From: an uncultured Alphaproteobacteria bacterium
GTDB lineage: Bacteria > Pseudomonadota > Alphaproteobacteria > HIMB59
Direction of reading: 5' to 3'
DNA: 64,000 nucleotides
Assembly: GCA_902610175.1 (NCBI GenBank)
Contig: CACLUR010000003.1
Span: 62,001 to 126,000 of the forward strand
This document shows, piece by piece, positions 1-64,000 of the stretch (positions within the stretch are counted from its first letter, which is position 1; each line of letters starts with the position of its first letter). A program made the translations under genes and the position numbers. A model generated the notes under the pieces. The model made no database searches. It was not told where the DNA came from and worked only from the letters and a program-made list of their open reading frames with translations.

Positions 1-1
1 T

Positions 2-853
2 AATTTGGAAATTCAAAGAGGTGAAATTTTAGCTCTTCTGGGCCCCAATGGTGCTGGAAAAACTACACTCATCAATGCAATATGTGGAATAGTCTTACCA
101 ACCTCTGGTAGCATTACAGTTGATGGTTATGATGTAGTAAAAGACTATAGAAGAACAAGGTCTATGATTGGACTTGTGCCCCAAGAACTTCATTTAGAGG
201 CTTTTGAAAAAGTTTTTCAAAACGTATCTTACACTAGAGGTCTTTATGGTAAGAAAAAAGATCCTGCCTTTATTGAAAAAATTTTAAGAGACCTCAGTCT
301 TTGGGATAAAAAAGATAGTAAACTTCGAGAGCTTTCTGGTGGCATGAAGAAAAGAGCTTTGATCGCAAAAGCCCTAAGTCATGAACCAAAAATATTATTT
401 TTAGATGAACCCACTGCAGGTGTTGATATTAATTTGCGAAGAGACATGTGGAGAGCAGTTAGAGAATTAAAAGAAAAGGGCGTAACAATAATTCTTACAA
501 CACATTACATCGAAGAGGCAGAGGCAATTTCTGATAGAGTTTCTGTGATAAATAATGGTGAAATAATAATTACAGATAATAAAAACGATTTAATGCAGAA
601 AATGGGCCAAAAGAATTTAACCATAGAATTCCAAGAGCCCTTTAATGAAATCCCTTCTTCTCTAGGAACGTACAACCTTAAAATGAATAATAATATTTCA
701 TTAACCTATACTTACGACTCTCAGGGGTCTTCAACAGGCATTACTGCACTACTCCAAGATATAAAATCAGCTGGCCTAAAACTGAAAGATTTAAACTCCT
801 CCCAGACATCTTTAGAGACAATATTTGAAAAATTATTGGAGGAAAGCGCATGA
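2..853 (+). CDS. ABC-2 type exporter, ATP-binding subunit (5' partial)
   Basis: Cytoplasmic ATPase that powers an ABC-2 exporter together with the permease encoded next. The frame is open to the left edge, so the true start is outside the window; a TTG at base 5 lies mid-domain and is not a credible start. Numbering from that codon: Walker A GPNGAGKTT 13-21, signature LSGGM 110-114, Walker B ILFLDEP 130-136, H-loop His167. About 90 residues follow the ATPase core, as in YadG/NodI/CcmA-like exporters. The stop overlaps the permease start as ATGA. Substrate unknown; drug, lipid or glycan export are all possible. Confidence 0.9.
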   Translation, partial: NLEIQRGEILALLGPNGAGKTTLINAICGIVLPTSGSITVDGYDVVKDYRRTRSMIGLVPQELHLEAFEKVFQNVSYTRGLYGKKKDPAFIEKILRDLSLWDKKDSKLRELSGGMKKRALIAKALSHEPKILFLDEPTAGVDINLRRDMWRAVRELKEKGVTIILTTHYIEEAEAISDRVSVINNGEIIITDNKNDLMQKMGQKNLTIEFQEPFNEIPSSLGTYNLKMNNNISLTYTYDSQGSSTGITALLQDIKSAGLKLKDLNSSQTSLETIFEKLLEESA

Positions 854-1611
854 ATTGGACAGGTATTATAGCGATTTACTTGCATGAAATGGACCGTATG
901 AGAAGGACAACAGTTCAAAGTATATTTTCTCCTGTTATCTCCTCCTCTTTATATTTTGTTGTATTTGGTGCAGCAATTGGTAGCCGAATACCTGTAATTG
1001 AGGATATTTCATATGGATCTTTCATAGTTCCGGGAATGATAATGTTAGCCTTACTAACACAGAGCGTTTCAAACGCTTCATCAGGAATTTTCTTTCCAAA
1101 ATTTTTAGGTACTATTAATGAAATTTATGCTGCACCTTTATCAACCACAGAAATTGTTATTGGCTTTGTTGGAGCAGCTACCACAAAATCTATAATTCTA
1201 GGGAGCCTAATATTAGCAACAGGGTTATTTTTTGTTGAAATTTATATTATGCACCCATTTGCGATGATTCTAATGCTTGTTTTAACATCTTTAACTTTTA
1301 GCTTACTTGGTTTTTTGATTGGAATGTTGTCAACTAATTGGGAAGAACTTTCTATATTTCCAACTCTTATTTTATCTCCACTTGTTTTTCTTGGGGGTTC
1401 GCTATATTCAATCAACTGGTTGCCAGAGTTTTGGCAAAACGTTTCTTTGGTAAATCCAGTTCTTTACTTAGTAAGTGGTTTTCGATGGAGTTTTTATGAA
1501 ATGGCTGATGTAAGTATTACAACAAGTTTGATTATGATATTTACATTTTTAATCCTAAATATATCTGCAATTATTTATATTTTTTCAAAAGGCTTTAAAA
1601 TTAAAGACTAG
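850..1611 (+). CDS. ABC-2 type exporter, permease subunit
   Basis: Inner-membrane subunit pairing with the upstream ATPase, to which it is translationally coupled (ATGA overlap). The 253-residue protein has about six hydrophobic segments and the ABC2_membrane layout of YadH/NodJ: a cytoplasmic N-terminus, a first helix rich in Ser/Phe, a central amphipathic stretch (FPKFLGTINEIYAAPLS) and the late motif SPLVFLGGSLYSINWLP that is typical of the family. The substrate cannot be deduced. The photolyase gene starts 6 bp downstream, so the three genes may share a transcript without sharing a function. Confidence 0.85.
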   Translation: MNWTGIIAIYLHEMDRMRRTTVQSIFSPVISSSLYFVVFGAAIGSRIPVIEDISYGSFIVPGMIMLALLTQSVSNASSGIFFPKFLGTINEIYAAPLSTTEIVIGFVGAATTKSIILGSLILATGLFFVEIYIMHPFAMILMLVLTSLTFSLLGFLIGMLSTNWEELSIFPTLILSPLVFLGGSLYSINWLPEFWQNVSLVNPVLYLVSGFRWSFYEMADVSITTSLIMIFTFLILNISAIIYIFSKGFKIKD

Positions 1612-1617
1612 TAACAG

Positions 1618-3051
1618 ATGTCAAATAGGATCGTCTGGTTTAAGAAGAATTTAAGATTTAAAGACAATGAAATACTAATTGATGAAAATAAAAAATCTAT
1701 ATTGATTTACATTATAGAACCTGAACTGTGGAAGCAAAAAGACATGTCTTTAAGGCAGTGGCAATTTACATTAGAGAGTGTAAATGAGCTTAAACGACAA
1801 TTACTCAGAAATAATTTACATTTAAATATCTTTTTTGGTGATGCATTGGAAATATTCAAGTTTTTAAATGATAATTATAGCTTTTCAAGCGTAATTAGCG
1901 AACAAGAAACAGGTATTCAATGGACTTACCAAAGAGATAAAAAATTAAAAGAATTTTTTTTTCAAAATAAAATTGATTGGATAGAGTGTTCTTACCCAGG
2001 CGTTAAAAGAGGACAACATGATAGAAATCTATGGGCTAAAAATTTTAGAAACGAGATTACTAAAAAGCCTAATTTGCCCATCATAAAACAATCAGTTAAT
2101 TTAGAATTAACAAACCATGAATTACCAAAATTTTTTTATGACTCAACACCATGTCCACATAGGCAAAAGGGTGGATCTGTTGAGGCAGAAAAATTACTTC
2201 AGTCTTTTTTAAATAAAAGAGGAGAAAATTATCAATTTGAGATGTCTAGCCCAATAACTGCTGAAAAAAGCTGCTCAAGATTATCAACTCATTTAACCTA
2301 CGGTACAATTTCACACCGCACAGTTTTTCAAGAGGCTACAAAAAAAAGAGATCAAATAAAGCATAAGAATAAAAATTTTGCCAAATCTATAAATTCTTTT
2401 TTATCTAGGTTGCATTGGAGATCGCATTTTATTCAAAAATTAGAGGATCAGCCATCAATTGAACATACAAGCTTTATTCCTGTATATGATCAAATACGTG
2501 AAAAAGATGAAGAGAAATTAGAGGCTTGGATTGAAGGTAAGACCGGAGTTCATTTTATTGATGCGTGTATGATTTATCTTAGAAATTATGGATGGATTAA
2601 TTTTAGAATGAGAGCAATGTTAGCTTCATTTGCTTCTTATAATTTATGGCTTGATTGGAGATACTTTGCTCCACGCTTGGCAGCATTGTTTACAGACTTT
2701 GAGCCTGGAATTCATTACAGTCAAATACAAATGCAGTCTGGGACAACCGGTATCAATACTATTAGAATGTATAATCCTTATAAACAAGCTATGGATCAAG
2801 ATCCACTCGGTAAATTTATAAAGTCACAAATTCCTGAAGTAAAAAATTTCCCACCTACCTTTTTTCATAATCCCCCAAAAAAAAGTTCGAATGTAAATTT
2901 ATTCGATAATGAGGTTCAAAAAGAAATAATAAATGTTAAAGAAACCGCACAGTATGCTAGAAAAAAAATTTTCGATATACGCAAATCGCAAGAGCATAAA
3001 ATACTTGCAAAAAATGTTTATTTGAAACATGGGAGTAGAGGAAGAAGCTAA
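1618..3051 (+). CDS. Cryptochrome/DNA photolyase family protein
   Basis: FAD protein expected to repair UV photoproducts with blue light, or to act as a blue-light receptor. The N-terminal 130 residues form the Rossmann-like antenna domain (IVWFKKNLRFKDNE). The C-terminal half is the FAD-binding helical domain: SRLSTHLTYG at 220-229, the WRSHF tract, GWINFRMRAM around 325 with the Asn expected near the flavin N5, and MYNPYKQ around 383. The 477-residue length is normal. The MDQDP motif after NPYKQ recalls a bacterial cryptochrome-like group rather than E. coli PhrB, so CPD versus 6-4 specificity is open. UV repair suits a surface-ocean bacterium. Confidence 0.87.
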   Translation: MSNRIVWFKKNLRFKDNEILIDENKKSILIYIIEPELWKQKDMSLRQWQFTLESVNELKRQLLRNNLHLNIFFGDALEIFKFLNDNYSFSSVISEQETGIQWTYQRDKKLKEFFFQNKIDWIECSYPGVKRGQHDRNLWAKNFRNEITKKPNLPIIKQSVNLELTNHELPKFFYDSTPCPHRQKGGSVEAEKLLQSFLNKRGENYQFEMSSPITAEKSCSRLSTHLTYGTISHRTVFQEATKKRDQIKHKNKNFAKSINSFLSRLHWRSHFIQKLEDQPSIEHTSFIPVYDQIREKDEEKLEAWIEGKTGVHFIDACMIYLRNYGWINFRMRAMLASFASYNLWLDWRYFAPRLAALFTDFEPGIHYSQIQMQSGTTGINTIRMYNPYKQAMDQDPLGKFIKSQIPEVKNFPPTFFHNPPKKSSNVNLFDNEVQKEIINVKETAQYARKKIFDIRKSQEHKILAKNVYLKHGSRGRS

Positions 3052-3052
3052 C

Positions 3053-3907
3053 TTAATCTATGTTTGGAAAACCTAAATAATTTTCATCACCCTCATAAAT
3101 TTTTCCTTTATTCATAAAATCATGAATGTGAAAAGTTAAATTATTTTCATCAACAAAGATTATACCATAACTAGGCTCTTCCATTTTAAAATTTTCAACA
3201 TCACTATCAAAGTCTAACTCCCTTGCATGTAATAATCCCCTCAAGCTAGCGTAAGGTACATTTTTCCATTTCCCACTTAATGGTCTATGGCCATGACCAA
3301 AAAATAAATATTTAATTTTAGGTGCGTATTTGTCTAATAATTTAGCAATAATTTCTTGGTCTTTATCATTAAAAGAATAGTTATCCATCGACTTCATGAA
3401 AACATTCATTGGGTTATGGTGCATAAAAATTATATTTGAATTCGACTTAAAAGATAAAATCTCTTTTTCGAGCCAATTAACTCTTTTGTGACAGTAATAA
3501 CCTTCGTGAATGTTATTAATATTTTTATTGTCCCACACTGTGTCACAAAATATTAATTTATGATTTTTGATTTCTATTGAGGATTGAATAAATCCATCAT
3601 CATCAATTTTAGTCACACTTGATAGTTCTGCTTTAACTACTTCACGATTATCATGATTTCCAATCATAATTACTGAAGGTAAGTCAAGTCTCTTCAATTC
3701 CTCTTTGAACAGTTGATAGCTTTCTTTAATGCCGTTATGGGCAATGTCTCCTGTTATTACAACTAAATCAGCATTTCTGTGGTTTTTATTAACATCATTT
3801 ATAAAAGCCCTAAATCTATTGACCGGATTCGCGCCATACATAGTCTCACCGTCTTTTAAAAAATGTAGGTCACTGACTTGAATAATTTTTAAATTATTAT
3901 CATTCAT
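3053..3907 (-). CDS. Calcineurin-like metallophosphoesterase (CpdA-like)
   Basis: Dinuclear-metal phosphoesterase of the class III (CpdA / cyclic nucleotide phosphodiesterase-like) group. All ligand motifs are visible in order: D13-x-H15 (VSDLHF), GD at 53-54, GNHD at 83-86, MHHNP near 162 and GHGH near 204. It is cytoplasmic, with no signal peptide. It converges on the photolyase gene with a single base between the two stop codons, so there is no room for an intrinsic terminator. A cAMP substrate is typical of CpdA, but this superfamily is broad and specificity is only suggested. Confidence 0.8.
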   Translation of the reverse strand: MNDNNLKIIQVSDLHFLKDGETMYGANPVNRFRAFINDVNKNHRNADLVVITGDIAHNGIKESYQLFKEELKRLDLPSVIMIGNHDNREVVKAELSSVTKIDDDGFIQSSIEIKNHKLIFCDTVWDNKNINNIHEGYYCHKRVNWLEKEILSFKSNSNIIFMHHNPMNVFMKSMDNYSFNDKDQEIIAKLLDKYAPKIKYLFFGHGHRPLSGKWKNVPYASLRGLLHARELDFDSDVENFKMEEPSYGIIFVDENNLTFHIHDFMNKGKIYEGDENYLGFPNID

Positions 3908-3995
3908 TTCTAGATGGCTTTACTATTCATAATTTCATATTAACATAAAATAAAATCTTTATATTTAGATTAAATTAATAATTAATTTTTATTAG

Positions 3996-5660
3996 ATGAG
4001 TAATTTTGATAACCCTGATTATATTGTAATTGGCTCAGGATCAGCGGGATCTGCAATTGCATACAGACTTGGGGAAAATCCTCAATTAAAAATTCTGGTA
4101 TTAGAATTTGGAGGAAATGACAACAGTCCTTTTATACAAATGCCTGCAGCTCTCTCATACCCAATGAATATGAATAAATTCGATTGGGGCTACAAAGCAG
4201 AACCTGAACCTACTTTAAATGGTAGGTCTCTCGTTTGCCCCAGAGGAAAGGTTATTGGAGGATCTTCATCAATTAACGGAATGATTTATGTCAGAGGAAA
4301 CGCTGGTGACTATAATGAGTGGGCTGAAAGTGGGGCAAAAGGTTGGGATTATCCCAATGTCCTTCCATATTTTCAAAGAATGGAAGCAAGCCATGGAGGC
4401 AATTCAGAGTTTAGAGGAAAAACAGGTCCTTTAAACATAACTCATGGCAAAAGAGATAACCCATTACACAATGCTTTTGTAAAAGCTACCGAGCAGGCGG
4501 GATATACCTACACTGATGACTACAATGGCTTTCGACAGGAAGGTTTTGGACCAGCTGACATGACTGTTTGGAAAGGCTCTCGTTTTTCAACAGCAAAAGC
4601 TTATTTAAAGCCTGCATTAGCGAAAAAAAATGTACAACTCATAACAAAGGTTCTAGTCGATAAAATAATTTTTCAAGAAGATAAAGCTAAGGGAGTTGAG
4701 GTATTCCATCGGGGCCAAAAAAAAACCTTTACTGCAAATATTGGTGTTGTTTTATCAGCTGGCGCTATCAATAGTCCTACAATTCTTCAAAGATCGGGTA
4801 TTGGAGAGGGTAATGATTTAAATAGTTTGGGGATCAAGGTTATTAAAAACTTACCAGGTGTTGGTAAAAACTTACAAGATCATTTAGAAGTTTATTTTCA
4901 AGTTAAATGTTTACAACCAGTAACACTTAATAAATATTTAAATCCTTTTTCTAAATTACTTATCGGCATGCAATGGATGTTTCTTAAAAGTGGGCCAGGT
5001 GCAACAAACCAATTTGAAACTCTTGGTTTCATTCGCTCTGATAAAAACATACCATATCCAGATATACAATTTCATTTTCTTCCAGTGGCAATACGATATG
5101 ACGGAAAGGCACCTAGCGAAGGTCACGGTTTTCAATTGCATGTAGGACCAATGCGTTCAAAATCTAGAGGCTTTGTAAAATTAAAATCTAGTAACCCTTT
5201 TGATCCACCAACTATAAAATTCAATTACATGTCTCATGAAGATGATTTTCCAAACTTTAGAAAATCACTTAGACTTAGTAGAGAAATATTGAGTCAAGAG
5301 GCCCTAGTTCCTTTTAAAGGAGATGAAATTCAACCTGGTGATAACGTTGTTTCGGATGAAGGACTCGACGAATTTATAAAAAATAATTGTGAAAGTGCCT
5401 ATCATCCATGTGGTACCTGCAAGATTGGAAAAGAAGATGACCCTTCTTCTGTCGTTCTAAACGATTGCAAAGTAAAGGGTTTTTCAAATTTATACCTTGC
5501 AGACTCATCAATTTTTCCTCAGATATGTAATGGCAATCTTAATGCACCATCGATAATGACTGGTGAGAAGGCCTCAGATCATATCTTGGGAAAACCTCTT
5601 TTAGCACCATCAAATCTACAACCTTATACCCATCCAAATTGGCAAAATTCACAAAGATAA
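3996..5660 (+). CDS. betA: Choline dehydrogenase (GMC oxidoreductase)
   Basis: FAD-dependent membrane-associated oxidase of choline to betaine aldehyde, and often on to glycine betaine. The 554 residues match the BetA length (556 in E. coli). Residues 13-18 are the dinucleotide motif GSGSAG, followed by the GMC signature around GGSSSINGMIYVRGNA, and near the C-terminus YHPCGTCKIG carries the catalytic His of the family, then SIFPQICNGNLNAPSIM. The region YHFLPVAI-like to FNYMSHE closely follows E. coli BetA as I remember it. No betB or betI lies nearby. It feeds the glycine betaine pool that the ProVXW and TmpAB-like genes also supply. Other GMC alcohols remain possible. Confidence 0.85.
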   Translation: MSNFDNPDYIVIGSGSAGSAIAYRLGENPQLKILVLEFGGNDNSPFIQMPAALSYPMNMNKFDWGYKAEPEPTLNGRSLVCPRGKVIGGSSSINGMIYVRGNAGDYNEWAESGAKGWDYPNVLPYFQRMEASHGGNSEFRGKTGPLNITHGKRDNPLHNAFVKATEQAGYTYTDDYNGFRQEGFGPADMTVWKGSRFSTAKAYLKPALAKKNVQLITKVLVDKIIFQEDKAKGVEVFHRGQKKTFTANIGVVLSAGAINSPTILQRSGIGEGNDLNSLGIKVIKNLPGVGKNLQDHLEVYFQVKCLQPVTLNKYLNPFSKLLIGMQWMFLKSGPGATNQFETLGFIRSDKNIPYPDIQFHFLPVAIRYDGKAPSEGHGFQLHVGPMRSKSRGFVKLKSSNPFDPPTIKFNYMSHEDDFPNFRKSLRLSREILSQEALVPFKGDEIQPGDNVVSDEGLDEFIKNNCESAYHPCGTCKIGKEDDPSSVVLNDCKVKGFSNLYLADSSIFPQICNGNLNAPSIMTGEKASDHILGKPLLAPSNLQPYTHPNWQNSQR

Positions 5661-5665
5661 AATTA

Positions 5666-6199
5666 ATGATCAGGCTGTTGCTTTTGTTTCTAATACTCCC
5701 ATTTACTGCATATTCTGATAAACATATTCCATATTATAAATCCCTAGCTCATGATCAGTCGTGGTTACGTCACTATCCAGAAAATCAAGATTTGAACAAA
5801 CAAACAGAGAAGTTTCTCCTCACAGAGAAAAATATGCCTGTAAAGGTTATTGAAGAGTTTAGAAATACTTGGAGTTCTTATACAGATTGGTACCGCATTG
5901 AATTGTTTAATGGAATACAAGGTTGGATTGCTCACAATCAGTTATCTAAAAAAAGAACTTTGCTGATACTGGAGGATATTGAGCTGTATGCATTGAAATC
6001 TTATGACCCTGAGTCTTGGATGACTATTCAAAAAGGAGTAATACTTGCACCAAAAATTGTAAACTTGTTAGAAGTAAAAGAAAAAATGGTGAAAATAAGT
6101 ATACCTGAGGGCAATAAATCCTCTGTAAAAGGATGGATACCCATAGATGATAGATTATGGGGTTTCTCTAGTAATGAAACGCAAATTTTAAATGATTAA
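5666..6199 (+). CDS. Exported SH3-domain protein
   Basis: Secreted or periplasmic protein of unknown role with two SH3b-like units. The chosen ATG at 5666, six bases after the betA stop, gives a clean signal peptide (MIRLLLLFLILPFTAYS); an in-frame TTG at 5639 would put nine polar residues in front and overlap betA. The mature part holds the pattern VKVIEEF...WYRIELFNGIQGWIAHNQL followed by a second, weaker copy ending in GWIPIDD, as in alphaproteobacterial SH3 proteins that accompany envelope functions. Length 177 residues. The next gene overlaps its 3' end by 8 bp, suggesting co-expression. Confidence 0.7.
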   Translation: MIRLLLLFLILPFTAYSDKHIPYYKSLAHDQSWLRHYPENQDLNKQTEKFLLTEKNMPVKVIEEFRNTWSSYTDWYRIELFNGIQGWIAHNQLSKKRTLLILEDIELYALKSYDPESWMTIQKGVILAPKIVNLLEVKEKMVKISIPEGNKSSVKGWIPIDDRLWGFSSNETQILND

Positions 6200-6737
6200 A
6201 TACTTACTATTTATATTGCTCGTGATACAAGACTTGATGGCATATAATGAATCCCCTTATAAAGTAGTTCATCAGACAGATACTTATGAAATTAGATTTT
6301 ATGAGGAGCGTCTATTAGTTCAAACCCAATACACTAATCAAAATAATGGATTTCGAAAACTTTTTAATTATATTTCTGGCAACAATAAAAAAAGTGAAAA
6401 AATTGCAATGACCACACCAGTGAATGTTACTCAAATTGAAAATGAGTACATTATGCAATTTTATTTACCAAATAAATACAAACCAAATGAAATACCTTTG
6501 CCATCAGATAATTCAGTAATAATTTCTTCAATTGAAGCAGGTTATTTTGCAGTAATTAGATATTCTGGTTTTGCTTCCGATAAAAATTTTTATAAACATC
6601 GAGAGGTTTTAAAAAATAAGTTAAATACTGATAATATTGAAGTTATTGGACCTGCTATTAAAGCTACTTATGATGGCCCTTTTACATTGCCTAATCTTCG
6701 AAGAAATGAAGCTATTTTTCAAGTTGACTGGAAGTAG
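6192..6737 (+). CDS. SOUL-family heme-binding protein, exported
   Basis: Member of the SOUL/HBP family, small beta-barrel proteins that bind heme or other tetrapyrroles. Visible hallmarks are YKVVHQTDTYEIRFYE near the N-terminus (usual form YxVxxxxxxYEIRxYxP), FRKLFNYISGNN, and KIAMTTPV, which is almost invariant in the family. A hydrophobic leader (MIKYLLFILLVIQDLMA) indicates export. The 181 residues are full length for a bacterial SOUL protein. It overlaps the SH3 gene. Physiological role in bacteria is unsettled; heme buffering is only a family-based guess. Confidence 0.85.
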   Translation: MIKYLLFILLVIQDLMAYNESPYKVVHQTDTYEIRFYEERLLVQTQYTNQNNGFRKLFNYISGNNKKSEKIAMTTPVNVTQIENEYIMQFYLPNKYKPNEIPLPSDNSVIISSIEAGYFAVIRYSGFASDKNFYKHREVLKNKLNTDNIEVIGPAIKATYDGPFTLPNLRRNEAIFQVDWK

Positions 6738-6919
6738 ACCCTTTGATTTTTAGTAGAAGCTCAAATAATTTTTTAGACTCAAATACTAATAGACATTGAT
6801 TCTATTGCCCTATCTTTAGATATTCACTGGATGCATAGTTAAATTAACTTCTTAGCATTATTTTTTTTGTGAATCTGTAACTATAAGTCATGTATTACTC
6901 AAAATATAGAGAGGTATTT

Positions 6920-7261
6920 ATGAAACTAATAACAGCTATTATCAAGCCCGACAAGGTTGAAGCTTTGAGACAGGCACTAACAGGTGTCGATATACAAGGT
7001 TTAACTATTGTTGAGGCCAAAGGATATGGGCGCCAAAAGGGTCATACCGAACTGTACCGAGGCGCAGAATATGAGGTACATTTTCTTCCTAAATCTCGAG
7101 CTGAGATTTTAGTGGACTCTGCAGACGTCGAAAAAGTCATTACTACAGTTTCTGAAGCAGTAAAATCAGGGAAAATTGGTGATGGTAAAATATTTGTAAC
7201 TGAGGTGCAAGATGTTGTCCGAATACGTACAGGAGAACGAGGCGCTGAGGCAATAAAATAA
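6920..7261 (+). CDS. glnK: Nitrogen regulatory protein PII (GlnK)
   Basis: Trimeric PII signal protein that senses 2-oxoglutarate, ATP and ADP and plugs the ammonium channel. The ATG at 6920 preceded by GAGGTATTT gives 113 residues, the standard size; an in-frame ATG at 6890 would add ten residues that no PII carries. The T-loop GRQKGHTELYRGAEY is intact with the uridylylation site Tyr51, and the C-terminal RIRTGERG motif is present. The gene is 9 bp upstream of amtB, the classic glnK-amtB operon. I see no convincing NtrC or sigma-54 site in the 180 bp before it. Confidence 0.96.
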   Translation: MKLITAIIKPDKVEALRQALTGVDIQGLTIVEAKGYGRQKGHTELYRGAEYEVHFLPKSRAEILVDSADVEKVITTVSEAVKSGKIGDGKIFVTEVQDVVRIRTGERGAEAIK

Positions 7262-7270
7262 GGAGATCGT

Positions 7271-8551
7271 ATGAAAAAAATATTAACTTTTTTAATCCCT
7301 ACTTTGCTTCTCTCTGGAGTTGCAAGTGCAGAGGTTTCCGCTGAAACAGCTTTTGTATTCAATACATTTTTATTTGTTTTTAGTGGAGTCTTAGTGATGT
7401 TCATGGCATTAGGTTTTTCCATGTTAGAAGCAGGATTTGTTCGTAAAAAAAACACATCGGCAATTTTACTTAAGAATATAGCTTTATATTCAGTAGCCGG
7501 AATAATGTTTTATCTAATAGGTTACAGCTTAATGTATGTAGATGTCTCAGGTTGGATAGGCTCACTAAGTGGTGCGTTTTATGATACAGCTGATGATTTG
7601 ACAGTTGCTACAGAAGAGGGTGGATACTCTTTAGCATCAGATTGGTTTTTCCAAATGGTTTTCTGTGCAACAGCTATTTCGATTGTATCTGGTGCATGTG
7701 CTGAAAGAATAAAAGTATGGCCATTTATTATATTTGCTGCTTTTATGACAGGAGTCATTTACCCAATATATGGTTCATGGACTTGGGGCGGCGGATGGCT
7801 AACTGAAATGGGCTTTTCTGATTTTGCTGGTTCGACAATTGTTCACTCAGTTGGTGGATGGGCAGCTTTAACCGGATGTTTAATCCTTGGTCCTAGAGCT
7901 GGCAAATATGGTTCTGATGGAAAAATAACTCCAATCGCAGGTGCAAATATGCCTTTAGCTTGTCTAGGCACTTTTATCCTTTGGTTTGGATGGTTTGGAT
8001 TTAATGGTGGGTCACAGCTAGCTCTTGGAAGTGCTGCTGATGCTTCTGCTATGTCAATTGTGGTCGTTAATACCAATATCGCTGCATGCGGCGGTGTTGT
8101 AGCAGCAATAATTCTATCACAGCTAATGTATAAGAAGATTGATTTATCAATTGCGTTAAATGGTGCCATTGCTGGTCTTGTTGCAATTACAGCTGGTCCT
8201 GATTTAAGTAACCATTTCTTATCTATGATTGTTGGTGCTATTGGTGGTATCCTTTGTACAATTGCTATCCCGATGCTCGATAAAATGAAAATCGATGATG
8301 TTGTGGGAGCGATTTCTGCTCACTTAGTTGCAGGTATATGGGGAACTTTGGCTGTAGGTATCTTTGGAAGTGGAGATTTCTTGGTCCAATTGATCGGTAT
8401 CGTGGCTGCTGGTGTATTGGTTGTGCCTTTAAGTGGCGTTTTCTTTTACATTCTAAAAGGAACAATTGGCTTAAGAGTGTCTGAAGAGACGGAAGCTTCA
8501 GGTCTTGATAAAGCTGAATTGACAACAGAAGCTTACCCAGAATTTAAATAA
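7271..8551 (+). CDS. amtB: Ammonium transporter AmtB
   Basis: Trimeric inner-membrane channel for ammonium. A signal peptide (ending VASA around residue 20) precedes eleven hydrophobic helices. The pore-lining twin histidines are present: His192 in STIVHSVGGWAAL and a second in ISAHLVAGIWG near residue 350. The Amt signature DFAGSTIVH is intact. Length 426 is normal. It follows glnK with an AGGAG ribosome site and is closed by a strong terminator at 8571-8602. High-affinity nitrogen uptake is expected in oligotrophic plankton. Confidence 0.96.
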   Translation: MKKILTFLIPTLLLSGVASAEVSAETAFVFNTFLFVFSGVLVMFMALGFSMLEAGFVRKKNTSAILLKNIALYSVAGIMFYLIGYSLMYVDVSGWIGSLSGAFYDTADDLTVATEEGGYSLASDWFFQMVFCATAISIVSGACAERIKVWPFIIFAAFMTGVIYPIYGSWTWGGGWLTEMGFSDFAGSTIVHSVGGWAALTGCLILGPRAGKYGSDGKITPIAGANMPLACLGTFILWFGWFGFNGGSQLALGSAADASAMSIVVVNTNIAACGGVVAAIILSQLMYKKIDLSIALNGAIAGLVAITAGPDLSNHFLSMIVGAIGGILCTIAIPMLDKMKIDDVVGAISAHLVAGIWGTLAVGIFGSGDFLVQLIGIVAAGVLVVPLSGVFFYILKGTIGLRVSEETEASGLDKAELTTEAYPEFK

Positions 8552-8570
8552 TCTTATTTATAGTACTCCT

Positions 8571-8602
8571 AAAAAAGGGGCACATTATGTGCCCCTTTTT
8601 TT
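8571..8602. terminator. Bidirectional intrinsic terminator between amtB and gpx
   Basis: AAAAAA, then GGGGCACA-TTA-TGTGCCCC, then a run of seven T. The 8-bp GC-rich stem with A tract on one side and T tract on the other works for both strands and ends the convergent amtB and glutathione peroxidase transcripts. The right T tract touches the gpx stop codon. Confidence 0.9.
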
Positions 8603-9125
8603 ATATTAACTCATCAATCAAACTTGTAATTTTTGAACTGTCAGGTTTGGTCATAGAGGACCAACTTTTAACTAATTGACCTTCTGCATCAAAGAGATAC
8701 TTATAAAAATTCCATTTAGGAGTTTCATTATACTCTGATGTCATCCAACTGTATATTGGATGGGCATTTTCACCAACAACACTGATAATTTCTGATATAA
8801 TAAATTTGGTTTCATAATTAACTAAACAAAATTCTTTAACTTCCTCATTATTACTTAGCTCTTGATGAAAACTATCAGAAGGAGTTCCAATAATTACTAA
8901 ATTCTTTTCAAAATACTCACGATGAAGATTGGATAGATTAGCGTATTGTTTTGTGAAACCACATCTACTAGCCGTATTTACAAGAAGAATGGGTTTACCT
9001 TTAAATTTATCAAGATTAACTGTATTTCCATCAATATCTTGAATACTAAAGTTATATAAGTTTTTCGCCATAATGCTCCCTATGCTTGTGAGTAAAATAC
9101 TCAAAGTTATCAAGAAAATTCTCAT
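8601..9125 (-). CDS. Glutathione peroxidase family protein, exported
   Basis: Thiol peroxidase of the GPx family that reduces peroxides with thioredoxin or glutathione. The leader MRIFLITLSILLTSIGSIMA directs export. The peroxidatic Cys55 sits in TASRCGFT, and WNFYKYL holds the active-site Trp/Asn region. The usual FGGQEP loop is altered to TPSDSFHQEL, keeping a Gln but not the double Gly. A second Cys near 99 (EFCLVNYE) may be the resolving Cys. It is the last gene of the minus-strand osmolyte run, 40 bp after the HD-oxygenase gene. Confidence 0.85.
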   Translation of the reverse strand: MRIFLITLSILLTSIGSIMAKNLYNFSIQDIDGNTVNLDKFKGKPILLVNTASRCGFTKQYANLSNLHREYFEKNLVIIGTPSDSFHQELSNNEEVKEFCLVNYETKFIISEIISVVGENAHPIYSWMTSEYNETPKWNFYKYLFDAEGQLVKSWSSMTKPDSSKITSLIDELI

Positions 9126-9165
9126 GACAATATATACTTACTTAAAATTATATGGATTTATAGAT

Positions 9166-9771
9166 TTAAACTTTTGGTAAACCTATAACTTCATCTTTTT
9201 TGATGTATTCATCTTTGTAGGGAGGTCTGCTAAATACCTCTTTAATCATAGGTTTAAAAAAATCTAGATCTTTATTTTCATATTCGGGATCAAAAGATTT
9301 TTGATCCCATCTTTCACAAAAATCTGCACAAGTTTGGAAATAAATATTATCTTTAAATTTATCTCTAGCATTTTTATCCCATCCATAATGATGAGCATAG
9401 TAGATCATTTGAAAAATTCCATGATGCTCAATCACCCATGTTATTTCATCTCTTACATAAGGTCTTATAACTTCAGCAGAAAACCTATCGTGATTTTGAG
9501 GGGCAAGTCCATCTCCAATATCATGAAGTAAGGCACCAACAATCCAATCAATGTCAGCTCCATCATTATAAGCTCTAGTAGCTGATTGGAGACCATGATC
9601 TAATCTTGTTATCTTGTAACCCTCCATAGTATTTTTTCCTTGTCTTGTAAGCTCTTCAATTATTCTTTCATATGTCAAAGAAACATACTTTTCCTCATAT
9701 TTTTGGAGCAATTGATAATCCTCTTTATCTCCATCTTTCATATGTTTAAATTTTACATTTTTCTCAGTCAT
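9166..9771 (-). CDS. HD-domain oxygenase, TmpB/PhnZ-like (phosphonate C-P cleavage)
   Basis: HD-fold protein likely to be a mixed-valent di-iron oxygenase of the PhnZ/TmpB type, which cleaves the C-P bond of a 1-hydroxyphosphonate made by a partner 2-oxoglutarate oxygenase. Seen: possible metal ligands His59 (RLDHGLQ), His83-Asp84 (LLHDIGDG), His116/117 (EHHGIF) and Asp150 in a 201-residue protein; His59-x-HD spacing resembles PhnZ. It overlaps the upstream TmpA-like gene as ATGA, so the two are coupled. In TmpAB the pair turns trimethylaminoethylphosphonate into glycine betaine and phosphate. The assignment rests on family resemblance plus pairing; substrate is inferred. Confidence 0.65.
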   Translation of the reverse strand: MTEKNVKFKHMKDGDKEDYQLLQKYEEKYVSLTYERIIEELTRQGKNTMEGYKITRLDHGLQSATRAYNDGADIDWIVGALLHDIGDGLAPQNHDRFSAEVIRPYVRDEITWVIEHHGIFQMIYYAHHYGWDKNARDKFKDNIYFQTCADFCERWDQKSFDPEYENKDLDFFKPMIKEVFSRPPYKDEYIKKDEVIGLPKV

Positions 9772-10892
9772 AAATTTGTATCACTTAAATTATATTTTTC
9801 ATGTAAATGTCTCAATTTTCCATCAGTTGAATCAAATTCTAGATAACAACCTTGTAAATGTCTAGCTCCCTCACTCGAGTCATAAGAGGTTCTTCCATGG
9901 AGAAGTCTGTGGTTATCAAACATCATGACATCTCCTGGTGAGAGCTTAAATTTTATCTCGAAGTCAGATGAAGTGTATAAATCTCCTAATAATTTTCTCG
10001 CTTTGTAAAAACTCTCTAATTTTTCATTTTCTAAAGGTGGCACGTAATCAACTCTAGTACTATACCTGACTTGTTTATAGTCGCCATCCTTGTCTAATTC
10101 AATTAACTCTCCCCAATTTTCTAAAATTATATCTTTATCTTGAAATCGGTAACGTAAATTTGTTTTGGTTAAAGACTCAAATGCTTCTGGCTCATTTAAT
10201 TTAATATACTCTGCAACTGAAAAACCATCAACAAGAGTAGAAAAACCACCACTTACTTCATTTTTTAAACAGTGCAAGAACTGTATCCCAGGTGCTTCTG
10301 GTTTTCTGTAAGGGTTATCAGTATGTGGCGGTAATGCAATAGGTTTATAGGCTAAGTCATTTGGATTTGGTTTAGACATTACATCAAAAAATTCTCCAAA
10401 ATTTGTGACCTTAATTGGGCCTATTGAATTTACAAATTTTAATAAATACTTACTTTCAGTTGGTACGTTTTTAATAATAACAAATCCATATTTATAAAAA
10501 TCCATAAGAAGATTATACATGGACTTTTTTTCAACCATATTTTCTTCAAAAACAGCCTGAGGTATAACTTCTAGTTGAGAATTCCATAAAATTCTTTTTG
10601 GTAAGGGTCCTCTTTTATTTTTTTCTTCATCCATTTCGATCAAAAGATCATTTAAACGATATTGACCTTTTGCCCCATCATTAAATTCAACATCAAGTTT
10701 GTGATCAGATAAATTGCAACTTATAATTTTCAATTTTAGGTCAATAGAGGATGGCTCGTATAATCTTTGATTAGTATCTAAATCAAAATACTTTTTACCC
10801 GGTAGTCTTTCTCTTAACCAAATGGGATGCAAATGAAATGTCTTATTTTGATGAATTATCTTAATAGTATTGTTTTCAAAATGAAAATCCAT
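9768..10892 (-). CDS. GBBH-like Fe/2-oxoglutarate oxygenase, TmpA-like
   Basis: Non-heme iron, 2-oxoglutarate-dependent hydroxylase with the gamma-butyrobetaine hydroxylase architecture: an N-terminal DUF971-like domain (about 1-95) and a TauD/TfdA domain (about 125-370). The facial triad is His190, Asp192 and His332 (PPHTDNPYR; RLLHGRTSY), and Arg344 is placed to bind 2-oxoglutarate. GBBH enzymes usually have zinc-binding cysteines after WLRD; here WLRERLPGKKYFDLD has none. The overlap with an HD-oxygenase gene argues for TmpA (hydroxylating a trimethylammonio-phosphonate) rather than carnitine synthesis. A role on another betaine is possible. Confidence 0.7.
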   Translation of the reverse strand: MDFHFENNTIKIIHQNKTFHLHPIWLRERLPGKKYFDLDTNQRLYEPSSIDLKLKIISCNLSDHKLDVEFNDGAKGQYRLNDLLIEMDEEKNKRGPLPKRILWNSQLEVIPQAVFEENMVEKKSMYNLLMDFYKYGFVIIKNVPTESKYLLKFVNSIGPIKVTNFGEFFDVMSKPNPNDLAYKPIALPPHTDNPYRKPEAPGIQFLHCLKNEVSGGFSTLVDGFSVAEYIKLNEPEAFESLTKTNLRYRFQDKDIILENWGELIELDKDGDYKQVRYSTRVDYVPPLENEKLESFYKARKLLGDLYTSSDFEIKFKLSPGDVMMFDNHRLLHGRTSYDSSEGARHLQGCYLEFDSTDGKLRHLHEKYNLSDTNL

Positions 10893-10957
10893 AATTCAAA
10901 TTCCAAGTATTAATAATTAAATATTTTGCTAAATTTAATTAATTGTCAATTAAGAAA

Positions 10958-11419
10958 TTAACTCTTGATTTTAAAAATTGCCTCAATTTCTACTGTAAAA
11001 CCTAGAGGTAAAGAATTAACTCCTACTGCAGCTCGAGCATGAACACCAGTCTCACCAAAAATTTCTTTCATCATATTCGAACAACCATTGATTACTAAAG
11101 GCTGCTGTGTGAAGCTCTCAATACAATTTACAAAACCTGTCAGTTTTATTAATTGATCTACTTTATTAATTGATCCTATTTCATTTTTTAAAGCAGATAA
11201 GATAGCTAATCCACATAGCCTTGCATGATTTTGAGCTGTCTCTAAATCAACATCAGCCCCAACTTTTCCTTTTGCAAAAGACCCATCCTCAAGTAATGGG
11301 CCTTGACCAGAAATATATGCAATATTATCAACAATAACGCAGGGTTTATAACTCCCTGCAGGTTTGGCAGGTTTTGGTATTAAAAGACCTAATTCAGCTA
11401 TCTTGGCTTCGAAATCCAT
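10958..11419 (-). CDS. RidA/YjgF-family protein
   Basis: Small trimeric enamine/imine deaminase family protein, 153 residues from the ATG at 11419 (a TTG one codon earlier is also in frame). It has the RidA pattern KPAGSYKPCVIVDNIAYISGQ near the N-terminus, the central GLAILSALK helix and the C-terminal ARAAVGVNSLPLGFTVEIEA. The usual RidA Arg near the end is present in the ARAAVGV stretch. It lies 65 bp before the TmpA-like gene and 11 bp after the MFS gene in the same run, so it may clear a reactive imine formed in the pathway; that is inference. Confidence 0.8.
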   Translation of the reverse strand: MDFEAKIAELGLLIPKPAKPAGSYKPCVIVDNIAYISGQGPLLEDGSFAKGKVGADVDLETAQNHARLCGLAILSALKNEIGSINKVDQLIKLTGFVNCIESFTQQPLVINGCSNMMKEIFGETGVHARAAVGVNSLPLGFTVEIEAIFKIKS

Positions 11420-11430
11420 CAATTAAAAAA

Positions 11431-12684
11431 TTACTCTTTTTCATCAATTTTACTAATCATTTGTTCAGTAGCAGTTTGCATTCCTATTGCGGAAGCGGTG
11501 CGAGGCACAATCATTGACGGTGTATTTTCATCATAAATTTCACTAGTTCTTCCAACTTTTACTCTTTGATAGGTAAATAGTGCCAGAAAAACGTAAACTA
11601 TTGCACAATAATAAAACAATCCATAGGCATCAAAATAAGTCATAAATCCAGAGACGATAATTGGACCTAAAACTAAACCTAATGCATTAACTAATGTCAG
11701 AGTTGAGCTAGCAGAAACAACCTCATCCTTTTCTAAAAAATCATTGAGATGAGAAATAACAACAGCATAGTAAGGAAGAGATACAGCTGAATGTATTCCA
11801 ACAAATAATAAAAGAATATTAAATGAAAAAGATCCGAATATAATTACACAAATAGATGAAACCAAAGCAATGATATTTAATATCAGTAAAATTATTCTTC
11901 TATCAAATGTATCCGATAGTTTACCAACCGGATACTGAAATAAAGCTCCAATGAAAGTATTTACGAAAACAATTATAGAAATTTGAAAAATACTTAAGCC
12001 TAACTTAGCTCCAAAGACTGCAATTAATCCAAATGATGCTCCATATATCATACCAATACCAAAAGAACCTATAAAAGACATGGGAGAATTTTTATATAGA
12101 TCTTTTAAAGATATGAACTTAGGTGTAGAAAATTCTGGTGCTGATTTTTTAGTAAGCAAAATTGGAACTAGAGCAAAAGAAATTAATAAAGATGTTAGAA
12201 TATATAAGTGTGCCTCAGTAGTCTCTTTTAGATTTATTAGTAAACCACCCCCACTAGTTGAGAAGTATAATATCACCATGTAAAACCCAATAAGCTTCCC
12301 CCTTGTTTTATTATCAGCTCGATCATTTAGCCAACTTTCACAAACGATATATATAGCTGCCAATGAAAACCCTGTAAGTAATCTTAAAAAAAACCAAAAA
12401 TACGGATGAATATAAATCCAATGAAATAATATCGTAATGGAAGCAATGGATGCAAATGCTGCAAATACTCTTATATGTCCTACATTTTTGATAATTTTAG
12501 GACAAATATATGAGCTTGCTAAATAGCCTATAAAATAACCTGTAAAGACATATCCAATTTCAAAATCAGAAAAATTAAATAATACGGCATTAATATTTAA
12601 CAAGGTTCCTTGCAAAGAATGTGCAAGCATAATAAATCCAAACCCTGTAAATAAAGCCCAAGAACTATAAACGATATTTAACAC
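11431..12684 (-). CDS. MFS transporter, YcaD-like
   Basis: Twelve-helix major facilitator carrier of 417 residues. The pattern GYVFTGYFIGYLASSY, then FLRLLTGFSLAAIYIVCESWLND, is typical of the YcaD group of uncharacterised MFS proteins; YPVGKLSDTFDRR between helices 8 and 9 is the repeat of the MFS loop motif. A GTG start is used. It sits inside the osmolyte run between dmdA (38 bp upstream) and ridA, which makes uptake or efflux of a methylated compound, phosphonate or product plausible, but nothing in the protein proves the substrate. Confidence 0.8.
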   Translation of the reverse strand: MLNIVYSSWALFTGFGFIMLAHSLQGTLLNINAVLFNFSDFEIGYVFTGYFIGYLASSYICPKIIKNVGHIRVFAAFASIASITILFHWIYIHPYFWFFLRLLTGFSLAAIYIVCESWLNDRADNKTRGKLIGFYMVILYFSTSGGGLLINLKETTEAHLYILTSLLISFALVPILLTKKSAPEFSTPKFISLKDLYKNSPMSFIGSFGIGMIYGASFGLIAVFGAKLGLSIFQISIIVFVNTFIGALFQYPVGKLSDTFDRRIILLILNIIALVSSICVIIFGSFSFNILLLFVGIHSAVSLPYYAVVISHLNDFLEKDEVVSASSTLTLVNALGLVLGPIIVSGFMTYFDAYGLFYYCAIVYVFLALFTYQRVKVGRTSEIYDENTPSMIVPRTASAIGMQTATEQMISKIDEKE

Positions 12685-12722
12685 CCGAGACTATTTAAAC
12701 TTTTAGTTTAAAAAAGCAATTA

Positions 12723-13826
12723 TTATTTATTGAAAGGGAGGTTCGTCATTACAGACTCAACCTCTTTGCCATCAACAAGAAGTGTATGTTTTTTTTCTAA
12801 ACTTTGATATTGGGTTTGAACCATAGCTATTCCAAGACAACAGCCAAAATCTGGACTAAAGCATGCAGCCCTTAGCTCACCTATTACGTCAGTACCAATT
12901 TTTAAAGGTAACGCTTTTGTAATTTCAATTTTATCCAGTTTCAATTTCAAACCAATCAGAGACCTCTTGACTCCCTCTTTGTGCTGCTTTTCTAATTCAG
13001 CTTTTCCTAAATAATTTATTTTGGGATTGAAAGAAACAAAAGAACCTAAACCACACTCAAGTGGAGTATCATTCATGTTCATATCATTTCCAAAAGATAA
13101 TAAACCACCCTCTATCCTTTCAATTAAATTTGGACAACCTGGTCTTACATCCAAATCTTCACCTTTAGACATAAGGGCATCAAAAAGATTTAGGCCGATT
13201 TCATCATGATCTACGTAAATTTCAAATCCACCCTGTTTGGACCAACCTGATCTGGCAATTAAAAATTTATGATTTTGAAAATCAAATCTTTTGAAGTTGA
13301 AAAATTTTAATTTATCTATGTCTTTGAACACTCTTGACATAAGCTCAAATGATTTTGGTCCTTGAACGGCAAGAATGTTAACATTGGGTTCAGTAATCTC
13401 AACGTCAAGGTTCATACCAATTGCAATTCCTTTTGCATAAAGAAGCACATCTGTATCAGCTATTGATAGCCACCATGTGTTTTCACCAACTTTCATTATC
13501 AGTGGATCATTAATAATTCTACCTTTGTTATCAACAATTGGAGCATAATAGCAAAGATAATCTTTTGCCTCAGATAAATCTCTACACGTAATTAATTGTG
13601 TAAGTTTAGCTGCATCAGGTCCTTGAATTTGAACTTGTCTCTCGCCAGATACATCCCAAAGTTGAACATTCTTTTTTAGGTGCCTACTATCTTCCTCTAT
13701 GCCTTTAAAAGACGCAGGTAAAAGCATGTGATTATAAACTGTGTATGATTGAACACCATATTCCTCTATTCTTTTGGTGTAAGGGGTACAGCGAAGTCTC
13801 GCACTTTTAGCAATTAAGTGGGTCAT
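12723..13826 (-). CDS. dmdA: DMSP demethylase DmdA
   Basis: GcvT-fold enzyme that transfers a methyl group from dimethylsulfoniopropionate to tetrahydrofolate, giving methylmercaptopropionate. From the ATG at 13826 (a TTG three codons earlier is less likely) it is 367 residues, the SAR11 DmdA length. Recognised stretches are AYTVYNHMLLP-like at 27-37, DVSGERQVQI at 58-67, WWLSIADTDV and SGWSKQGG at 193-200; the last replaces the GYTGEDG motif of true GcvT. The overall match to the Pelagibacter enzyme, as I recall it, is strong. No dmdBCD genes are in view. It lies downstream of a betaine-type ABC importer and yeiH on the same strand. Confidence 0.87.
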   Translation of the reverse strand: MTHLIAKSARLRCTPYTKRIEEYGVQSYTVYNHMLLPASFKGIEEDSRHLKKNVQLWDVSGERQVQIQGPDAAKLTQLITCRDLSEAKDYLCYYAPIVDNKGRIINDPLIMKVGENTWWLSIADTDVLLYAKGIAIGMNLDVEITEPNVNILAVQGPKSFELMSRVFKDIDKLKFFNFKRFDFQNHKFLIARSGWSKQGGFEIYVDHDEIGLNLFDALMSKGEDLDVRPGCPNLIERIEGGLLSFGNDMNMNDTPLECGLGSFVSFNPKINYLGKAELEKQHKEGVKRSLIGLKLKLDKIEITKALPLKIGTDVIGELRAACFSPDFGCCLGIAMVQTQYQSLEKKHTLLVDGKEVESVMTNLPFNK

Positions 13827-13878
13827 GAAATTCAATGTAGTTAATATGTATTCTTTCTACAAAGCAATGATATTATTT

Positions 13879-14937
13879 CTATAAGACATTTAGCCCTAAA
13901 ATAAATATTAGGAGGGTTACTGATACAAGGGATACTAAGCTAAAAGTCATACCAATTAATAGAGCAGCATACCCCTGATTAAAGATTTTTCTTAAATCAA
14001 TAGAGGCTCCAAGAGCTGTAAGAGCTAGGCCAAATAATATTGAAATTATTTCTTCAAGCATAACTAAAAAATGCATCCAATTCTCATTATCAAAAAAGTA
14101 TAAGTCCATAATTGAGCGAAAGGTTACAAATAAAATAAAACCTATTACAAAAAGTGGAATTGAATTAAATATTTTAACAAAGACTGATTGGCTTTTATTT
14201 TTATTATTTTTTGAACTTTTATTAAATATTATTAATATCGGTATCAAAGCTAAAAGAAATAAATTTCTGATTATTTTTGTTATCGTAGCGATTTCTAAAG
14301 TTTTTAGATTTGGATGTAAATCATTATGAACCATGGCAGCTGCTAAAACTTGACTTGTGTCATGAATACTAACACCTAAAAAAATACCTTTAGCTATGTC
14401 TGTTAAAAAAAATAACTCCACAAAAAAAGGATATGTAAATATAGCTATACTTCCCCATAAAACTACTACTAGCACAGCCACAGCTACATCTTGATCTTTT
14501 GATTTTAAAATTGATGAGGAGGCTAAAATAGCTGTAACACCACAAATGGATGTGCCAATTGCCAATAATTTTGATATACCTTTTTGAGTTGGCCAAATTT
14601 TTTTTATTAAAATATATGTCAGAAAAATAAATATTATTGTTATTATTATTACAAATATAGACTCAATACTGACTCTCCATAACTGAGCCAAACTTATCTT
14701 TATACCCAATAAGATAATTGCTAATTGAAGTATATTTTTCTTAATAAATTCTCGACCTTCAACAATATTAGAAGATAAAGAAAATATATTAAAAAAAAAT
14801 ATTCCCAAAATCAGGGATAAAAGACTCAATGGTAATAAATGTAAATTAAAGACATATTCTAAGGGTTGCTTTAAAAATATTGCTAGTAGATAAATAAAAG
14901 TTATGAAAAATACACCTATTAGACTTTTATTTAACAT
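13879..14937 (-). CDS. YeiH-family putative sulfate/sulfonate exporter
   Basis: Polytopic membrane protein of the PSE/YeiH family (Cons_hypoth698), 352 residues with about ten helices. Diagnostic motifs are GTSICGVTAILASS, VVVLWGSIAIFTYPF, and GVSIHDTSQVLAAAM, all hallmarks of the family, plus the late ALTALGASIDLRKI. The family is annotated as putative sulfate exporters, with little direct proof. Its place 52 bp upstream of dmdA and 60 bp after proW suggests removal of an oxidised sulfur product of DMSP breakdown, or transport of an organosulfur anion; this is inference from position. Confidence 0.82.
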   Translation of the reverse strand: MLNKSLIGVFFITFIYLLAIFLKQPLEYVFNLHLLPLSLLSLILGIFFFNIFSLSSNIVEGREFIKKNILQLAIILLGIKISLAQLWRVSIESIFVIIITIIFIFLTYILIKKIWPTQKGISKLLAIGTSICGVTAILASSSILKSKDQDVAVAVLVVVLWGSIAIFTYPFFVELFFLTDIAKGIFLGVSIHDTSQVLAAAMVHNDLHPNLKTLEIATITKIIRNLFLLALIPILIIFNKSSKNNKNKSQSVFVKIFNSIPLFVIGFILFVTFRSIMDLYFFDNENWMHFLVMLEEIISILFGLALTALGASIDLRKIFNQGYAALLIGMTFSLVSLVSVTLLIFILGLNVL

Positions 14938-14997
14938 ATTGATTAATTAATTAAATGTAAGCTAAAGATTTTATTTTGCTATGACTTAATTTCTAAT

Positions 14998-15891
14998 TTA
15001 CTCTCTTGCACCACTTCTATGTTGTTGAATTCGGTGTCCAAAAGATTGAGAGACTCTGTCAAAAATAATTGCCAAAGCAACTATCGCCAAACCATTAAAT
15101 AGACCCATTGCAAAATATTGATTTGTAATGGCTTTTAAAACTGGTTGCCCTAGACCTTTGACACCAATCATAGATGCAATAACAACCATCGCTAGTGCCA
15201 TCATTATAGTTTGGTTTATTCCAGCAAAAATTGTTGGAAGGGCCAAAGGTAGCTGAATTTGAAATAATTTTTGTCTAGGATTAGCACCAAAAGCATCTGC
15301 CGCCTCTAAAACTTCACTATCAACTTCTCTTATTCCCAAATTAGTAAGTCTTATAATAGGAGGTATTGCATATATAACCACTGCTAATAAACCTGGTATT
15401 TTACCAATACCTAATAACATAACGACAGGTATCAAGTACACAAAGCTTGGCATCGTCTGCATAACGTCTAAAATTGGAGTACAGATCCTTTGAGCGCGCT
15501 CTGATTTTGCCATCAGCACGCCAACCGGAATACCAATACCTATAGATAGTAGGGTGCAAACACCAATAATACTCACAGTTGACATGGTGTCTTCCCACAT
15601 TCCAAAAATTCCAATTAAAAGAAAAGCAAATAAAGAACCTATAGTTACTGATATTTTTCTGCTACCAAAATAAATTATTGCTAAAAAACAAATTAGAACC
15701 AAAGGCCAAGGTGAATTTTGTAATAATTTTTCAAACCAGACTAAAAAATATAGCACCGGATCAAAAACTGCCTCAATAGTATCACCATATTCTCTTGAAA
15801 AAGCCCTGTAAGAAGTGTCAAAACCCTTTTTAATAAAACGAAGAGTTTCTCGACTTAATTCAGGAAATTCTGATAAAAAAAACTTTTCCAT
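14998..15891 (-). CDS. proW: Glycine betaine/proline-type ABC importer, permease ProW
   Basis: Inner-membrane subunit of a ProVWX/Opu-type importer. The 297-residue protein has an N-terminal amphipathic part, then about six helices with the binding-protein-dependent transport motif EAADAFGANPRQKLFQIQLPLALPTI-type loop that contacts ProV. The start MEKFFLSEFPEL matches the short ProW form (E. coli ProW has a longer N-terminus). The last gene of proV-proX-proW; a perfect 10-bp hairpin lies between proX and it. Substrate class betaine, proline betaine, choline or DMSP; dmdA nearby makes DMSP attractive. Confidence 0.9.
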   Translation of the reverse strand: MEKFFLSEFPELSRETLRFIKKGFDTSYRAFSREYGDTIEAVFDPVLYFLVWFEKLLQNSPWPLVLICFLAIIYFGSRKISVTIGSLFAFLLIGIFGMWEDTMSTVSIIGVCTLLSIGIGIPVGVLMAKSERAQRICTPILDVMQTMPSFVYLIPVVMLLGIGKIPGLLAVVIYAIPPIIRLTNLGIREVDSEVLEAADAFGANPRQKLFQIQLPLALPTIFAGINQTIMMALAMVVIASMIGVKGLGQPVLKAITNQYFAMGLFNGLAIVALAIIFDRVSQSFGHRIQQHRSGARE

Positions 15892-15912
15892 AAAATTTTA
15901 GCAGTAAAATTT

Positions 15913-15936
15913 AGAAGTGGGCAAAAGCCCACTTCT
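15913..15936 (-). repeat. Intercistronic stem-loop between proX and proW
   Basis: AGAAGTGGGC-AAAA-GCCCACTTCT is a perfect 10-bp stem with a 4-base loop, placed 16 bases after the proX stop. On the transcribed strand it is followed by AAATTTTAC rather than a long T run, so it looks like a 3' stabiliser or partial terminator that favours proX mRNA over proW, not a full stop. Confidence 0.8.
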
Positions 15937-15952
15937 TAGATAAAAATAATTA

Positions 15953-16942
15953 TTATAGTGCGTTTAGAACGTCTAATTGAGCATCAAAAGGTACCCAGCT
16001 TTTCCACTGACCGTAGTTTTGTAGAAAATAGACTGCAGTATCTTCACCAGATGCCTGATTATCATCTTTCCATGCTAATAGTTCGTTTACAACTGAGTTA
16101 GGTAATGCTCTCTTAGAGATATAATCCATTCCTGGTCCAGTTGAATTTTTGAAGTTATCTGTAACGACTGTAAACACAGAAGAAACAACCCATGAATTCT
16201 TCTGAGGATCAGCACAACCTTCTTGAGAGGTACAAGTACTCCACTCGTCAAAGTCATGAGGTACTCCAAAGTCAAGTTTTTTCATTGGATACTTTCCTAA
16301 AATTGCTGTTGGTGCCCAGTAATAACCAAGCCAACCCTCGCCTTTTTCATATGCTTCAGCGATAGAACCAGCAAGAGCTCCACCTGAGCCAGGATCTACA
16401 AGGTTAAATCCTTTTCCTTCACCGTCATAAGCTTGGAAGAGGTTACCAGTACTAATTTGGCAGTTCCAACCTGATGGACATGTATAAAGAGCAGCACCAT
16501 CACCCTCTGGGTGAGGGAATAAATCAGGTCTTGCTAAAGCATCTTCGACAGTTACGATATCAGGATTAGCATCAGCTAAGTACTGAGGTATCCACCATCC
16601 TTCTTCACCTGTATCAGATAAAACTTCAGCAGCATAGTGAAGTCTTCCTTCAGCAGTAGCTGCGTCTAATGCGATACGAACAGAATTGATCCATAATTCT
16701 GGAGCAATATCAGGCTCGCCTTTTTCCATCATTGATGTAGCAGTAGGCATTGTATCTCCAGGAACAAGCTCAACATCACATCCATAAGCATTTTCTAATA
16801 TTAATTTGTCAACGTGGGCAAACATTTCGGCGGATGCCCAGTTCATTTCAGCGATTGTGATTGTCCCACAATCAGCTTTTGCTACTGAGTTAATTCCAAA
16901 TAATAGAACTGAGCTCAGAAGTATTTTTTTAATAGAGTTCAT
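15953..16942 (-). CDS. proX: Glycine betaine/proline-type ABC importer, binding protein ProX
   Basis: Periplasmic substrate-binding protein (OpuAC/ProX family). The ATG at 16942 has an excellent GGGAGGATG ribosome site and opens a signal peptide (MNSIKKILLSSVLLFGINSVAKA); an in-frame start at 16990 would hide it. The mature protein begins DCGTITIAEMNWASAE, as in ProX, and is rich in Trp/Tyr around WWIPQYL, GWLGYYWAPTAIL and WKSWVPF, suitable for a cation-pi box for quaternary amines or sulfonium. Length 329. It is unusual in lying between proV and proW instead of last. Confidence 0.9.
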   Translation of the reverse strand: MNSIKKILLSSVLLFGINSVAKADCGTITIAEMNWASAEMFAHVDKLILENAYGCDVELVPGDTMPTATSMMEKGEPDIAPELWINSVRIALDAATAEGRLHYAAEVLSDTGEEGWWIPQYLADANPDIVTVEDALARPDLFPHPEGDGAALYTCPSGWNCQISTGNLFQAYDGEGKGFNLVDPGSGGALAGSIAEAYEKGEGWLGYYWAPTAILGKYPMKKLDFGVPHDFDEWSTCTSQEGCADPQKNSWVVSSVFTVVTDNFKNSTGPGMDYISKRALPNSVVNELLAWKDDNQASGEDTAVYFLQNYGQWKSWVPFDAQLDVLNAL

Positions 16943-17057
16943 TACATCCTCCCTGATATAAAAGTCTAAGATAACATTCCTATATTGCATTAATAGTGAA
17001 AAAATCTTAAAAAATGGAAGCTAATTGCCGCAAAAAAATAGAAAATTGTTTATTTTG

Positions 17058-18080
17058 CTATCTTTTTAGTATTTCAGATAGTCTTTTTGTTGATAAATAA
17101 CCTATTTCATCATTATTTTTATTTTTAACTATAAGGCAATTTGGCTTATCAGAAATAACTTTGTCAATAAATCTATCGATAAAATCATCTTGATCTACAA
17201 ACATAGCGTTATCTCTGTCTTGTCCATTTAATTTTGACATAATGTGTTTTGCTTTAATTACCCTAGCTCTGTTTACGTCCTCGACAAAATCTTTTACATA
17301 TTGTGTCTTTGGACTTAATAAAATATCTGCGGGGATACCTTCTTGATCCATTATACCATCTTTTAATATTGCAATACGATCTCCAATTTTTAAAGCTTCA
17401 TCAAGGTCATGAGTAATAAATACAACTGTTTTGTGAAGTTCATCTTGAAGCTCAAGAAGAATATCTTGCATATCTTTTCTTATTAACGGATCTAAGGCGC
17501 TAAAAGCCTCATCCATTAATAAAATTTCACCATCGTTAGTAAGAGCTCTAGCGAGACCAACACGTTGTTGCATTCCCCCAGATAAATGTTGAGGGTATCT
17601 TTCTTCATACCCTGATAATCCTACACGATCAATCCATCTTCGTGCCCTAGTATTTGCCTCTTTTTCATCAATATTTTGAATATGAAGACCAAACAGTGTA
17701 TTTTCTAAAACCGTCTTATGAGGCAACAAAGCAAAACGCTGGAATACCATAGCAGTTTTTGCTCTTCTGAAATTTCTTAAACTTTCATCATTCATTTTTA
17801 AAACATCTTCACCATCAACAACTACGCTGCCGTCTGTAGGTTCTATTAATCTATTTATATGTCTTATTAATGTTGACTTGCCTGAACCAGAAAGGCCCAT
17901 TACAACTTGAATTGACTTCTCGTTGATGTCCAAATTGATATCTTTTAAACCAAGAACATGATTATGTTTTTCTAAAAGTTCATCTTTATTAACCCCATTT
18001 TTTACTTGCTCTAACGCAGACCTCGGGTTTTTACCAAAAATTTTATATAAGTTTTTAATTTGAATTTTTATTTCAGACAT
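17058..18080 (-). CDS. proV: Glycine betaine/proline-type ABC importer, ATPase ProV
   Basis: Cytoplasmic ATPase of the importer. Walker A GLSGSGKST at 62-70, Q-loop in VFQRFALLPHKTV, signature LSGGMQQR, Walker B ILLMDEAFSALDP and the H-loop ITHDLDEAL are all intact. The N-terminal extension with IYKIFG-like LYKIFGKNP is typical of ProV. After the ATPase core only about 75 residues remain, holding roughly one CBS-like unit instead of the two found in E. coli ProV (400 residues), so ionic-strength gating may differ. First gene of proVXW, 118 bp after cysE. Confidence 0.92.
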   Translation of the reverse strand: MSEIKIQIKNLYKIFGKNPRSALEQVKNGVNKDELLEKHNHVLGLKDINLDINEKSIQVVMGLSGSGKSTLIRHINRLIEPTDGSVVVDGEDVLKMNDESLRNFRRAKTAMVFQRFALLPHKTVLENTLFGLHIQNIDEKEANTRARRWIDRVGLSGYEERYPQHLSGGMQQRVGLARALTNDGEILLMDEAFSALDPLIRKDMQDILLELQDELHKTVVFITHDLDEALKIGDRIAILKDGIMDQEGIPADILLSPKTQYVKDFVEDVNRARVIKAKHIMSKLNGQDRDNAMFVDQDDFIDRFIDKVISDKPNCLIVKNKNNDEIGYLSTKRLSEILKR

Positions 18081-18198
18081 TTTTAAAAGAGAACTTTCAA
18101 GAAATTTTATTATTTATATTAATACTCTGCCCTCCAACAATTAGTTATTTAAACATTTGAAACATAATCATGCAAATTAATTTTGAATATATAAATAA

Positions 18199-18783
18199 TT
18201 ACTTTTTTGTAACTGCATATGGTGCAAAAGTATTATCTGTTTTTTTGGATTTAGATTGAATATTTTTTGCAGGTATACCAACCATTATTCCCCCTTTTGG
18301 GACATTTTTTGTTACAACAGCATTAGATCCAATTCGAGCGCAACTTTTTATAATTATTGGTCCTAATATCTGTGCTCCAGAACCAACAATCACATCGTCT
18401 TCAAGAGTGGGATGACGTTTCACACCAACTTGTTCTGATGATTTAACAGCAGGCATGATACCTCCCAATGTGACACCGTGATAGATAGTTACATTATCTC
18501 CTATTTCAGCAGTTTCTCCAATAACAACTCCCATTCCATGATCAATAAAAAAATTTTTTCCAATTTTGGCTGCAGGATGAATTTCAATACCAGTTAAAAA
18601 TCTTGATAATTGTGAGATCATTCTTCCTAATAATTTCAAATTTAGTGACCAGATAAAATTTGCTATGCGATGGAAGAAAACAGCTTTCACACCAGGATAG
18701 GTTAATATCACTAGTAACAATGAAGTTGCAGCAGGATCTCTTGCCTTCACTGACTCAAAATATTTCATTAAATTTTCAAACAT
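18199..18783 (-). CDS. cysE: Serine O-acetyltransferase CysE
   Basis: Acetyl-CoA-dependent acetylation of serine to O-acetylserine, the first step of cysteine synthesis. The 194-residue protein is the short EpsC-like form: an N-terminal helical part ([20 protein letters not shown]) and a left-handed beta-helix with hexapeptide repeats ([35 protein letters not shown]), His in DHGMGVV and HGVTLGG being the family active-site residues. The C-terminus lacks the long regulatory tail. Standing just before proVXW-yeiH-dmdA it adds a sulfur-assimilation link. Confidence 0.9.
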
Positions 18784-18873
18784 TAATATACAGATAAGAC
18801 TTATCCACCTAAGATCAAGCTTTTATTGAATAATTATGTAAATGATTGAAATTAATTGTTAGATTAATAGTGG

Positions 18874-19302
18874 ATGTTCACTATTGAAAAACCTAAAGAA
18901 ATTCATCTTAATAGTTGGAAAGAAATCATTAATGAAAGTGCATCATCAAATTCTTTTCAGTTTGAAGAGGTTAATTTCAGCTTATTTTGGACGTGCATAT
19001 TTCAAGATGATTTTTTTGCATTTGCTGCAAAAAATGAGGATAAATTCATGGGAATTGTTGTAGCTAAAATCAACGAAACTTATTACGAGAAGAACATAGT
19101 ATTAGACGTTTTGTATGTTTTACAAGATTTTAGAAAAATGGGTGTTGCTAGAGCATTAATGAACAAAATTGAAGAAATAGCAAAAGAAAAAAATCTTGAT
19201 CTGATAATCAAAGGAGTAGAAAAAAGTAACTTACTCGCTCAGAAACTTTTTAAAAATTATGCAGTTGTCAACAGAACAAGATACTTTAAAAAGCATAATT
19301 GA
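18874..19302 (+). CDS. GNAT-family N-acetyltransferase
   Basis: Small acetyltransferase of unknown substrate, 142 residues. The acetyl-CoA binding motif A is clear: VLYVLQDFRKMGVARALMNKIE, with R-x-M-G-V-A in the pyrophosphate loop, followed by the motif B region ending LAQKLFKNYAVV. The short length and single domain fit a Rim/PhnO-like GNAT. It is divergent from cysE across about 90 bp. A protein, polyamine or small-molecule substrate cannot be told apart here. Confidence 0.75.
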   Translation: MFTIEKPKEIHLNSWKEIINESASSNSFQFEEVNFSLFWTCIFQDDFFAFAAKNEDKFMGIVVAKINETYYEKNIVLDVLYVLQDFRKMGVARALMNKIEEIAKEKNLDLIIKGVEKSNLLAQKLFKNYAVVNRTRYFKKHN

Positions 19303-19333
19303 TTTTAATAAATAATTATTATATTTAAATATT

Positions 19334-19474
19334 ATGGTAGATCCGAATAAAAATGGTGAAAACTATGATAAAAACAATAGATGGGTGTGGATTATCATTG
19401 TTTTAATTACTCTGAGTTCTGTCTATGTGATGTCTAAAATATTTATTCAGACACCTTGGCAGTATCTGTCGTAG
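19334..19474 (+). CDS. Small single-span membrane protein (46 aa), candidate
   Basis: An ATG at 19334 opens a 46-codon frame: a charged, Asn-rich N-terminus (MVDPNKNGENYDKNNR) then one hydrophobic span (WVWIIIVLITLSSVYVM) and a short tail. It starts 31 bp after the acetyltransferase stop and its end overlaps the 3' end of the convergent SbmA-like gene by 32 bp. The pattern of polar head plus one helix is typical of real membrane miniproteins, but there is no clear ribosome site and no recognised family. Confidence 0.4.
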   Translation: MVDPNKNGENYDKNNRWVWIIIVLITLSSVYVMSKIFIQTPWQYLS

Positions 19475-20438
19475 ACTTAAGTTTTCTCTCAAATTCTCTT
19501 AGTCTTTTGTAAACACTTGCAAGCTCAATGATCGTTGGCCATGATTTTAACAAGTACTGCATTGACCCCTCAACCCTGCCAAAAGCACGAATAATTTGTT
19601 GCATAACACCAAGGGTAATGATACCTGCAACAATTGCAGGAGCTAAAAATACATAAGCACTTAAAACATTAGCCTGCAAATAAGCAATCCTTCCAATATT
19701 AAAGTACAAGTACCTTATATATGAGAGAAAATGAATTTTTCTTACATCATCGAATAACTCTTCTATTGTTTTTGGACGAATAGTTTCGTCATCTTCGGCA
19801 ATAACTAAAACTTTTCTGTAAGCTGCCTCTTGTTTTTGTAAATCATATTCTACTCCAACAAGTCTGAGAATTATTCCAAGGAGTATTAAAAAAACTGTTC
19901 CACCAACTGACCAAATTAATGCACCAACAACTAAACCATACTCCCAATCGCCAAAAAAGAATATTGGAATACCAGCGCTAAGTCCTAATAAGATTGGAAG
20001 GAATTGAACAATTATCATCACCGACTCAATTAAGCTTGTTCCAAGACCTTCCATAATTCTACCAAACTTAATAGTGTCCTCTTGAACTCTTTGAGCAGCA
20101 CCTTCGATTGTACGGGCATAGTTATAAACACTATGATACCACTCGACCATAGCGGTTCTCCATCTAAATAAGAAATGAGCAGTGAAAAAACTTACCAAAA
20201 CTGCAATAGCCACATATATGCCTGCAAGTGTTATAAAAGATAGTAAGCCCGCCCAATATTCTTCAATTGTAATTGAATTTGGCTCAGCAAGTGCCTTTTG
20301 AATCATATCATAGAAAGTACCAAACCACTCATTAATTCTGACATCAATTTCTACTTGCACCCAAAGACTCCCTAATATGGCAGCTGATCCTGCCCATGCC
20401 CATAGAAACCATTTTCTTGAGTTAAAAAATCTAAACAT
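19443..20438 (-). CDS. SbmA/BacA-like peptide transporter
   Basis: Inner-membrane protein of the SbmA/BacA family, which takes up microcin-like and proline-rich peptides and other oligomers by proton motive force. The key tract RTIEGAAQRVQEDTIKFGR matches the family hallmark IEGASQRVQEDT. About seven helices; no ATPase domain. From the ATG at 20438 it has 331 residues (a TTG at 20468 would give 341), shorter than E. coli SbmA (406), mainly at the N-terminal end. Related BacA proteins also affect very-long-chain lipid A in rhizobia; which role applies here is unknown. Confidence 0.78.
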   Translation of the reverse strand: MFRFFNSRKWFLWAWAGSAAILGSLWVQVEIDVRINEWFGTFYDMIQKALAEPNSITIEEYWAGLLSFITLAGIYVAIAVLVSFFTAHFLFRWRTAMVEWYHSVYNYARTIEGAAQRVQEDTIKFGRIMEGLGTSLIESVMIIVQFLPILLGLSAGIPIFFFGDWEYGLVVGALIWSVGGTVFLILLGIILRLVGVEYDLQKQEAAYRKVLVIAEDDETIRPKTIEELFDDVRKIHFLSYIRYLYFNIGRIAYLQANVLSAYVFLAPAIVAGIITLGVMQQIIRAFGRVEGSMQYLLKSWPTIIELASVYKRLREFERKLKSTTDTAKVSE

Positions 20439-20541
20439 TTTATTTTGCAACAATAATTGAAAAATCAAAGTTTTTGAAGACCTAAAAGTGCTTCAATACG
20501 CTTAATTTATTTAAATCCTCCTATACCTATATAATGATTTC

Positions 20542-21018
20542 ATGCCAAGTATTAAGGATATTAAAAAGATTAAGCTTAATGATGAATATATATTTTTTGG
20601 TCCTGAGTCTATCGTGAGTGAAATTGCAGATAGTATGGATATAAAAAATATAGGGGCTGTTCCTATACTGAATGAACAAAAAATATTACTTGGTGTTGTT
20701 TCAGAAAGAGACATTGTCAGAAAATGTGTCAAAGATGGCAGAGATCCAGATTTGGTCACAGCATCAGATATTATGACATCAGAAATTATAACTGTGGACT
20801 TAAAAACCTCCTCAGAAATTGCAATAAAAATTATGGGGGAAAATAACATCAGGCACCTACCAGTAGTGGATGATCAAAATAAATTAATAAATTTTATTTC
20901 TCATAGAGACCTTATAAGCTCTGTTAGAGATAGCACAAAACTAAATATAATTTTAATTACATTTATATGTATGATTATTCCAATAGTTTTTTTAGTTAAG
21001 TCATTTGATTGGATATGA
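20542..21018 (+). CDS. CBS-domain protein with C-terminal membrane anchor
   Basis: A CBS pair (Bateman module) that binds adenosyl nucleotides, with repeats at about 10-65 and 75-130: GAVPILNEQKILLGVVSERDIV and IRHLPVVDDQNKLINFISHRDLI. A hydrophobic helix at about 133-152 (IILITFICMIIPIVFLV) ends the protein, so it is probably tethered to the inner membrane. The 158-residue protein has no catalytic domain; it likely regulates something by nucleotide sensing. Its stop overlaps the start of the nucleotidyltransferase gene (ATGA), hinting at joint expression. Confidence 0.8.
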   Translation: MPSIKDIKKIKLNDEYIFFGPESIVSEIADSMDIKNIGAVPILNEQKILLGVVSERDIVRKCVKDGRDPDLVTASDIMTSEIITVDLKTSSEIAIKIMGENNIRHLPVVDDQNKLINFISHRDLISSVRDSTKLNIILITFICMIIPIVFLVKSFDWI

Positions 21019-21896
21019 AAACTAAAGGTATTATTCTTGCTGCTGGTAAGGGTACAAGATTAATGCCCGCAACAATACCTGCCTCAAAACCTTTGTTACC
21101 TCTTTACGATAAACCTATGATTTATTATCCACTCGAGACTTTAGTTAGGTTAGGAATTAAAGATATATTATTTATAGTTCAAGAGGACGACCTTTCAATA
21201 TTCGAAAAAACATTTGGAACAGGATCAGAGGTTGGTCTTAATTTTTCATATGAAGTCCAAAAAATTCAAAGGGGGATAGCAGATGCTTACTTTATTGCTG
21301 AAAAATTTTTAAACGGCAGCCCATCAGTATTAGCGTTGAGTGATAATGTTTTTCTTGGAAAAAATTATTTTAATTTTGCCAATTCTGCTCTCCTTAAGAT
21401 GCAAAAGAACGGAGGAAGCGTATTTGGATTGCCAGTTCCAGATCCAGAAAAATTTGGTGTTATTGAATTAGATAACAATAAAAATATTATTGGCATTGAG
21501 GAAAAGCCACCAAAGCCTAAAAGTAATTTAATCATTCCTGGTTTATATTTTTTTGACTCTGAAGCTTCAAAATTTGCAAAAACACTCAAACCATCGAACA
21601 GAGGCGAATTGGAAATAACTGATCTAATTAAAATATATTTATCTGAAAAAAAACTTGTTTTAGAAATTTTAGATGACTCAATTGTTTGGCATGATACTGG
21701 AAATGCAAAGGCTCTACTAGAGGCAGCTCAAAAAGTAAAATTATATGAACAAAATAATGATGTTAAAATTGGATCTTATGAAATAGCATCTTATGAACAA
21801 GGCTTTATAAACAAAAGTAATCTAAATGATATTGCAGAAAAATTAATCAAGTCTGATTATGGACAATATATCAAAGAATATCTAAATCGAAATTAA
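21015..21896 (+). CDS. Glucose-1-phosphate thymidylyltransferase-like nucleotidyltransferase
   Basis: Makes an NDP-sugar from a sugar 1-phosphate; closest in pattern to RmlA. The ATG at 21015 is preferred to a TTG at 21009. The N-terminus GIILAAGKGTRLMPAT is the pyrophosphorylase loop, followed by SKPLLPLYDKPMIYYPLETL, then NRGELEITDLIKIY and VWHDTGN, RmlA hallmarks. Length 293 fits RmlA. No rmlB/C/D are nearby, so the product could also serve another sugar path such as that of ugd at 44.2 kb. The next gene, sbcB, converges with only 2 bp between stops. Confidence 0.75.
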   Translation: MKTKGIILAAGKGTRLMPATIPASKPLLPLYDKPMIYYPLETLVRLGIKDILFIVQEDDLSIFEKTFGTGSEVGLNFSYEVQKIQRGIADAYFIAEKFLNGSPSVLALSDNVFLGKNYFNFANSALLKMQKNGGSVFGLPVPDPEKFGVIELDNNKNIIGIEEKPPKPKSNLIIPGLYFFDSEASKFAKTLKPSNRGELEITDLIKIYLSEKKLVLEILDDSIVWHDTGNAKALLEAAQKVKLYEQNNDVKIGSYEIASYEQGFINKSNLNDIAEKLIKSDYGQYIKEYLNRN

Positions 21897-21898
21897 TC

Positions 21899-23326
21899 TT
21901 AATTCCATTTTGCAGATTCGTTATTTAAAAATGTTATAACTTTTTGTTTAAACTGAATTTTTTCATCTTCGTCTATAATCATTTTATCTAGATCGGTCTC
22001 TAAACTAGAGAGAATTTTATTTTTAGAATTCCATTTAGATTTATCATCATCATTAAAACGCTCTTTAATTTCAAATTCATAATTTCTTTTGTCATTTTCA
22101 GGCAGAGTGTGGGGGGCTATTTCATATAAAATTCTTACAGCTATTTCTTTATATCGGTCATCTTTGAATTGTTTTGCAATTTCATATTTTTTATCATTAG
22201 GTGCGATATGAAAATCAATCATTAATTTTTTATCATGATGCGAAGGGAAACTTTCAAATATTCTATCTTCAACATTAAATGGTTCAGGCCATTCTTTTTG
22301 ATCTGAAAGATGAAGTTTAATTAGACGAGAGCAAAATTCTTCATTTTTTTTAATAAAATTTGCTCTTTTTCTAAGTTCATCTACTCCTATTTCTGCATAT
22401 TTATTATCTTTGAATGAATAACTTTCATTTAAAAGTGTTTTCGACTTTGACCCATCAAAAACTTCACAAATTCTTTTAGCCCCATCATTCATTTTCTTAA
22501 TTAGATCTTTATCTCCTAATTCTATGATTTGAACAGGATCAAAAAGCAAATTATAAACTAAATAGTGATGATTTCTTGATGGAATGCCTCCAATTAAAGT
22601 TTGAGCTTTGATTGTAGGTCTTCTTCCCCAAAAGGTCGTGTTTGTAAAAACTAAATTATCTAGCATGAATCTCTTCGGCGTGTCTCTATGTCGGAATTCA
22701 TATGCAGAGTTCCAAATCTTTGGACACCTTATATTTAATATCTTATTAAGTTCCAATGTAATTAAGCTATCAAAAACAGCATCATGAGGACCTGCATCAT
22801 AATTTATTGATATATTATTTAGTTTAGAAATTTCATCTAATTTAAGTATTGGATACCCTTGATCATCAGTATTAAACTTAATATGTTCAGGGCTATAAAC
22901 TGAGACTAATCTTAATATATCAAAAACATCCATGCGTACGTTATTATTAGTCACAGTCATATAAATTTCAGGTAATAAGTTTTGATAAAGCGCCTGTCGT
23001 AAAAAGGGTTCATCAAAATTTATATTATTGAAACCTACAAAAATGGCTGATGAGGATGACCATTGTTGAAATGTTTCATACAATTGAGCACTAGCTTCAT
23101 AATAATTTGGGTAATTATTTTGTATTAAACTAGTTGGATCTACCCCAGTTGTTATTAAAGCACCTGGCTCGAACCATTTTCCCTCTCTTAACTTACTATG
23201 TATTTCTAATTTGTCTTTAACTTCAAATTTATTATTAGTTAACACAGCACCAACTTGTGTTATTTGATTAAATTTATCATTACGACCCGTTGTTTCGAGA
23301 TCCCAGAAAATATAATGATCACTCAT
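21899..23326 (-). CDS. sbcB: Exodeoxyribonuclease I
   Basis: Processive 3'-5' single-strand DNA exonuclease used in recombination and mismatch repair. The 475 residues equal E. coli ExoI in length. The DnaQ-fold exonuclease motif I is FWDLETTGRN (8-17), motif II appears as FVGFNNINFDEPFLRQ, and motif III as AGPHDAVFDSL, giving the acidic metal set and the general base His. The C-terminal half is the SH3-like and helical ExoI-specific region (RNHHYLVYNLLFDP, RICEVFDGS). ExoI is best known from gammaproteobacteria, so its presence in this lineage is worth noting. Confidence 0.9.
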   Translation of the reverse strand: MSDHYIFWDLETTGRNDKFNQITQVGAVLTNNKFEVKDKLEIHSKLREGKWFEPGALITTGVDPTSLIQNNYPNYYEASAQLYETFQQWSSSSAIFVGFNNINFDEPFLRQALYQNLLPEIYMTVTNNNVRMDVFDILRLVSVYSPEHIKFNTDDQGYPILKLDEISKLNNISINYDAGPHDAVFDSLITLELNKILNIRCPKIWNSAYEFRHRDTPKRFMLDNLVFTNTTFWGRRPTIKAQTLIGGIPSRNHHYLVYNLLFDPVQIIELGDKDLIKKMNDGAKRICEVFDGSKSKTLLNESYSFKDNKYAEIGVDELRKRANFIKKNEEFCSRLIKLHLSDQKEWPEPFNVEDRIFESFPSHHDKKLMIDFHIAPNDKKYEIAKQFKDDRYKEIAVRILYEIAPHTLPENDKRNYEFEIKERFNDDDKSKWNSKNKILSSLETDLDKMIIDEDEKIQFKQKVITFLNNESAKWN

Positions 23327-23395
23327 ATTAAAAAATTATATCAATTAAATATTATAATAAAGTTTAAGTTTAATTTGTAATTTTGAGGGATTATA

Positions 23396-23449
23396 AAAAC
23401 TAGCCCCGGAGGAATAAGTAAGGATAGGAATAAGGATGGAGCTAGTTTT
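23396..23449 (-). ncRNA. Stem-loop with 36-base pyrimidine-rich loop (minus strand), candidate sRNA or terminator
   Basis: AAAACTAGC pairs with GCTAGTTTT (9 bp, two more pairs beyond one mismatch), closing a 36-base purine-rich stretch on the plus strand that contains six GGA triplets. Read on the minus strand the loop is UCCU/CCUCC-rich (complement of GGAGGAATAAG and AAGGAT repeats) and the stem ends in GCTAGTTTTT, so it could end the phosphatase/52-aa operon. C/U-rich anti-Shine-Dalgarno loops are known from alphaproteobacterial sRNAs. The loop is too long for an ordinary terminator. Transcription is not proven. Confidence 0.4.
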
Positions 23450-23542
23450 CGATTGGTGTTTTATACTAATTTTTTTTCTAAAGTCAAATTGCAGATAATG
23501 GAACTTAGCTGTGCAAAATTTGCACATCTAAATGTACTGAAT

Positions 23543-23701
23543 TTATTGATTTTTAAATAATCTTTTAATTTTCTTGTAATAAATTAGTGAACATCTGGCA
23601 TCACAAAAAAATACTTTTTTTGGTATATCATAAAATTTAGGATCAGCCCAATATAAAGGCTCCTCAATCTTTTTTTTACATACTTCACAACTATGATTCA
23701 T
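23543..23701 (-). CDS. 52-residue Cys-rich (zinc-ribbon-like) protein
   Basis: An ATG at 23701 opens a 52-codon frame starting MNHSCEVCKKKIEEPLYW and ending in a Lys-rich helix. Two Cys pairs, C5-x2-C8 and C33-x3-C37 (FFCDARCSLIYY), bracket about 24 residues, as in small treble-clef or zinc-ribbon proteins. The middle carries YWADPKFYDIPKK. It starts 9 bp after the stop of the phosphatase gene on the same strand, so the two are likely one operon. I do not recognise a named family; metal or nucleic-acid binding is suggested by the pattern only. Confidence 0.65.
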   Translation of the reverse strand: MNHSCEVCKKKIEEPLYWADPKFYDIPKKVFFCDARCSLIYYKKIKRLFKNQ

Positions 23702-23710
23702 TTAATTATC

Positions 23711-24217
23711 TTAAAAATTTAACTCTACTATTCTACTTTCTTCTATCGGCTCAGGGACAAAGTATGGAACTGACCCATAAAGTCTGTTATCTAAACCCAA
23801 TATTTCATCATAATATCTCATCATAATCTTATTAGGGCTGGCGTGTGGTGCAATTTCTTTTAAGTTTTCAATTATAAGTTCAATATTTTCAGGAGAGTAT
23901 TTTGCCGCTATGCCTAAACTTGTTGCAGTAGATCGACTTATACCCATATGACAATGGACTAAAATAGGTTTAGTTTTATCCCAATCATCTGTGAAATCTA
24001 ATAATTCTTGAGTATGATGTTTCTCAGGTAATATAAATCCCTCTCTTGGCTCAGAAATATCATCAATTAACATTTTTAAGTGTCTATTTTTATCCATACC
24101 TGATGGGGTTTCAGGCTCAAAATTTTTGTTAATAATGGTAAGCATTTTATCTGGGCTAAATTTATCAACACACTCTTGGATATCTGCTAATCCACAAATA
24201 ATTATTTTTTTTTGCAT
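23711..24217 (-). CDS. Protein-tyrosine/dual-specificity phosphatase-like protein
   Basis: Cys-based phosphatase of 168 residues. The P-loop HCHMGISRSTA gives nucleophile Cys89 and Arg95 (C-x5-R), and Asp residues upstream (TDDWDKTKP) may supply the general acid. The N-terminus KKIIICGLADIQECVDKF resembles the alphaproteobacterial predicted protein tyrosine phosphatase group. Substrate unknown: protein, lipid or nucleotide phosphate are all possible. Followed at 9 bp by the 52-residue Cys-rich gene. Confidence 0.8.
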   Translation of the reverse strand: MQKKIIICGLADIQECVDKFSPDKMLTIINKNFEPETPSGMDKNRHLKMLIDDISEPREGFILPEKHHTQELLDFTDDWDKTKPILVHCHMGISRSTATSLGIAAKYSPENIELIIENLKEIAPHASPNKIMMRYYDEILGLDNRLYGSVPYFVPEPIEESRIVELNF

Positions 24218-24273
24218 AAGAACTTCAATTAATATATAGCTTAAACAATCGTTAAGAAAGAATATTTATTTTC

Positions 24274-25233
24274 ATGGTATCTCAATTAGATAGTCTTAAA
24301 AAATTTTCATCAGTTGTTGCAGACACGGGAGATATTGACAGTATTCAAAAATTTAACCCAGATGACTGTACTACAAATCCATCTTTAATATTTAAAGCTG
24401 TTCAATCAAACAAATACAAAAAACTAGTTGATGTAGTAATAAGTAATTCAAAAAGTAGAAAATTTTCTCAAATTGAGGATCAAGTTAATTATATTGCTGA
24501 TCAACTAACTATTGCTTTTGGAATAGAATTAACCAAAATCGTGCCAGGATATGTTTCTACAGAGGTCGACTCTGATCTATCATTTAATACTGAAGCTACT
24601 GTTGAAAAGGCAAAGCAAATAATTAATAGCTATGAGCAATCAGGTGTTCACAAAAATAGAATATTAATTAAAATTGCAGGCACATGGGAAGGAATACAAG
24701 CAGTAAAAAAATTAGAGGCAGAGGGAATATCCTGTAATTGCACACTCATTTTTTCTTTAACACAAGCAATAGCTTGTGCTGAAGCAGGAGCATTTTTAAT
24801 TTCACCATTTGTGGGAAGGATACTTGACTGGTTTAAATCAAATACACAAAAAGAATATGACTCATCAAATGATCCAGGTGTTGAGAGTGTAGAGAAGATT
24901 TTTAATTATTTTAAAAAATTTAATTATAACACTATTGTTATGGCAGCATCATTTAGAAATAAGGATGAAATAATTAATTTAGCTGGATGTGATAAATTAA
25001 CTATTAGCCCAACTCTTTTAGAAGAGTTAAGCCAAAACGATGATGAAATTAAACTTAAATTATCAAAAGAAAACTCATCTTCACTAGATATTGAGAGAAT
25101 TAATGTGAATGAGAGCTCATTTCGTTGGCATTTAAATGAAAATCAGATGGCATCTTTTAAACTAGCTGAGGGTATCAGATTATTTAATAAGGATTTATTG
25201 AAGTTAAAAGAATTGATTAAAGGCCAATTATAA
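24274..25233 (+). CDS. tal: Transaldolase
   Basis: Pentose phosphate enzyme that moves a dihydroxyacetone unit between sugar phosphates. The 319-residue length and the sequence are of the classical TalB type: DCTTNPSLIFKAV with the first family signature near 31-43, then RILIKIAGTWEGIQA containing the Schiff-base Lys, then CTLIFSLTQAIACAEAGA and SPFVGRILDW. The start MVSQLDSLKKFSSVVADTGD follows the usual TalB N-terminus. It stands alone on the plus strand before bioY; no tkt or zwf is in view. Confidence 0.95.
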   Translation: MVSQLDSLKKFSSVVADTGDIDSIQKFNPDDCTTNPSLIFKAVQSNKYKKLVDVVISNSKSRKFSQIEDQVNYIADQLTIAFGIELTKIVPGYVSTEVDSDLSFNTEATVEKAKQIINSYEQSGVHKNRILIKIAGTWEGIQAVKKLEAEGISCNCTLIFSLTQAIACAEAGAFLISPFVGRILDWFKSNTQKEYDSSNDPGVESVEKIFNYFKKFNYNTIVMAASFRNKDEIINLAGCDKLTISPTLLEELSQNDDEIKLKLSKENSSSLDIERINVNESSFRWHLNENQMASFKLAEGIRLFNKDLLKLKELIKGQL

Positions 25234-25271
25234 TTATTGCACAAATCACTTCAAAATTATAAATAATTAAC

Positions 25272-25817
25272 ATGGAAAATAAAAATATAACAATTTTAAG
25301 TCAGTACGCTCAAAGTAATTTATCTAAGATAGTATTTTCTCTTTTGGGAATTATTCTTTTATCAATTTCTAGTAAAATTAGTATTCCTTTCTATCCTGTG
25401 CCGATGACATTACAAACCTTTGTTGTATATTTTATTGCTGCCTCAATGGGTATGGTTGGGTTTTATGCAACTGTTTCATACGTTATTCTTGGACTTATTG
25501 GTCTTCCCATCTTTGCTGCTGGTGGAGGTTTTGGTTATGTCATGTCTCCAACATTTGGATTTCTTTATGGAATGATTTTAGCTTCATTTGTAATAGCATA
25601 TTTTTCAAAAAATCTTTTCAATAAAAATTTAATAAAAATTATTTTATCTATTTTTATAGGCGCGTTAATTATTTTTGTTTGTGGTATTGCCCATTTATCT
25701 AGTTTCATAGGACTAGAGAAATCTATAAACGCAGGCTTATACCCATTTATTTACAGTGAACTTTTAAAGATAGCACTTGCTATTTCTTTAACGTATTTGC
25801 TAATTAAAAAAAATTAA
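25272..25817 (+). CDS. bioY: Biotin transporter BioY
   Basis: Substrate-binding S component for biotin uptake, 181 residues with about six helices. The N-terminal helix SSKISIPFYPVPMTLQTFVVY is the BioY signature, followed by GLIGLPIFAAGGGFGYVMSPTFGFLYGM. No bioM/bioN or ECF module is adjacent; BioY can work alone or with a shared energy unit. Many marine plankton bacteria need external biotin, which this gene fits, though auxotrophy cannot be judged from the window. It converges with msrB, overlapping by 4 bp at the stops. Confidence 0.93.
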   Translation: MENKNITILSQYAQSNLSKIVFSLLGIILLSISSKISIPFYPVPMTLQTFVVYFIAASMGMVGFYATVSYVILGLIGLPIFAAGGGFGYVMSPTFGFLYGMILASFVIAYFSKNLFNKNLIKIILSIFIGALIIFVCGIAHLSSFIGLEKSINAGLYPFIYSELLKIALAISLTYLLIKKN

Positions 25818-26281
25818 TCTGGTATAAAGTTTAAAGCTATACCGTTATTACAGTATCTTAAACCTGTAGGTTCTGGGCCATCTTTGAAGACATGTCCATG
25901 ATGCCCTTCACATTTAGCACAATGATATTCTTTTCGTGGAAACACCAATTTAAAATCTGTTTTAAACCCCAAAGCATTAGGAAGATAGTCAAAAAATGAA
26001 GGCCAGCCAGTTCCGCTATCATATTTCATATCCGAAGAAAACAGTGGTAATTCACACCCTGCACAATGGTAGGTACCTTTCCTTTTTTCATTGTTAAGCA
26101 CGCTAAACCCAGGTCGTTCAGTTCCATGCTGTCTCAAAATATAATACTCCTCCTCTGATAATCTCATTTTCCATTCCTCATCTGAAAGAATTAATTTTTC
26201 CATCGCAACTAAAGGTTTATATCCAACAAAACATCCCCCAATAAGTATTGATATAAATCTTCTTCTGTTTAAAACAACCAT
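25814..26281 (-). CDS. msrB: Peptide methionine-R-sulfoxide reductase MsrB, probably exported
   Basis: Reduces methionine-R-sulfoxide in proteins. Two zinc Cys pairs are visible (CAGCELPLFS and CAKCEGHHGHVF), followed by GPEPTGLRYCNNGIALNF with the catalytic Cys; the usual motif is RYCINSASL, so the second half is altered. The N-terminus MVVLNRRRFISILIGGCF has a twin-arginine pattern (RRRFI) and a hydrophobic stretch, pointing to Tat export and periplasmic repair. 155 residues. The 27-aa basic gene lies upstream on the same strand. Confidence 0.9.
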   Translation of the reverse strand: MVVLNRRRFISILIGGCFVGYKPLVAMEKLILSDEEWKMRLSEEEYYILRQHGTERPGFSVLNNEKRKGTYHCAGCELPLFSSDMKYDSGTGWPSFFDYLPNALGFKTDFKLVFPRKEYHCAKCEGHHGHVFKDGPEPTGLRYCNNGIALNFIPD

Positions 26282-26316
26282 AAAATATCAGGGATAAATT
26301 ATAATAATTGAAAATA

Positions 26317-26400
26317 CTATTTCTTTTTAGCTCTTCTTTTAGCTCTTCTTTTTCGTGAACCGATTTTTCTTCTGCCTCTGTGTTTTTTAGGATAACCCAT
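26317..26400 (-). CDS. 27-residue highly basic miniprotein, candidate
   Basis: ATG at 26400 opens a 27-codon frame, MGYPKKHRGRRKIG then SRKRRAKRRAKKK. Sixteen of 27 residues are Lys or Arg and there are no acidic residues, a composition seen in tiny ribosome-associated proteins (bTHX, AURKAIP1/COX24-like) though I cannot assign it to one. The AGAGCT-rich part comes from an imperfect 13-base repeat (AGAAGAGCTAAAA). It precedes msrB by 35 bp. The DNA would be hard to explain as random sequence at this base composition, but expression is unproven. Confidence 0.5.
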   Translation of the reverse strand: MGYPKKHRGRRKIGSRKRRAKRRAKKK

Positions 26401-26472
26401 GACGGCGTATAATAGATATTTAACCTCAAAAATAAACATATTTTTTTGATATGATTCATATATTTTAAGCAA

Positions 26473-27669
26473 ATGAGAACAATTCTATTAGTTTTAGTTG
26501 CTGGATTAATACTGTCAGTTGGAAATGGATTTAGAATGTCTCTAGGGATATATGTCCCAGATCTTTTAAGCTCCACAGTTTTTAGTGCTTCAGTTATAGG
26601 TCTGACATATGGTCTTTTTAATTTGCTTTGGGGAGCTATGTCACCCATCGCAGGCGCATTTGCTGAACAAAAGGGTTATGTAAAAACTCTTTGTTTTGGC
26701 TTCTTTGGCGTATCTCTTAGTTTCTATGTCGCTTCTTCAGCGATACACCCTTTACATTTCTTATTTGGTATTGGCATTATTGGAGGTATTTCAGCTGGTG
26801 TTATTTCTGTACCAGTTATAATTGGTGGAGTCTCAAAATATTTTGAGGATGATAAAACACAAAGCACAGTTACAGGTATACTTATGTCTATTGCTGCTAC
26901 AGGGATGTTTATATTTACACCTATTAACCAATTTTTAGTCACAACCTTTAAATGGAGTTTTTCTTTTCAAATTACATCTATGTTTTTTTTGTTCATCATT
27001 CCTCTTTCTCTTATATTCCTTTTACCTAAGCCACAAAAAAAAGATAAAAAAGAATTTACAAAAAGAAAAATATCAGATGTCATAAAAAAAGCCTTTAAGG
27101 ATAAAAGTTATAACTATCTTATTTTAGGATTTTTTGTTTGTGGCTTACATGTTGCTTTAATTTCAAACTATCTTCCAGTTTTTGCAAAAATTAAAGGTTT
27201 AGAAACTACTATAGCTGCAACAGGACTAACTTTAATTGGTTTATTTAATATGATTGGTACTTTAATATCAGGAAAAGTTTCAGGCATTATTAAAAAAAAA
27301 TACATATTATCATTTATTTATTTTGTAAGAAGCATAGTAATTTTTTTATTATTAGTTTTGCCTACCAACGATTTTACAATTATTGCCTTCAGTTGTTGTA
27401 TTGGTCTTTTATGGTTATCAACTGTCCCACCGACTTCAGGAATTGTTTCAAATAGATTTGGTACAAGATACCTTTCGACCCTATTTGGGATTGTTATGGT
27501 TTCCCATCAAGCAGGAGCATTTCTTGGCTCTTTAATTGGTGGTTTAGTTATAGATATTTATGGCTCTCTCGATATAGCTTGGATAATGGCGATAGTAATT
27601 TCTTTATTTTCTGCAATTATCCATTTTCCAATTATAGAAAAAGAAAAATCCGAAGAAGTTTTTGCCTAA
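26473..27669 (+). CDS. MFS transporter
   Basis: Twelve-helix major facilitator of 398 residues. The first half carries SVGNGFRMSLGIYVPDLL and GLTYGLFNLLWGAMSPIAGAFAEQKGY (an MFS loop 2-3 motif), and the second half SKFGTRYLSTLFGIVMVSHQ-like SNRFGTRYLSTLFGIVMVSH with GSLIGGLVID. This resembles the oxalate/formate antiporter-like and monocarboxylate-type MFS group. Substrate unknown. The DMT transporter gene overlaps its last 8 bp through a TTG start, so the two carriers are likely co-expressed. Confidence 0.85.
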   Translation: MRTILLVLVAGLILSVGNGFRMSLGIYVPDLLSSTVFSASVIGLTYGLFNLLWGAMSPIAGAFAEQKGYVKTLCFGFFGVSLSFYVASSAIHPLHFLFGIGIIGGISAGVISVPVIIGGVSKYFEDDKTQSTVTGILMSIAATGMFIFTPINQFLVTTFKWSFSFQITSMFFLFIIPLSLIFLLPKPQKKDKKEFTKRKISDVIKKAFKDKSYNYLILGFFVCGLHVALISNYLPVFAKIKGLETTIAATGLTLIGLFNMIGTLISGKVSGIIKKKYILSFIYFVRSIVIFLLLVLPTNDFTIIAFSCCIGLLWLSTVPPTSGIVSNRFGTRYLSTLFGIVMVSHQAGAFLGSLIGGLVIDIYGSLDIAWIMAIVISLFSAIIHFPIIEKEKSEEVFA

Positions 27670-28537
27670 TTTAAAAATTAATCCTTTTCTTATCCTAATT
27701 ATTGGTGCAGTAAGTATTGCTTTTTCTCCTATATTTGTTCGACTTTCAGAGGTTGACCCAATAATGACAGCTTTTTTTAGGATATTCGTGAGCCTCCCTT
27801 TTTTTTTAATATTTGGGTCAATGAAAATTATTGAAAAAGTAAACTTTCCTGTTTTAAAGAATAAATTTTTAATTATTTTTATTTCAGGTATCTTTTTTTC
27901 ATTAGATTTAATCTGTTGGCACTGGTCTATTAAACTTACCACAGTCTCTAAAGCAACATTTTTATCTAATTTAGCCCCTATTGTAGTAATTTTATTTTCT
28001 TTAATATTTCTTAAAGAAAAATTTTCTAAGTTTTTTTTTATTGCAATATTTATTTCGATGAGCGGTATGACTATGTTATTAGGCGAGAGTTTTCAATTTT
28101 ATAAATCACAATTTTTGGGAGATCTTTTAGGTGTTTTAACAGCAGTTTGGTATGGTTTTTATATTCTTACAATTAGCCAATTAAGAAAAGATTTAAATTC
28201 AAGTACGATTATGTTTTTTTCAGGATGTGTAAGTGCAATTATTTTACTTTTAGTTGCAATATTTTTTGAACAAAGTTTAGTGCCAAAGTCTTTTTACGCA
28301 ATAACAATTCTATTTTTATTAGGTTTTGTATGCCAATTCATTGGACAATCTTTTATAGCTTACTCTCTAGCATTTTTATCTGCTTCCTTATCATCTTTGA
28401 GTCTTTTGATACAACCTATTGCAGCAACCTTATTGGCGTACTTTTTTTTCCAAGAAAAATTAACTTTGATCCAATTTTTTGGAAGTACACTAATCCTGAT
28501 TGGTATTTATATTGCTAAAACAAAATATGAAAATTAA
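27662..28537 (+). CDS. EamA/DMT-family transporter
   Basis: Ten-helix drug/metabolite transporter with two EamA repeats (about 8-135 and 150-288). Visible family features are SIAFSPIFVRLSEVDPIMTAFFRIF in repeat one, LAPIVVILFSLIFLKEKFSKF, and the second-repeat end LIQPIAATLLAYFFFQEKLTLIQFFGSTLILIGI. Start is a TTG inside the MFS gene end; its own end overlaps the Nudix start by 11 bp. Export of metabolites is common in this family; the substrate is not apparent. Confidence 0.88.
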   Translation: MPNLKINPFLILIIGAVSIAFSPIFVRLSEVDPIMTAFFRIFVSLPFFLIFGSMKIIEKVNFPVLKNKFLIIFISGIFFSLDLICWHWSIKLTTVSKATFLSNLAPIVVILFSLIFLKEKFSKFFFIAIFISMSGMTMLLGESFQFYKSQFLGDLLGVLTAVWYGFYILTISQLRKDLNSSTIMFFSGCVSAIILLLVAIFFEQSLVPKSFYAITILFLLGFVCQFIGQSFIAYSLAFLSASLSSLSLLIQPIAATLLAYFFFQEKLTLIQFFGSTLILIGIYIAKTKYEN

Positions 28538-28937
28538 ACAAATAAAAGTTGTAGCAGGCTTAATACTTCTAAATGATAAACTTTTAATATGTCAAAGACC
28601 AAAATTTAAGGAACATCCATTAAAATGGGAATTTCCTGGGGGTAAAATCAAAAATGATGAGACTAATGAAGAGGCCTTAATTAGAGAAATAAATGAAGAG
28701 CTATCAATTAACATAATTAATTATGAGGGACTAATCAGTTATAATTTCAATTATAAAGACTTAAATAAAAGGGTATTTATATATTTTTATTTAGTCAATA
28801 ATTTCAGTGGTAAGGTTTTAAATAATTTTCATAAAGAACTAAAATGGATTAAAATTAAAGATATTCGTGAATATGATTTTTTAGAGGGAGACCTTAAAAT
28901 AATTGACTATATAAGTAGCAATGACTTTAAATATTAA
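28527..28937 (+). CDS. Nudix hydrolase (MutT-like)
   Basis: Hydrolyses a nucleoside diphosphate-X bond; MutT-type proteins remove 8-oxo-dGTP. The Nudix box GGKIKNDETNEEALIREINEEL fits G-x5-E-x7-REU-x-EE-x-G/U fully. The ATG at 28527 (136 residues) is preferred over an earlier in-frame start inside the DMT gene. CQRPKFKEHPLKWEFPGG just before the box matches MutT (CQR...WEFPGG), supporting nucleotide-pool cleaning. It overlaps both neighbours, so four genes from MFS to dehydrogenase form one tight run. Confidence 0.85.
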   Translation: MKIKQIKVVAGLILLNDKLLICQRPKFKEHPLKWEFPGGKIKNDETNEEALIREINEELSINIINYEGLISYNFNYKDLNKRVFIYFYLVNNFSGKVLNNFHKELKWIKIKDIREYDFLEGDLKIIDYISSNDFKY

Positions 28938-29952
28938 AGATAAACCAAAAGACGGATTTGAAAGAGTAGTCTATGCTGAGGAAGAAAAATTTAATTTCTA
29001 CTCAGTAATTGCTATTCACAATACTAAAAGAGGCCCTGCCTTGGGTGGATGTAGATATTTCAATTATCAGGATTTAAATAAGCAAGAGGAAGATGTTTTA
29101 AAACTAGCTGAAGCAATGACATATAAGAATTCTTTGGCTGAACTTCCCTTTGGTGGCGGGAAGGCTACTATTCACTCTAAAATAAATAAAAAAGATGCAT
29201 ATAGTTTATTTGGAGAAGTTTTAAACAAACTTAATGGTACTTATATAACAGCCGGAGATATGGGAACTGTTGATGAGGACTTAAGAGGATTTAGAGAATA
29301 CTCAGATTATGTTTGTAACCCTATAGGTTCTGACTCCGGATTAGGTACAGCATTAGGTGTTTATTACTCAATGTTAGGATGTGTCGAATTTAAATTCGGA
29401 AAAGACTCATTAGTAAATAAAAATATATTTATTAAAGGATATGGTAAGACTGGATCTAGAATTGCTTCTTTGTGTAAAAAAGACGGTGCAAATATTGAAA
29501 TTTCTGACTTAGAACATAAAAAAGATTTGATTGAGAGAGATGGTTATAAATTTTGCAATCAACTCCAAGATACATCTTTTGAAAAAATTGATATCTACTC
29601 TCCTTGCGCAGGAGGAGGTGATTTGAATACGGATTTTTTAAATTTTGCAAATAATAAAATATCTATGATTTCTGGATCTGCAAATAATCAACTGGATAAT
29701 ATTGATATAGAAAAAGAATTATATAACAAAGGTGTATTATATTGTCCTGATTATTGTGCCAACGCTGGTGGCGTAATTATATTAGGTTCAAGAATAAGTA
29801 TTAAAGAAGATCTTGAGCCAGATGACAAAATTGTAGATGACCTTCTAAAAAAAATAAAATCACGTACAAAATTTATCTTAGAAAAATCGCAAAAATATTT
29901 GATTTTAGCATCCAATATTGCAAATGAAATGGCTTTAGATGGATTGAAATAA
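28921..29952 (+). CDS. Leu/Phe/Val dehydrogenase family protein
   Basis: NAD-dependent amino acid dehydrogenase of 343 residues, the leucine/phenylalanine dehydrogenase size. The N-terminal domain has GPALGGCRYFNY and AEAMTYKNSLAELPFGGGKA with the two conserved Lys residues used in catalysis, plus TAGDMGTVDEDL. The C-terminal Rossmann domain starts near 165 (NIFIKGYGKTGSRIASL) and ends with CPDYCANAGGVI, a family hallmark. It likely deaminates branched-chain or aromatic amino acids. Overlaps the Nudix gene by 17 bp. Confidence 0.88.
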   Translation: MTLNIKDKPKDGFERVVYAEEEKFNFYSVIAIHNTKRGPALGGCRYFNYQDLNKQEEDVLKLAEAMTYKNSLAELPFGGGKATIHSKINKKDAYSLFGEVLNKLNGTYITAGDMGTVDEDLRGFREYSDYVCNPIGSDSGLGTALGVYYSMLGCVEFKFGKDSLVNKNIFIKGYGKTGSRIASLCKKDGANIEISDLEHKKDLIERDGYKFCNQLQDTSFEKIDIYSPCAGGGDLNTDFLNFANNKISMISGSANNQLDNIDIEKELYNKGVLYCPDYCANAGGVIILGSRISIKEDLEPDDKIVDDLLKKIKSRTKFILEKSQKYLILASNIANEMALDGLK

Positions 29953-29953
29953 A

Positions 29954-30310
29954 ATGAATTTCTTTCAAGCTTATATTCACCCTCAACAAAAGGAGAGGTT
30001 ATTATTTTTAGGATACTGGATTGGGTCACTAATTATTTGGTCCTTTGCAATGAATGTAAGTTTAGTGATTGTTATCGTATTTTCCGTAATTGGAAATTAC
30101 GTAGTTGTAAGACCATTAGCAAAATTATTTTTTTTACTTAAAAACTTTGTAAATAAGAAGTTTTTCAATAACTTTGATATATTTGAAGCTTATTATGCAG
30201 GTTTTGAACTTGGAAGAGTAACTAGAATTTTTTTAAAATTATCTTTTTTTATGATTACTATGATTATTTCAAAAATTTTTATGGAAGTTTATTTAACTTT
30301 TATAAATTAA
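29954..30310 (+). CDS. Hypothetical membrane protein (118 aa)
   Basis: I do not recognise a family. The protein has about three hydrophobic spans (LFLGYWIGSLIIWSFAM; VSLVIVIVFSVIGNYVVV; IFLKLSFFMITMIISKIF) and a soluble loop FNNFDIFEAYYAGFELGRVTR between the second and third. It starts one base after the dehydrogenase stop, so it is likely in the same transcript. Its 3' end overlaps the convergent CDP-alcohol transferase gene by 11 bp. Confidence 0.6.
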   Translation: MNFFQAYIHPQQKERLLFLGYWIGSLIIWSFAMNVSLVIVIVFSVIGNYVVVRPLAKLFFLLKNFVNKKFFNNFDIFEAYYAGFELGRVTRIFLKLSFFMITMIISKIFMEVYLTFIN

Positions 30311-30917
30311 ATTCATTAAAACAAACAATAACCCTAGATATAAAAGTTATTAAACATAAAATCCCAAAAATAATAGATATGAAAATAAAAAAATTTGGGA
30401 ATAAGAGACACAAAACCATGAAAATTATTGTTTCTAAACCTTCAACTAATCCGGAAGTGTAATGAAAACTTTTTGGTAATCCTTCAATAGCATCATTTGT
30501 TTCTGAAATTTTATCTAATTGAGTTTGAATTGCCGCTTTTGCAAGAAATGTTGTACCTGTGCCTATGTACAAAAAAAGTAAAACCATTGATGAGTATGTG
30601 TAACTATTATTACTAAATCCAAATGCTAAAACAAATCCAGAATATATTGTAAAGTCACTGACAATATCCAAATATCCACCTAATGGAGTAGGGGTTGTAA
30701 GTCTGGCCATTGTTCCATCTAAGCCATCACATAACCTGTTTAAAATTAAGAGCGCTAGTGCAGCAAAATAGAATTGAAAAAAAATTAAAATACACATTAA
30801 AAAACCTAATATGAAACCTAATATTGTCATTTGATTAGGATTTAAAATTTTTAGTAAAAGTTTAGCTATTATTATTAATGGCTTTTGGGTAAAATTTTGA
30901 ATTTGGCGATCAAACAT
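30300..30917 (-). CDS. CDP-alcohol phosphatidyltransferase family protein
   Basis: Membrane enzyme that joins a CDP-activated lipid or alcohol to a second alcohol. The complete motif D-G-x2-A-R-x8-G-x3-D-x3-D is visible as DGTMARLTTPTPLGGYLDIVSD, near residues 70-91, with about six helices around it in 205 residues. The family includes PgsA, PssA and Pcs; the sequence does not match PgsA closely, and the acceptor is not known. It is divergent from ccdA across 40 bp. Confidence 0.85.
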   Translation of the reverse strand: MFDRQIQNFTQKPLIIIAKLLLKILNPNQMTILGFILGFLMCILIFFQFYFAALALLILNRLCDGLDGTMARLTTPTPLGGYLDIVSDFTIYSGFVLAFGFSNNSYTYSSMVLLFLYIGTGTTFLAKAAIQTQLDKISETNDAIEGLPKSFHYTSGLVEGLETIIFMVLCLLFPNFFIFISIIFGILCLITFISRVIVCFNEFNL

Positions 30918-30957
30918 CTGTGTTATTGTATGATTAGTATAATGTTACTATAATTTT

Positions 30958-31686
30958 ATGGTTCAAGATATTCCTCTAACTATAGCTTTTTTAGCTGGTA
31001 TTCTCAGTTTTCTCTCGCCTTGTGTTCTGCCCATAGTTCCAGGATTTATATCATATATCGTCGGCAAATCTTTTGCAGATTTACAAAATTCATCAGCAGT
31101 GAACACACTAAAATTATTACCTCATATTCTGTTATTTACTCTGGGTTTTTCTTTTGTCTTTATAATGATGGGCGCCTCTATTGATTTTTTGAGTGAAATA
31201 TTTTTTGATTATAAAAGGCAACTAAATTTCATATCAGGAATATTAATAGTTATTTTGGGACTATATTTTATTGGAATAATTAAAATTCCTTTTTTAGATT
31301 TTGAGCGTAAGTTCCATTTACAAGGTTTTCAAAATAATCATTTTTTTCCCTTTATAATTGGAGTTGCTTTTGCATTTGGTTGGAGTCCATGCATTGGACC
31401 AATTTTAGGATCAGTCTTAGCTGTTGCCATAAAAGATAGTGTTAACGGAATTATATTGTTGTCTTTTTATTCAATTGGCTTAGCAGTTCCTTTTATAATC
31501 GTTGGATTAATGATGAGTAAAATATTGATCATGACTAGTTTTTTAAATAAATACATTCGTTATTTTCAATTCATTACTGGTATTATTTTACTTGTAACAG
31601 GTATTTTAATCTTTAATGGTTCTATTCAATCGTTAGGATTTCAATTAAATTCAATTTTACCATCACTAGAAATGCTGCTTATTTAG
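30958..31686 (+). CDS. ccdA: CcdA/DsbD-type thiol-disulfide transmembrane protein
   Basis: Moves reducing power across the inner membrane, commonly for cytochrome c maturation. Six helices in 242 residues; the redox pair is Cys in LSFLSPCVLPIVPGF (helix 1) and in FGWSPCIGPILGS (helix 4), exactly the CcdA arrangement. There is no thioredoxin domain, as in short CcdA. The stop shares a base with the GTG start of the next gene (TAGTG). Confidence 0.92.
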   Translation: MVQDIPLTIAFLAGILSFLSPCVLPIVPGFISYIVGKSFADLQNSSAVNTLKLLPHILLFTLGFSFVFIMMGASIDFLSEIFFDYKRQLNFISGILIVILGLYFIGIIKIPFLDFERKFHLQGFQNNHFFPFIIGVAFAFGWSPCIGPILGSVLAVAIKDSVNGIILLSFYSIGLAVPFIIVGLMMSKILIMTSFLNKYIRYFQFITGIILLVTGILIFNGSIQSLGFQLNSILPSLEMLLI

Positions 31687-32381
31687 TGAAATTAACAAAA
31701 AAAATATCAATTTTATTTTTACTCATATTTTTTATAATTTTATGGATTACATATTTTTTAAACAAAGACTTTTTTCAACTTGAAACTTTTTTCTCTAATT
31801 TGGACTTAATTCAAAACTTCATATCTCAGAACTACTTATTATCAATATTAACATTTTTAACTTTATATAGCTTTTTAATTTTATGTAATTTTCCATTTGC
31901 TTCCATATTATCAATGATAAATGGTTTCTTATTTGGAACATGGATAGGTGGAGCTATATCTTTAATTGGTGGAACACTTGGTGCTTTGGGAATTTTTATA
32001 ATAGCAAAATATTTTTTCTCTGACCTTATTAAAAATAAATTTTTAAATAAATACTCCTATATAGAAAATTATTTTAATAAAAATGATTTAGAGTTAATGA
32101 TATTAATTCGTATTGTTCCCGGAACTCCTTTTTTCATACAAAACCTCATTTTAGCAGGTCTTGGCGCAAACAATAAAAAGTTTTTTTATACCACATTGTT
32201 TGGACTAGCCCCATGGTCATTTATCTTTGGCAGTATTGGTCAAGGGTTAGAAGAAATATTTATAAACAAAACGGAGTTAAATTTTTCTTTGATAGTTCAG
32301 CCAGAGTACTTAATTCCTCTAGGTTTTATCGCTTTTCTAATAATTATTATTATTTTATTCAAAAAAAAATTTAAAAAATGA
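31686..32381 (+). CDS. TVP38/TMEM64-family membrane protein
   Basis: DedA-like membrane protein (SNARE-associated Golgi protein domain), 231 residues. The domain core runs from NGFLFGTWIGGAISLIGGTLGALGIFIIAKYFF to LILIRIVPGTPFFIQNLILAGLG and the FGLAPWSFIFGSIGQGL tract, with the amphipathic re-entrant loops typical of the group. DedA/TVP38 proteins have been linked to lipid flipping and membrane homeostasis. The GTG start sits on the ccdA stop, suggesting translational coupling. Confidence 0.8.
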   Translation: MKLTKKISILFLLIFFIILWITYFLNKDFFQLETFFSNLDLIQNFISQNYLLSILTFLTLYSFLILCNFPFASILSMINGFLFGTWIGGAISLIGGTLGALGIFIIAKYFFSDLIKNKFLNKYSYIENYFNKNDLELMILIRIVPGTPFFIQNLILAGLGANNKKFFYTTLFGLAPWSFIFGSIGQGLEEIFINKTELNFSLIVQPEYLIPLGFIAFLIIIIILFKKKFKK

Positions 32382-32387
32382 GCTAGA

Positions 32388-34565
32388 TTAATTTATTACA
32401 TCAATAAACTTATTTTTGTACTTTTTAAACTGCCCTAGTAATATCGGACTAAATCCAATTACCGATTGAAACTTTTTTTCAAATTTAATTTGATTTTCTT
32501 TCTCAATAGATATCAAAAGAGGCCCATTTGTTTGAGGATCATAAAGTATGTTTTGCAATTTATTATTATCAGATATTGAGATTTCATTTGCTGAAGATAA
32601 ATAGTTATTTTCATAACCTGTGCTTTTAAATTTATTTAAAATCTCAATATTTTTATTAATAAGTATTTCTTCATTGAGTTTTATTTCAGCAGATAATCGT
32701 GATGATTTACAAATATCTGATAAATGTGATGCTAATCCAAAACCACTTATATCTGTTGTAATTTTGCTTTTAAAACTTTTTGATATTTCGGATATTTTTT
32801 TATTTCCTTTTTTCATCCATGTCATCAATGTTTGAAAATCTTTACTAGATAAAAGTTCTGAGTTATTATAATAAGCAGCTAAGAGATATCCTGTACCTAA
32901 AGGTTTTGAAAGATATATTAGCTCACTCTCTTTTGCCTGGCTTTTTGTAATTTGTTCTTCATATGAGCCATTCATTGTAATTGTAATTCCAGGTTCTTTA
33001 GATTGATAACTGTGTCCTGATGCAATAGTTGAACCATCTTTTATGGCTTCAGATTTTATACCTTTCATAAAATATTCCATGAAAAAACTTTCTATAATGC
33101 CTTCAGAGAAGGGCAGAGCCTGTGAAACACTTATAGTTTTTACTGATCCCCCACTTGATAAAATATCATTTTGAGAATGCAGATAGCTAATAATTCCAAA
33201 ATCAAAAGGGTTAAGTGATGTAAATAATTTTATGTGATCTATACTTTGCAATAAAGATATAGAATTAGTATTAATTATTGATGAGTCAGGCAAATCATTA
33301 TATGAATTTTCCTCATTTAAAAAATTAACTAAAGTTTTTTTTGAAACTTTAGAGCCACAACCCTGGCAATACATCTTAATATCTGTTGATTCCTCTAATT
33401 CATAATTTCTAAAAGACATATTTGATTTATAGGTAAATTTAAATTTGTTAATAAACCCTCTATCAATCCACTCTTTAAGTTTCCAGCACCATCGGCCATG
33501 AAAAGATAGGAAAAAATAGTTCAATAATGCCTTATTTTTATAAGTGCCAATTAAATATAACCAGTTTTTTTGTGCTTTAAATTTTATTAGAGGCATGCCA
33601 GTTAATTTTGAGAAAACATTTTCTTTTAAAACTTGTCCTTGACGGACTGCCATTACACCTGATTTAGGTCTAAAATTATCCACTACTGTACAGGCATCAC
33701 CTGTAACAAATATATTTTTATCATTAGTAGATAGAAGATTATTATCTACAACTATAAATCCGAGTTTATCTTTATTTAAATTACTTTCTGTCAGCCATTT
33801 TTCAATATTAGCACCAGAAGAAAGTAAAGCTAGATCACTATCAAATTTTTTTCCACTCTTTAGAACTAAATGTGTTTCATTTATAGAAATAACTTCTCCT
33901 AAATATTCTTTGATACCTAAATCGGAAGAAATTTTTTTTAGATTTTTTTTTGTTTTTTCATTTAAATTTTTTTCATTTAAAATATTTTTTCCAAAAATAG
34001 TTATCTCTAAATTATTTTCGTATCTTCTTGATAAGCTGAAAGCCAATTCATAAGATGCTACACCTCCACCAATAATTGAAATTCTATTTTTTTTATTACT
34101 AATAATTTGATCAATCTGACTCAAGTTATTTACGAGTGAGCTAATGGGTTTTGCAAAAAAACATTTAGATAATCTTTCTATTTTTATTCCTTTTGTATTT
34201 GAGATGGAACCAGTATTAATTGATAATAAATCATAGTTAATTGATGGAAAATTCTGTAATACTATTTTTTTATAGTTAGTTTCTAGCTTTATTACTTTAT
34301 CTTTTATAAAAGTTGCTCCCGCATTAAAGCACAGTCTTTGAAGATCAATGCTTATTTCTTCTATGCTAAAATCTCTATGAATATACCCAGGTGTCATCCC
34401 TGAGTAAGTAGCTTCAAAATGTTCACTAATTAAAATTGTATGCAATCCTTTTATTCTGTTCATGCATAATTTCTTTAAGATTTGTACGTTTGCATGCCCA
34501 CCTCCTATAAGTACCAATTGTTTGATAAGATTATTTTCAAACAAAATTAATTGCCGATCTCTCAA
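32388..34565 (-). CDS. selD: FAD-dependent oxidoreductase fused to selenide, water dikinase (SelD)
   Basis: Two-domain protein of 725 residues. Residues about 14-375 are an NDH-2-like pyridine nucleotide-disulfide oxidoreductase (FAD motif VLIGGGHANV 18-27, second Rossmann IIGGGVASYE 164-173, NIFVTGDAC 284-292). Residues about 396-725 are SelD, which makes selenophosphate from selenide and ATP: Cys403 and Lys406 in CQGCGSK match catalytic Cys17/Lys20 of E. coli SelD, with SGHS, SKPLGTG, TDISGFGLASHL and DPQTNGPLL retained. TTG start, so the exact N-terminus is uncertain. No selenium-using gene is near. It is divergent from groES. Confidence 0.87.
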   Translation of the reverse strand: MRDRQLILFENNLIKQLVLIGGGHANVQILKKLCMNRIKGLHTILISEHFEATYSGMTPGYIHRDFSIEEISIDLQRLCFNAGATFIKDKVIKLETNYKKIVLQNFPSINYDLLSINTGSISNTKGIKIERLSKCFFAKPISSLVNNLSQIDQIISNKKNRISIIGGGVASYELAFSLSRRYENNLEITIFGKNILNEKNLNEKTKKNLKKISSDLGIKEYLGEVISINETHLVLKSGKKFDSDLALLSSGANIEKWLTESNLNKDKLGFIVVDNNLLSTNDKNIFVTGDACTVVDNFRPKSGVMAVRQGQVLKENVFSKLTGMPLIKFKAQKNWLYLIGTYKNKALLNYFFLSFHGRWCWKLKEWIDRGFINKFKFTYKSNMSFRNYELEESTDIKMYCQGCGSKVSKKTLVNFLNEENSYNDLPDSSIINTNSISLLQSIDHIKLFTSLNPFDFGIISYLHSQNDILSSGGSVKTISVSQALPFSEGIIESFFMEYFMKGIKSEAIKDGSTIASGHSYQSKEPGITITMNGSYEEQITKSQAKESELIYLSKPLGTGYLLAAYYNNSELLSSKDFQTLMTWMKKGNKKISEISKSFKSKITTDISGFGLASHLSDICKSSRLSAEIKLNEEILINKNIEILNKFKSTGYENNYLSSANEISISDNNKLQNILYDPQTNGPLLISIEKENQIKFEKKFQSVIGFSPILLGQFKKYKNKFIDVIN

Positions 34566-34685
34566 TAAAATTGGGAACCATGAACATGATCTCTAAAATG
34601 CTTAATTTTGAGCTATTTTGCATATTAGGATAATCATTCAATTAAAGAGAAATTTCAATATTTTAATGATTTTTGGCTATTTGAA

Positions 34686-34713
34686 CTTGAAACCAGAAAT
34701 TTATTTACCATTT
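34686..34713 (+). promoter_or_regulatory. Candidate heat-shock (RpoH-type) promoter upstream of groESL
   Basis: CTTGAA at 34686-34691 and CCATTT at 34708-34713 are spaced like the alphaproteobacterial RpoH consensus (CTTG, 17-18 bases, CYTAT). It is 12 bases upstream of the CIRCE element. A housekeeping-like TATAGT at 34719-34724 is an alternative -10 without a good -35. Prediction by eye only. Confidence 0.4.
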
Positions 34714-34724
34714 ACATGTATAGT

Positions 34725-34751
34725 TTAGCACTCTATAAAAGTGAGTGCTAA
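34725..34751 (+). promoter_or_regulatory. CIRCE element (HrcA operator) of groESL
   Basis: TTAGCACTC, nine bases, GAGTGCTAA: a perfect match to the CIRCE inverted repeat, 30 bp before the groES start codon. HrcA bound here represses groESL until heat shock. The hrcA gene itself is not in the window. Confidence 0.95.
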
Positions 34752-34781
34752 AAACTAAATTTTAGATATAGAGGTACAAAA

Positions 34782-36748
<1,967 letters not shown>

Positions 36749-36768
36749 TTTTTCCATTTACTATTCTT

Positions 36769-36798
36769 AAAAAAAGCCGCTTTATGCGGCTTTTTTTT
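36769..36798 (+). terminator. groESL intrinsic terminator
   Basis: A seven-A run, GCCGC-TTTAT-GCGGC, then eight T: AAAAAAA/TTTTTTTT extends the stem. It lies 20 bp after the groEL stop and 22 bp before the MscS gene, and could also act on the opposite strand. Confidence 0.92.
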
Positions 36799-36820
36799 TA
36801 AACTAGTGTAATATTATTTT

Positions 36821-37921
36821 ATGAATTTTATCGAAAATTTTTACCTGCAAATTCTAAAAGTTTTTAGTGATGGAGTATTTGGTATAAGCTTAGGCAACAT
36901 ATTTATAATTTTATTATCTGTAATTATATCTCTGCTTATAAGAAGCATGGTTGCTAGAGTTCTAGTTAATAAATTAAAAAAAATCGTATCTAAAACTGGT
37001 AATAAAATTGATGATAAGTTATTCGAGGCATTAGTACCACCTTTTAAACTTTTGCCTGTGGTGATTGTTTTTCTTTTCATAACATTATATTTCGATATTG
37101 AATCAACTCTTGGGCTTTACTTTCAAAAAATCAATAACACTTTATCTACAATATTTGTTTTTTGGCTAATACATCAAGCGCTAATTCCATTCTCAAATAT
37201 ATTTGAAAAATTAGAGAAGATTTTGACCAAAGGCCTGGTCCTCTGGATAATAAAATCTTTAAAATATTTAATTATATTTTTAGGTATTGTAGCAGTGCTT
37301 GAAGTTTGGGGAATTAAAATTGGACCTGTTATTGCAGGTTTAGGTTTATTCGGTGTAGCCGTAGCCTTAGGAGCACAGGACTTATTTAAAAATTTAATAT
37401 CTGGTATTATGATATTGCTGGAAAAAAGATTTCAAATAGGTGATGTTATTAATGTTCCTGGTCACACTGAGGGAACTGTTGAGCATATAGGTTTTAGATC
37501 AACATTAATAAGAAAATTTGACTCTACCCCCATAACTATCCCAAATTATATTTTTGCCGAAGCGCCAATATTAAATTATACAAATAGAGATTATAGAAGA
37601 ATTAATTGGACTATAGGTCTTGAATATAATTCTACTTTAGCTCAAATAAAAAAACTTACTGAAAGCATATCGTCTTTTATAGAGGAAAATGAAAATTTTA
37701 TGGTTGACGCGAATTATAAAGCCTTTGTAAGAATAGAGAAATTTAATGACAGCTCTATAGATATATTAGTAATATGTTTTACATCCACAAAAGATTGGGA
37801 TAAATATCTGAAAATCAAAGAAGAATTAGCTATTAAAATAAAAGAAAATGTTGAAAAAATTGGTTTAAATTTTGCATTTCCCAGTCAGTCAATTTATATT
37901 GAAAAAACTGAAAATTCTTAG
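36821..37921 (+). CDS. MscS-family mechanosensitive channel
   Basis: Small-conductance channel that releases solutes on hypo-osmotic shock. About four helices before the pore helix GLGLFGVAVALGAQDLFKNLISG, the TM3 of the MscS family, then the beta domain start KRFQIGDVINV and the conserved TTVEHIGFRST-type stretch (GTVEHIGFRSTLIRKFD). Cytosolic alpha/beta vestibule to residue about 350. Length 366 is larger than E. coli MscS (286) owing to extra N-terminal helices. Fits a cell that accumulates betaines. Confidence 0.9.
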   Translation: MNFIENFYLQILKVFSDGVFGISLGNIFIILLSVIISLLIRSMVARVLVNKLKKIVSKTGNKIDDKLFEALVPPFKLLPVVIVFLFITLYFDIESTLGLYFQKINNTLSTIFVFWLIHQALIPFSNIFEKLEKILTKGLVLWIIKSLKYLIIFLGIVAVLEVWGIKIGPVIAGLGLFGVAVALGAQDLFKNLISGIMILLEKRFQIGDVINVPGHTEGTVEHIGFRSTLIRKFDSTPITIPNYIFAEAPILNYTNRDYRRINWTIGLEYNSTLAQIKKLTESISSFIEENENFMVDANYKAFVRIEKFNDSSIDILVICFTSTKDWDKYLKIKEELAIKIKENVEKIGLNFAFPSQSIYIEKTENS

Positions 37922-37945
37922 TCAAAAGCATTACCTTTAATATCA

Positions 37946-39007
37946 ATGAAAAAAGTCATTCATATTTATAAAACGTATAAACCATTTACTCATGGTGGGG
38001 TTGAAACATATATTGACTCAATTATAAATTATAAAAATTCCAAATTTAAACACACCCTGCTGAGCATAGGTAATATTAATCATACAAACCAAAAAAAAAA
38101 AATATTTAAAAAAAGTTTTTCAATTAATTCTGATACCATATCTTTTCAACTTTTTTTTTATTTATATAAAAATGTAGATAGAAAAAATAATATTTTGCAT
38201 TTGCATACACCATGGCCATCCATGGAATTGTTTCTTAATTTTGCTGGTTTCGAAAATATTGTTTTGACTTATCACTCAGACATTGTGAGACAAAAATTAT
38301 CTAATTATTTTTATAAAAATATTAATATTTCATTATTAAAAAAAAATAGAATAAAAAAAATAATATCCACTAGTAATATTTATTATAAGACAAGTAAAAT
38401 ATTAAAGCATATCCCCAGGTCAAAAATCAAAACTATACCTATAGGAATAGATAATTTAAGTATTCCCTCTAAAATACCTAAAAATAAAAAGTTAAAGTAT
38501 ATTCTTTTTATAGGTTCTAATAGGTCTTACAAAGGGATAAGTTTATTGGAAAGATTAATAAAAAAAGGAAATTTTACTATTATTATAATTGGTTCTAATT
38601 TAAAAAAATTTAAACAATATAAAAATGTTAATGTATATGAAAACATTGCTGATATTGATAAAGAAAAACTTATATCTAACGCTTATTTACTACTAATGAC
38701 TTCAATATCTAGAAATGAAGCTTTTGGAATAGTTCTTGTTGAAGCTCTTAGATCAGGAGTGCCATTAATTTCTCCAAATATTAATAGTGGTGTAAGTTGG
38801 ATAAACAAACACAATGAAACAGGTTTTCAATATAGAACTGGAAATTTTGATGATATGTTAGAAAAAATTCATAAACTTATGAGAATTGATAAAAAAAGTT
38901 ATAATCAAATGTGCAAAAATGCTCATGCACGTTACGAAAAATATTTCAAACTAAACATAATGATAAAAAAAATTGAAGATGTTTATAGTTCAGTTTCAAA
39001 TAGTTAG
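37946..39007 (+). CDS. GT-B glycosyltransferase, family 4-like
   Basis: Retaining glycosyltransferase of 353 residues with a GT-B fold: N-terminal acceptor domain opening with YKPFTHGGVETYIDSI, and a C-terminal Glycos_transf_1 domain with LFIGSNRSYKGISLL and the E-x7-E motif SRNEAFGIVLVEALRSGVPLIS. Acceptor unknown; cell-surface glycan or glycolipid is likely. It is even richer in A/T and Lys/Asn than nearby genes and holds a run of 12 A at 38091-38102, so frameshifting is conceivable. It lies 24 bp after mscS and 40 bp before argF. Confidence 0.85.
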   Translation: MKKVIHIYKTYKPFTHGGVETYIDSIINYKNSKFKHTLLSIGNINHTNQKKKIFKKSFSINSDTISFQLFFYLYKNVDRKNNILHLHTPWPSMELFLNFAGFENIVLTYHSDIVRQKLSNYFYKNINISLLKKNRIKKIISTSNIYYKTSKILKHIPRSKIKTIPIGIDNLSIPSKIPKNKKLKYILFIGSNRSYKGISLLERLIKKGNFTIIIIGSNLKKFKQYKNVNVYENIADIDKEKLISNAYLLLMTSISRNEAFGIVLVEALRSGVPLISPNINSGVSWINKHNETGFQYRTGNFDDMLEKIHKLMRIDKKSYNQMCKNAHARYEKYFKLNIMIKKIEDVYSSVSNS

Positions 39008-39047
39008 CTATCTTTTTACGACTTTAAATGTTAAGAAAGCTAATTAA

Positions 39048-39926
39048 ATGAAAAATCTACTCAATATTTCAGACATAAATTCTAATGATCTCATGGAAAT
39101 ATTAAAGTATGCAGATTTATTGACTAAAAATTTTGATGACTGCTTAAAAGAAAAAAATGTAGGTCTAATTTTTGAAAAAAACTCTACTAGAACAAGACTT
39201 TCCTTTCAAGTTGGAATAAATCAATTAAAAGGAAACTTTATTGATATAAAGCTTGATGACTTGAACATGCAGAGATTTGAAAGTTATGAAGATACCTTTG
39301 AAATTATGTCTTGCTATTTAGATTTTTTGGTTTTCAGGACAACCGATCACAAAAAGTTGGAGATAGCTAGCAAGTTCTTTAAAAAACCAATCATTAATGC
39401 TCTTTCAGACTTATCTCATCCATGTCAGGCGATTTCAGACCTCTATACATTAAAAGAACATTTTTGTCGCTTGGATAATTTTAATATAGTTTGGATGGGA
39501 GATATGAATAACGTACTTTTAAGCCTTGCTGAGGTAATGAATTTTACAAATAATTCAAAAATTGATGTCTTTACTGATGAAAGAATATACGAGAGCTCTT
39601 ACCAAAAATTCAAAATATTTAAAAATGTAAATTATCATTTTGAAATAAAAGATCATATATTAAATGAAGCAGACTCTGTAATGACGGATGTATTTAACTC
39701 AATGAATGATACAGACAATAAAGAGGAAATACTTAGTAAATTTCGAGTAAATGAGGAGTTAATGTCCCATACAAATGATAAAACAGTGTTTATGCACTGT
39801 TTACCTGCAAAAATAGACTCAGAGGTAACGCATGAAGTAATAAAGGGCCCCAAATCAATAGTCCTCAAACAGGCAGAAAATAGGCTAATTGCACAAAGAG
39901 GTATTTTAAAATGGTTAATTACTTAA
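39048..39926 (+). CDS. argF: Ornithine carbamoyltransferase
   Basis: Makes citrulline from ornithine and carbamoyl phosphate in arginine synthesis. Carbamoyl phosphate loop EKNSTRTRLSFQVG (STRTR near 46-50), SDLSHPCQAISDLYTL with the HPCQ motif, and MHCLPAKI with the HCLP motif are present. The ornithine-loop SMG appears as SMND. Length 292 is slightly short because of trimmed loops. argD, which usually precedes it in alphaproteobacteria, is absent here. The next gene overlaps by 16 bp. Confidence 0.93.
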   Translation: MKNLLNISDINSNDLMEILKYADLLTKNFDDCLKEKNVGLIFEKNSTRTRLSFQVGINQLKGNFIDIKLDDLNMQRFESYEDTFEIMSCYLDFLVFRTTDHKKLEIASKFFKKPIINALSDLSHPCQAISDLYTLKEHFCRLDNFNIVWMGDMNNVLLSLAEVMNFTNNSKIDVFTDERIYESSYQKFKIFKNVNYHFEIKDHILNEADSVMTDVFNSMNDTDNKEEILSKFRVNEELMSHTNDKTVFMHCLPAKIDSEVTHEVIKGPKSIVLKQAENRLIAQRGILKWLIT

Positions 39927-40393
39927 AGGTATTATTTTTTATATTTTTTATTGGTTGCGAAATTAAAAGTGAACAACTCATTAAATCTGAGAATGTTAAT
40001 TTTGAAAATGTAAAATTTAATACGGTTACAAAAAATTTAAATTTTTCAAATACTCAAATTGGAAATGATGTAGATTATACAAAAAAATTAATTACAAATT
40101 GGTTTAATAACAATATAAAAACTGATGGTTTAGAGGGAGAACTAAACGTTAATGTGAATTCCATTGATATAAATAAAATTAGAGAAGATGATTTTTATAG
40201 ATTTGAAATAAAACTAAATATTGAATTTACTGAAAGAAATAAAATTCTTAATAAAATTAAAACTTATACAGTTAATTCAATAGAATATGGAGATATTAAA
40301 GGAAGTTTCTCTATAAGTGACATTGAAAATTTAAATAAAAATACAATTTTGAAATGTTTAAAAAATATTAGCCGAAAAATTATAAGTTTGTAA
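39911..40393 (+). CDS. Hypothetical lipoprotein/exported protein (160 aa)
   Basis: No family recognised. The N-terminus MVNYLKVLFFIFFIGCEIKSE has a hydrophobic core and a lipobox-like FIGC, so it may be a lipoprotein anchored through Cys16. The rest is a soluble, Asn/Lys-rich beta-type domain with GNDVDYTKKLITNWFNNNI followed by alternating strands (ELNVNVNSIDI, FEIKLNIEF). It overlaps argF by 16 bp and runs up to one base before the stop of trkH on the other strand, so it is a compact operon end. Confidence 0.6.
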   Translation: MVNYLKVLFFIFFIGCEIKSEQLIKSENVNFENVKFNTVTKNLNFSNTQIGNDVDYTKKLITNWFNNNIKTDGLEGELNVNVNSIDINKIREDDFYRFEIKLNIEFTERNKILNKIKTYTVNSIEYGDIKGSFSISDIENLNKNTILKCLKNISRKIISL

Positions 40394-41842
40394 TTAATCT
40401 CTCCAAAAAGATGGAATCAGCAGAACTAAGATAGTTAAAAGTTCAAGTCTTCCTAAAAACATTGTAGCAGTTAAAATTAATTTAGAATAATCATCTAATA
40501 TTGCATAATTACCATTTGGTCCTATTACAGTCCCCAAACCAGGCCCTACATTTGAAATAGTTGAGGCTGAAGCAGATATACAAGTTAAAAAATCAAGGCC
40601 ACTAAAAGATAGTAATAAGGCTGATAAAAAAAAAGTCAAAATATATAGAAAGAAAAAACTCATAACTGACTCATAAGTCGTATCACTTATTATTTTCCCA
40701 TTAAATCTACTAGCGCTTATAGAGTGAGGTTTTAACATTTTTTTTAGGTGTAAGTTTAAATAGCTAAATAGTATTTGAAATCTGAACACCTTTAATCCAC
40801 CAGTTGTTGAGCCTGCACAACCTCCAATGAACATTAATATTAAAAACAATACTGAGGCATAATTTCCCCAGTTTTCAAAATTTTCACTCGTATATCCAGT
40901 TCCAGATATAATGGATATGGTATTAAATGAAACTATTATGAATTTGCTTAGGTAGTTACCATCAACATAATTGTTAGCCAAGAAAAAAATGATGGTAATA
41001 GCAATAATTAATACTAGAAAAAAAACTCTTATTTGATGATCTTTAAATACAGGAAATAAATTTTTTTGTGAAGTTTGTACTAAAACCAAAAAAGGTAAGC
41101 TACCTAATATCATAAAAAATATTGCTATTAAGAGAATTTTATCGCTATCAAAATAGGCAAATGAGTCATTGTGTGATGAGAAACCCCCAGTTGATATTGT
41201 GCTAAAACTATGAGTAATTGCGTCAAATAAATTCATTCCAAAAATGTAATATAAAAAAATTAGTACTATTGTTAATGTTAAATAAATAACGAATATTTTT
41301 TTTATAACTGATGATATCTTAGGCAGTGATTTATCGTATGGGTCATCTCCCTCCAAATGAAAAAGTTGCATTCCACCAATTCTAAGAAAAGGTAAGATAA
41401 TTAAAGCTATTACAACTATTCCTATACCACCAAGCCATTGTAAAAAAGACCTCCATATTAAAATTCCTTTTGGAAGGGAGTCAATATCATTTAATATGGT
41501 AGCACCAGTTGTTGTTATACCACTCATAGATTCAAATAATGCATCTACTATTCCTAAATTTACCTCAGTATATAAAAAAGGTACTGCACATAAAAAAGTC
41601 ATCAAAAGCCATGACAGTACAGTTACTATAAATGCTTCTTTTAAAGATATTTTTAAATCAACATTCCTATTTGTAATTACAAGTGAACCACCAACAATTA
41701 AATAAAGCAATATTGGAACCGCGTATGATTGCCATGACTCAGTCTCATATATCACTTCAAATATTAGAGGTATAAATAAAAAGAAACCAACCGCACAAAT
41801 AACTGTCCCACTTACCAATGCTATAGGTTTAAGATTAAGCAT
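40394..41842 (-). CDS. trkH: Trk-type potassium uptake protein TrkH
   Basis: Inner-membrane pore of the Trk K+ uptake system, 482 residues. The four selectivity-filter repeats are visible: SGITTTGATI, FSTISTGGFSSH, SGTGYTSENF and ISNVGPGLG. Surrounding M1-P-M2 helices match TrkH. Its NAD-binding partner TrkA is not in this window. It is expressed after apaG (11 bp apart) on the minus strand. With MscS and the betaine importer it forms the osmotic-balance gene set. Confidence 0.93.
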   Translation of the reverse strand: MLNLKPIALVSGTVICAVGFFLFIPLIFEVIYETESWQSYAVPILLYLIVGGSLVITNRNVDLKISLKEAFIVTVLSWLLMTFLCAVPFLYTEVNLGIVDALFESMSGITTTGATILNDIDSLPKGILIWRSFLQWLGGIGIVVIALIILPFLRIGGMQLFHLEGDDPYDKSLPKISSVIKKIFVIYLTLTIVLIFLYYIFGMNLFDAITHSFSTISTGGFSSHNDSFAYFDSDKILLIAIFFMILGSLPFLVLVQTSQKNLFPVFKDHQIRVFFLVLIIAITIIFFLANNYVDGNYLSKFIIVSFNTISIISGTGYTSENFENWGNYASVLFLILMFIGGCAGSTTGGLKVFRFQILFSYLNLHLKKMLKPHSISASRFNGKIISDTTYESVMSFFFLYILTFFLSALLLSFSGLDFLTCISASASTISNVGPGLGTVIGPNGNYAILDDYSKLILTATMFLGRLELLTILVLLIPSFWRD

Positions 41843-41853
41843 TTTTACGTTTA

Positions 41854-42246
41854 TTAATTAACGTTTTTTTTATTGTAAGGACTGTCTAATGAAAAGGCAG
41901 GAATGTCTATTTTAAGTTTTTCACCATTACCTTGTGAAACTAAATAAAAGCCTTGCATAATACCATTATTGGTCTTTAAAGGAGTGCCACTTGTGTATTC
42001 AAACGACTGACCTGGATCAATAGTAGGAAACTCTCCAACTACTCCTTCACCTTGTATATTTATCACTTTACCATTTGCATCAATGATTAGCCAATTCCTT
42101 TGGTTTAGTTTTATAGAGGAACTCCCAGAGTTTGTAATATTAACTTGGTATGCCCAAACATAATGGCTTTCTTGTGGGGACGACTGATCATCTAAAAAGT
42201 AGGGAGTAACAGTAACCGTTATTCCATTAGTTGTTTTTGAGTACAT
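41854..42246 (-). CDS. apaG: ApaG domain protein
   Basis: Immunoglobulin-like beta-sandwich protein (also called CorD) of uncertain biochemical role. From the ATG at 42246 it has 130 residues, the normal size; six codons upstream there is another ATG (42264). Family motifs are VTVTPYFLDDQSSPQESHYVWAYQV-type start, NQRNWLIIDANGK, GEGVVGEFPTIDPGQSFEYTSGTPL and GIMQGFYLV. It lies between fhs and trkH on the same strand. Confidence 0.92.
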   Translation of the reverse strand: MYSKTTNGITVTVTPYFLDDQSSPQESHYVWAYQVNITNSGSSSIKLNQRNWLIIDANGKVINIQGEGVVGEFPTIDPGQSFEYTSGTPLKTNNGIMQGFYLVSQGNGEKLKIDIPAFSLDSPYNKKNVN

Positions 42247-42294
42247 ACTTGTAATATACCCCATAAATGTGTTGTAGAGAATTAAATTGATTAA

Positions 42295-43965
42295 TTAAAA
42301 TAATCCTTGAATTAGTCCTTTTTCATCTAACATTATAGAGTTAGCACTTGGGACTTTAGGCAAACCTGGCATTGTCATAATTTGGCCTGTTACAACTACT
42401 ATAAAGCCTGCTCCTGCTGACAGCCTTACTTCTCTAACTGGGACGGTAAAGCCAGTCGGAGCACCTCTTAAAGAGGGGTTAGTTGAAAAACTATATTGTG
42501 TTTTAGCAATACAAATAGGGAGTTTCCCATAACCATTTTCTTCAAAACCTTTCAATTGATCACTTACAGATTTATCTATAACAATATCATCGGCTCTATA
42601 TATTTTCTTGGCCACAGAACGAATTTTCTCTTCTAACGATATATTATCCTCATACATAAACTTAAATTTTGATGGATCACTTGAATCACTAATTTTTACC
42701 ACTTCTTCAGCCAACTCTAAAGTACCATCACCACCATTAGCCCAATGCGAACATAGAATTGCTTTTACTCCTAATTTTTCACAACCATGAGAGATAACTT
42801 TACCCTCAGCTTCTGTATCAAGTGTGAAGCTATTAATAGCTACAATTGGTTGAAGTCCAAAGGATTGAATATTTTCAATATGGCGTTGTAAATTCTCAAA
42901 ACCTTTTTCGACTGCAGCAACATTTTCATTATTTAGATCTGCTTTTTCTACACCTCCATGTGATTTCAATGCTCTAACAGTTGCTACGATAACGACTACA
43001 CTGGGTGTTAACCCCGCTTTACGGCATTTAATATCTAAAAATTTCTCAGCACCTAAATCTGCACCAAATCCAGCTTCTGTAACTACATAATCAGCAAGTT
43101 TTAAGCCAGCTTTAGTTGCAATAACTGTATTACATCCGTGTGCAATATTAGCGAAAGGACCTCCGTGTATAATTGCCGGATTATTTTCCAGAGTTTGAAC
43201 TAAGTTAGGCATTAAGGCATTTTTTAATAATACCGTCATTGGCCCATCAGCTTTTACATCTCTTGCATAAATAGGGGATTTATCTCTTTTATATGCAATT
43301 ATGATATCACCAATTCTTTTTTGTAAATCATTAATATCATTTGCTAAACAAAAAATTGCCATTATTTCACTCGCAACAGTGATATCGAACTTATCTTCTC
43401 TTGGAAATCCATTTGATACACCTCCAAGATTGACATTAACTTTTCTTAATGACCTATCACCTAAATCGACTACTCGACCCCATGTAATTCTTCTTTGATC
43501 AATTTGTAAATCATTTCCCCAATAAATATGATTATCAATCAATGAAGATAGTAAGTTGTGGGCAGCTGTAATAGCATGGAAGTCACCAGTAAAGTGAAGA
43601 TTAATTTCTTCCATTGGTACAACTTGAGCATATCCACCACCTGCAGCACCACCCTTCATACCAAAACATGGACCAAGGCTAGGTTCTCTGAGACAAACAA
43701 TTGATTTCTTTCCAATTTTATTAAGACCATCATTTAATCCGACGGATGTAGTTGTTTTCCCTTCGCCTGCGGGTGTTGGATTAATTGCAGTAACTAAAAT
43801 TAATTTTCCATCAGGATTAGATTGGCTTTTTTCAATAAAATCAAAATTTATTTTAGCTGCATCATGACCATAAGGAATAAGATTTTCCTCAGGAATATTT
43901 ATTTTTGCAGCAACATCTCTTATATGAATTTTTTTTGCAGCTCTTGCTATCTCAATATCTGACAT
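42295..43965 (-). CDS. fhs: Formate-tetrahydrofolate ligase
   Basis: ATP-dependent formation of 10-formyl-THF from formate, reversible for ATP gain when C1 units are oxidised. The 556 residues are full length. Nucleotide-binding [18 protein letters not shown] (near 62-79) and the signature [20 protein letters not shown]-type tract ([20 protein letters not shown]) are present, as is [14 protein letters not shown] at the end. It fits the methyl-THF flux that DmdA produces. A 7-bp inverted repeat lies 28 bp upstream. Confidence 0.97.
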
Positions 43966-43993
43966 CTAACTTTGGATCCTTTCCCAAAAAAAC

Positions 43994-44010
43994 TGGTATA
44001 CAATATACCA
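43994..44010. promoter_or_regulatory. Palindromic operator candidate upstream of fhs
   Basis: TGGTATA-CAA-TATACCA, a 7-bp perfect inverted repeat with a 3-base centre, 28 bp before the fhs start codon. Its form (TGGTATAC/GTATACCA-like) recalls GntR-family operators. It could also be a chance AT-rich palindrome; no regulator gene is adjacent. Confidence 0.4.
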
Positions 44011-44151
44011 ATATCCTCATAAAACTCTAATTTATTTAAGATAAAAAAATCTAAATTTCCTCATTATTTTTAAGCCTATGTGTCGCATTAGATATCTTGT
44101 TTAGTAAAAAAAGTCGTTGTTCAATTATTAATTTATAATAGGTTAAAACCA

Positions 44152-45318
44152 TTGAAAATATTAATAATAGGGCTTGGTTATGTCGGTACTGCTAATGCTG
44201 TAATGTTATCACAATATAATGAGGTTACTTGCTTTGATCAGGATTTTTTAAAATCAAACAATTTGATTAATGGAATTTCTCCTATAGAGGATAAGGAGGT
44301 ATCAGAGTATCTATCTTCAAAGAAATTAAATTTAAAATCATCAGAGAAATTTCCATTCAAAATTGACAATTTTGACTTTGCAATTATTGCTACACCAACA
44401 AATTATGATATAGAAATTAATAAATTTGATACTTCCTCAATAGAACAATCACTGGCGAGCATTCAAAAATCTAATTCTAATCCAACTGTAATAATTAGAT
44501 CAACTATACCGGTTGGATATATAAAAAAAATACAAACAAAATATGATGATCTCGAAATCATTTTTGTACCTGAATTTTTAAGAGAAGGTAAGGCACTAAA
44601 AGATAGTTTACATCCTTCAAGAATAGTTATTGGTTCTCATTCAAAAAAAGGAAAAGAATTTGCTAGATTATTACTAGATGCAGCAGAAGATAAAAATGTT
44701 CAAACTATTTACACAAATTCTACTGAAGCTGAGTCATCTAAATTATTTTCAAATGCTTATTTAGCAATGAGAGTTGCATTTTTTAATGAACTAGACTCAT
44801 TTGCAATGTCAAAAGGTTTGAATACAAAAGAAATTATTAAAGCTGTAAGTCTAGATCCTAGGATAGGAGATTTTTACAATAATCCATCATTTGGATACGG
44901 TGGATACTGTTTACCAAAAGATACAAAACAATTATTAGCAAACTTCGATAAAGTCCCCCAAAAAATTATTGAGGCAATCATAGAGTCAAATTCAATGCGA
45001 AAAGATTTCATTGGTTTAGAGATTGCAAAATTAAAACCTAAAACTGTTGGTATATACAAACTCATTATGAAAGAGGGATCAGACAATATAAGAGAGTCAA
45101 GTATTCAAGGCATTATGAAAAGAGTTAACGCTAAAGGAGTAAGAGTAATAGTCTACGAACCTTTAATCAAAGTTAAACAATTTTTCAATTCAGAGGTTTA
45201 TGAAGATCTAGAATTATTCAAAAAAGATGCTGATTTAATTCTTTGCAATAGAAGCCATTCAGAACTAAATGATGTAGAAGACAAGATCTTTACTAGAGAC
45301 TTGTTTAACCAAGATTAA
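44152..45318 (+). CDS. ugd: UDP-glucose 6-dehydrogenase
   Basis: Oxidises UDP-glucose to UDP-glucuronate with two NAD. Starts with TTG as MKILIIGLGYVGTANAVM (Rossmann motif GLGYVG 7-12); 388 residues, as in E. coli Ugd. Other signatures are ATPTNYD, RSTIPVGYIKK, EFLREGKAL, SNAYLAMRVAFFNE and GYGGYCLPKDTKQL with the catalytic Cys in GYC. It stands alone on the plus strand between fhs and the amino acid importer; surface polysaccharide synthesis is the usual role. Confidence 0.93.
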   Translation: MKILIIGLGYVGTANAVMLSQYNEVTCFDQDFLKSNNLINGISPIEDKEVSEYLSSKKLNLKSSEKFPFKIDNFDFAIIATPTNYDIEINKFDTSSIEQSLASIQKSNSNPTVIIRSTIPVGYIKKIQTKYDDLEIIFVPEFLREGKALKDSLHPSRIVIGSHSKKGKEFARLLLDAAEDKNVQTIYTNSTEAESSKLFSNAYLAMRVAFFNELDSFAMSKGLNTKEIIKAVSLDPRIGDFYNNPSFGYGGYCLPKDTKQLLANFDKVPQKIIEAIIESNSMRKDFIGLEIAKLKPKTVGIYKLIMKEGSDNIRESSIQGIMKRVNAKGVRVIVYEPLIKVKQFFNSEVYEDLELFKKDADLILCNRSHSELNDVEDKIFTRDLFNQD

Positions 45319-45383
45319 GCAAAAGATTAATATTTTTTATAAATTTATCCAAAAAATACATGAAATTCATTGTATTTTTATAT

Positions 45384-45412
45384 TTTAGTTTCGCATCAGA
45401 TAGGTCTATACT
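45384..45412 (+). promoter_or_regulatory. Candidate sigma-70 promoter of aapJQMP
   Basis: TTTAGT (45384-45389), 17 bases, TATACT (45407-45412), about 30 bp before the aapJ start codon. The -10 is strong and the -35 weak. A strong AAGGAGG ribosome site follows. Confidence 0.45.
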
Positions 45413-45442
45413 GCCGAGGCTTATATATATAAGGAGGAAACG

Positions 45443-46468
45443 ATGACAAAAATTAAATCGTTGTTTATTTCTCTTGTTTTAACTCTTGGTGTTTCTATAG
45501 CAATAGCTGGAAGTCACGGAAGCACTCATGATTTAGTTAAAGAAAGAGGAAAATTAATGTGCGGTTCCAACACTGGATTAGCGGGCTTTGGTGCTCCAAA
45601 TGACGCTGGTGTTTGGGAAGGCATTGATGTTGATGTATGTAGAGCTGTAGCAGCTGCTGTTTTTGGTGATGCTTCTAAAGTTGAATATGTACCTACAACA
45701 TCAAAAGTACGTTTCACAGTTCTTCAGTCAGGTGAAATTGATATGCTATCAAGAAATACTACATGGACTTTATCAAGAGACGTTGATCTTGGTTTAGAAT
45801 TTGTTGGTGTTAACTACTATGATGGTCAAGGCTTTATGGTTAACAAAAGTCTTGGTGTGTCAAGTGCTATGGAATTAGATGGCGCTTCTGTATGTATCCA
45901 GGTTGGTACAACAACTGAAATGAATCTTGCTGATTTCTTCAAAGCAAATGGTATGAGCTATGAGTCAGTTCCTGTTGAGACTAACTCAGAAGCTGATGCT
46001 GCATACACAGCTGGTCGTTGTGACGTTTACACAACAGACGCATCTGGTTTATATGCAAGTAGAGCTGGTTATCCAGACCCATCTGCTCACGTGGTTTTAC
46101 CAGAAATTGTATCTAAAGAGCCTTTAGGCCCTGCAGTTAGACACGGTGATAGTGAGTGGGCTGATATCGTAAGATGGTCTCTTAATGCAATGATCATTGG
46201 TGAAGAGCTAGGTATCACATCAGCTAATGTTGATGAAATGAAGAGCTCAAAAAACCCTGAGGTTTTAAGACTATTAGGTGTTGATGCTGGTTACGGTGCT
46301 ATGTTAGGTCTTTCTGACGACTGGGCTTATAATATCTTAAGTCAAGTTGGAAACTATTCAGAGAGCTTTGAAAAGCATATTGGTCCAAACACACCAATTA
46401 ACATTCAAAGAGGCTTAAATGCTCTTTATAAAGATGGCGGTATTTTATACGCACCCCCATTTAGATAA
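45443..46468 (+). CDS. aapJ: General L-amino acid ABC importer, binding protein (AapJ/BztA)
   Basis: Periplasmic binding protein for a broad range of L-amino acids. Excellent ribosome site AAGGAGGAAACG. Signal peptide MTKIKSLFISLVLTLGVSIAIA, then the family core LMCGSNTGLAGFGAPNDAGVWEGIDVDVCRAVAAAVFG-like region, TTEMNLADFF and LSDDWAYNILSQVGNY near the end. Length 341 is standard. First of aapJQMP. A hairpin just after the stop may boost its level over the membrane genes. Such proteins are among the most abundant in marine alphaproteobacteria. Confidence 0.95.
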   Translation: MTKIKSLFISLVLTLGVSIAIAGSHGSTHDLVKERGKLMCGSNTGLAGFGAPNDAGVWEGIDVDVCRAVAAAVFGDASKVEYVPTTSKVRFTVLQSGEIDMLSRNTTWTLSRDVDLGLEFVGVNYYDGQGFMVNKSLGVSSAMELDGASVCIQVGTTTEMNLADFFKANGMSYESVPVETNSEADAAYTAGRCDVYTTDASGLYASRAGYPDPSAHVVLPEIVSKEPLGPAVRHGDSEWADIVRWSLNAMIIGEELGITSANVDEMKSSKNPEVLRLLGVDAGYGAMLGLSDDWAYNILSQVGNYSESFEKHIGPNTPINIQRGLNALYKDGGILYAPPFR

Positions 46469-46475
46469 AAAATAA

Positions 46476-46500
46476 GGGTATGGGCTTTGAGCCCATACCC
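46476..46500 (+). repeat. Intercistronic stem-loop between aapJ and aapQ
   Basis: GGGTATGGGCT-TTG-AGCCCATACCC: a perfect 11-bp stem with a 3-base loop, seven bases after the aapJ stop. It is followed by AAAATTTAC, not a T run, so it should stabilise upstream mRNA or partly attenuate, not terminate fully. Same design as the proX-proW hairpin. Confidence 0.85.
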
Positions 46501-46523
46501 AAAATTTACGGATTTCAAAATTT

Positions 46524-47693
46524 ATGCAGACCAATTTTTTCAGAAAAATAATATTTGATGAAAAATCAAGATCCCTTCTAATTCAAACACTGGTAATTGG
46601 TCTTTTTGCTTTATTTATATATCTTATAACCCAGCAAACAGCCTATAATTTAGAAAAAAGAGGAATTAGCTCAGGTTTTGATTTCTTACATATCTCAGCA
46701 GGTTACGATATAAGCATACGTTTAATTCCATTTACAAGTGAGGACACTCACTTAAGAGCATATTTTGTTGGATTATTAAATACATTGATGATTGCTGTTT
46801 GTGGGTGTTTTTTAGCAACCATAATTGGATTTTTAGTCGGAATAATTCGCCTATCAAGCAATTGGCTATTTCGTAATATTGCTTATGTTTATGTTGAGTT
46901 TACAAGAAATGTCCCAGTTCTTGTTCAAATAATTCTTTACTACAGCATTCTTTTAAACTTACCTAAAATCAAACAAGCAATTGTAATTTTTGATAATTTT
47001 TATTTAACTAATCGAGGTTTCTTTTCCCCCTCTCCAATATTTAAAGACGGTTTTTCAATTGTTGCTTGGAGCTTAGTAATTGCAATTATATTTGCTTTTT
47101 TCCTAAAAAGATTTTTAAAGAAAAAACAAGAAGAAAGCGGAAAACAATATCCAACTTTTATGATAAACAGTGCAATTATTATTTTTACCCCAATTATTTT
47201 TTATTACATCATGGGTATGCCTCTAGAGTTTGATAGTCCAGTTTTAAAGGGATTTAATTTTAAAGGAGGTATGGTAATTCGACCAGAATTTTTAGGAATG
47301 CTGTTTGGTTTATCTATTTATACAGCTGCATTTATCTCAGAGACTGTTAGATCTGGCATTATATCAGTATCAAAGGGACAAAGGGAGGCATCTCAAGCCT
47401 TAGGTTTAAAAAGTAATTTTATTATGAGGCTGATTATTATTCCTCAAGCACTAAGAGTTATCATTCCGCCACTTACCTCTCAATATTTAAATTTAACTAA
47501 AAACTCCTCTCTTGGTATTGCAATAGGTTATGCTGATTTAGTTCATGGATTTGGAGGTATATCTTTAAATCAAACAGGAAGAGCAATAGAGATTATGATG
47601 ATGGTTATGCTTACTTATTTGACAATTAGTTTAACCATTTCTTTTTTTATGAACCTATATAATAAGTCTGTACAATTTAAGGGTAACGCATGA
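46524..47693 (+). CDS. aapQ: General L-amino acid ABC importer, permease AapQ/BztB
   Basis: First of two HisM-type permeases, 389 residues with an N-terminal helix and about seven further spans. The ATPase-contact loop is REASQALGLKSNFIMRLIIIPQALR, with VRSGIISVSKGQ before it. GFDFLHISAGYDI-like DFLHISAGYDISIRLIPF early in the protein is typical of AapQ. Its last 4 bases overlap the aapM start (ATGA). Lies 23 bp after the aapJ hairpin. Confidence 0.93.
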   Translation: MQTNFFRKIIFDEKSRSLLIQTLVIGLFALFIYLITQQTAYNLEKRGISSGFDFLHISAGYDISIRLIPFTSEDTHLRAYFVGLLNTLMIAVCGCFLATIIGFLVGIIRLSSNWLFRNIAYVYVEFTRNVPVLVQIILYYSILLNLPKIKQAIVIFDNFYLTNRGFFSPSPIFKDGFSIVAWSLVIAIIFAFFLKRFLKKKQEESGKQYPTFMINSAIIIFTPIIFYYIMGMPLEFDSPVLKGFNFKGGMVIRPEFLGMLFGLSIYTAAFISETVRSGIISVSKGQREASQALGLKSNFIMRLIIIPQALRVIIPPLTSQYLNLTKNSSLGIAIGYADLVHGFGGISLNQTGRAIEIMMMVMLTYLTISLTISFFMNLYNKSVQFKGNA

Positions 47694-48802
47694 GCTCAAC
47701 TACTATTGAAATTATTTCACGTAGTAAGTATTACAACTGGTTAGTAAAAAATTTATTTTCCTCTTGGGTAAATACAATATTAACCGTTATTGCGCTAATA
47801 TTTGTTTATCAAGTTGGAAGTTTCTTTTTGAACTGGGCAATTTTTGATGCTGATTTTAGATATAATTTTCAAGGTGAACTAATTATTGATCGCGGATTTT
47901 GCTCTAAAAATATTATGCCTGGTGAATATGGTGCCTGTTGGGCAATTATTTTTGCACGATGGAACCAATTTATGTACGGACTTTATCCTATTGAAGAAGC
48001 ATGGAGGGTAAACTTAATTTATGCTCTTTTACCTTTAGCAATTATTGGAATTCTTTTTGATAAAATTCCATTTCGTAGATATTTTATTTATTTTACATTT
48101 ATATTTCCATTCTTGGCTTACTTCATGCTTTACGGAGGACCAGGATTAAGTGTTGTCGGTACAAATAAATGGGGAGGGCTCTTAGTAACACTTTTCTTAG
48201 GAGTTACTGGGATAGGTTTAGCGTTTCCTTTAAGCATTCTTTTAGCCTTAGGTAGAAGATCTAAAATGCCCATCATAAAATCATTGTGTGTAGTTTTTAT
48301 TGAATTCATTAGAGGCGTTCCTCTTATAACATTGTTATTTACCGCTAATGTGATGTTACCTTTATTTTTACCTGATGGAGTAAATCCAGATAACCTTTTA
48401 CGTGCATTAGTAGCTGTTACTTTATTTCAATCAGCCTATATGGCTGAAGCAATTAGAGGGGGCTTGCAAGCCATTCCAAGGGGGCAAGTTGAAGCTGCTC
48501 AGTCTTTAGGATTAAGTTATTGGCAAACCACTCGCAAAATAGTTTTACCACAAGCTCTAAAGATAGCTATTCCACCAATTGTTAATACCTGTATTGGATT
48601 ATTTAAAGATACATCTTTGGTTTTAATTATAGGATTATTTGATTTATTAGGTATAGGTAGAGCGGCTTTAGCTGATATGACATGGACTAAACTTTATTAT
48701 GAAGTTTATGTTTTTATTTCACTAGTATTTTTCATATTTTGCTTTGGTATGTCACGCTATAGTTTATATTTAGAAAAAAAACTAAAAACGGATAATAGTT
48801 AA
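47690..48802 (+). CDS. aapM: General L-amino acid ABC importer, permease AapM/BztC
   Basis: Second permease of 370 residues. The AapM-specific [20 protein letters not shown] is present in the periplasmic part, and the ATPase-contact loop reads [25 protein letters not shown]. About eight helices. Start overlaps aapQ and its stop overlaps the aapP start (TAATG), so the unit is translated as one coupled set. Confidence 0.93.
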
Positions 48803-49545
48803 TGAGCACAGATCAGGTAATACATTTAGAAAAAGTAAACAAATGGTATGATGATTTTCATGTTTTAAAAGATATTGATTTAATTGTTAATAAAGGACAA
48901 AAAATTGTTATCTGTGGCCCTAGCGGCTCTGGTAAGTCAACAATGATTAGATGTATAAATCGTCTGGAGGCTCATCAAAAAGGGACAATTGTTGTTCACG
49001 GAACAGAGCTTACAAATGATCTTAAAAACATTGATTTAATTAGGAAAAATGTCGGTATGGTTTTCCAGCAATTCAATCTTTTTCCACACCTCTCTGTATT
49101 AGACAATATTTCCCTAGCGCCAATTTGGGTGAAAAAAATGCCAAAAAATGAAGCCGAAGATATTGCAATGTCCTATTTAGAAAAAGTTAAAATTCCTGAG
49201 CAGGCTAAAAAATTTCCTGGTCAGCTCTCTGGAGGTCAACAGCAACGTGTTGCTATAGCTAGATCATTAGCTATGAACCCTGACATTATGTTGTTTGATG
49301 AACCAACATCAGCTTTAGACCCAGAAATGATCAAAGAGGTTTTGGATGTTATGATACAATTAGCGGAAGAGGGTATGACTATGTTAGTTGTTACTCATGA
49401 GATGGGATTTGCAAAAACTGTTGCTGATCAAATGATATTTATGGACGAAGGAAGAATTGTTGAACAAGCATCCCCAGATGAATTCTTTAATAACCCAAAA
49501 AGTGACCGAACTAAACTTTTCTTAAGTCAAATTCTTAATCATTAA
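48802..49545 (+). CDS. aapP: General L-amino acid ABC importer, ATPase AapP/BztD
   Basis: ATPase of the importer, 247 residues. Walker [10 protein letters not shown] near 37-45, Q-loop [17 protein letters not shown], signature [13 protein letters not shown], Walker [14 protein letters not shown] and H-loop VTHEMGFAK are all intact, in the polar amino acid ATPase pattern. Closes aapJQMP; the lysE-like gene follows after 11 bp. Confidence 0.96.
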
Positions 49546-49556
49546 AGTAATCTAAG

Positions 49557-50183
49557 ATGAATGAAGTTGTTATGGCTTTATTATCTGGGTGGATAATATT
49601 TTATTTTGCTGTATTTTTGCCAGGACCTAACACGTTTTTTGTAGCATCTGTTGGCATTAGTGGACAGAAAAAACAAATTTGGGGTGCTGCAGTTGGCACT
49701 GCTATTGGTTCTTTTACTTGGTGCTTACTTGCTACAACAGGTATTTCTTTTCTAATTTCAAATTTAATGGGATGGGGTTTTATAGTTTTAAAGATTCTAG
49801 CCAGTCTTTATATGATTTATTTAGCATATCAAATTGGAAGCCAATACTTTAGCTCTGAAAATCAACTTATAAAACTATCTAATGAAAGAAATTTTTTAAA
49901 TAGTATGAAAAAAGCTATAATTGTTGCTTATACCAATCCCAAAGCTTTTGCATTTTGGTCTGCTCTAGCAACTCTACAATTTAGTGAAAACTTAAATTTT
50001 AGTATCGCTTTAATTTTTGCTACAGGTAGTTTTTTTATTTCAGCAATGAATTATTCAATTATCGGCCACTTTTTTGGTATTAAAAAGTTTTCAAATTATT
50101 TCAATAGACCTAAAAATATTGTCAATTTAATATTCGCTGGACTTTTTATATTTGTAGCTTTTGAAATTTGGGTGTTAGGCTAG
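49557..50183 (+). CDS. LysE/RhtB-family amino acid exporter
   Basis: Six-helix exporter of 208 residues. The family opening AVFLPGPNTFFVASVGISGQKKQIWGAAVGTAIGS matches LysE/RhtB, as does the middle AYTNPKAFAFWSALATLQF. Placed right after the amino acid importer, it may vent excess amino acid taken up by AapJQMP, an idea from position alone. A terminator hairpin follows immediately. Confidence 0.85.
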   Translation: MNEVVMALLSGWIIFYFAVFLPGPNTFFVASVGISGQKKQIWGAAVGTAIGSFTWCLLATTGISFLISNLMGWGFIVLKILASLYMIYLAYQIGSQYFSSENQLIKLSNERNFLNSMKKAIIVAYTNPKAFAFWSALATLQFSENLNFSIALIFATGSFFISAMNYSIIGHFFGIKKFSNYFNRPKNIVNLIFAGLFIFVAFEIWVLG

Positions 50184-50188
50184 GCAAA

Positions 50189-50206
50189 AAGCCCTAAATA
50201 GGGCTT
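50189..50206. terminator. Terminator hairpin after lysE-like gene
   Basis: AAGCCCTA-AA-TAGGGCTT, an 8-bp stem with a 2-base apex (probably a 4-base loop), between the convergent exporter gene and the miniprotein operon. Plus side is followed by CTTAAAATTTTC; minus side by TTTTTGCC, a better T run, so it may mostly serve the minus-strand operon. Confidence 0.7.
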
Positions 50207-50207
50207 C

Positions 50208-50372
50208 TTAAAATTTTCTAATAAATCTTCTATCTATATCTTTTTGTCTTCTTTCAAGATCAATCATGTCGATAGCTTGAGATAAATATACCTCTTCTTT
50301 GTAAGACTTTGATTTTTGGTCATTTTTTCCGTTAATAATTATTTTTCTAATAGATTTAAATAGATTGCTCAT
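50208..50372 (-). CDS. DUF3563-like small protein (54 aa)
   Basis: ATG at 50372 opens a 54-codon frame: MSNLFKSIRKIIINGKND, then SYKEEVYLSQAIDMIDLERR and a basic end (QKDIDRRFIRKF). The segment EVYLSQAxDxxDLERR is the core of DUF3563, small proteins of unknown role. The ATG shares its T base with the stop of the upstream 59-aa gene (TAATG read on the minus strand), so the two are translationally coupled. Cytoplasmic, basic, helix-rich. Confidence 0.75.
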   Translation of the reverse strand: MSNLFKSIRKIIINGKNDQKSKSYKEEVYLSQAIDMIDLERRQKDIDRRFIRKF

Positions 50373-50551
50373 TAGGCAGCCTCTTTTAAGCTATTTGGAA
50401 ATGACTGATTTCTTTGATACTCGGAGTAAGCCCATTGCCAATCTGTGCCATACTCAACCTTACAAAAATTTATAATACTGTCTTCTTTTTTACTAAAAAG
50501 AGATAACCAAAACTTTAAAGATCTTTCTGTAAATCCAAAAATTTTATTCAT
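50372..50551 (-). CDS. Small protein (59 aa), first gene of miniprotein operon
   Basis: ATG at 50551 is preceded by an AAAGGA ribosome site. The 59-residue product begins MNKIFGFTERSLKFWLSLF and holds EYGTDWQWAYSEYQRN, a Trp/Tyr-rich stretch likely to be the conserved part. No named family recognised. It overlaps the DUF3563-like gene by one base. About 20-30 bp upstream is a TATATATATA tract fit for a -10 region, and an inverted repeat lies at 50612-50630. Confidence 0.65.
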   Translation of the reverse strand: MNKIFGFTERSLKFWLSLFSKKEDSIINFCKVEYGTDWQWAYSEYQRNQSFPNSLKEAA

Positions 50552-50611
50552 AATTTTATTTCCTTTCTTATATATATATAGTTTTAAAAAGAAGTTTTAC
50601 TTTTGCTAAAT

Positions 50612-50630
50612 ATAGACAGCAGATGTCTAT
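50612..50630. promoter_or_regulatory. Inverted repeat upstream of miniprotein operon
   Basis: ATAGACA-GCAGA-TGTCTAT, a perfect 7-bp inverted repeat 61 bp upstream of the 59-aa gene and 82 bp upstream of the M19 dipeptidase gene on the other strand. It could be an operator for either divergent unit. The rest of 50552-50711 is AT-rich and shows nothing else clear. Confidence 0.35.
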
Positions 50631-50711
50631 TTATGAGACTTCAAACAAATTAATTAAATATTTTTAATTTGCATGTAGTCTAAGTAACAAAAAAAATGAT
50701 AAATTTATGAC

Positions 50712-51788
50712 ATGGATTATAAAATTTTTGATGGCCATAATGATGTATTATTTAGACTATTTTTAAAGAACAAACCTGATTCGTATCTTGATTTTATTGA
50801 TGGAGATAATGAGGGACATTTAGATCTTCCTCGAATGAACCAAGCTAATTTTAAAGGAGGCTTATGCGCCATATATGTTCCTACCCCAGAACAAGATATC
50901 TCTGATTCTGATAAGTTGGTCAACTATAAAGATATGGAGAAAGATGAGTATTTATTACCACTTCCAAGACCCGTTGACGTAAACGATGCATTACCAGTTG
51001 TTTTAAATCAATTGTCTATCCTTTCAAAAATTGAAAGAAACTCAAAAAATAAAGTTAAGATTTGTTTATCTGGCATGGATTTGGAAACCTCTTTTAAACA
51101 TGATGATCAATTATCTGTAGTAATGCATATAGAGGGCGCAGAATGTATAGATAAAAATTTTTATAATCTCGAAACTTTATTTCGAGCTGGTCTTAGATCA
51201 ATTGGGCCAGTTTGGTCAAGACCTACTATTTTTGCAGAGGGTGTTCCCTTTGCTTTTCCAACTTCACCAGATATTGGAGATGGTTTAACCGAAATAGGAA
51301 TAGAGCTTATAAAAAATTGTAATTCACTAAATATGTTAATTGACACCTCTCATTTAAATGAAAAAGGCTTTTGGGATATAGCAAAATATTCAAATTCGCC
51401 CCTGGTAGCCACGCATAGCAATGCTCATCAGATTTGCCCACACTCTAGAAACCTTACAAATAAGCAATTAGATGCAATCAAAGAAACTCAAGGGATGGTT
51501 GGAGTTAACTTTGCCCCAGCTTTTTTAAGGAAAGATGGAAAAATGGTTTCTGATACAGATTTACAAATAATAGTTGATCATTTTAAGTACCTTATTGACT
51601 ATTTGGGAGATGATAAAGTTGGATTTGGCTCAGATTTTGACGGTGCAATGATGCCAAAAGATCTAAATAGTGTTCTAGGTATGCACAAATTAATCGATCT
51701 ATTAATTTCACAGGGTTTTAATGAAAACTTAATGATTAAAATTTCACATTTAAATTGGATTAATCTTTTAAAAAGAGTTCTAAATTAA
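50712..51788 (+). CDS. Membrane dipeptidase (peptidase family M19)
   Basis: Zinc dipeptidase of the renal dipeptidase family, 358 residues. Metal ligands are seen in FDGHNDVLFRL (His8, Asp10), MHIEGAEC (Glu), the ATHSNAH histidines and VGFGSDFDG (Asp). LIDTSHLNEKGFWD is another hallmark. No signal peptide, so it may work in the cytoplasm on dipeptides or D-amino-acid dipeptides. It is a stand-alone plus-strand gene. Confidence 0.9.
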   Translation: MDYKIFDGHNDVLFRLFLKNKPDSYLDFIDGDNEGHLDLPRMNQANFKGGLCAIYVPTPEQDISDSDKLVNYKDMEKDEYLLPLPRPVDVNDALPVVLNQLSILSKIERNSKNKVKICLSGMDLETSFKHDDQLSVVMHIEGAECIDKNFYNLETLFRAGLRSIGPVWSRPTIFAEGVPFAFPTSPDIGDGLTEIGIELIKNCNSLNMLIDTSHLNEKGFWDIAKYSNSPLVATHSNAHQICPHSRNLTNKQLDAIKETQGMVGVNFAPAFLRKDGKMVSDTDLQIIVDHFKYLIDYLGDDKVGFGSDFDGAMMPKDLNSVLGMHKLIDLLISQGFNENLMIKISHLNWINLLKRVLN

Positions 51789-51844
51789 TAAATATTCAAT
51801 GAAGTGAAACTTTAGTATCAAAAAAATTCTGATATAATCCTTTT

Positions 51845-52030
51845 ATGGGACTTCACTTTGACTATAAATCAAAAGCTGGTGAAAGAGCTATGGAGAAAGA
51901 GCGTAAGCGCCAAGAAAAACTTGCCGCTAAAAAGGCAAAAAGAGAAGCAAAAAGAGAAGCAGAAGAGTTAGCCGAATTAGAGCGCCTTACAGACCCAAAT
52001 GCTCCAGCTGAGGGAAATCAGGAACAGTAA
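51845..52030 (+). CDS. Small charged helical protein (61 aa)
   Basis: Short protein MGLHFDYKSKAGERAMEKERKRQEKLA... with a long Lys/Arg/Glu/Ala helix (about 12-47) likely to form a coiled coil, and a Pro/Asn/Gln tail. The N-terminal HFDYKSKAGERAMEKERKRQEKL pattern recurs, as far as I recall, in small alphaproteobacterial hypothetical proteins. A less AT-rich codon choice than its surroundings supports a real, expressed gene. Function unknown. Confidence 0.6.
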   Translation: MGLHFDYKSKAGERAMEKERKRQEKLAAKKAKREAKREAEELAELERLTDPNAPAEGNQEQ

Positions 52031-52077
52031 TCTGATTACCTTCAAATATATTAATTTTTTCGATCGCTAGTATCGAC

Positions 52078-52791
52078 TCAGACTCTTTTTATCTTATAAA
52101 TTTTTTGATCCTCTGTCATAGATCTGACTTGCCTTTTATACCATTCCTTAAAATCATTTGATGTGTCATCATAAAACATCACTTTCTTTCGAATTAAGAA
52201 AATACCAATATCACTCTCTGGAATTCCAATAAAAGTCTGTCTTTCTGTGTGCATCACTTTTACACTTTCTTGCAAAGGTTCATGCTCACATAAATAATAA
52301 CCATAGTGCTCTCCCCAAACATATCTTATAATAGGAGTTGTTGCTTCAATCATCATCTGAACATATTTATCCTCATTTTTTAAAAAATTTTCCATACCTG
52401 GTACAGGTTGATGGATTTGAGCAAAACTAAGACCAATTTTTTCTTTAGGCACCCAAACAGAGGGGAATGAAACATGTAAAGCTATAAGTTTGTTACATCT
52501 GTGAAAAATGGCTATATCCTCTTGAAGATTATAACCAAGTTGTACAAAGTTATTAAAGTTAGAGTTTTTAGATGGGTATTCTTTTTTTAATATAGAATTT
52601 AACTTCTCGCATACAGCTATATCAATTTCTTTTGTAAAATAATCATCAATAAAAATATTTTCTTTACATTTTTGTTTCAAACTTAAATATCTTTCTTCAT
52701 GCTCATCATATTCAATAATTGGAAGGTCTTTTATTTTTTTTATTCCAGGAGCTACAGAGTAAATAGGTCCATATGGTTCCCAGTCGATCAT
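52078..52791 (-). CDS. DUF3445 heme-dependent oxidative N-demethylase-like protein
   Basis: Member of the DUF3445 family, which includes the heme subunit of dimethylamine monooxygenase and heme-dependent oxidative N-demethylase. Visible matches are YNLQEDIAIF, HVSFPSVWVPKEKIGLSFAQIHQPVPG and HTERQTFIGIPESDIGIFLIRK; His in IHQPVPG is a plausible heme ligand. 237 residues, shorter than the family's usual 300 or so. No reductase or ferredoxin partner genes lie nearby. It follows a TSUP permease gene with an ATGA overlap. N-demethylation of a small amine is the likely reaction, but the substrate is inferred. Confidence 0.7.
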   Translation of the reverse strand: MIDWEPYGPIYSVAPGIKKIKDLPIIEYDEHEERYLSLKQKCKENIFIDDYFTKEIDIAVCEKLNSILKKEYPSKNSNFNNFVQLGYNLQEDIAIFHRCNKLIALHVSFPSVWVPKEKIGLSFAQIHQPVPGMENFLKNEDKYVQMMIEATTPIIRYVWGEHYGYYLCEHEPLQESVKVMHTERQTFIGIPESDIGIFLIRKKVMFYDDTSNDFKEWYKRQVRSMTEDQKIYKIKRV

Positions 52792-53501
52792 TTTGTAAAT
52801 AAAATCAATACTCCTATCAAAGTGATAGCAATAATGATAAGTTTTTTAAATAGGATTTCCGGTATTTGTTTATGTATAAAATAACCCAGCCAAACACTTA
52901 ACATAACTAAAAGAGCTATTGGATAGTATATTTTCACTATCTCTAAATAGCTTCCTCCCAAAAATATAAAAAATATTGCTCTCAAAGAGTTTATAATAAA
53001 AAAATATCCAGCCATAGTTGATCGCAACTCTTGTTTTGAGGAGAAATAATCTTTATACCCCATTAATACAAATGGTCCTCCAATAGTATAAATTCCTTGA
53101 ATAAATCCACCTAGAATTACAAAAAAATTTTTCAAGAATTGAGGAAACCTGATATCAGGAAAGAATAAGTTGAAACATCCATAAATAATTAAAATTATTG
53201 CAAATATTTTTATTAAAATATCTGATGCAAAATAACTGATAAAATATGTTCCAATTAATGCACCAGGAATTGTAAAAATTAAAATTTTGATCAGATGATT
53301 TAAAGAGACATATTTGTATGATTGAATTAAAACAGCTAAACCGGAGGATAGCCCAACAATCATTGCAAGCTTTAACAAAGAATTAAAGTCAAAGAAAAAT
53401 CCACTAATTCCCAGAAAGATTATCGTACCACCAAAACCAAAAATACTTTCAATGGCGTATGCAAAACAAGCTATTAATGCAATAGTTGAAAAATTTGGCA
53501 T
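52788..53501 (-). CDS. TauE/SafE (TSUP) family permease
   Basis: Membrane permease of the sulfite/sulfoacetate exporter superfamily, 237 residues and about eight helices. The repeat pattern GFGGTIIFLGISGFFFDF, then GLSSGLAVLIQSYKYV, then GGFIQGIYTIGGPFVLMGYKDYF fits TSUP. Members move sulfite, sulfonates or other organic anions. It is the first gene of a two-gene unit with the DUF3445 protein, to which it is coupled by ATGA. Confidence 0.82.
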   Translation of the reverse strand: MPNFSTIALIACFAYAIESIFGFGGTIIFLGISGFFFDFNSLLKLAMIVGLSSGLAVLIQSYKYVSLNHLIKILIFTIPGALIGTYFISYFASDILIKIFAIILIIYGCFNLFFPDIRFPQFLKNFFVILGGFIQGIYTIGGPFVLMGYKDYFSSKQELRSTMAGYFFIINSLRAIFFIFLGGSYLEIVKIYYPIALLVMLSVWLGYFIHKQIPEILFKKLIIIAITLIGVLILFTK

Positions 53502-53547
53502 TTAATTCTATTTAACAATTTAGAATGTTTTATGTTAAAAGTAATCT

Positions 53548-54129
53548 ATGTATTTAAAAGTAATATTTTCTTTTATTGTAATATTATTTCTTAAAACGAA
53601 TTTATTGTATGCCCTTTCTCAAGATATTTCTTTAACAATCATGGTTCGTTCTACATTGGGAACAGAATATATTCTAGCTAAAAGTATTTGCAAAGTATTG
53701 GACAGGGAACTTGAAATATCTCATAGTTATGGTGGCTCCAACACATTAGAATGCAATACACGCCTTGATGATAGCGTTGATGAAATAATTAAAAAAATTG
53801 AACAAAATCAATTTCAATATGCAATTATTAAAAAATCAGATTTACTCAATCGTCCATCTAATTTATCACTTCGTTCAATTTTAAATTTTCCCGCAGATAG
53901 TGATTATGTTTTTATTTCAAACCAGAATGTAGATCCTAATGTGATTAAGGATATAAACTTTGGAATTATGAATCATTTACTTGAGTTTCGCTATCTTCAT
54001 AAATCTTTTTTTGAATTTTCAGAAAATAATTTAATTGTTAAAGAAAAAATACCATTACACTTAGGGACTTTAAAATTTAGTGATGAGTGGAGTAGTGGCA
54101 AAAGAAGAAGGTTTACAGAGGTAGACTAA
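53548..54129 (+). CDS. Exported protein resembling one lobe of a TAXI-type binding protein
   Basis: Signal peptide MYLKVIFSFIVILFLKTNLLYA followed by 170 residues with a TAXI-like start: RSTLGTEYILAKSICKVLD, then SYGGSNTLECNTRL and EQNQFQYAIIKKSDL, where the full TAXI proteins have G-YYxLG, TGGSxENL and LGIVQSD. At 193 residues it is too short for two lobes (usually about 320), and no TRAP membrane genes are near. It may be a stand-alone ligand sensor or a remnant. Low certainty on family. Confidence 0.45.
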   Translation: MYLKVIFSFIVILFLKTNLLYALSQDISLTIMVRSTLGTEYILAKSICKVLDRELEISHSYGGSNTLECNTRLDDSVDEIIKKIEQNQFQYAIIKKSDLLNRPSNLSLRSILNFPADSDYVFISNQNVDPNVIKDINFGIMNHLLEFRYLHKSFFEFSENNLIVKEKIPLHLGTLKFSDEWSSGKRRRFTEVD

Positions 54130-54202
54130 TTTTTACAAAACCATCAGTTACTACAAAAATAAATATTAAAGCAAAAAATACTCCACCAACAAAAACTTTC
54201 AT
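54113..54202 (-). CDS. 29-residue membrane miniprotein, candidate
   Basis: ATG at 54202 opens 29 codons, MKVFVGGVFFALIFIFVVTD then GFVKISLPL: one hydrophobic span and a short tail. It overlaps the 3' end of the exported TAXI-like gene by 17 bp on the opposite strand and is divergent from the ArgO-like exporter gene. Reads like a small membrane protein, but no ribosome site stands out and chance is possible in AT-rich DNA. Confidence 0.3.
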   Translation of the reverse strand: MKVFVGGVFFALIFIFVVTDGFVKISLPL

Positions 54203-54260
54203 TACACAAACTTACTAAATAGATTTTAGGTGTAAAGTATATAAACTGTGCAAAATTGTC

Positions 54261-54872
54261 ATGAACGAGTTTATTTTTGGTTTTTCAACAGGTTTAAGTT
54301 TAATACTTGCTATAGGTGCACAAAATTTATTTGTTATAGAGCAAGGTATAAAAAAAAATAATATTTTTTTAGTAACTTCAATATGTGTAGTTGGTGATTT
54401 CTTATTGATTTTTTTTGGAATTTTCATATTTCACTTTATTAAAAATTTCATCAATGATCTTATCAATTTATTATTATCAATAGGGCTTGTCCTCTTTCTT
54501 CTAAATTTTATATGGTCGAAAATAAAAACATTTAAACATGATATTGTATTGTCAAAAACACATACACAGACATCAAAGTCAAAAATAGCTCTTCAGACAC
54601 TTGCTTTTACTTTTTTAAACCCACACGTCTACTCAGACACTGTTTTTATTTTAGGAAATTTATCAAAAAATTTTCTAACTATTTTTGACAAGATTTTATT
54701 TGGATTAGGTGCAAGTCTAGCATCATTTATTTTTTTTTATTTTTTAGGCTATGGTGCTCAATCACTAAGATTATATTTTTTAAACAAACAAGTTTGGAAA
54801 TTAGTTAATATAATAATAATTCTTTATTTGCTCATACTTACCTTATCGATTATTTTCTTGGAAATTATTTGA
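54261..54872 (+). CDS. LysE/ArgO-family amino acid exporter
   Basis: Six-helix exporter, 203 residues, closer to LysE/ArgO (basic amino acids) than to RhtB: the opening STGLSLILAIGAQNLFVIEQGIKK contains the GAQN-FV--QG motif of that group, and TFLNPHVYSDTVFILGNLS matches the ArgO middle loop. Likely exports arginine or lysine. No LysG/ArgP regulator is nearby. Confidence 0.85.
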   Translation: MNEFIFGFSTGLSLILAIGAQNLFVIEQGIKKNNIFLVTSICVVGDFLLIFFGIFIFHFIKNFINDLINLLLSIGLVLFLLNFIWSKIKTFKHDIVLSKTHTQTSKSKIALQTLAFTFLNPHVYSDTVFILGNLSKNFLTIFDKILFGLGASLASFIFFYFLGYGAQSLRLYFLNKQVWKLVNIIIILYLLILTLSIIFLEII

Positions 54873-54917
54873 TTATTAATTTTTTATTTACAAATTATTT
54901 CATCAGCTGTCTGTAAG

Positions 54918-55062
54918 TTGCATAGTTGTTATGCAATCATAACACGAGTTTTTTTCTGAATATTATGTATAAACTTATTAGGAGCAGTTTTTAAAAGTTT
55001 CAATTAACTCCGTGTTGACATAGATACTTAGTTATTCCCTCCTAGTTATAACAAACTGCTCC
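54918..55062. ncRNA. Structured intergenic region with two inverted repeats
   Basis: Between the ArgO-like gene and the DUF2721 gene are TTGCATA-GTTGT-TATGCAA (54918-54936, 7-bp stem) followed downstream by a seven-T run, which could end the exporter transcript, and then GGAGCAGTTT (54981-54990) pairing with AAACTGCTCC (55053-55062) across 62 bases. The outer pair ends ten bases before the DUF2721 ATG, so a folded leader could bury its start region. Whether it is an RNA element is unknown. Confidence 0.35.
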
Positions 55063-55071
55063 ATTAATAGT

Positions 55072-55485
55072 ATGCCAAGCTTCACAACACTTTATCCAGC
55101 ACTTTTGTTTCCAGCTATACCTTTAATGATGATATCTTTTGGTAATAGATATACTTCTCTTGCTTCATTAATCAGAAAGATCCATGACACATTAATCACA
55201 AATAGACCAACTAGCAATGTGGTTCAACATCACTTAGATCAAATAAAAGTACTCACAACCCGTTTAACATTAGTTAGGTCAGTTCAAACCCTCTCTGGGA
55301 TCAGCTTTTTGCTGAATTTAATATCTATTTTTTTTAGTTATATCAAGATTTATGACTTAGCCTTAAACTTTTTTGGTTTAGGGATATTGATATTTTCAAT
55401 AGCTATAATGTTATTTATCTATGAGATACAATTATCTACTAAAGCTCTTAGCAAGCATTTGGAAGATCTGAAAGATTTTAGTTAA
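55072..55485 (+). CDS. DUF2721 membrane protein
   Basis: Small integral membrane protein of the DUF2721 family, 137 residues. The opening PALLFPAIPLMMISFGNRYTSLASLIRKIHD matches the family, where the first helix is followed by a basic cytoplasmic segment; two further helices (SGISFLLNLISIFF and LNFFGLGILIFSIAIMLF) close it. Function unknown. It has the unusual, inverted-repeat-flanked leader noted just upstream. Its stop overlaps the stop of the convergent MATE gene by 4 bp. Confidence 0.75.
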   Translation: MPSFTTLYPALLFPAIPLMMISFGNRYTSLASLIRKIHDTLITNRPTSNVVQHHLDQIKVLTTRLTLVRSVQTLSGISFLLNLISIFFSYIKIYDLALNFFGLGILIFSIAIMLFIYEIQLSTKALSKHLEDLKDFS

Positions 55486-56828
55486 CTTATTAAGATACTG
55501 GATTCCTTTTTAAATAAATATTTCATATGAAAAAAAACAAACACTGAGCCTAGTAAATTTGTAAAAAATATAGCCCACCAAATACCAATTAGGCCTTTTT
55601 CTAGAGTCTCAGAAAATAAATAAATTACAAATGGGGGAAGAAATACTAATCTAATAAAAGTGTAGAACACATTTACAGAAGGTTTTCTTAATCCAGAAAG
55701 TACAGAATCACACCTATCAATAACTTGATATATAAAAGCCAAAAAAGCTACCATAAACAAGTAGCTACCAGCAATAATTATCACTTCACTGTCTCTTGAA
55801 AAAAAACTAGCAATCCTTTCACCCGCAAATATAAGCACTACTGCTCCAAAAATCATCATTGTCATAGATAACCTTAATGAAATTAAAAAAGCTTCATAAA
55901 TTCTATCAAAATTCTTTGAACCAAAATTTTGTCCTACCATACTTAATAAAGCACTACTAAATCCTATGGCAGGTAATAAAATAATCTGCTCAATTCTTAA
56001 AGCTATTCCATAAGCTGCACTAGCTGAGGCACCATAACTTGTAACAAACTTTTGCATTATGAAGAAACCAACTGCAATCATAAACATATTCATACTAGAG
56101 GGTATAGATTGTCTTAGAATTCTTAATACGAATTTAGTTTCTAGCCAAATATAATTGTAATTGAAATACTTAAACAAAGGACTGCGAATAGCATAATAGC
56201 TTAAAAAGAAAAAATGAAATAGTTGAGATATGACTGTTGCAAGAGCTATGCCGAGAGTTCCTAATGCAGGAAAAGGACCATAACCTAAAGATAAGAAAGG
56301 ACTAAATATTAAATTAATAAAAAAGCTTATGATTAATGCATTTCTATTTTTTTTGGTATCTCCTTGTGCATATAAAAGAGAATTAACGACAAAAGAAACA
56401 ATAAAAATTGGAGCACCAATTGAGAGTACTTTTATATACCTTAGACCATTGTTAAGAAAAATACCCTCTGCGCCAAAATATAAAAACACAGGCCTAGATA
56501 ATAGAAAGGTTGTTAGCCCTATGGCTATAGAAACCGATAAAGTGATAACTAAAGCTTGAATATGTATCTTAATTGCCTCATTAAATTTTTTTTTGCCAAT
56601 AGCTATTGAAACAAGAGCTGTGGTACCTTGTCCAAAACCTACAGCGAAGGCCAATAAAATAAAATACAAGGGGTAGGATATTGATAAGCCTGCAATAGCC
56701 TCTGTGCTTATGAGACCAGCATAAAAAGTATCTACTACATTGTACAGAGTATAAAACAAAAGACCTGTTCCTGCTGGAACAGCCATACCGATTAATTGTT
56801 TTTTTATATCTCCTTGGGTCAGATCCAT
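55482..56828 (-). CDS. MATE-family efflux transporter
   Basis: Twelve-helix multidrug and toxin extrusion carrier, 448 residues. The family pattern is clear in MAVPAGTGLLFYTLYNVVDTFYAGL at the start, GFGQGTTALVSIAIGK, and the second half GFSSALLSMVGQNFGSKNFDRIYEA. It belongs to the DinF/NorM-like general group. Only 4 bp separate it from hemJ, so it is the last member of the heme operon; export of a tetrapyrrole or by-product is conceivable but unproven. Confidence 0.9.
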   Translation of the reverse strand: MDLTQGDIKKQLIGMAVPAGTGLLFYTLYNVVDTFYAGLISTEAIAGLSISYPLYFILLAFAVGFGQGTTALVSIAIGKKKFNEAIKIHIQALVITLSVSIAIGLTTFLLSRPVFLYFGAEGIFLNNGLRYIKVLSIGAPIFIVSFVVNSLLYAQGDTKKNRNALIISFFINLIFSPFLSLGYGPFPALGTLGIALATVISQLFHFFFLSYYAIRSPLFKYFNYNYIWLETKFVLRILRQSIPSSMNMFMIAVGFFIMQKFVTSYGASASAAYGIALRIEQIILLPAIGFSSALLSMVGQNFGSKNFDRIYEAFLISLRLSMTMMIFGAVVLIFAGERIASFFSRDSEVIIIAGSYLFMVAFLAFIYQVIDRCDSVLSGLRKPSVNVFYTFIRLVFLPPFVIYLFSETLEKGLIGIWWAIFFTNLLGSVFVFFHMKYLFKKESSILIS

Positions 56829-56832
56829 AAAA

Positions 56833-57249
56833 TTAAAAAGGTCTTACAACTACAAGTATTACAATTAAAATTAGAAGAACAGTAGGCACTTCATTGATTA
56901 TTCTTAGATATTTTGAGGTATAGTCTCTAAAATTACTCTCTAGACTTTTTCTAATTTTACCTAAATACATATGAAATGCAGAGAGAATAAGAACTAATAT
57001 AATTTTCAAAAAAAGCCATAATTCAAAACCTACATAATGGATAAGGGCTAAACCAAATACCCAAGTCAATATCATTGCTGGGTTCATTATAATTTTTAGC
57101 AATTTATATTCCATTTTTTGAAATACACTATTAATTTCAGGATTGGTTATGTTTTCTACATGATAAACAAAAAGTCTTGGTAAATAAAATAACCCAGCAA
57201 ACCATGATACAAAAGATATGATATGTAAAATTTTTAATAACTCATACAT
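56833..57249 (-). CDS. hemJ: Protoporphyrinogen oxidase HemJ
   Basis: Membrane protoporphyrinogen IX oxidase of the HemJ type, used by most alphaproteobacteria instead of HemY or HemG. 138 residues and four helices. Family hallmarks are LKILHIISFVSWFAGLFYLPRLFVYH (with the conserved His near 9), MEYKLLKIIMNPAM and the C-terminal RIINEVPTVLLILIVILVVVRPF, which is very close to other HemJ proteins. Four bases after hemF. Confidence 0.93.
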   Translation of the reverse strand: MYELLKILHIISFVSWFAGLFYLPRLFVYHVENITNPEINSVFQKMEYKLLKIIMNPAMILTWVFGLALIHYVGFELWLFLKIILVLILSAFHMYLGKIRKSLESNFRDYTSKYLRIINEVPTVLLILIVILVVVRPF

Positions 57250-57253
57250 TTTG

Positions 57254-58069
57254 TTACCATTTAGCCTCTGGAGGCATTGACATTAATATAGCATCAATAT
57301 TACCACCAGTTTTTAATCCAAATAATGTCCCTCTATCATAAAGCAAATTAAATTCTACGTAACGAGATCTTTTTTTTGAGAGAGCATCTAAGTCATCTTG
57401 ATTAAAGTTAAAATTTTTTTTTCTTTTTGAGTTTTCAATTACAAAATTAACAAAGAATTGCCCAACATCTTTTATGAATGATAAATCCTTATCAAAGTCT
57501 GTATTGATATAATCAAAAAAAATCCCTCCTATACCTCTACTTTCTTTTCGATGCTCTAAATAAAAGTATTCATCACATTGTTTTTTAAATTTTTCATAAT
57601 AAGTTGAATTATGTTGATCACATGTTCGTTGGAGACCTTGATGAAAATTATCTGTCTCTAATTTTTCAGGTATTGCAGGAGTTAAATCACAACCACCACC
57701 AAACCATTGTTTTCCTTTTGTGGTTATGTACCTAGTGTTAAAGTGAGCTGCAGCAATTTTTGGGTTTTTCATGTGAGCTACGACTGAGATACCACTGGCC
57801 CAAAAGCTTGGATCCTCTTCGGTTCCTGGCATTGATTTTTTAAATTCTTCACTAAAATTACCATGCACTGTTGAAATGTTTACTCCTACTTTTTCAAATA
57901 TTTCTCCTTTTAGTAAGGACATCAAACCCCCACCACCACCAGGTCTTTGCCACTCTTTTTCTATAAATTCAGACCCATCAAGCTTTTGTATTGATCCAAC
58001 CATTTGATTTCGAAGTTCTCGAAACCACTTTTCTGCTTTAGTTTGTTGATTTTTTATTTGATCACTCAT
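57254..58069 (-). CDS. hemF: Oxygen-dependent coproporphyrinogen III oxidase
   Basis: Converts coproporphyrinogen III to protoporphyrinogen IX with O2. The ATG at 58069 overlaps the hemH stop as ATGA and gives 271 residues; a GTG at 58075 is also possible. Motifs ASGISVVAHMKNPKIAAAHFNTRYI, WFGGGCDLTPAIP, HRKESRGIGGIFFDY and RSRYVEFNLLYDRGTLFGLKTGGNIDAILMSMPP are typical of HemF. Use of the O2-dependent enzyme fits aerobic surface water. Confidence 0.96.
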   Translation of the reverse strand: MSDQIKNQQTKAEKWFRELRNQMVGSIQKLDGSEFIEKEWQRPGGGGGLMSLLKGEIFEKVGVNISTVHGNFSEEFKKSMPGTEEDPSFWASGISVVAHMKNPKIAAAHFNTRYITTKGKQWFGGGCDLTPAIPEKLETDNFHQGLQRTCDQHNSTYYEKFKKQCDEYFYLEHRKESRGIGGIFFDYINTDFDKDLSFIKDVGQFFVNFVIENSKRKKNFNFNQDDLDALSKKRSRYVEFNLLYDRGTLFGLKTGGNIDAILMSMPPEAKW

Positions 58070-59088
58070 ACCCACCCATGTAGTTCGTTTTCTATCAACG
58101 AAGTGAGTAGGAGTATATGATCTTCTCGATCATTTAGACAAGGAATATATCCAAATTCCTTTCCACCATTTTCCATGAATATTTCTCTATTTTCCTCGTT
58201 AAGTTCTTCTATTGTCTCGAGACAATCTGAGGAAAAAGCAGGACTTATAACATGAATATGGTCTGTACCATTTTTTGCTAAGCTCTCTATAGTTTTATCT
58301 GTGTAAGGTTGAAGCCATTCTGCTGGTCCAAATCTAGATTGAAATGTGGTCATATAACTTTCCTCTGGTAAGCCCATGGTCTCTGCCACCAGCCTAGTAG
58401 TTTTTCTGCAAAAACAATGATACGGATCCCCTTTATCTAAATATTTTTTTGGAACACCATGATAGCTAAATATTATTTTTTTTGGTTTTGAATTTTTAGT
58501 CCAAAATTCTTCAATGCTATTTTTAAGCGCTTTAATATAAAGTTCATTTTCGTAATATCCTCCAATAAAACGAAGAGATGGTACCCAACGCCAACTTTTT
58601 AATTCTTCTGCAACAGCATCAAACGTTGAGCCCGTTGTAGCCGCACAATATTGAGGGTATAAAGGTAAAATAATAATACGATCACAATTTTGATTTCTAA
58701 GATTATTTAAACCCTTAGAGATGCTAGGATTCCCATAACGCATTCCAATATCAAATACGATATTTTGATATTTCTTATTAATAAATTTTTTTATTTTCGA
58801 TAATTGGTTTTTTGTGTGGAATAGAAGAGGTGAACCTTCCTCTGTCCAAACAGATTTGTAATTTTTAGCTGACTTCGCTGGTCGAGTATTTAAAACTATT
58901 CCATTAAGAATAGGCCACCAAATAGCTTTTGGTGTTTCTATGACACGTTCATCTGATAGAAATTGCTTTAGATAAGTCTTTAAAGACGACTTAGTTGGTT
59001 CATCTGGTGTTCCTAAATTTGTGATTAAAATACCTGTCTTAAGACCAGAGCCATGAACGAAGAGTTTATTACCTTTAAATGAAGCCAT
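58066..59088 (-). CDS. hemH: Ferrochelatase
   Basis: Inserts Fe2+ into protoporphyrin IX. 340 residues with GILITNLGTPDEPTKSSLKTYLKQFLSDERVIE near the start, DIGMRYGNPSIS, PLYPQYCAATTGS and IIFSYHGVPKKYLDKGDPY with the metal His, then FQSRFGPAEWLQPYTDKTIE with the catalytic Glu-containing loop. A Cys pair in YHCFCRKTTRLV is of interest for a possible [2Fe-2S] or redox role, not proven. It lies 18 bp after hemE. Confidence 0.95.
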   Translation of the reverse strand: MASFKGNKLFVHGSGLKTGILITNLGTPDEPTKSSLKTYLKQFLSDERVIETPKAIWWPILNGIVLNTRPAKSAKNYKSVWTEEGSPLLFHTKNQLSKIKKFINKKYQNIVFDIGMRYGNPSISKGLNNLRNQNCDRIIILPLYPQYCAATTGSTFDAVAEELKSWRWVPSLRFIGGYYENELYIKALKNSIEEFWTKNSKPKKIIFSYHGVPKKYLDKGDPYHCFCRKTTRLVAETMGLPEESYMTTFQSRFGPAEWLQPYTDKTIESLAKNGTDHIHVISPAFSSDCLETIEELNEENREIFMENGGKEFGYIPCLNDREDHILLLTSLIENELHGWV

Positions 59089-59106
59089 TGAAAAACATTA
59101 CGATTT

Positions 59107-60123
59107 TTATGATAACTTAGTTCTTATCTTTTCTATGAATAAATGAACATTAGCCTCAGGAGTAGTTTTTTTTACACCGTGATCGAGGCTAGCAATCCAC
59201 CCAGATCTATGAGATGACTCACTCTGTAAGCATTCCTCTATATATTTATCAATATAATCAGAAAAGGATTTAGTGTCCTCCATAGCTAACAAATCATTTG
59301 AAAAATTCCCCTGTAAAGATAAATGTGTCTTTGGTAATTCAGTGAAAACCTCCAAATTAGTTCCTAAAACTGTAAGTTTTAAATTTTTTAAATTTTGTAA
59401 TTTATTAAATTTAGTTTGAGAAATTTCTTTAGTGAAATATCCAATTTTATTTGGATAACTATTTGAAATTTTAATTAAAAAAGGAATAACGAATTCATCA
59501 AAATCTTTATCATTTATTTTATTAGCTTCAGTATCAAATATCATTAACAAATCAATGTCATTTTGTAACTGAATTTGTATATTTTTTTGTATTAACATTT
59601 CTAAAACGGGCAGGGTTTGTTGAAATAGTGTTTGTGATACAGGATTATTCCTCGTTGCAAAATGGTATAAGGTTACAGGTCCACCAGTAAATCCAATTAA
59701 GGATTTATCATTTGAAAGTTCATTTCTAATATGTTTTAGAGATATATTCTGAAAATCTATAAAACTTTCAAATTCATCAATATTAAATTCGGATATCATT
59801 TTTGAACTTAAATTTTTTTCAAATATTGGTCCAGGATTAAACTTCAAACTCATACCTAAATAATCTAAAGGAAAAAGAATATCACTAAACAATATTGCAG
59901 CATCAAAATCGAATTCAACAATAGGTCCAAGAGTTACCTCACAAGCAAGCTCAGGCTCTTTACATAATTGTTCAAAAGAATATTTTTCTTTTAATTTTCT
60001 GTAATGCTGATGATATCGACCAGCCTGTCTCATAAACCAAATTGGAGGAATTTTTTGTTCAACTTTATTTAAGGCATTAAAAAAATTTTTGTTATAGGTA
60101 TTTTGCAATATCTCTAGCTCCAT
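59107..60123 (-). CDS. hemE: Uroporphyrinogen decarboxylase
   Basis: Removes four acetate carboxyls of uroporphyrinogen III. 338 residues; PPIWFMRQAGRYHQHYRKLKEKYSF is the first signature with the Arg cradle, then ILFSDILFPLDYLGMSLKF, GFTGGPVTLYHF, DTEANKI-like FDTEANKINDKDF and the closing NVHLFIEKI. The gene overlaps hemB by 32 bp, the longest overlap in this run. No other ATG lies between, so the start stands. Confidence 0.93.
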   Translation of the reverse strand: MELEILQNTYNKNFFNALNKVEQKIPPIWFMRQAGRYHQHYRKLKEKYSFEQLCKEPELACEVTLGPIVEFDFDAAILFSDILFPLDYLGMSLKFNPGPIFEKNLSSKMISEFNIDEFESFIDFQNISLKHIRNELSNDKSLIGFTGGPVTLYHFATRNNPVSQTLFQQTLPVLEMLIQKNIQIQLQNDIDLLMIFDTEANKINDKDFDEFVIPFLIKISNSYPNKIGYFTKEISQTKFNKLQNLKNLKLTVLGTNLEVFTELPKTHLSLQGNFSNDLLAMEDTKSFSDYIDKYIEECLQSESSHRSGWIASLDHGVKKTTPEANVHLFIEKIRTKLS

Positions 60124-61015
60124 AAGTAATAATAAAATCTGCTTGAGCTCTTTTGAGTACCGTTAAAGACTCTATGAGCAAATCAACATAATTGCCAAAT
60201 TTAGCTTTGCTGAGCATTTGTAGACTAGCATACTCACCACTTACTTGGTATGCACCCGTGGGAAGCAGTGTCTCTTTTTTTATATCTCTTATTAAATCTA
60301 TTGAAGTCATTCCAGGCTTAACCATTAAATAATTTGCACCTTGAGCTGCATTACTAATTGAGCTTTTAATCGCCTTTGCTTTGTCTTCAACAGGTAATTG
60401 ATATGATGACCGATCAAATCCCTGTGGTGATGATTTTGCAACATCTCTAAAAGGGCCGTAGAAGTGACTTTTAAATTTTGTTGAGTAACTCATTATTTGA
60501 GAATTTGAAAAACCATTTTGAACAAATATTTTTCTCAAATATTTAGTTGTATTTTTCATCATGTCACTTGGTGCAATTATATCAGCTCCCGCCTCAAGAT
60601 ATGTATTTGCCGCTAATCCTAAAGAGTAATGTGTCTTATTAAGATCAATTGATTTTTTATGAGTAACTCCACAATGCCCATCAACAGTTATTGAGCATAA
60701 GCATGTATCTATAAGTAAAACTATATCTTTTCCAAAATAATTTTTAATTTTTCTTATAATTTCATAGTGAAAGCTAAAATCCTCCGGATTTTTTTGTTTT
60801 TTATTTGGAACGATAAAAAGTAGAAAATTTTTGATACCTTTTTTTAAATCCTTTTCAATTGCCTTAATTATAGATGAAGATGACCAACTCTTATTATCAC
60901 CTAATCCTTTAATTTCCTTTGAATTTTTTACCTTTTGATCCACAAATAAAGGTTGAATTAAAATTTTCTTTTTAAGAGATTTAGACTGATCAATAGGGAA
61001 ATAATTTTTAATCAT
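60092..61015 (-). CDS. hemB: Porphobilinogen synthase (delta-aminolevulinate dehydratase)
   Basis: Joins two 5-aminolevulinate molecules to porphobilinogen. The Schiff-base lysines are Lys180 (SYSTKFKSHFYGPFRD) and Lys233 (LMVKPGM). The metal site is DTCLCSITVDGHCG with Cys105, Cys107 and Cys115, the zinc-dependent type; many alphaproteobacteria have the Asp-rich magnesium-type. 307 residues, shorter than the usual 325-335 because the N-terminal arm is trimmed. ATGA overlap with hemC. Confidence 0.94.
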   Translation of the reverse strand: MIKNYFPIDQSKSLKKKILIQPLFVDQKVKNSKEIKGLGDNKSWSSSSIIKAIEKDLKKGIKNFLLFIVPNKKQKNPEDFSFHYEIIRKIKNYFGKDIVLLIDTCLCSITVDGHCGVTHKKSIDLNKTHYSLGLAANTYLEAGADIIAPSDMMKNTTKYLRKIFVQNGFSNSQIMSYSTKFKSHFYGPFRDVAKSSPQGFDRSSYQLPVEDKAKAIKSSISNAAQGANYLMVKPGMTSIDLIRDIKKETLLPTGAYQVSGEYASLQMLSKAKFGNYVDLLIESLTVLKRAQADFIITYGARDIAKYL

Positions 61016-62490
61016 TTAAGTTCAAAATTTTTAAAATCATCATAAGTAAGATATACATTTAATTGATTTTTAGGAATAAATTTAGAAATTTGAAGATACG
61101 TTTGACCAGGTCCACACGAATTACGCTTATTTAGTATTTCTGGTCTTAGTTGTATAGCTAATTTAAATGCAGAGAAGCTCATCCAATAAAAACTCTCCGC
61201 TACAAACAAATTATCAATCGTATTGTCATTAATCAATGGGACTAAACTATAGTGTGATATAACAGGGAATTTTTTATTTAGCATATTTCCTTCATATGTA
61301 AGTTTATAAGTAGGTTTTTGATTATCTTTATAAAAATTTTCAGTTTCTCGATAATTTTCACCAAAACTATCGAGAGAAGAATTTACAAGAATGCCCATTT
61401 TACTTATTTTTTTCCAAGAACTTACGCCGGAAGTTATAAGATTTGATACACTTTTCAAAGATTTAAACTCTTTAAATTCTGATCTTGTGGCCAAAACATT
61501 TTTATTTTTTACTGTTTTATTAAATTCATGCAAATTTCTCTGAAACATTTGATATTTTGATAAGCTTGAAGGAAATATATTTTTAACTTTTTTAACTTTT
61601 TTATTATTTAGATATTTTTTTTCTTTAAAATATTTTTTTGTTTGATTATCTTTCCCTTGTGCAAATAAGATTTTTTCATTTAGAATATTTTCAATAGTTA
61701 CACCTACATCTAAATTGCAACCACCTCCCCATTTGTATAAATATTTTCTCTCTCTTTGACAATCATCTAACGAAGGTAAATGATTAATTTTTTTCAATAT
61801 TTTTTCTGTTTTTCGATCATCTCTCCTATATTCCAAAGCAATGCATCCTTGTGCTGCCGCACTAGGAAATTCAGAAATTGGTAAAATTATTTTCTCAAAC
61901 TTTTTAAATTTCAATTTAAAATTTCTATAATCTTTTTTATTAATTTTTTCTCCATATTTAAAAATTCTATCTATAGCAGCTTTAGCCATAAACACCCCGT
62001 CCTCTTTTGAGGAATTTAATATTTTTTCCAGCCTAGATGGTACGTTTCCCCTAATGTCGAATGGCTTCAATTCTTCAAAGGGTAAAAACTTTCTTAATTT
62101 TTTTAAATAATATTTTCTTCTAGGAGAGGATGTCCCTACAACTAATTTTTTTTTATTTAATGAAGTCTTTTTAATAAGAATAACATCTCTTGGATCATCT
62201 CTTTTGAGACAAATAAAAGAAGTCTTATTAAGATTTTTAACAGGAAGATCTTTGAATGAATGAACTACCACATCTGCATCTTTTAAGATTAATTTTTTTG
62301 ATAGTGAATTTGTAAATATTCCAAATCCATGTTGTTCCCAAGCTTTAGCTGACATGTCCGTGTCACCAACACTTGATGAGTAATGTGTATCAATTATATT
62401 TTTTTGTATTTTATTAATTTCTATTTCCGCAATGTGAGTCTGAATTTTAGCGAGAAAACTTTTTCTTGATAATAAAACAATCTTTTTCAT
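61012..62490 (-). CDS. hemC: Porphobilinogen deaminase with long C-terminal extension (HemC, possible HemD-like)
   Basis: Polymerises four porphobilinogen units to hydroxymethylbilane. The ATG at 62490 is preferred (492 residues). Residues 1 to about 300 are HemC: VVHSFKDLP near 77-85, GTSSPRRKYYL, PFDIRGNVPSRLEK, SAAAQGCIALE and WGGGCNLDVG with the dipyrromethane cofactor Cys near 258. The remaining 190 residues, beginning VLATRSEFKEF, hold WKKISKMGILVN and SCGPGQTYLQI, and could be a diverged uroporphyrinogen-III synthase (HemD) domain, for which no separate gene is in view. Lys-rich and AT-rich. First gene of the heme operon. Confidence 0.85.
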   Translation of the reverse strand: MKKIVLLSRKSFLAKIQTHIAEIEINKIQKNIIDTHYSSSVGDTDMSAKAWEQHGFGIFTNSLSKKLILKDADVVVHSFKDLPVKNLNKTSFICLKRDDPRDVILIKKTSLNKKKLVVGTSSPRRKYYLKKLRKFLPFEELKPFDIRGNVPSRLEKILNSSKEDGVFMAKAAIDRIFKYGEKINKKDYRNFKLKFKKFEKIILPISEFPSAAAQGCIALEYRRDDRKTEKILKKINHLPSLDDCQRERKYLYKWGGGCNLDVGVTIENILNEKILFAQGKDNQTKKYFKEKKYLNNKKVKKVKNIFPSSLSKYQMFQRNLHEFNKTVKNKNVLATRSEFKEFKSLKSVSNLITSGVSSWKKISKMGILVNSSLDSFGENYRETENFYKDNQKPTYKLTYEGNMLNKKFPVISHYSLVPLINDNTIDNLFVAESFYWMSFSAFKLAIQLRPEILNKRNSCGPGQTYLQISKFIPKNQLNVYLTYDDFKNFELK

Positions 62491-62607
62491 AACCATTGAT
62501 GACATTAAGAAATAACAAATAATCAACGCTAATACAATTTAAGCGAGACTTATTGGTCAATATGTACTTATTTCAAAATATGTTATAGCTAAATAACGTT
62601 TGAAATT

Positions 62608-63285
62608 ATGACACAAAAAGCAGTTTTAATTGTCGGAGCAGGGTCAGGTTTAAGTGCTTCTTTGGCTAGAGCATTTAATTCAAAGGGGATGAAAATCGTA
62701 CTTGCTGCCAGAAACATAGACAAACTTGACAGTTTAAAAAAAGAGATCGACGCTTTAGTTTTTAAGTGTGACTCAACGGAAAATAAAAGTGTTCAAAATT
62801 TATTTTTGCAGACTGACTCAATTATAGGCACTCCAGAAATTGTTATCTATAATCCATCTCTTAGAATTGTAAAACCTTTTATTAAATACGATCCTGATGA
62901 AATGCTTCAATCAATAAAAGTAAATAGTTATGGGGCTTTTCTAGTAGCGCATGAATCAGTAAAAAGAATGTTAAAAATAGGAAAAGGTAATATTTTTTTC
63001 ACTGGATCATCTGCAAGTGTAAAGGGTTTTGCTAAATCTGCGTCTTTTGCTATGGGAAAGTTTGGTTTGAGAGGCTTAGCACAATCTTTGGCAAGAGAGC
63101 TGCACCCACAAAATATTCATATAGGTCATTTCGTTATAGATGGAGGAATAGGTAAAGAACCAGTTGGAAATTATCAAATGATACACCCTGATGAAATTGC
63201 AAAACAATACCTAAATTTTTATTTACAGGATAAAAAAGCTTGGTCATGGGAAATTGAAATTAGAACAAACACTGAAAAATTTTAG
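62608..63285 (+). CDS. Short-chain dehydrogenase/reductase family protein
   Basis: Rossmann-fold SDR of 225 residues. The coenzyme motif is VGAGSGLSASLARAF at 9-23 (a variant of TGxxxGxG), followed by NPSLRIVKPF in place of NNAG and the Ser motif FTGSSASVKGF. The catalytic Tyr of YxxxK is Phe: SFAMGKFGL, a known variant clade (often FASAKFALRG). So it may lack normal dehydrogenase activity or use another acid. Adjacent to an LLM flavin oxidoreductase gene 9 bp downstream. Confidence 0.8.
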   Translation: MTQKAVLIVGAGSGLSASLARAFNSKGMKIVLAARNIDKLDSLKKEIDALVFKCDSTENKSVQNLFLQTDSIIGTPEIVIYNPSLRIVKPFIKYDPDEMLQSIKVNSYGAFLVAHESVKRMLKIGKGNIFFTGSSASVKGFAKSASFAMGKFGLRGLAQSLARELHPQNIHIGHFVIDGGIGKEPVGNYQMIHPDEIAKQYLNFYLQDKKAWSWEIEIRTNTEKF

Positions 63286-63294
63286 AAGAACACC

Positions 63295-64000
63295 TTGGAA
63301 ATCGGTATAGACAGTTTTGCAGATAAAAGAGAGGGCTCAGATAGTGTTAAAGCCATCAATAATGTTATTGATAGAATTATTTTTGCAGATGAAGTTGGAT
63401 TAAATTCATTTGGGATAGGAGAGCATCATAGAAAAGAATTTTTAGACTCAGCACCATTTATGATATTAGCTTCAGCTGCAGCACAAACAAAAAATATTAA
63501 GCTAATAAGTGCTGTAACTGTTTTAAGCGCAGCAGATCCTGTTCGTGTATTTCAAAACTTGTCTACTCTTGATCTGATATCCGGAGGTAGAGCAGAAATG
63601 GTAGCTGGAAGAGGATCATTTTCTGAGGCCTTTCCATTATTTGGTTTGGATTTCAAAGATTATGATGAATTGTTTATTGAAAAGCTCGGTTTGCTTTTAA
63701 AAATTAGAGAAAATGAATTTGTTAGTTGGTCTGGTAAATTTAGACCTTCGATAAATAATTTACCTATTTATCCAAGGCCTATTCAAAACCCTGTCCCAAT
63801 ATGGTTAGGTGTTGGTGGCACACCTCAATCTTTTGCAAGAGCAGGTTCAATGGGCTTACCTTTAATGATTGCCATAATAGGAGGCAATACTCATCGCTTT
63901 AGACCTTTGGTAGATATTTACCGACAGGCGGGTAAAGAAGCAGGACACCCTCCAGAAAAACTCTCCGTAGGACTTCATTCACTGGGATATGTCGCAAATA
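63295..64000 (+). CDS. LLM-class flavin-dependent oxidoreductase (3' partial)
   Basis: Luciferase-like TIM-barrel oxidoreductase; the frame opens with TTG at 63295 and is still open at the right edge, 235 codons. Readable motifs are FGIGEHHRKEFLDSAP, LISAVTVLSAADPVRVFQNLSTLDLISGGRAEMVAGRGSF-like stretch, PIYPRPIQNPVPIWLGVGGTPQSF and IIGGNTHRFRPLVDIYR. It uses FMN or F420 as cofactor; substrate unknown. It starts 9 bp after the SDR stop. Confidence 0.85.
   Translation, partial: MEIGIDSFADKREGSDSVKAINNVIDRIIFADEVGLNSFGIGEHHRKEFLDSAPFMILASAAAQTKNIKLISAVTVLSAADPVRVFQNLSTLDLISGGRAEMVAGRGSFSEAFPLFGLDFKDYDELFIEKLGLLLKIRENEFVSWSGKFRPSINNLPIYPRPIQNPVPIWLGVGGTPQSFARAGSMGLPLMIAIIGGNTHRFRPLVDIYRQAGKEAGHPPEKLSVGLHSLGYVAN

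Follow-up and report, generated by a model that had tools for sequence, protein, structure and literature searches.

A putative DMSP uptake and demethylation locus adjoins a candidate hydroxylase/HD-oxygenase module unlike TmpAB in a HIMB59-type alphaproteobacterium

Introduction

DMSP is an algal compound, and SAR11 bacteria are among the most abundant in the ocean. A dedicated importer, DmpXWV, has been described from Ruegeria and Pelagibacter HTCC7211; its characterised members are DMSP-specific, and loss of Tyr200 in the binding protein RnDmpX abolished binding (PMC10030565). That original paper states that dmpXWV does not share a locus with any known gene of DMSP catabolism. In the TmpA/TmpB system of Leisingera caerulea, which converts trimethylaminoethylphosphonate to glycine betaine and phosphate, the phosphonate ligands of the hydroxylase TmpA are N187, N287 and R288 (PMC9296572), whereas in the hydroxylase TMLH, Asp231 is thought to bind the alpha-ammonium group of the substrate (PMC7764450). 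The second enzyme, TmpB, is one of three HD-domain oxygenases known as of a 2020 review, with MIOX and PhnZ; the diiron ligand motif of the TmpB/PhnZ type is H-HD-H-H-D, and known members of the HD superfamily are mostly phosphohydrolases (PMC8177086). Here, we compare these systems with a gene run in a 64-kb window (the whole stretch of DNA analysed) from a small marine bacterium, probably a SAR11-like relative of the HIMB59/AEGEAN-169 kind, that a first-pass annotation had read as one unit joining DMSP demethylation, a betaine importer and a TmpAB-type oxygenase pair. Our literature search, covering dmdA-dioxygenase-MFS loci, SAR11 tmpA-like genes and HIMB59 DMSP genes, found no description of this locus.

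Results and discussion

The ORF list of the window confirmed eleven minus-strand genes, in the order given by the first-pass annotation from cysE through gpx, with gaps ranging from a 4-bp overlap (between the TmpA-like and HD genes) to 118 bp (between cysE and the ATPase gene; about 120 bp had been claimed). A co-transcribable run linked to an ABC importer for onium compounds was likewise supported. Family calls were made with Pfam and NCBIfam profiles and their curated cut-offs, and among the specific assignments DmdA, TmpA, TmpB, RidA and ProX, only that of DmdA exceeded its equivalog cut-off. At one edge, the serine acetyltransferase-like cysE (18199-18783; all coordinates here are on the minus strand) lies just beyond the interval 8601-18080 and is a doubtful member of the run, its upstream position being taken by other genes in relatives. 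At the other edge, gpx (8601-9125; PF00255, 107 bits), a glutathione-peroxidase-like thiol peroxidase with a signal-like N-terminus, adjoins either the HD gene or a gene for an enolase-superfamily MR_MLE enzyme in the same-genus loci read.

The importer had been annotated as a betaine transporter, ProVXW, of which the onium-compound ABC importer stands, but a general betaine role does not. The only PDB match of its binding protein (15953-16990) was RnDmpX with DMSP (7yle, E 3.8e-74, 43% identity), seven of whose eight pocket residues are kept (Trp35, Thr64, Trp84, Glu113, Trp152, Tyr200 and Trp202), including the Tyr200 required for binding, with Ala153 to Asn as the lone change; the ProX profile matched very weakly (20 bits, cut-off 215). 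Since DmpX is the sole PDB match and the pocket is nearly complete, the importer is most likely DmpXWV, and the sequence argues strongly for DMSP as the imported substrate. As in DmpXWV, an ATPase (dmpV-like, ProV/ChoV family; 17058-18080; TIGR01186 proV subfamily, 338 bits, cut-off 326.6) and a permease (dmpW-like; 14998-15891; PF00528; top NCBIfam profiles ProW, 268 bits, and choline permease, 262 bits, both under cut-off) stand beside the binding protein. However, the genes run V-X-W in the window versus X-W-V in relatives, and unlike in the described systems they directly precede yeiH and dmdA, a linkage that would supply the transporter/demethylase co-location missing from the DmpXWV paper.

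The assignment of dmdA (12723-13835) held, with a near full-length match at 483 bits against a cut-off of 410 (NF009133); nothing notable in the protein separates it from known demethylases, but its neighbourhood differs. Its PDB match, 3tfh (E 5e-126), is listed as a GcvT-like aminomethyltransferase, which we take to be the SAR11 DmdA. The YeiH-family membrane protein between importer and demethylase (13879-14937; PF03601, 189.5 bits; TIGR00698, 116 against a cut-off of 233) is a possible sulfur anion exporter. On the other side of dmdA lie an MFS transporter (YcaD-like; 11431-12684; PF07690), relatives of which (36-40%) are found close to HD genes at L178, L196 and L131, all SAR11 loci, and a RidA-like protein (10958-11422) that clearly belongs to the RidA/YjgF superfamily (PF14588, 68.6 bits; PF01042, 52.6 bits) but falls under the RidA subfamily threshold (TIGR00004, 40 bits, cut-off 106).

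The Fe/2OG hydroxylase gene that follows, here tmpA' (9768-10892), belongs to the TmpA/BBOX/TMLH group and is nearer overall to TmpA, both by score (335 bits on the TmpA equivalog NF049936, below its cut-off of 400, versus 197 on the TMLD profile, cut-off 268) and by predicted fold (top match TmpA 6npb, E 8e-33). The protein has the H-D-H facial triad for Fe, the 2OG-binding Arg and the onium aromatic cage F-F-Y-Y. By alignment, though, two of the three TmpA phosphonate ligands are lost, with Asp179, Thr and Arg280 at the positions of N187, N287 and R288 in the window and Asp, T/G/P/S and R/K in nearly all orthologues. Within the clade, L074 is the only orthologue without the Asp at the TmpA N187/BBOX N191 position. 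This Asp aligns with Asp231 of TMLH, and the D-type clade excludes TmpA and BBOX in our tree (99/96 support). The likeness to TMLH lies in the Asp at the presumed alpha-ammonium position and the aromatic cage. It does not extend to TMLH N334, for which no clear equivalent is apparent (T/G/P/S at the aligned site), or to the partner, as no aldolase was seen with tmpA', only HD or MR_MLE enzymes. In two sister-family genomes (L069, L070), tmpA' sits downstream of an agmatinase-like gene, which raises the possibility of a guanidino substrate, although this neighbour is not conserved.

The adjacent HD-domain gene (9166-9771) encodes a predicted diiron oxygenase whose sequence places it in a family distinct from TmpB and PhnZ. 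It matches TIGR03276 only partially (39.9 bits, cut-off 214.6) and the TmpB profile over 48 residues (27.7 bits, cut-off 300), and it lacks the YxxE substrate loop, with MxxY in the window at a position unconserved across the family. Members of the family score 37-40 bits on Phn-HD versus about 200 bits for true Phn-HD genes, which are separate genes elsewhere in the sister family's genomes, are absent from the window's genus, and in SAR11 L178 stand side by side with an HD gene of the new kind. We place moderate confidence in oxygenase activity. All six metal ligands (H59, H83, D84, H94, H117 and D156) are invariant across 35 sequences and form the H-HD-H-H-D set, and PhnZ and TmpB were the only significant Foldseek matches (E 5e-6 to 3e-5, TM about 0.6) of the structural model (pLDDT 96); a MIOX-type protein, considered from the C-terminal motif, was rejected with MIOX at just E 1.1. 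An ordinary metal-dependent phosphohydrolase would be in keeping with most of the known superfamily, but in view of the invariant diiron set, these fold matches and recurrent pairing with O2-dependent hydroxylases, including PhyH (L122, L127, L130) and Rieske (L150, L151) proteins besides tmpA', we regard it as improbable. We found the family in 82 of the 289 alphaproteobacterial genomes sampled. In SAR11 L178 an HD gene of this family lies close to BHMT and to a dimethylglycine-dehydrogenase-like gene, and the sister family has such a gene next to 4HBT-BKACE-carnitine-dehydrogenase-like genes; a general link to carnitine genes, suggested by the latter arrangement (L047-L054), did not extend across the class.

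The tmpA'/HD pair is genuine: among 148 Pelagibacteraceae genomes, 52 carry both genes, 5 one alone and 91 neither, so that the two co-occur in 52 of 57 carriers (Fisher 1e-33, kinship not corrected for) while being unlinked in most genomes with both. Within the window's genus, each tmpA' carrier has exactly one partner, either HD (22) or the MR_MLE enzyme (7), which indicates that an enolase-superfamily enzyme can replace HD. The order dmdA-MFS-ridA-tmpA' is fixed wherever same-genus loci were read, with dmdA about 2.9 kb from tmpA' in all 27 genomes of the genus that have dmdA, none of which lacks tmpA'. The claim of one unit survives within the genus, where the order is conserved, but not in the sister family, in which dmdA, tmpA' and HD each sit at a different location. 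In SAR11, too, the module is unlinked to dmdA, so the connection to DMSP may be local. An uncharacterised 551-aa gene of relatives had no match in the window's own genome.

Could the pair nonetheless be TmpAB? The two folds are shared, with a hydroxylase followed by an adjacent small HD diiron protein, TmpA is the top-scoring characterised relative of tmpA', and one SAR11 locus has the pair close to BHMT and to a dimethylglycine-dehydrogenase-like gene, a setting that would put glycine betaine to use. Of the first-pass assignment as TmpA-like and TmpB-like proteins, what remains is a hydroxylase of the TmpA superfamily accompanied by an HD protein. The proposed C-P cleavage of trimethylaminoethylphosphonate is unsupported, given the ligand loss (Asp replacing N187), the distinct HD family, a Pho-box scan without a match near the run and the substitution of an enolase-superfamily enzyme for HD, and phosphonate context was not found in the locus. 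Compared with PhnY/PhnZ, the locus shares the logic of a hydroxylase plus an HD oxygenase and the PhnZ fold, but differs in hydroxylase subfamily, HD family and YxxE loop. On these sequence grounds, the pair almost certainly acts on another substrate, and we consider TmpAB activity very improbable.

Two further readings concern the relation of the module to DMSP. The module could act on DMSP itself or a short betaine such as beta-alanine betaine, with tmpA' hydroxylating the carbon beside the carboxylate and HD oxidatively removing that carboxylate to give dimethylsulfonioacetate or glycine betaine, or the enolase-superfamily enzyme eliminating DMS or trimethylamine to give pyruvate. The invariable dmdA linkage in the genus, beside DmpXWV, and the retained aromatic cage would fit, as would a carboxylate substrate, the enolase superfamily acting on carboxylates; yet at that end of the pocket a carboxylate would be repelled by Asp179, RidA would be superfluous, and the dmdA linkage is absent outside the genus, all of which makes this unlikely. 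A somewhat doubtful but sizeable possibility, compatible with the other readings of the module, is that DMSP genes and hydroxylase/HD genes are unrelated units with separate substrates that recombination joined in this genus. Their separation in the sister family and SAR11, the recombining flanks of the dmdA-tmpA' block and the variable upstream genes speak for it, whereas in G021 the 4.06-kb dmdA-MFS-ridA-tmpA' block persists intact at 94% identity with both flanks exchanged, and dmdA never occurs without tmpA' in the genus.

We observed which genes are present and in what order, along with their ligand residues, folds, co-occurrence and the partner swap. From these we tentatively favour, at somewhat less than an even chance, a reading in which DMSP is taken up and demethylated next to a new hydroxylase/HD-oxygenase module whose substrate would be an onium compound with an ammonium group. 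DmpXWV would import DMSP and DmdA would transfer one of its methyl groups to tetrahydrofolate, leaving methylmercaptopropionate, while YeiH may export a sulfur anion. The tmpA' enzyme would hydroxylate a zwitterionic onium compound with an extra ammonium group, for example a trimethyllysine-like or S-methylmethionine-like amino acid, and HD, with a mixed-valent diiron site, would cleave the C-C bond oxidatively at the new carbinol, by analogy with C-P cleavage by PhnZ and TmpB. The nitrogen-bearing fragment would become an imine hydrolysed by the RidA homologue; in some relatives the enolase-superfamily enzyme would take the second step, plausibly a dehydration to an enamine that RidA clears. 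The data hint weakly at this substrate class and at the C-C and imine chemistry. Against the favoured reading, tmpA' keeps the equivalent of TmpA Arg288 and could still bind an anion, TMLH N334 is unmatched, tmpA' scores higher on TmpA than on TMLD, and no RidA gene was seen beside tmpA'/HD in the loci read outside the genus.

Conclusions

More broadly, it is conceivable, if rather less likely, that a new oxidative pathway is widespread in Pelagibacteraceae and HIMB59-type bacteria, in which a D-type hydroxylase and a new family of HD diiron oxygenases cleave an onium amino acid at a C-C rather than a C-P bond, with the unrelated enolase-superfamily enzyme as an alternative second step, giving two chemistries for one hydroxylated intermediate in near-identical genomes. 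The occupation of one slot by either enzyme among relatives offers a built-in test of the hydroxylase product. A new HD oxygenase family would add to MIOX, PhnZ and TmpB. The uncharacterised tmpA'/HD pair is common in SAR11, and if the HD family is indeed an oxygenase, it would represent an unrecognised route for the use of methylated nitrogen or sulfur osmolytes in very abundant ocean bacteria.

Probable DMSP uptake and demethylation

All eleven minus-strand genes named in the first-pass annotation, from cysE to gpx, are present at their described places, and Pfam and NCBIfam agree with it on their broad families, although cysE (18199-18783) falls beyond the end of the interval it had assigned to the run. 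The window lies on contig 3 of a 1.385 Mb assembly from the HIMB59/AEGEAN-169 order, in which two families have been named (PMC10734472). Most of the relatives compared are represented by incomplete genomes from single cells, the names of several neighbouring genes come from visual inspection of their sequences, and the protein functions, assigned by homology, are putative. Inserted genes differ among relatives at the gpx/amtB junction (8551-8601 in the window; also loci L055, L063 and L168 of relatives), which is likely a recombination point, and in one close relative (G016, loci L039/L164) yeiH is seemingly divided into two ORFs, possibly by frameshift or decay.

The sole PDB match of the binding protein was 7yle, which we take to be the RnDmpX/DMSP entry. 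In RnDmpX, whose structure was solved with DMSP, Tyr200 is essential for DMSP binding (PMC10030565), and the published pocket residues W35, T64, W84, E113, W152, Y200 and W202 are identical in the window's protein, with A153 replaced by Asn. Given this match and the retention of the pocket, including the essential Tyr200, the system that had been read as a betaine importer is probably a DMSP importer.

DmdA scored over its curated NCBIfam cut-off. In contrast to the published dmpXWV genes, which reportedly lie apart from the known genes of DMSP catabolism (PMC10030565), the window's importer is separated from dmdA by only one gene. Other genomes of the genus also carry dmpXWV upstream of dmdA (binding proteins 42-53% identical), with genes for an ALDH, an M19 dipeptidase, a 551-aa protein without any Pfam match and a DUF3726 protein in between, the last three at L063:5517-8736 (plus strand) and in L076 around 6000-9460. 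Relatives of the dipeptidase and of the 551-aa protein adjoin dmdA in the sister family as well; a search of the genome that contains the window found no match to the 551-aa gene. Next to dmdA and divergent from it, relative G012 has a DddP-like M24 gene (L064:3990-5270, minus strand; 360 bits, cut-off 600). A second DmdA-like paralogue (L063:18657-19796, minus strand; 34-36% to the window's DmdA, 387 bits against the DmdA cut-off of 410) adjoins glnK-amtB in L063, L040-L042, L044, L066 and L067, and is not in the window.

A hydroxylase-HD pair distinct from TmpAB

The HD-domain protein (9166-9771), previously labelled TmpB-like, has a predicted PhnZ/TmpB fold (model pLDDT 96), and its alignment to TmpB and PhnZ runs mainly over the first HD part. 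Across a 35-sequence family alignment the six metal ligands are invariant and the YxxE loop, which has a substrate role in PhnZ and TmpB (PMC8177086), is absent. True Phn-HD genes occur separately in most sister-family genomes (about 200 bits, just below the 214.6 cut-off) and were not found in any genome of the window's genus examined; one SAR11 locus holds both kinds inside 3 kb. With YxxE absent and true Phn-HD genes elsewhere, the HD protein is thus, judged by sequence, not TmpB but a member of a related and distinct family, which 82 of the 289 alphaproteobacterial genomes sampled carry. At SAR11 locus L178 (3004-10737), a PhnZ/TmpB-type HD gene with YxxE, a dimethylglycine-dehydrogenase-like gene, the tmpA'-HD pair described below and a BHMT-like gene lie in one stretch.

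The pairing of HD with the D-type Fe/2OG hydroxylase gene tmpA' (9768-10892) is real. They are neighbours in four distant genomes of the class-level sample (L132, L133, L136, L139), and six Pelagibacteraceae genomes, from three genera, also have them side by side. Of the 148 Pelagibacteraceae genomes surveyed, both genes occur in 52, HD alone in 3, tmpA' alone in 2 and neither in 91, a co-occurrence whose Fisher value (1e-33) is inflated by kinship; genera g228 and g229 each include some genomes with both genes and others with neither, and in the main genus the two lie tens of kilobases apart or on separate contigs. Since HD is also coupled elsewhere to PhyH-type hydroxylases (L122, 4-bp overlap) and Rieske enzymes, the combination of a hydroxylase with HD recurs. 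Other uncharacterised hydroxylase/HD pairs occur in distant Alphaproteobacteria, where PhyH-type genes adjoin members of the HD family and tandem HD-HD duplicates accompany Rieske genes (L122:1920-3400, L127, L130, L148, L150).

The best-scoring family for tmpA' is TmpA, yet below cut-off (335 against 400), and its predicted model matched TmpA first and BBOX second. Where TmpA has its phosphonate ligands N187, N287 and R288 (PMC9296572), the window's protein has Asp, Thr and Arg. Aligned D-type orthologues share Asp at the N187 position and a non-Asn residue at N287, with two exceptions, sister-family L074 (Asn at N187) and distant relative L161 (second Asn kept). TmpA N187 aligns with BBOX Asn191, whose TMLH homologue, Asp231, is regarded as the probable ligand of the substrate's alpha-ammonium group (PMC7764450). 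A maximum-likelihood tree placed TmpA and BBOX, both long branches, outside the D-type clade (support 99/96). The window's own genome also encodes a BBOX-like protein, 32% identical to tmpA' (L080, G000:C2:139700-141800), directly after a carnitine-dehydrogenase-like gene.

Partner exchange and candidate substrates

Among 60 relatives surveyed, seven same-genus genomes carry an MR_MLE enolase-superfamily gene (MR) in place of HD, and it occupies the HD slot, as tmpA'-MR-gpx, in all six whose loci were read. Every one of the 29 tmpA' carriers in the genus has exactly one partner (HD in 22, MR in 7, with carrier G014 counted from an incomplete tmpA' match next to its MR gene), and all eight non-carriers have neither. 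In G021, the dmdA-tmpA' stretch is 94% identical to that of the window (13878-9817), HD is replaced, and gpx and yeiH are 73% and 68% identical; the tree requires at least two partner changes. The nearest solved relative of the MR protein is 4jhm, an entry without stated function. Enolase-superfamily enzymes act on carboxylates by abstracting an alpha-proton, so that any substrate common to MR and HD would be a carboxylate with an alpha-hydrogen, for which a hydroxyphosphonate is ill-suited.

These facts are best joined by an onium amino acid substrate, although we infer each chemical step: tmpA' would yield a beta-hydroxylated onium amino acid, HD would cut the C-C bond at the carbinol, and MR may alternatively dehydrate the tmpA' product. 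Both routes would lead to an imine or enamine, which would account for the constant RidA homologue. The main rival is that the substrate is a short betaine or DMSP itself.

Linkage to dmdA

The run had been proposed to act as one unit, with conserved gene order in relatives as a check, and the linkage holds within the genus, where no dmdA occurs without tmpA' (spacing about 2.9 kb), but not in the sister family. There, dmdA, tmpA' and HD are found at separate places or contigs; tmpA' has an agmatinase-like gene or sugar genes as neighbours, and HD adjoins 4HBT-BKACE-carnitine-dehydrogenase-like genes. A joint function of the tmpA'/HD module and DMSP use is thus plausible, but would be specific to the window's genus.

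Follow-up and report, generated by a model that had tools for sequence, protein, structure and literature searches.

A gene at positions 32388..34565 (−) of the window, i.e. the whole stretch of 64,000 nucleotides analysed here, encodes a fusion of a flavoprotein oxidoreductase with SelD (selenide, water dikinase) and is probably the host's source of selenophosphate for SelU/MnmH, the tRNA 2-selenouridine synthase, with the N-terminal domain probably feeding SelD by NAD(P)H- and FAD-dependent reduction of selenium species. Because SelU is encoded in the same genome as the fusion, selenium in this host, probably a marine bacterium with a tiny genome, most likely goes into tRNA rather than into selenium-containing proteins. 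As far as the passages on SelD fusions in Zhang & Gladyshev 2008 and PMC2432076 go, the fusion itself has already been described, with its CxxC motif, its abundance in the sea and the idea of a reductase; new here are the selenouridine trait as its assigned role and the statistics that link it with SelU.

The fusion gene and its conservation

The initial annotation listed a 725-residue protein. The 725-aa frame exists, both domains are matched in it and the same build recurs in the genus, but seven codons are probably over-extended at its 5' end. The TTG codon at 34544 (residue 8) is the better start because it is kept in close relatives, is an ATG in the same-genus locus L096 and is immediately preceded by a stop codon in four relatives (L009, L012, L014, L097); the true start is thus probably this codon, seven codons downstream of the listed one, for a protein of 718 aa. 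Since frames of the same build occur throughout the genus, and given the purifying selection described below, a chance match or artefact can be ruled out.

The N-terminal FAD/NAD(P)H domain (residues 16-375; 33441..34520, −) matches the NCBIfam model TIGR03169 (Nterm_to_SelD) over residues 17-375, with 309.9 bits against a cut-off of 310 for the window protein and 312.3 bits, above the cut-off, in the genome scan. The SelD domain (residues 398-716; 32418..33374, −) matches TIGR00476 (selD) over residues 399-691, with 145.7 bits against a cut-off of 125. Both domains of this model pair are therefore present in the same order and at the cut-offs, with scores at the edge. The highest NCBIfam bit score belongs to TIGR04369 (fusion_not_SelD), which shares the two-domain architecture and aligns at full length across both domains; however, its 332 bits fall short of the cut-off of 700, and the SelD catalytic residues are kept in the present protein. 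Among Pfam models, Pyr_redox_2 and AIRS are over their cut-offs and AIRS_C is slightly under (22.2 vs. 23.1).

The SelD domain is divergent, with 145.7 bits here compared to 257-300 bits in five other fusions, and the TIGR03169 score is 310-312 bits compared to about 490-530 bits in five other fusions. Fusions of the genus are about 28% identical to other fusions and form one deep clade, the stem of which is 1.28 changes per column long. The tree was built after 12 near-duplicate named loci had been dropped by hand; of the 5 named loci from the genus it includes 3, and picocyanobacterial TIGR04369 members are absent from it.

The CxGCxxK active-site motif (33348..33368, −) contains C400, C403 and K406, its CxxC reading CQGC (residues 400-403). 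The Cys/Lys pair attributed to SelD in the initial annotation is indeed present: in an alignment with solved SelD proteins, on which E. coli residue numbers were counted by hand, C403, K406, D427, D467 and D605 fall on E. coli C17, K20, D51, D91 and D227, the three aspartates of which we take to be metal-binding. The ATP motifs noted earlier also stand, in that the ATP-site residues of the SelD domain are kept; the DDAA motif is reduced, its first Asp being missing. All SelD catalytic positions are kept in the 11 aligned members of the genus. C400, C403, K406, D427, H463, D467 and D605 are invariant in 32 fusions (11 from the genus and 21 others), and in a larger alignment of 54 fusions (the window protein and 53 of 80 named loci) the invariant set comprises C400, C403, K406, D427, D443, D467 and D605, with H463 nearly invariant. 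A CxxC precedes the SelD lysine in all 80 named fusions, whereas the N-terminal domain contains no cysteine conserved among the 32 aligned fusions. Both domains are under purifying selection, with dN/dS of 0.12-0.19 for the N-terminal domain and 0.11-0.16 for the SelD domain in 8 of 9 genus pairs, the ninth pair being saturated. The protein is real and belongs to a known fusion family, within which it is divergent but constrained.

Predicted structure

An AlphaFold2 model built from 54 sequences (pLDDT 86.3, pTM 0.87) gives the C-terminal domain a SelD fold (Aquifex SelD 2yye, Z 36.4; 2zod, Z 34.7; E. coli 3u0o, Z 34.6). The linker (residues 377-399; 33369..33437, −) is of low confidence, with pLDDT below 50 at residues 382-400, and is probably flexible. 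The best structural match of the N-terminal domain model is NDH-2 (Z 38), followed by sulfide:quinone reductase (Z 35) and FSP1 (Z 31); together with the TIGR03169 match at about the cut-off, this bears out the earlier description of the flavoprotein as NDH-like. Sulfide:quinone reductase has conserved catalytic cysteines; in contrast, the N-terminal domain shares the predicted fold of these flavoproteins but has none. An NDH-2 fold without conserved cysteines suggests that the domain may pass electrons from FAD to something outside itself, and the CxxC that adjoins the flexible segment is a candidate acceptor. The reductase role suggested for the flavoprotein in the initial annotation, reduction of a selenium compound to selenide, agrees with the hypothesis put forward in the passages of PMC2432076 on this fusion.

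Selenium genes in the host genome and in the genus

The host assembly (1,385,057 bases, i.e. 1.385 Mb, in 16 contigs; 94.6% complete) encodes a full-length SelU/MnmH, which scores 314.5 bits against a cut-off of 219.75, retains intact CWRGG (Cys-rhodanese) and P-loop motifs and is located on contig 2, separate from the fusion contig. The earlier remark that no selenium genes lie nearby proved accurate, as none of those searched for was found in the window beyond the fusion. The user of the selenophosphate had been left open among selenocysteine, SelU and selenoneine; in the proposed genome-wide check for selA, selB, selC, selU, senA and senB, SelU alone was present over its cut-off, and the genes for selenocysteine and selenoneine were not found over theirs. 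The annotation would have assumed a changed role had the genome lacked every other selenium gene; as SelU is present, this case did not arise.

Profile searches yielded no match to selA in the host genome, and neither selB nor tRNA-Sec was over the cut-off in any of 60 genomes, the host included; sub-threshold selB matches are other translation GTPases, judged by length, and sub-threshold tRNA-Sec matches score like other tRNAs. Selenocysteine use in the host was thus rejected at the cut-offs used, and so was selenoneine use, there being no match to SenA and a best SenB score of 19.9 bits against a cut-off of 300. Only one SelD, the fusion, is over the TIGR00476 cut-off in this genome. Two weaker matches were rejected as a second SelD, one being thiL, which adjoins SelU, and the other probably purL, by frame length alone. 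At the locus L004 (498-2460), SelU and thiL, the latter encoding a SelD-like kinase of the AIRS family, converge and overlap by about 23 bases; in the genus, SelU is repeatedly flanked by a weak match to the SelD model.

Among 150 genomes of the order, SelD is over the cut-off in 37 and SelU in 41 of the 52 genomes of the genus, and neither was found in the 98 genomes of the sister family. Within the genus, 29 genomes contain both genes, 8 SelD only, 12 SelU only and 3 neither. The genomes with a single gene count against the SelU reading, although contigs missing from the assemblies might account for them. Both genes are present in 8 of the 10 genus genomes with completeness above 90%, and one of the two genes in the other 2. 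G002, a genus genome assembled as a single contig (99% complete), encodes the fusion and SelU, with selB and tRNA-Sec not over the cut-off. The fusion is the only selenophosphate synthetase found in the host genome, and its product would supply SelU/MnmH, the enzyme that puts selenium in place of sulfur in 2-thiouridine at the wobble position of some tRNAs. The selenium trait of the genus therefore appears to be restricted to selenouridine.

Association of the fusion with SelU and SelA

In 398 genomes of the phylum, the fusion was identified in 29, SelU over the cut-off in 108 and SelA in 51. All 29 fusion genomes encode SelU, compared to 108 of 398 overall (Fisher p = 1.7 × 10−18, kinship ignored), and none encodes SelA (p = 0.016, and p = 1.3 × 10−5 among SelU holders, kinship again ignored). 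The fusion genomes represent 7 families, 21 of the 29 coming from a single one, and in 16 of the 29 no more than 2 kb separates SelU from the fusion match. Thirteen further genomes, in which TIGR03169 is over the cut-off in a frame of only 375-620 aa, were treated as unfused (9 of 13 with SelU, 1 of 13 with SelA), and a contig-edge frame of 416 aa in G468 was counted as fused. One genome of the fusion-rich family f14, G324, has SelA and SelU without the fusion, the pattern expected if the fusion and selenocysteine exclude each other there.

In the 80 named loci, with flanks of up to 6 kb, SelU was found near the fusion in 16, SelA in 7 and SelB in 5, and SelU and SelA never occur together at one locus (0/80). 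An exclusive fusion-SelU link was rejected as a general rule, given SelA beside the fusion in 7/80 loci and SelB in 5/80. The seven loci with selA near the fused selD are L101, L104, L115, L127, L135, L155 and L165, five of which also have selB; since selA adjoins the fusion in these loci, some fused SelDs probably serve selenocysteine.

Proposed mechanism and alternatives

We infer what each domain does, the route of the electrons and the part that the CxxC plays; the domain make-up, the conserved residues, the purifying selection, the presence of SelU and the absence over the cut-offs of selenocysteine and selenoneine genes are results of the analysis. Most likely, the N-terminal domain would take electrons from NAD(P)H via FAD, and these, directly or via C400/C403, would convert oxidised or thiol-bound selenium to selenide at the SelD active site, on the probably flexible linker.

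The part of this scheme with the most serious competitor is the N-terminal domain. Rather than reducing selenium, it might serve as an NDH-2-like or redox-sensing module whose task is to hold the SelD CxxC in its reduced form or to link selenophosphate synthesis with the NADH/quinone state, a reading that we consider possible but less likely than selenium reduction. It agrees with the first rank of NDH-2 among the fold matches (Z 38), with an invariant CxxC adjoining the flexible linker, and with an N-terminal domain that has no conserved cysteine and therefore no classical disulfide-reductase centre. Nevertheless, the fusion of this domain specifically to SelD in many phyla and the putative selenate transporters beside some loci fit preparation of a selenium substrate equally well, and the two ideas may describe one and the same reaction.

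The SelD domain, in turn, could have ceased to make selenophosphate and have acquired another role, e.g. making a different phosphate donor, as the model name 'fusion_not_SelD' would have it. The top NCBIfam bit score of TIGR04369, the long divergent stem of the genus clade and the reduced DDAA motif point in that direction, but ordinary fusions also reach 412-507 bits on TIGR04369, the cut-off of which is far off, whereas the TIGR00476 cut-off is passed and the catalytic positions are all kept in the 11 genus members; moreover, SelU needs selenophosphate and is in the genome, where the fusion is the sole SelD over the cut-off. We therefore regard loss of SelD function as improbable. Still less probable is that selenophosphate feeds a use outside the families searched, besides or instead of SelU, such as the labile selenium cofactor of molybdenum hydroxylases (YqeB/YqeC) or ovoselenol: the host genome, at 94.6% completeness, leaves room for it, but SelU suffices as a user, and the 99% complete single-contig G002 has the fusion and SelU with no selB or tRNA-Sec over the cut-off.

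Under the preferred reading, in which the fusion provides selenophosphate for SelU, a broader and tentative proposal, which we would not hold with much confidence, is that the fusion acts as a self-contained module: NAD(P)H-dependent reduction and ATP-dependent phosphorylation, coupled via the CxxC, would turn scarce oxidised seawater selenium into selenophosphate without free selenide, with the tRNA wobble base as the sole output in the genus, and the module would be tied mostly to selenouridine and less to selenocysteine in bacteria at large. Most optional traits are lost in free-living bacteria whose genomes are very small, so a two-gene selenium pathway kept just for tRNA modification suggests that selenouridine pays its way in such genomes.

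Relation to known systems

According to the passages on SelD in Zhang & Gladyshev 2008 (PMC2398784), Ndh-SelD fusions make up ~40% of Cys-type SelDs in ocean metagenomes, and all have the CxxC, which is rare in single-domain SelD. The protein described here shares with these marine fusions an NDH-type FAD domain that precedes a Cys-type SelD, the active-site CxxC and an aquatic source; it differs, to the extent that those passages describe them, in that the fusions of the genus form a deep divergent clade of their own and that here a partner pathway has been identified in the host genome. In the relevant part of PMC2432076, the NADH oxidoreductase is proposed to reduce a selenium compound for SelD, and a short list of Sec-free genomes for examining this 2008 reductase hypothesis is now available. 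The section of PMC4561486 on fusions names Ndh-SelD as the commonest and reports selenocysteine machinery in all genomes with such fusions, a remark with which the strict fusion-SelU pairing in the phylum survey contrasts. A passage of PMC1273633 separates cyanobacterial fusions from likely true SelD orthologs. The present genome shares with the SelD-SelU (YbbB/MnmH) selenouridine trait the presence of SelD and SelU without selenocysteine genes over the cut-offs, but its SelD is fused and its selU is not adjacent, whereas selD and selU usually form one operon according to the passage of PMC1794560 on this trait. In the literature searched, only PMC2398784 and PMC4561486 came up for the fusion under its name. 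This literature contained no statement pairing the fusion with SelU, no biochemistry of any SelD fusion and nothing on selenouridine in SAR11; for selenium in HIMB59 it yielded only a fish-farming paper.

Gene neighbourhood of the fusions

Searches of 30000-37000 returned no RNA elements at gathering scores, and promoter and terminator scans gave chance-level results only. Two genes that overlap by one base run toward the fusion gene (30958-32381), namely one for a CcdA/DsbD-type membrane protein (30958..31686, +) and, downstream of it, one for a VTT-domain (TVP38/DedA-like) membrane protein (31686..32381, +), which is convergent with the fusion. The CcdA-VTT-fusion order is kept in the same-genus loci L095, L096, L098 and L099 and partially in L097, CcdA being present in 4/5 and VTT in 5/5 of the same-genus named loci. 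Near the other fusions, VTT was found in 2/75 cases, with weak similarity, and CcdA in 0/75. The two genes were thus rejected as conserved selenium neighbours, being syntenic in the genus but almost absent near other fusions.

In 15 of the 80 named loci there is a protein related to the putative selenate ABC-transporter binding protein (TIGR04553), with a score of 427 bits in L116. Across L106, L116, L118, L122, L127, L132, L145, L148, L161, L163 and L168, this protein and a PhnE-like permease recur near the fusion, a combination that is likely to be a selenium import module and that is found chiefly in Marinobacter.
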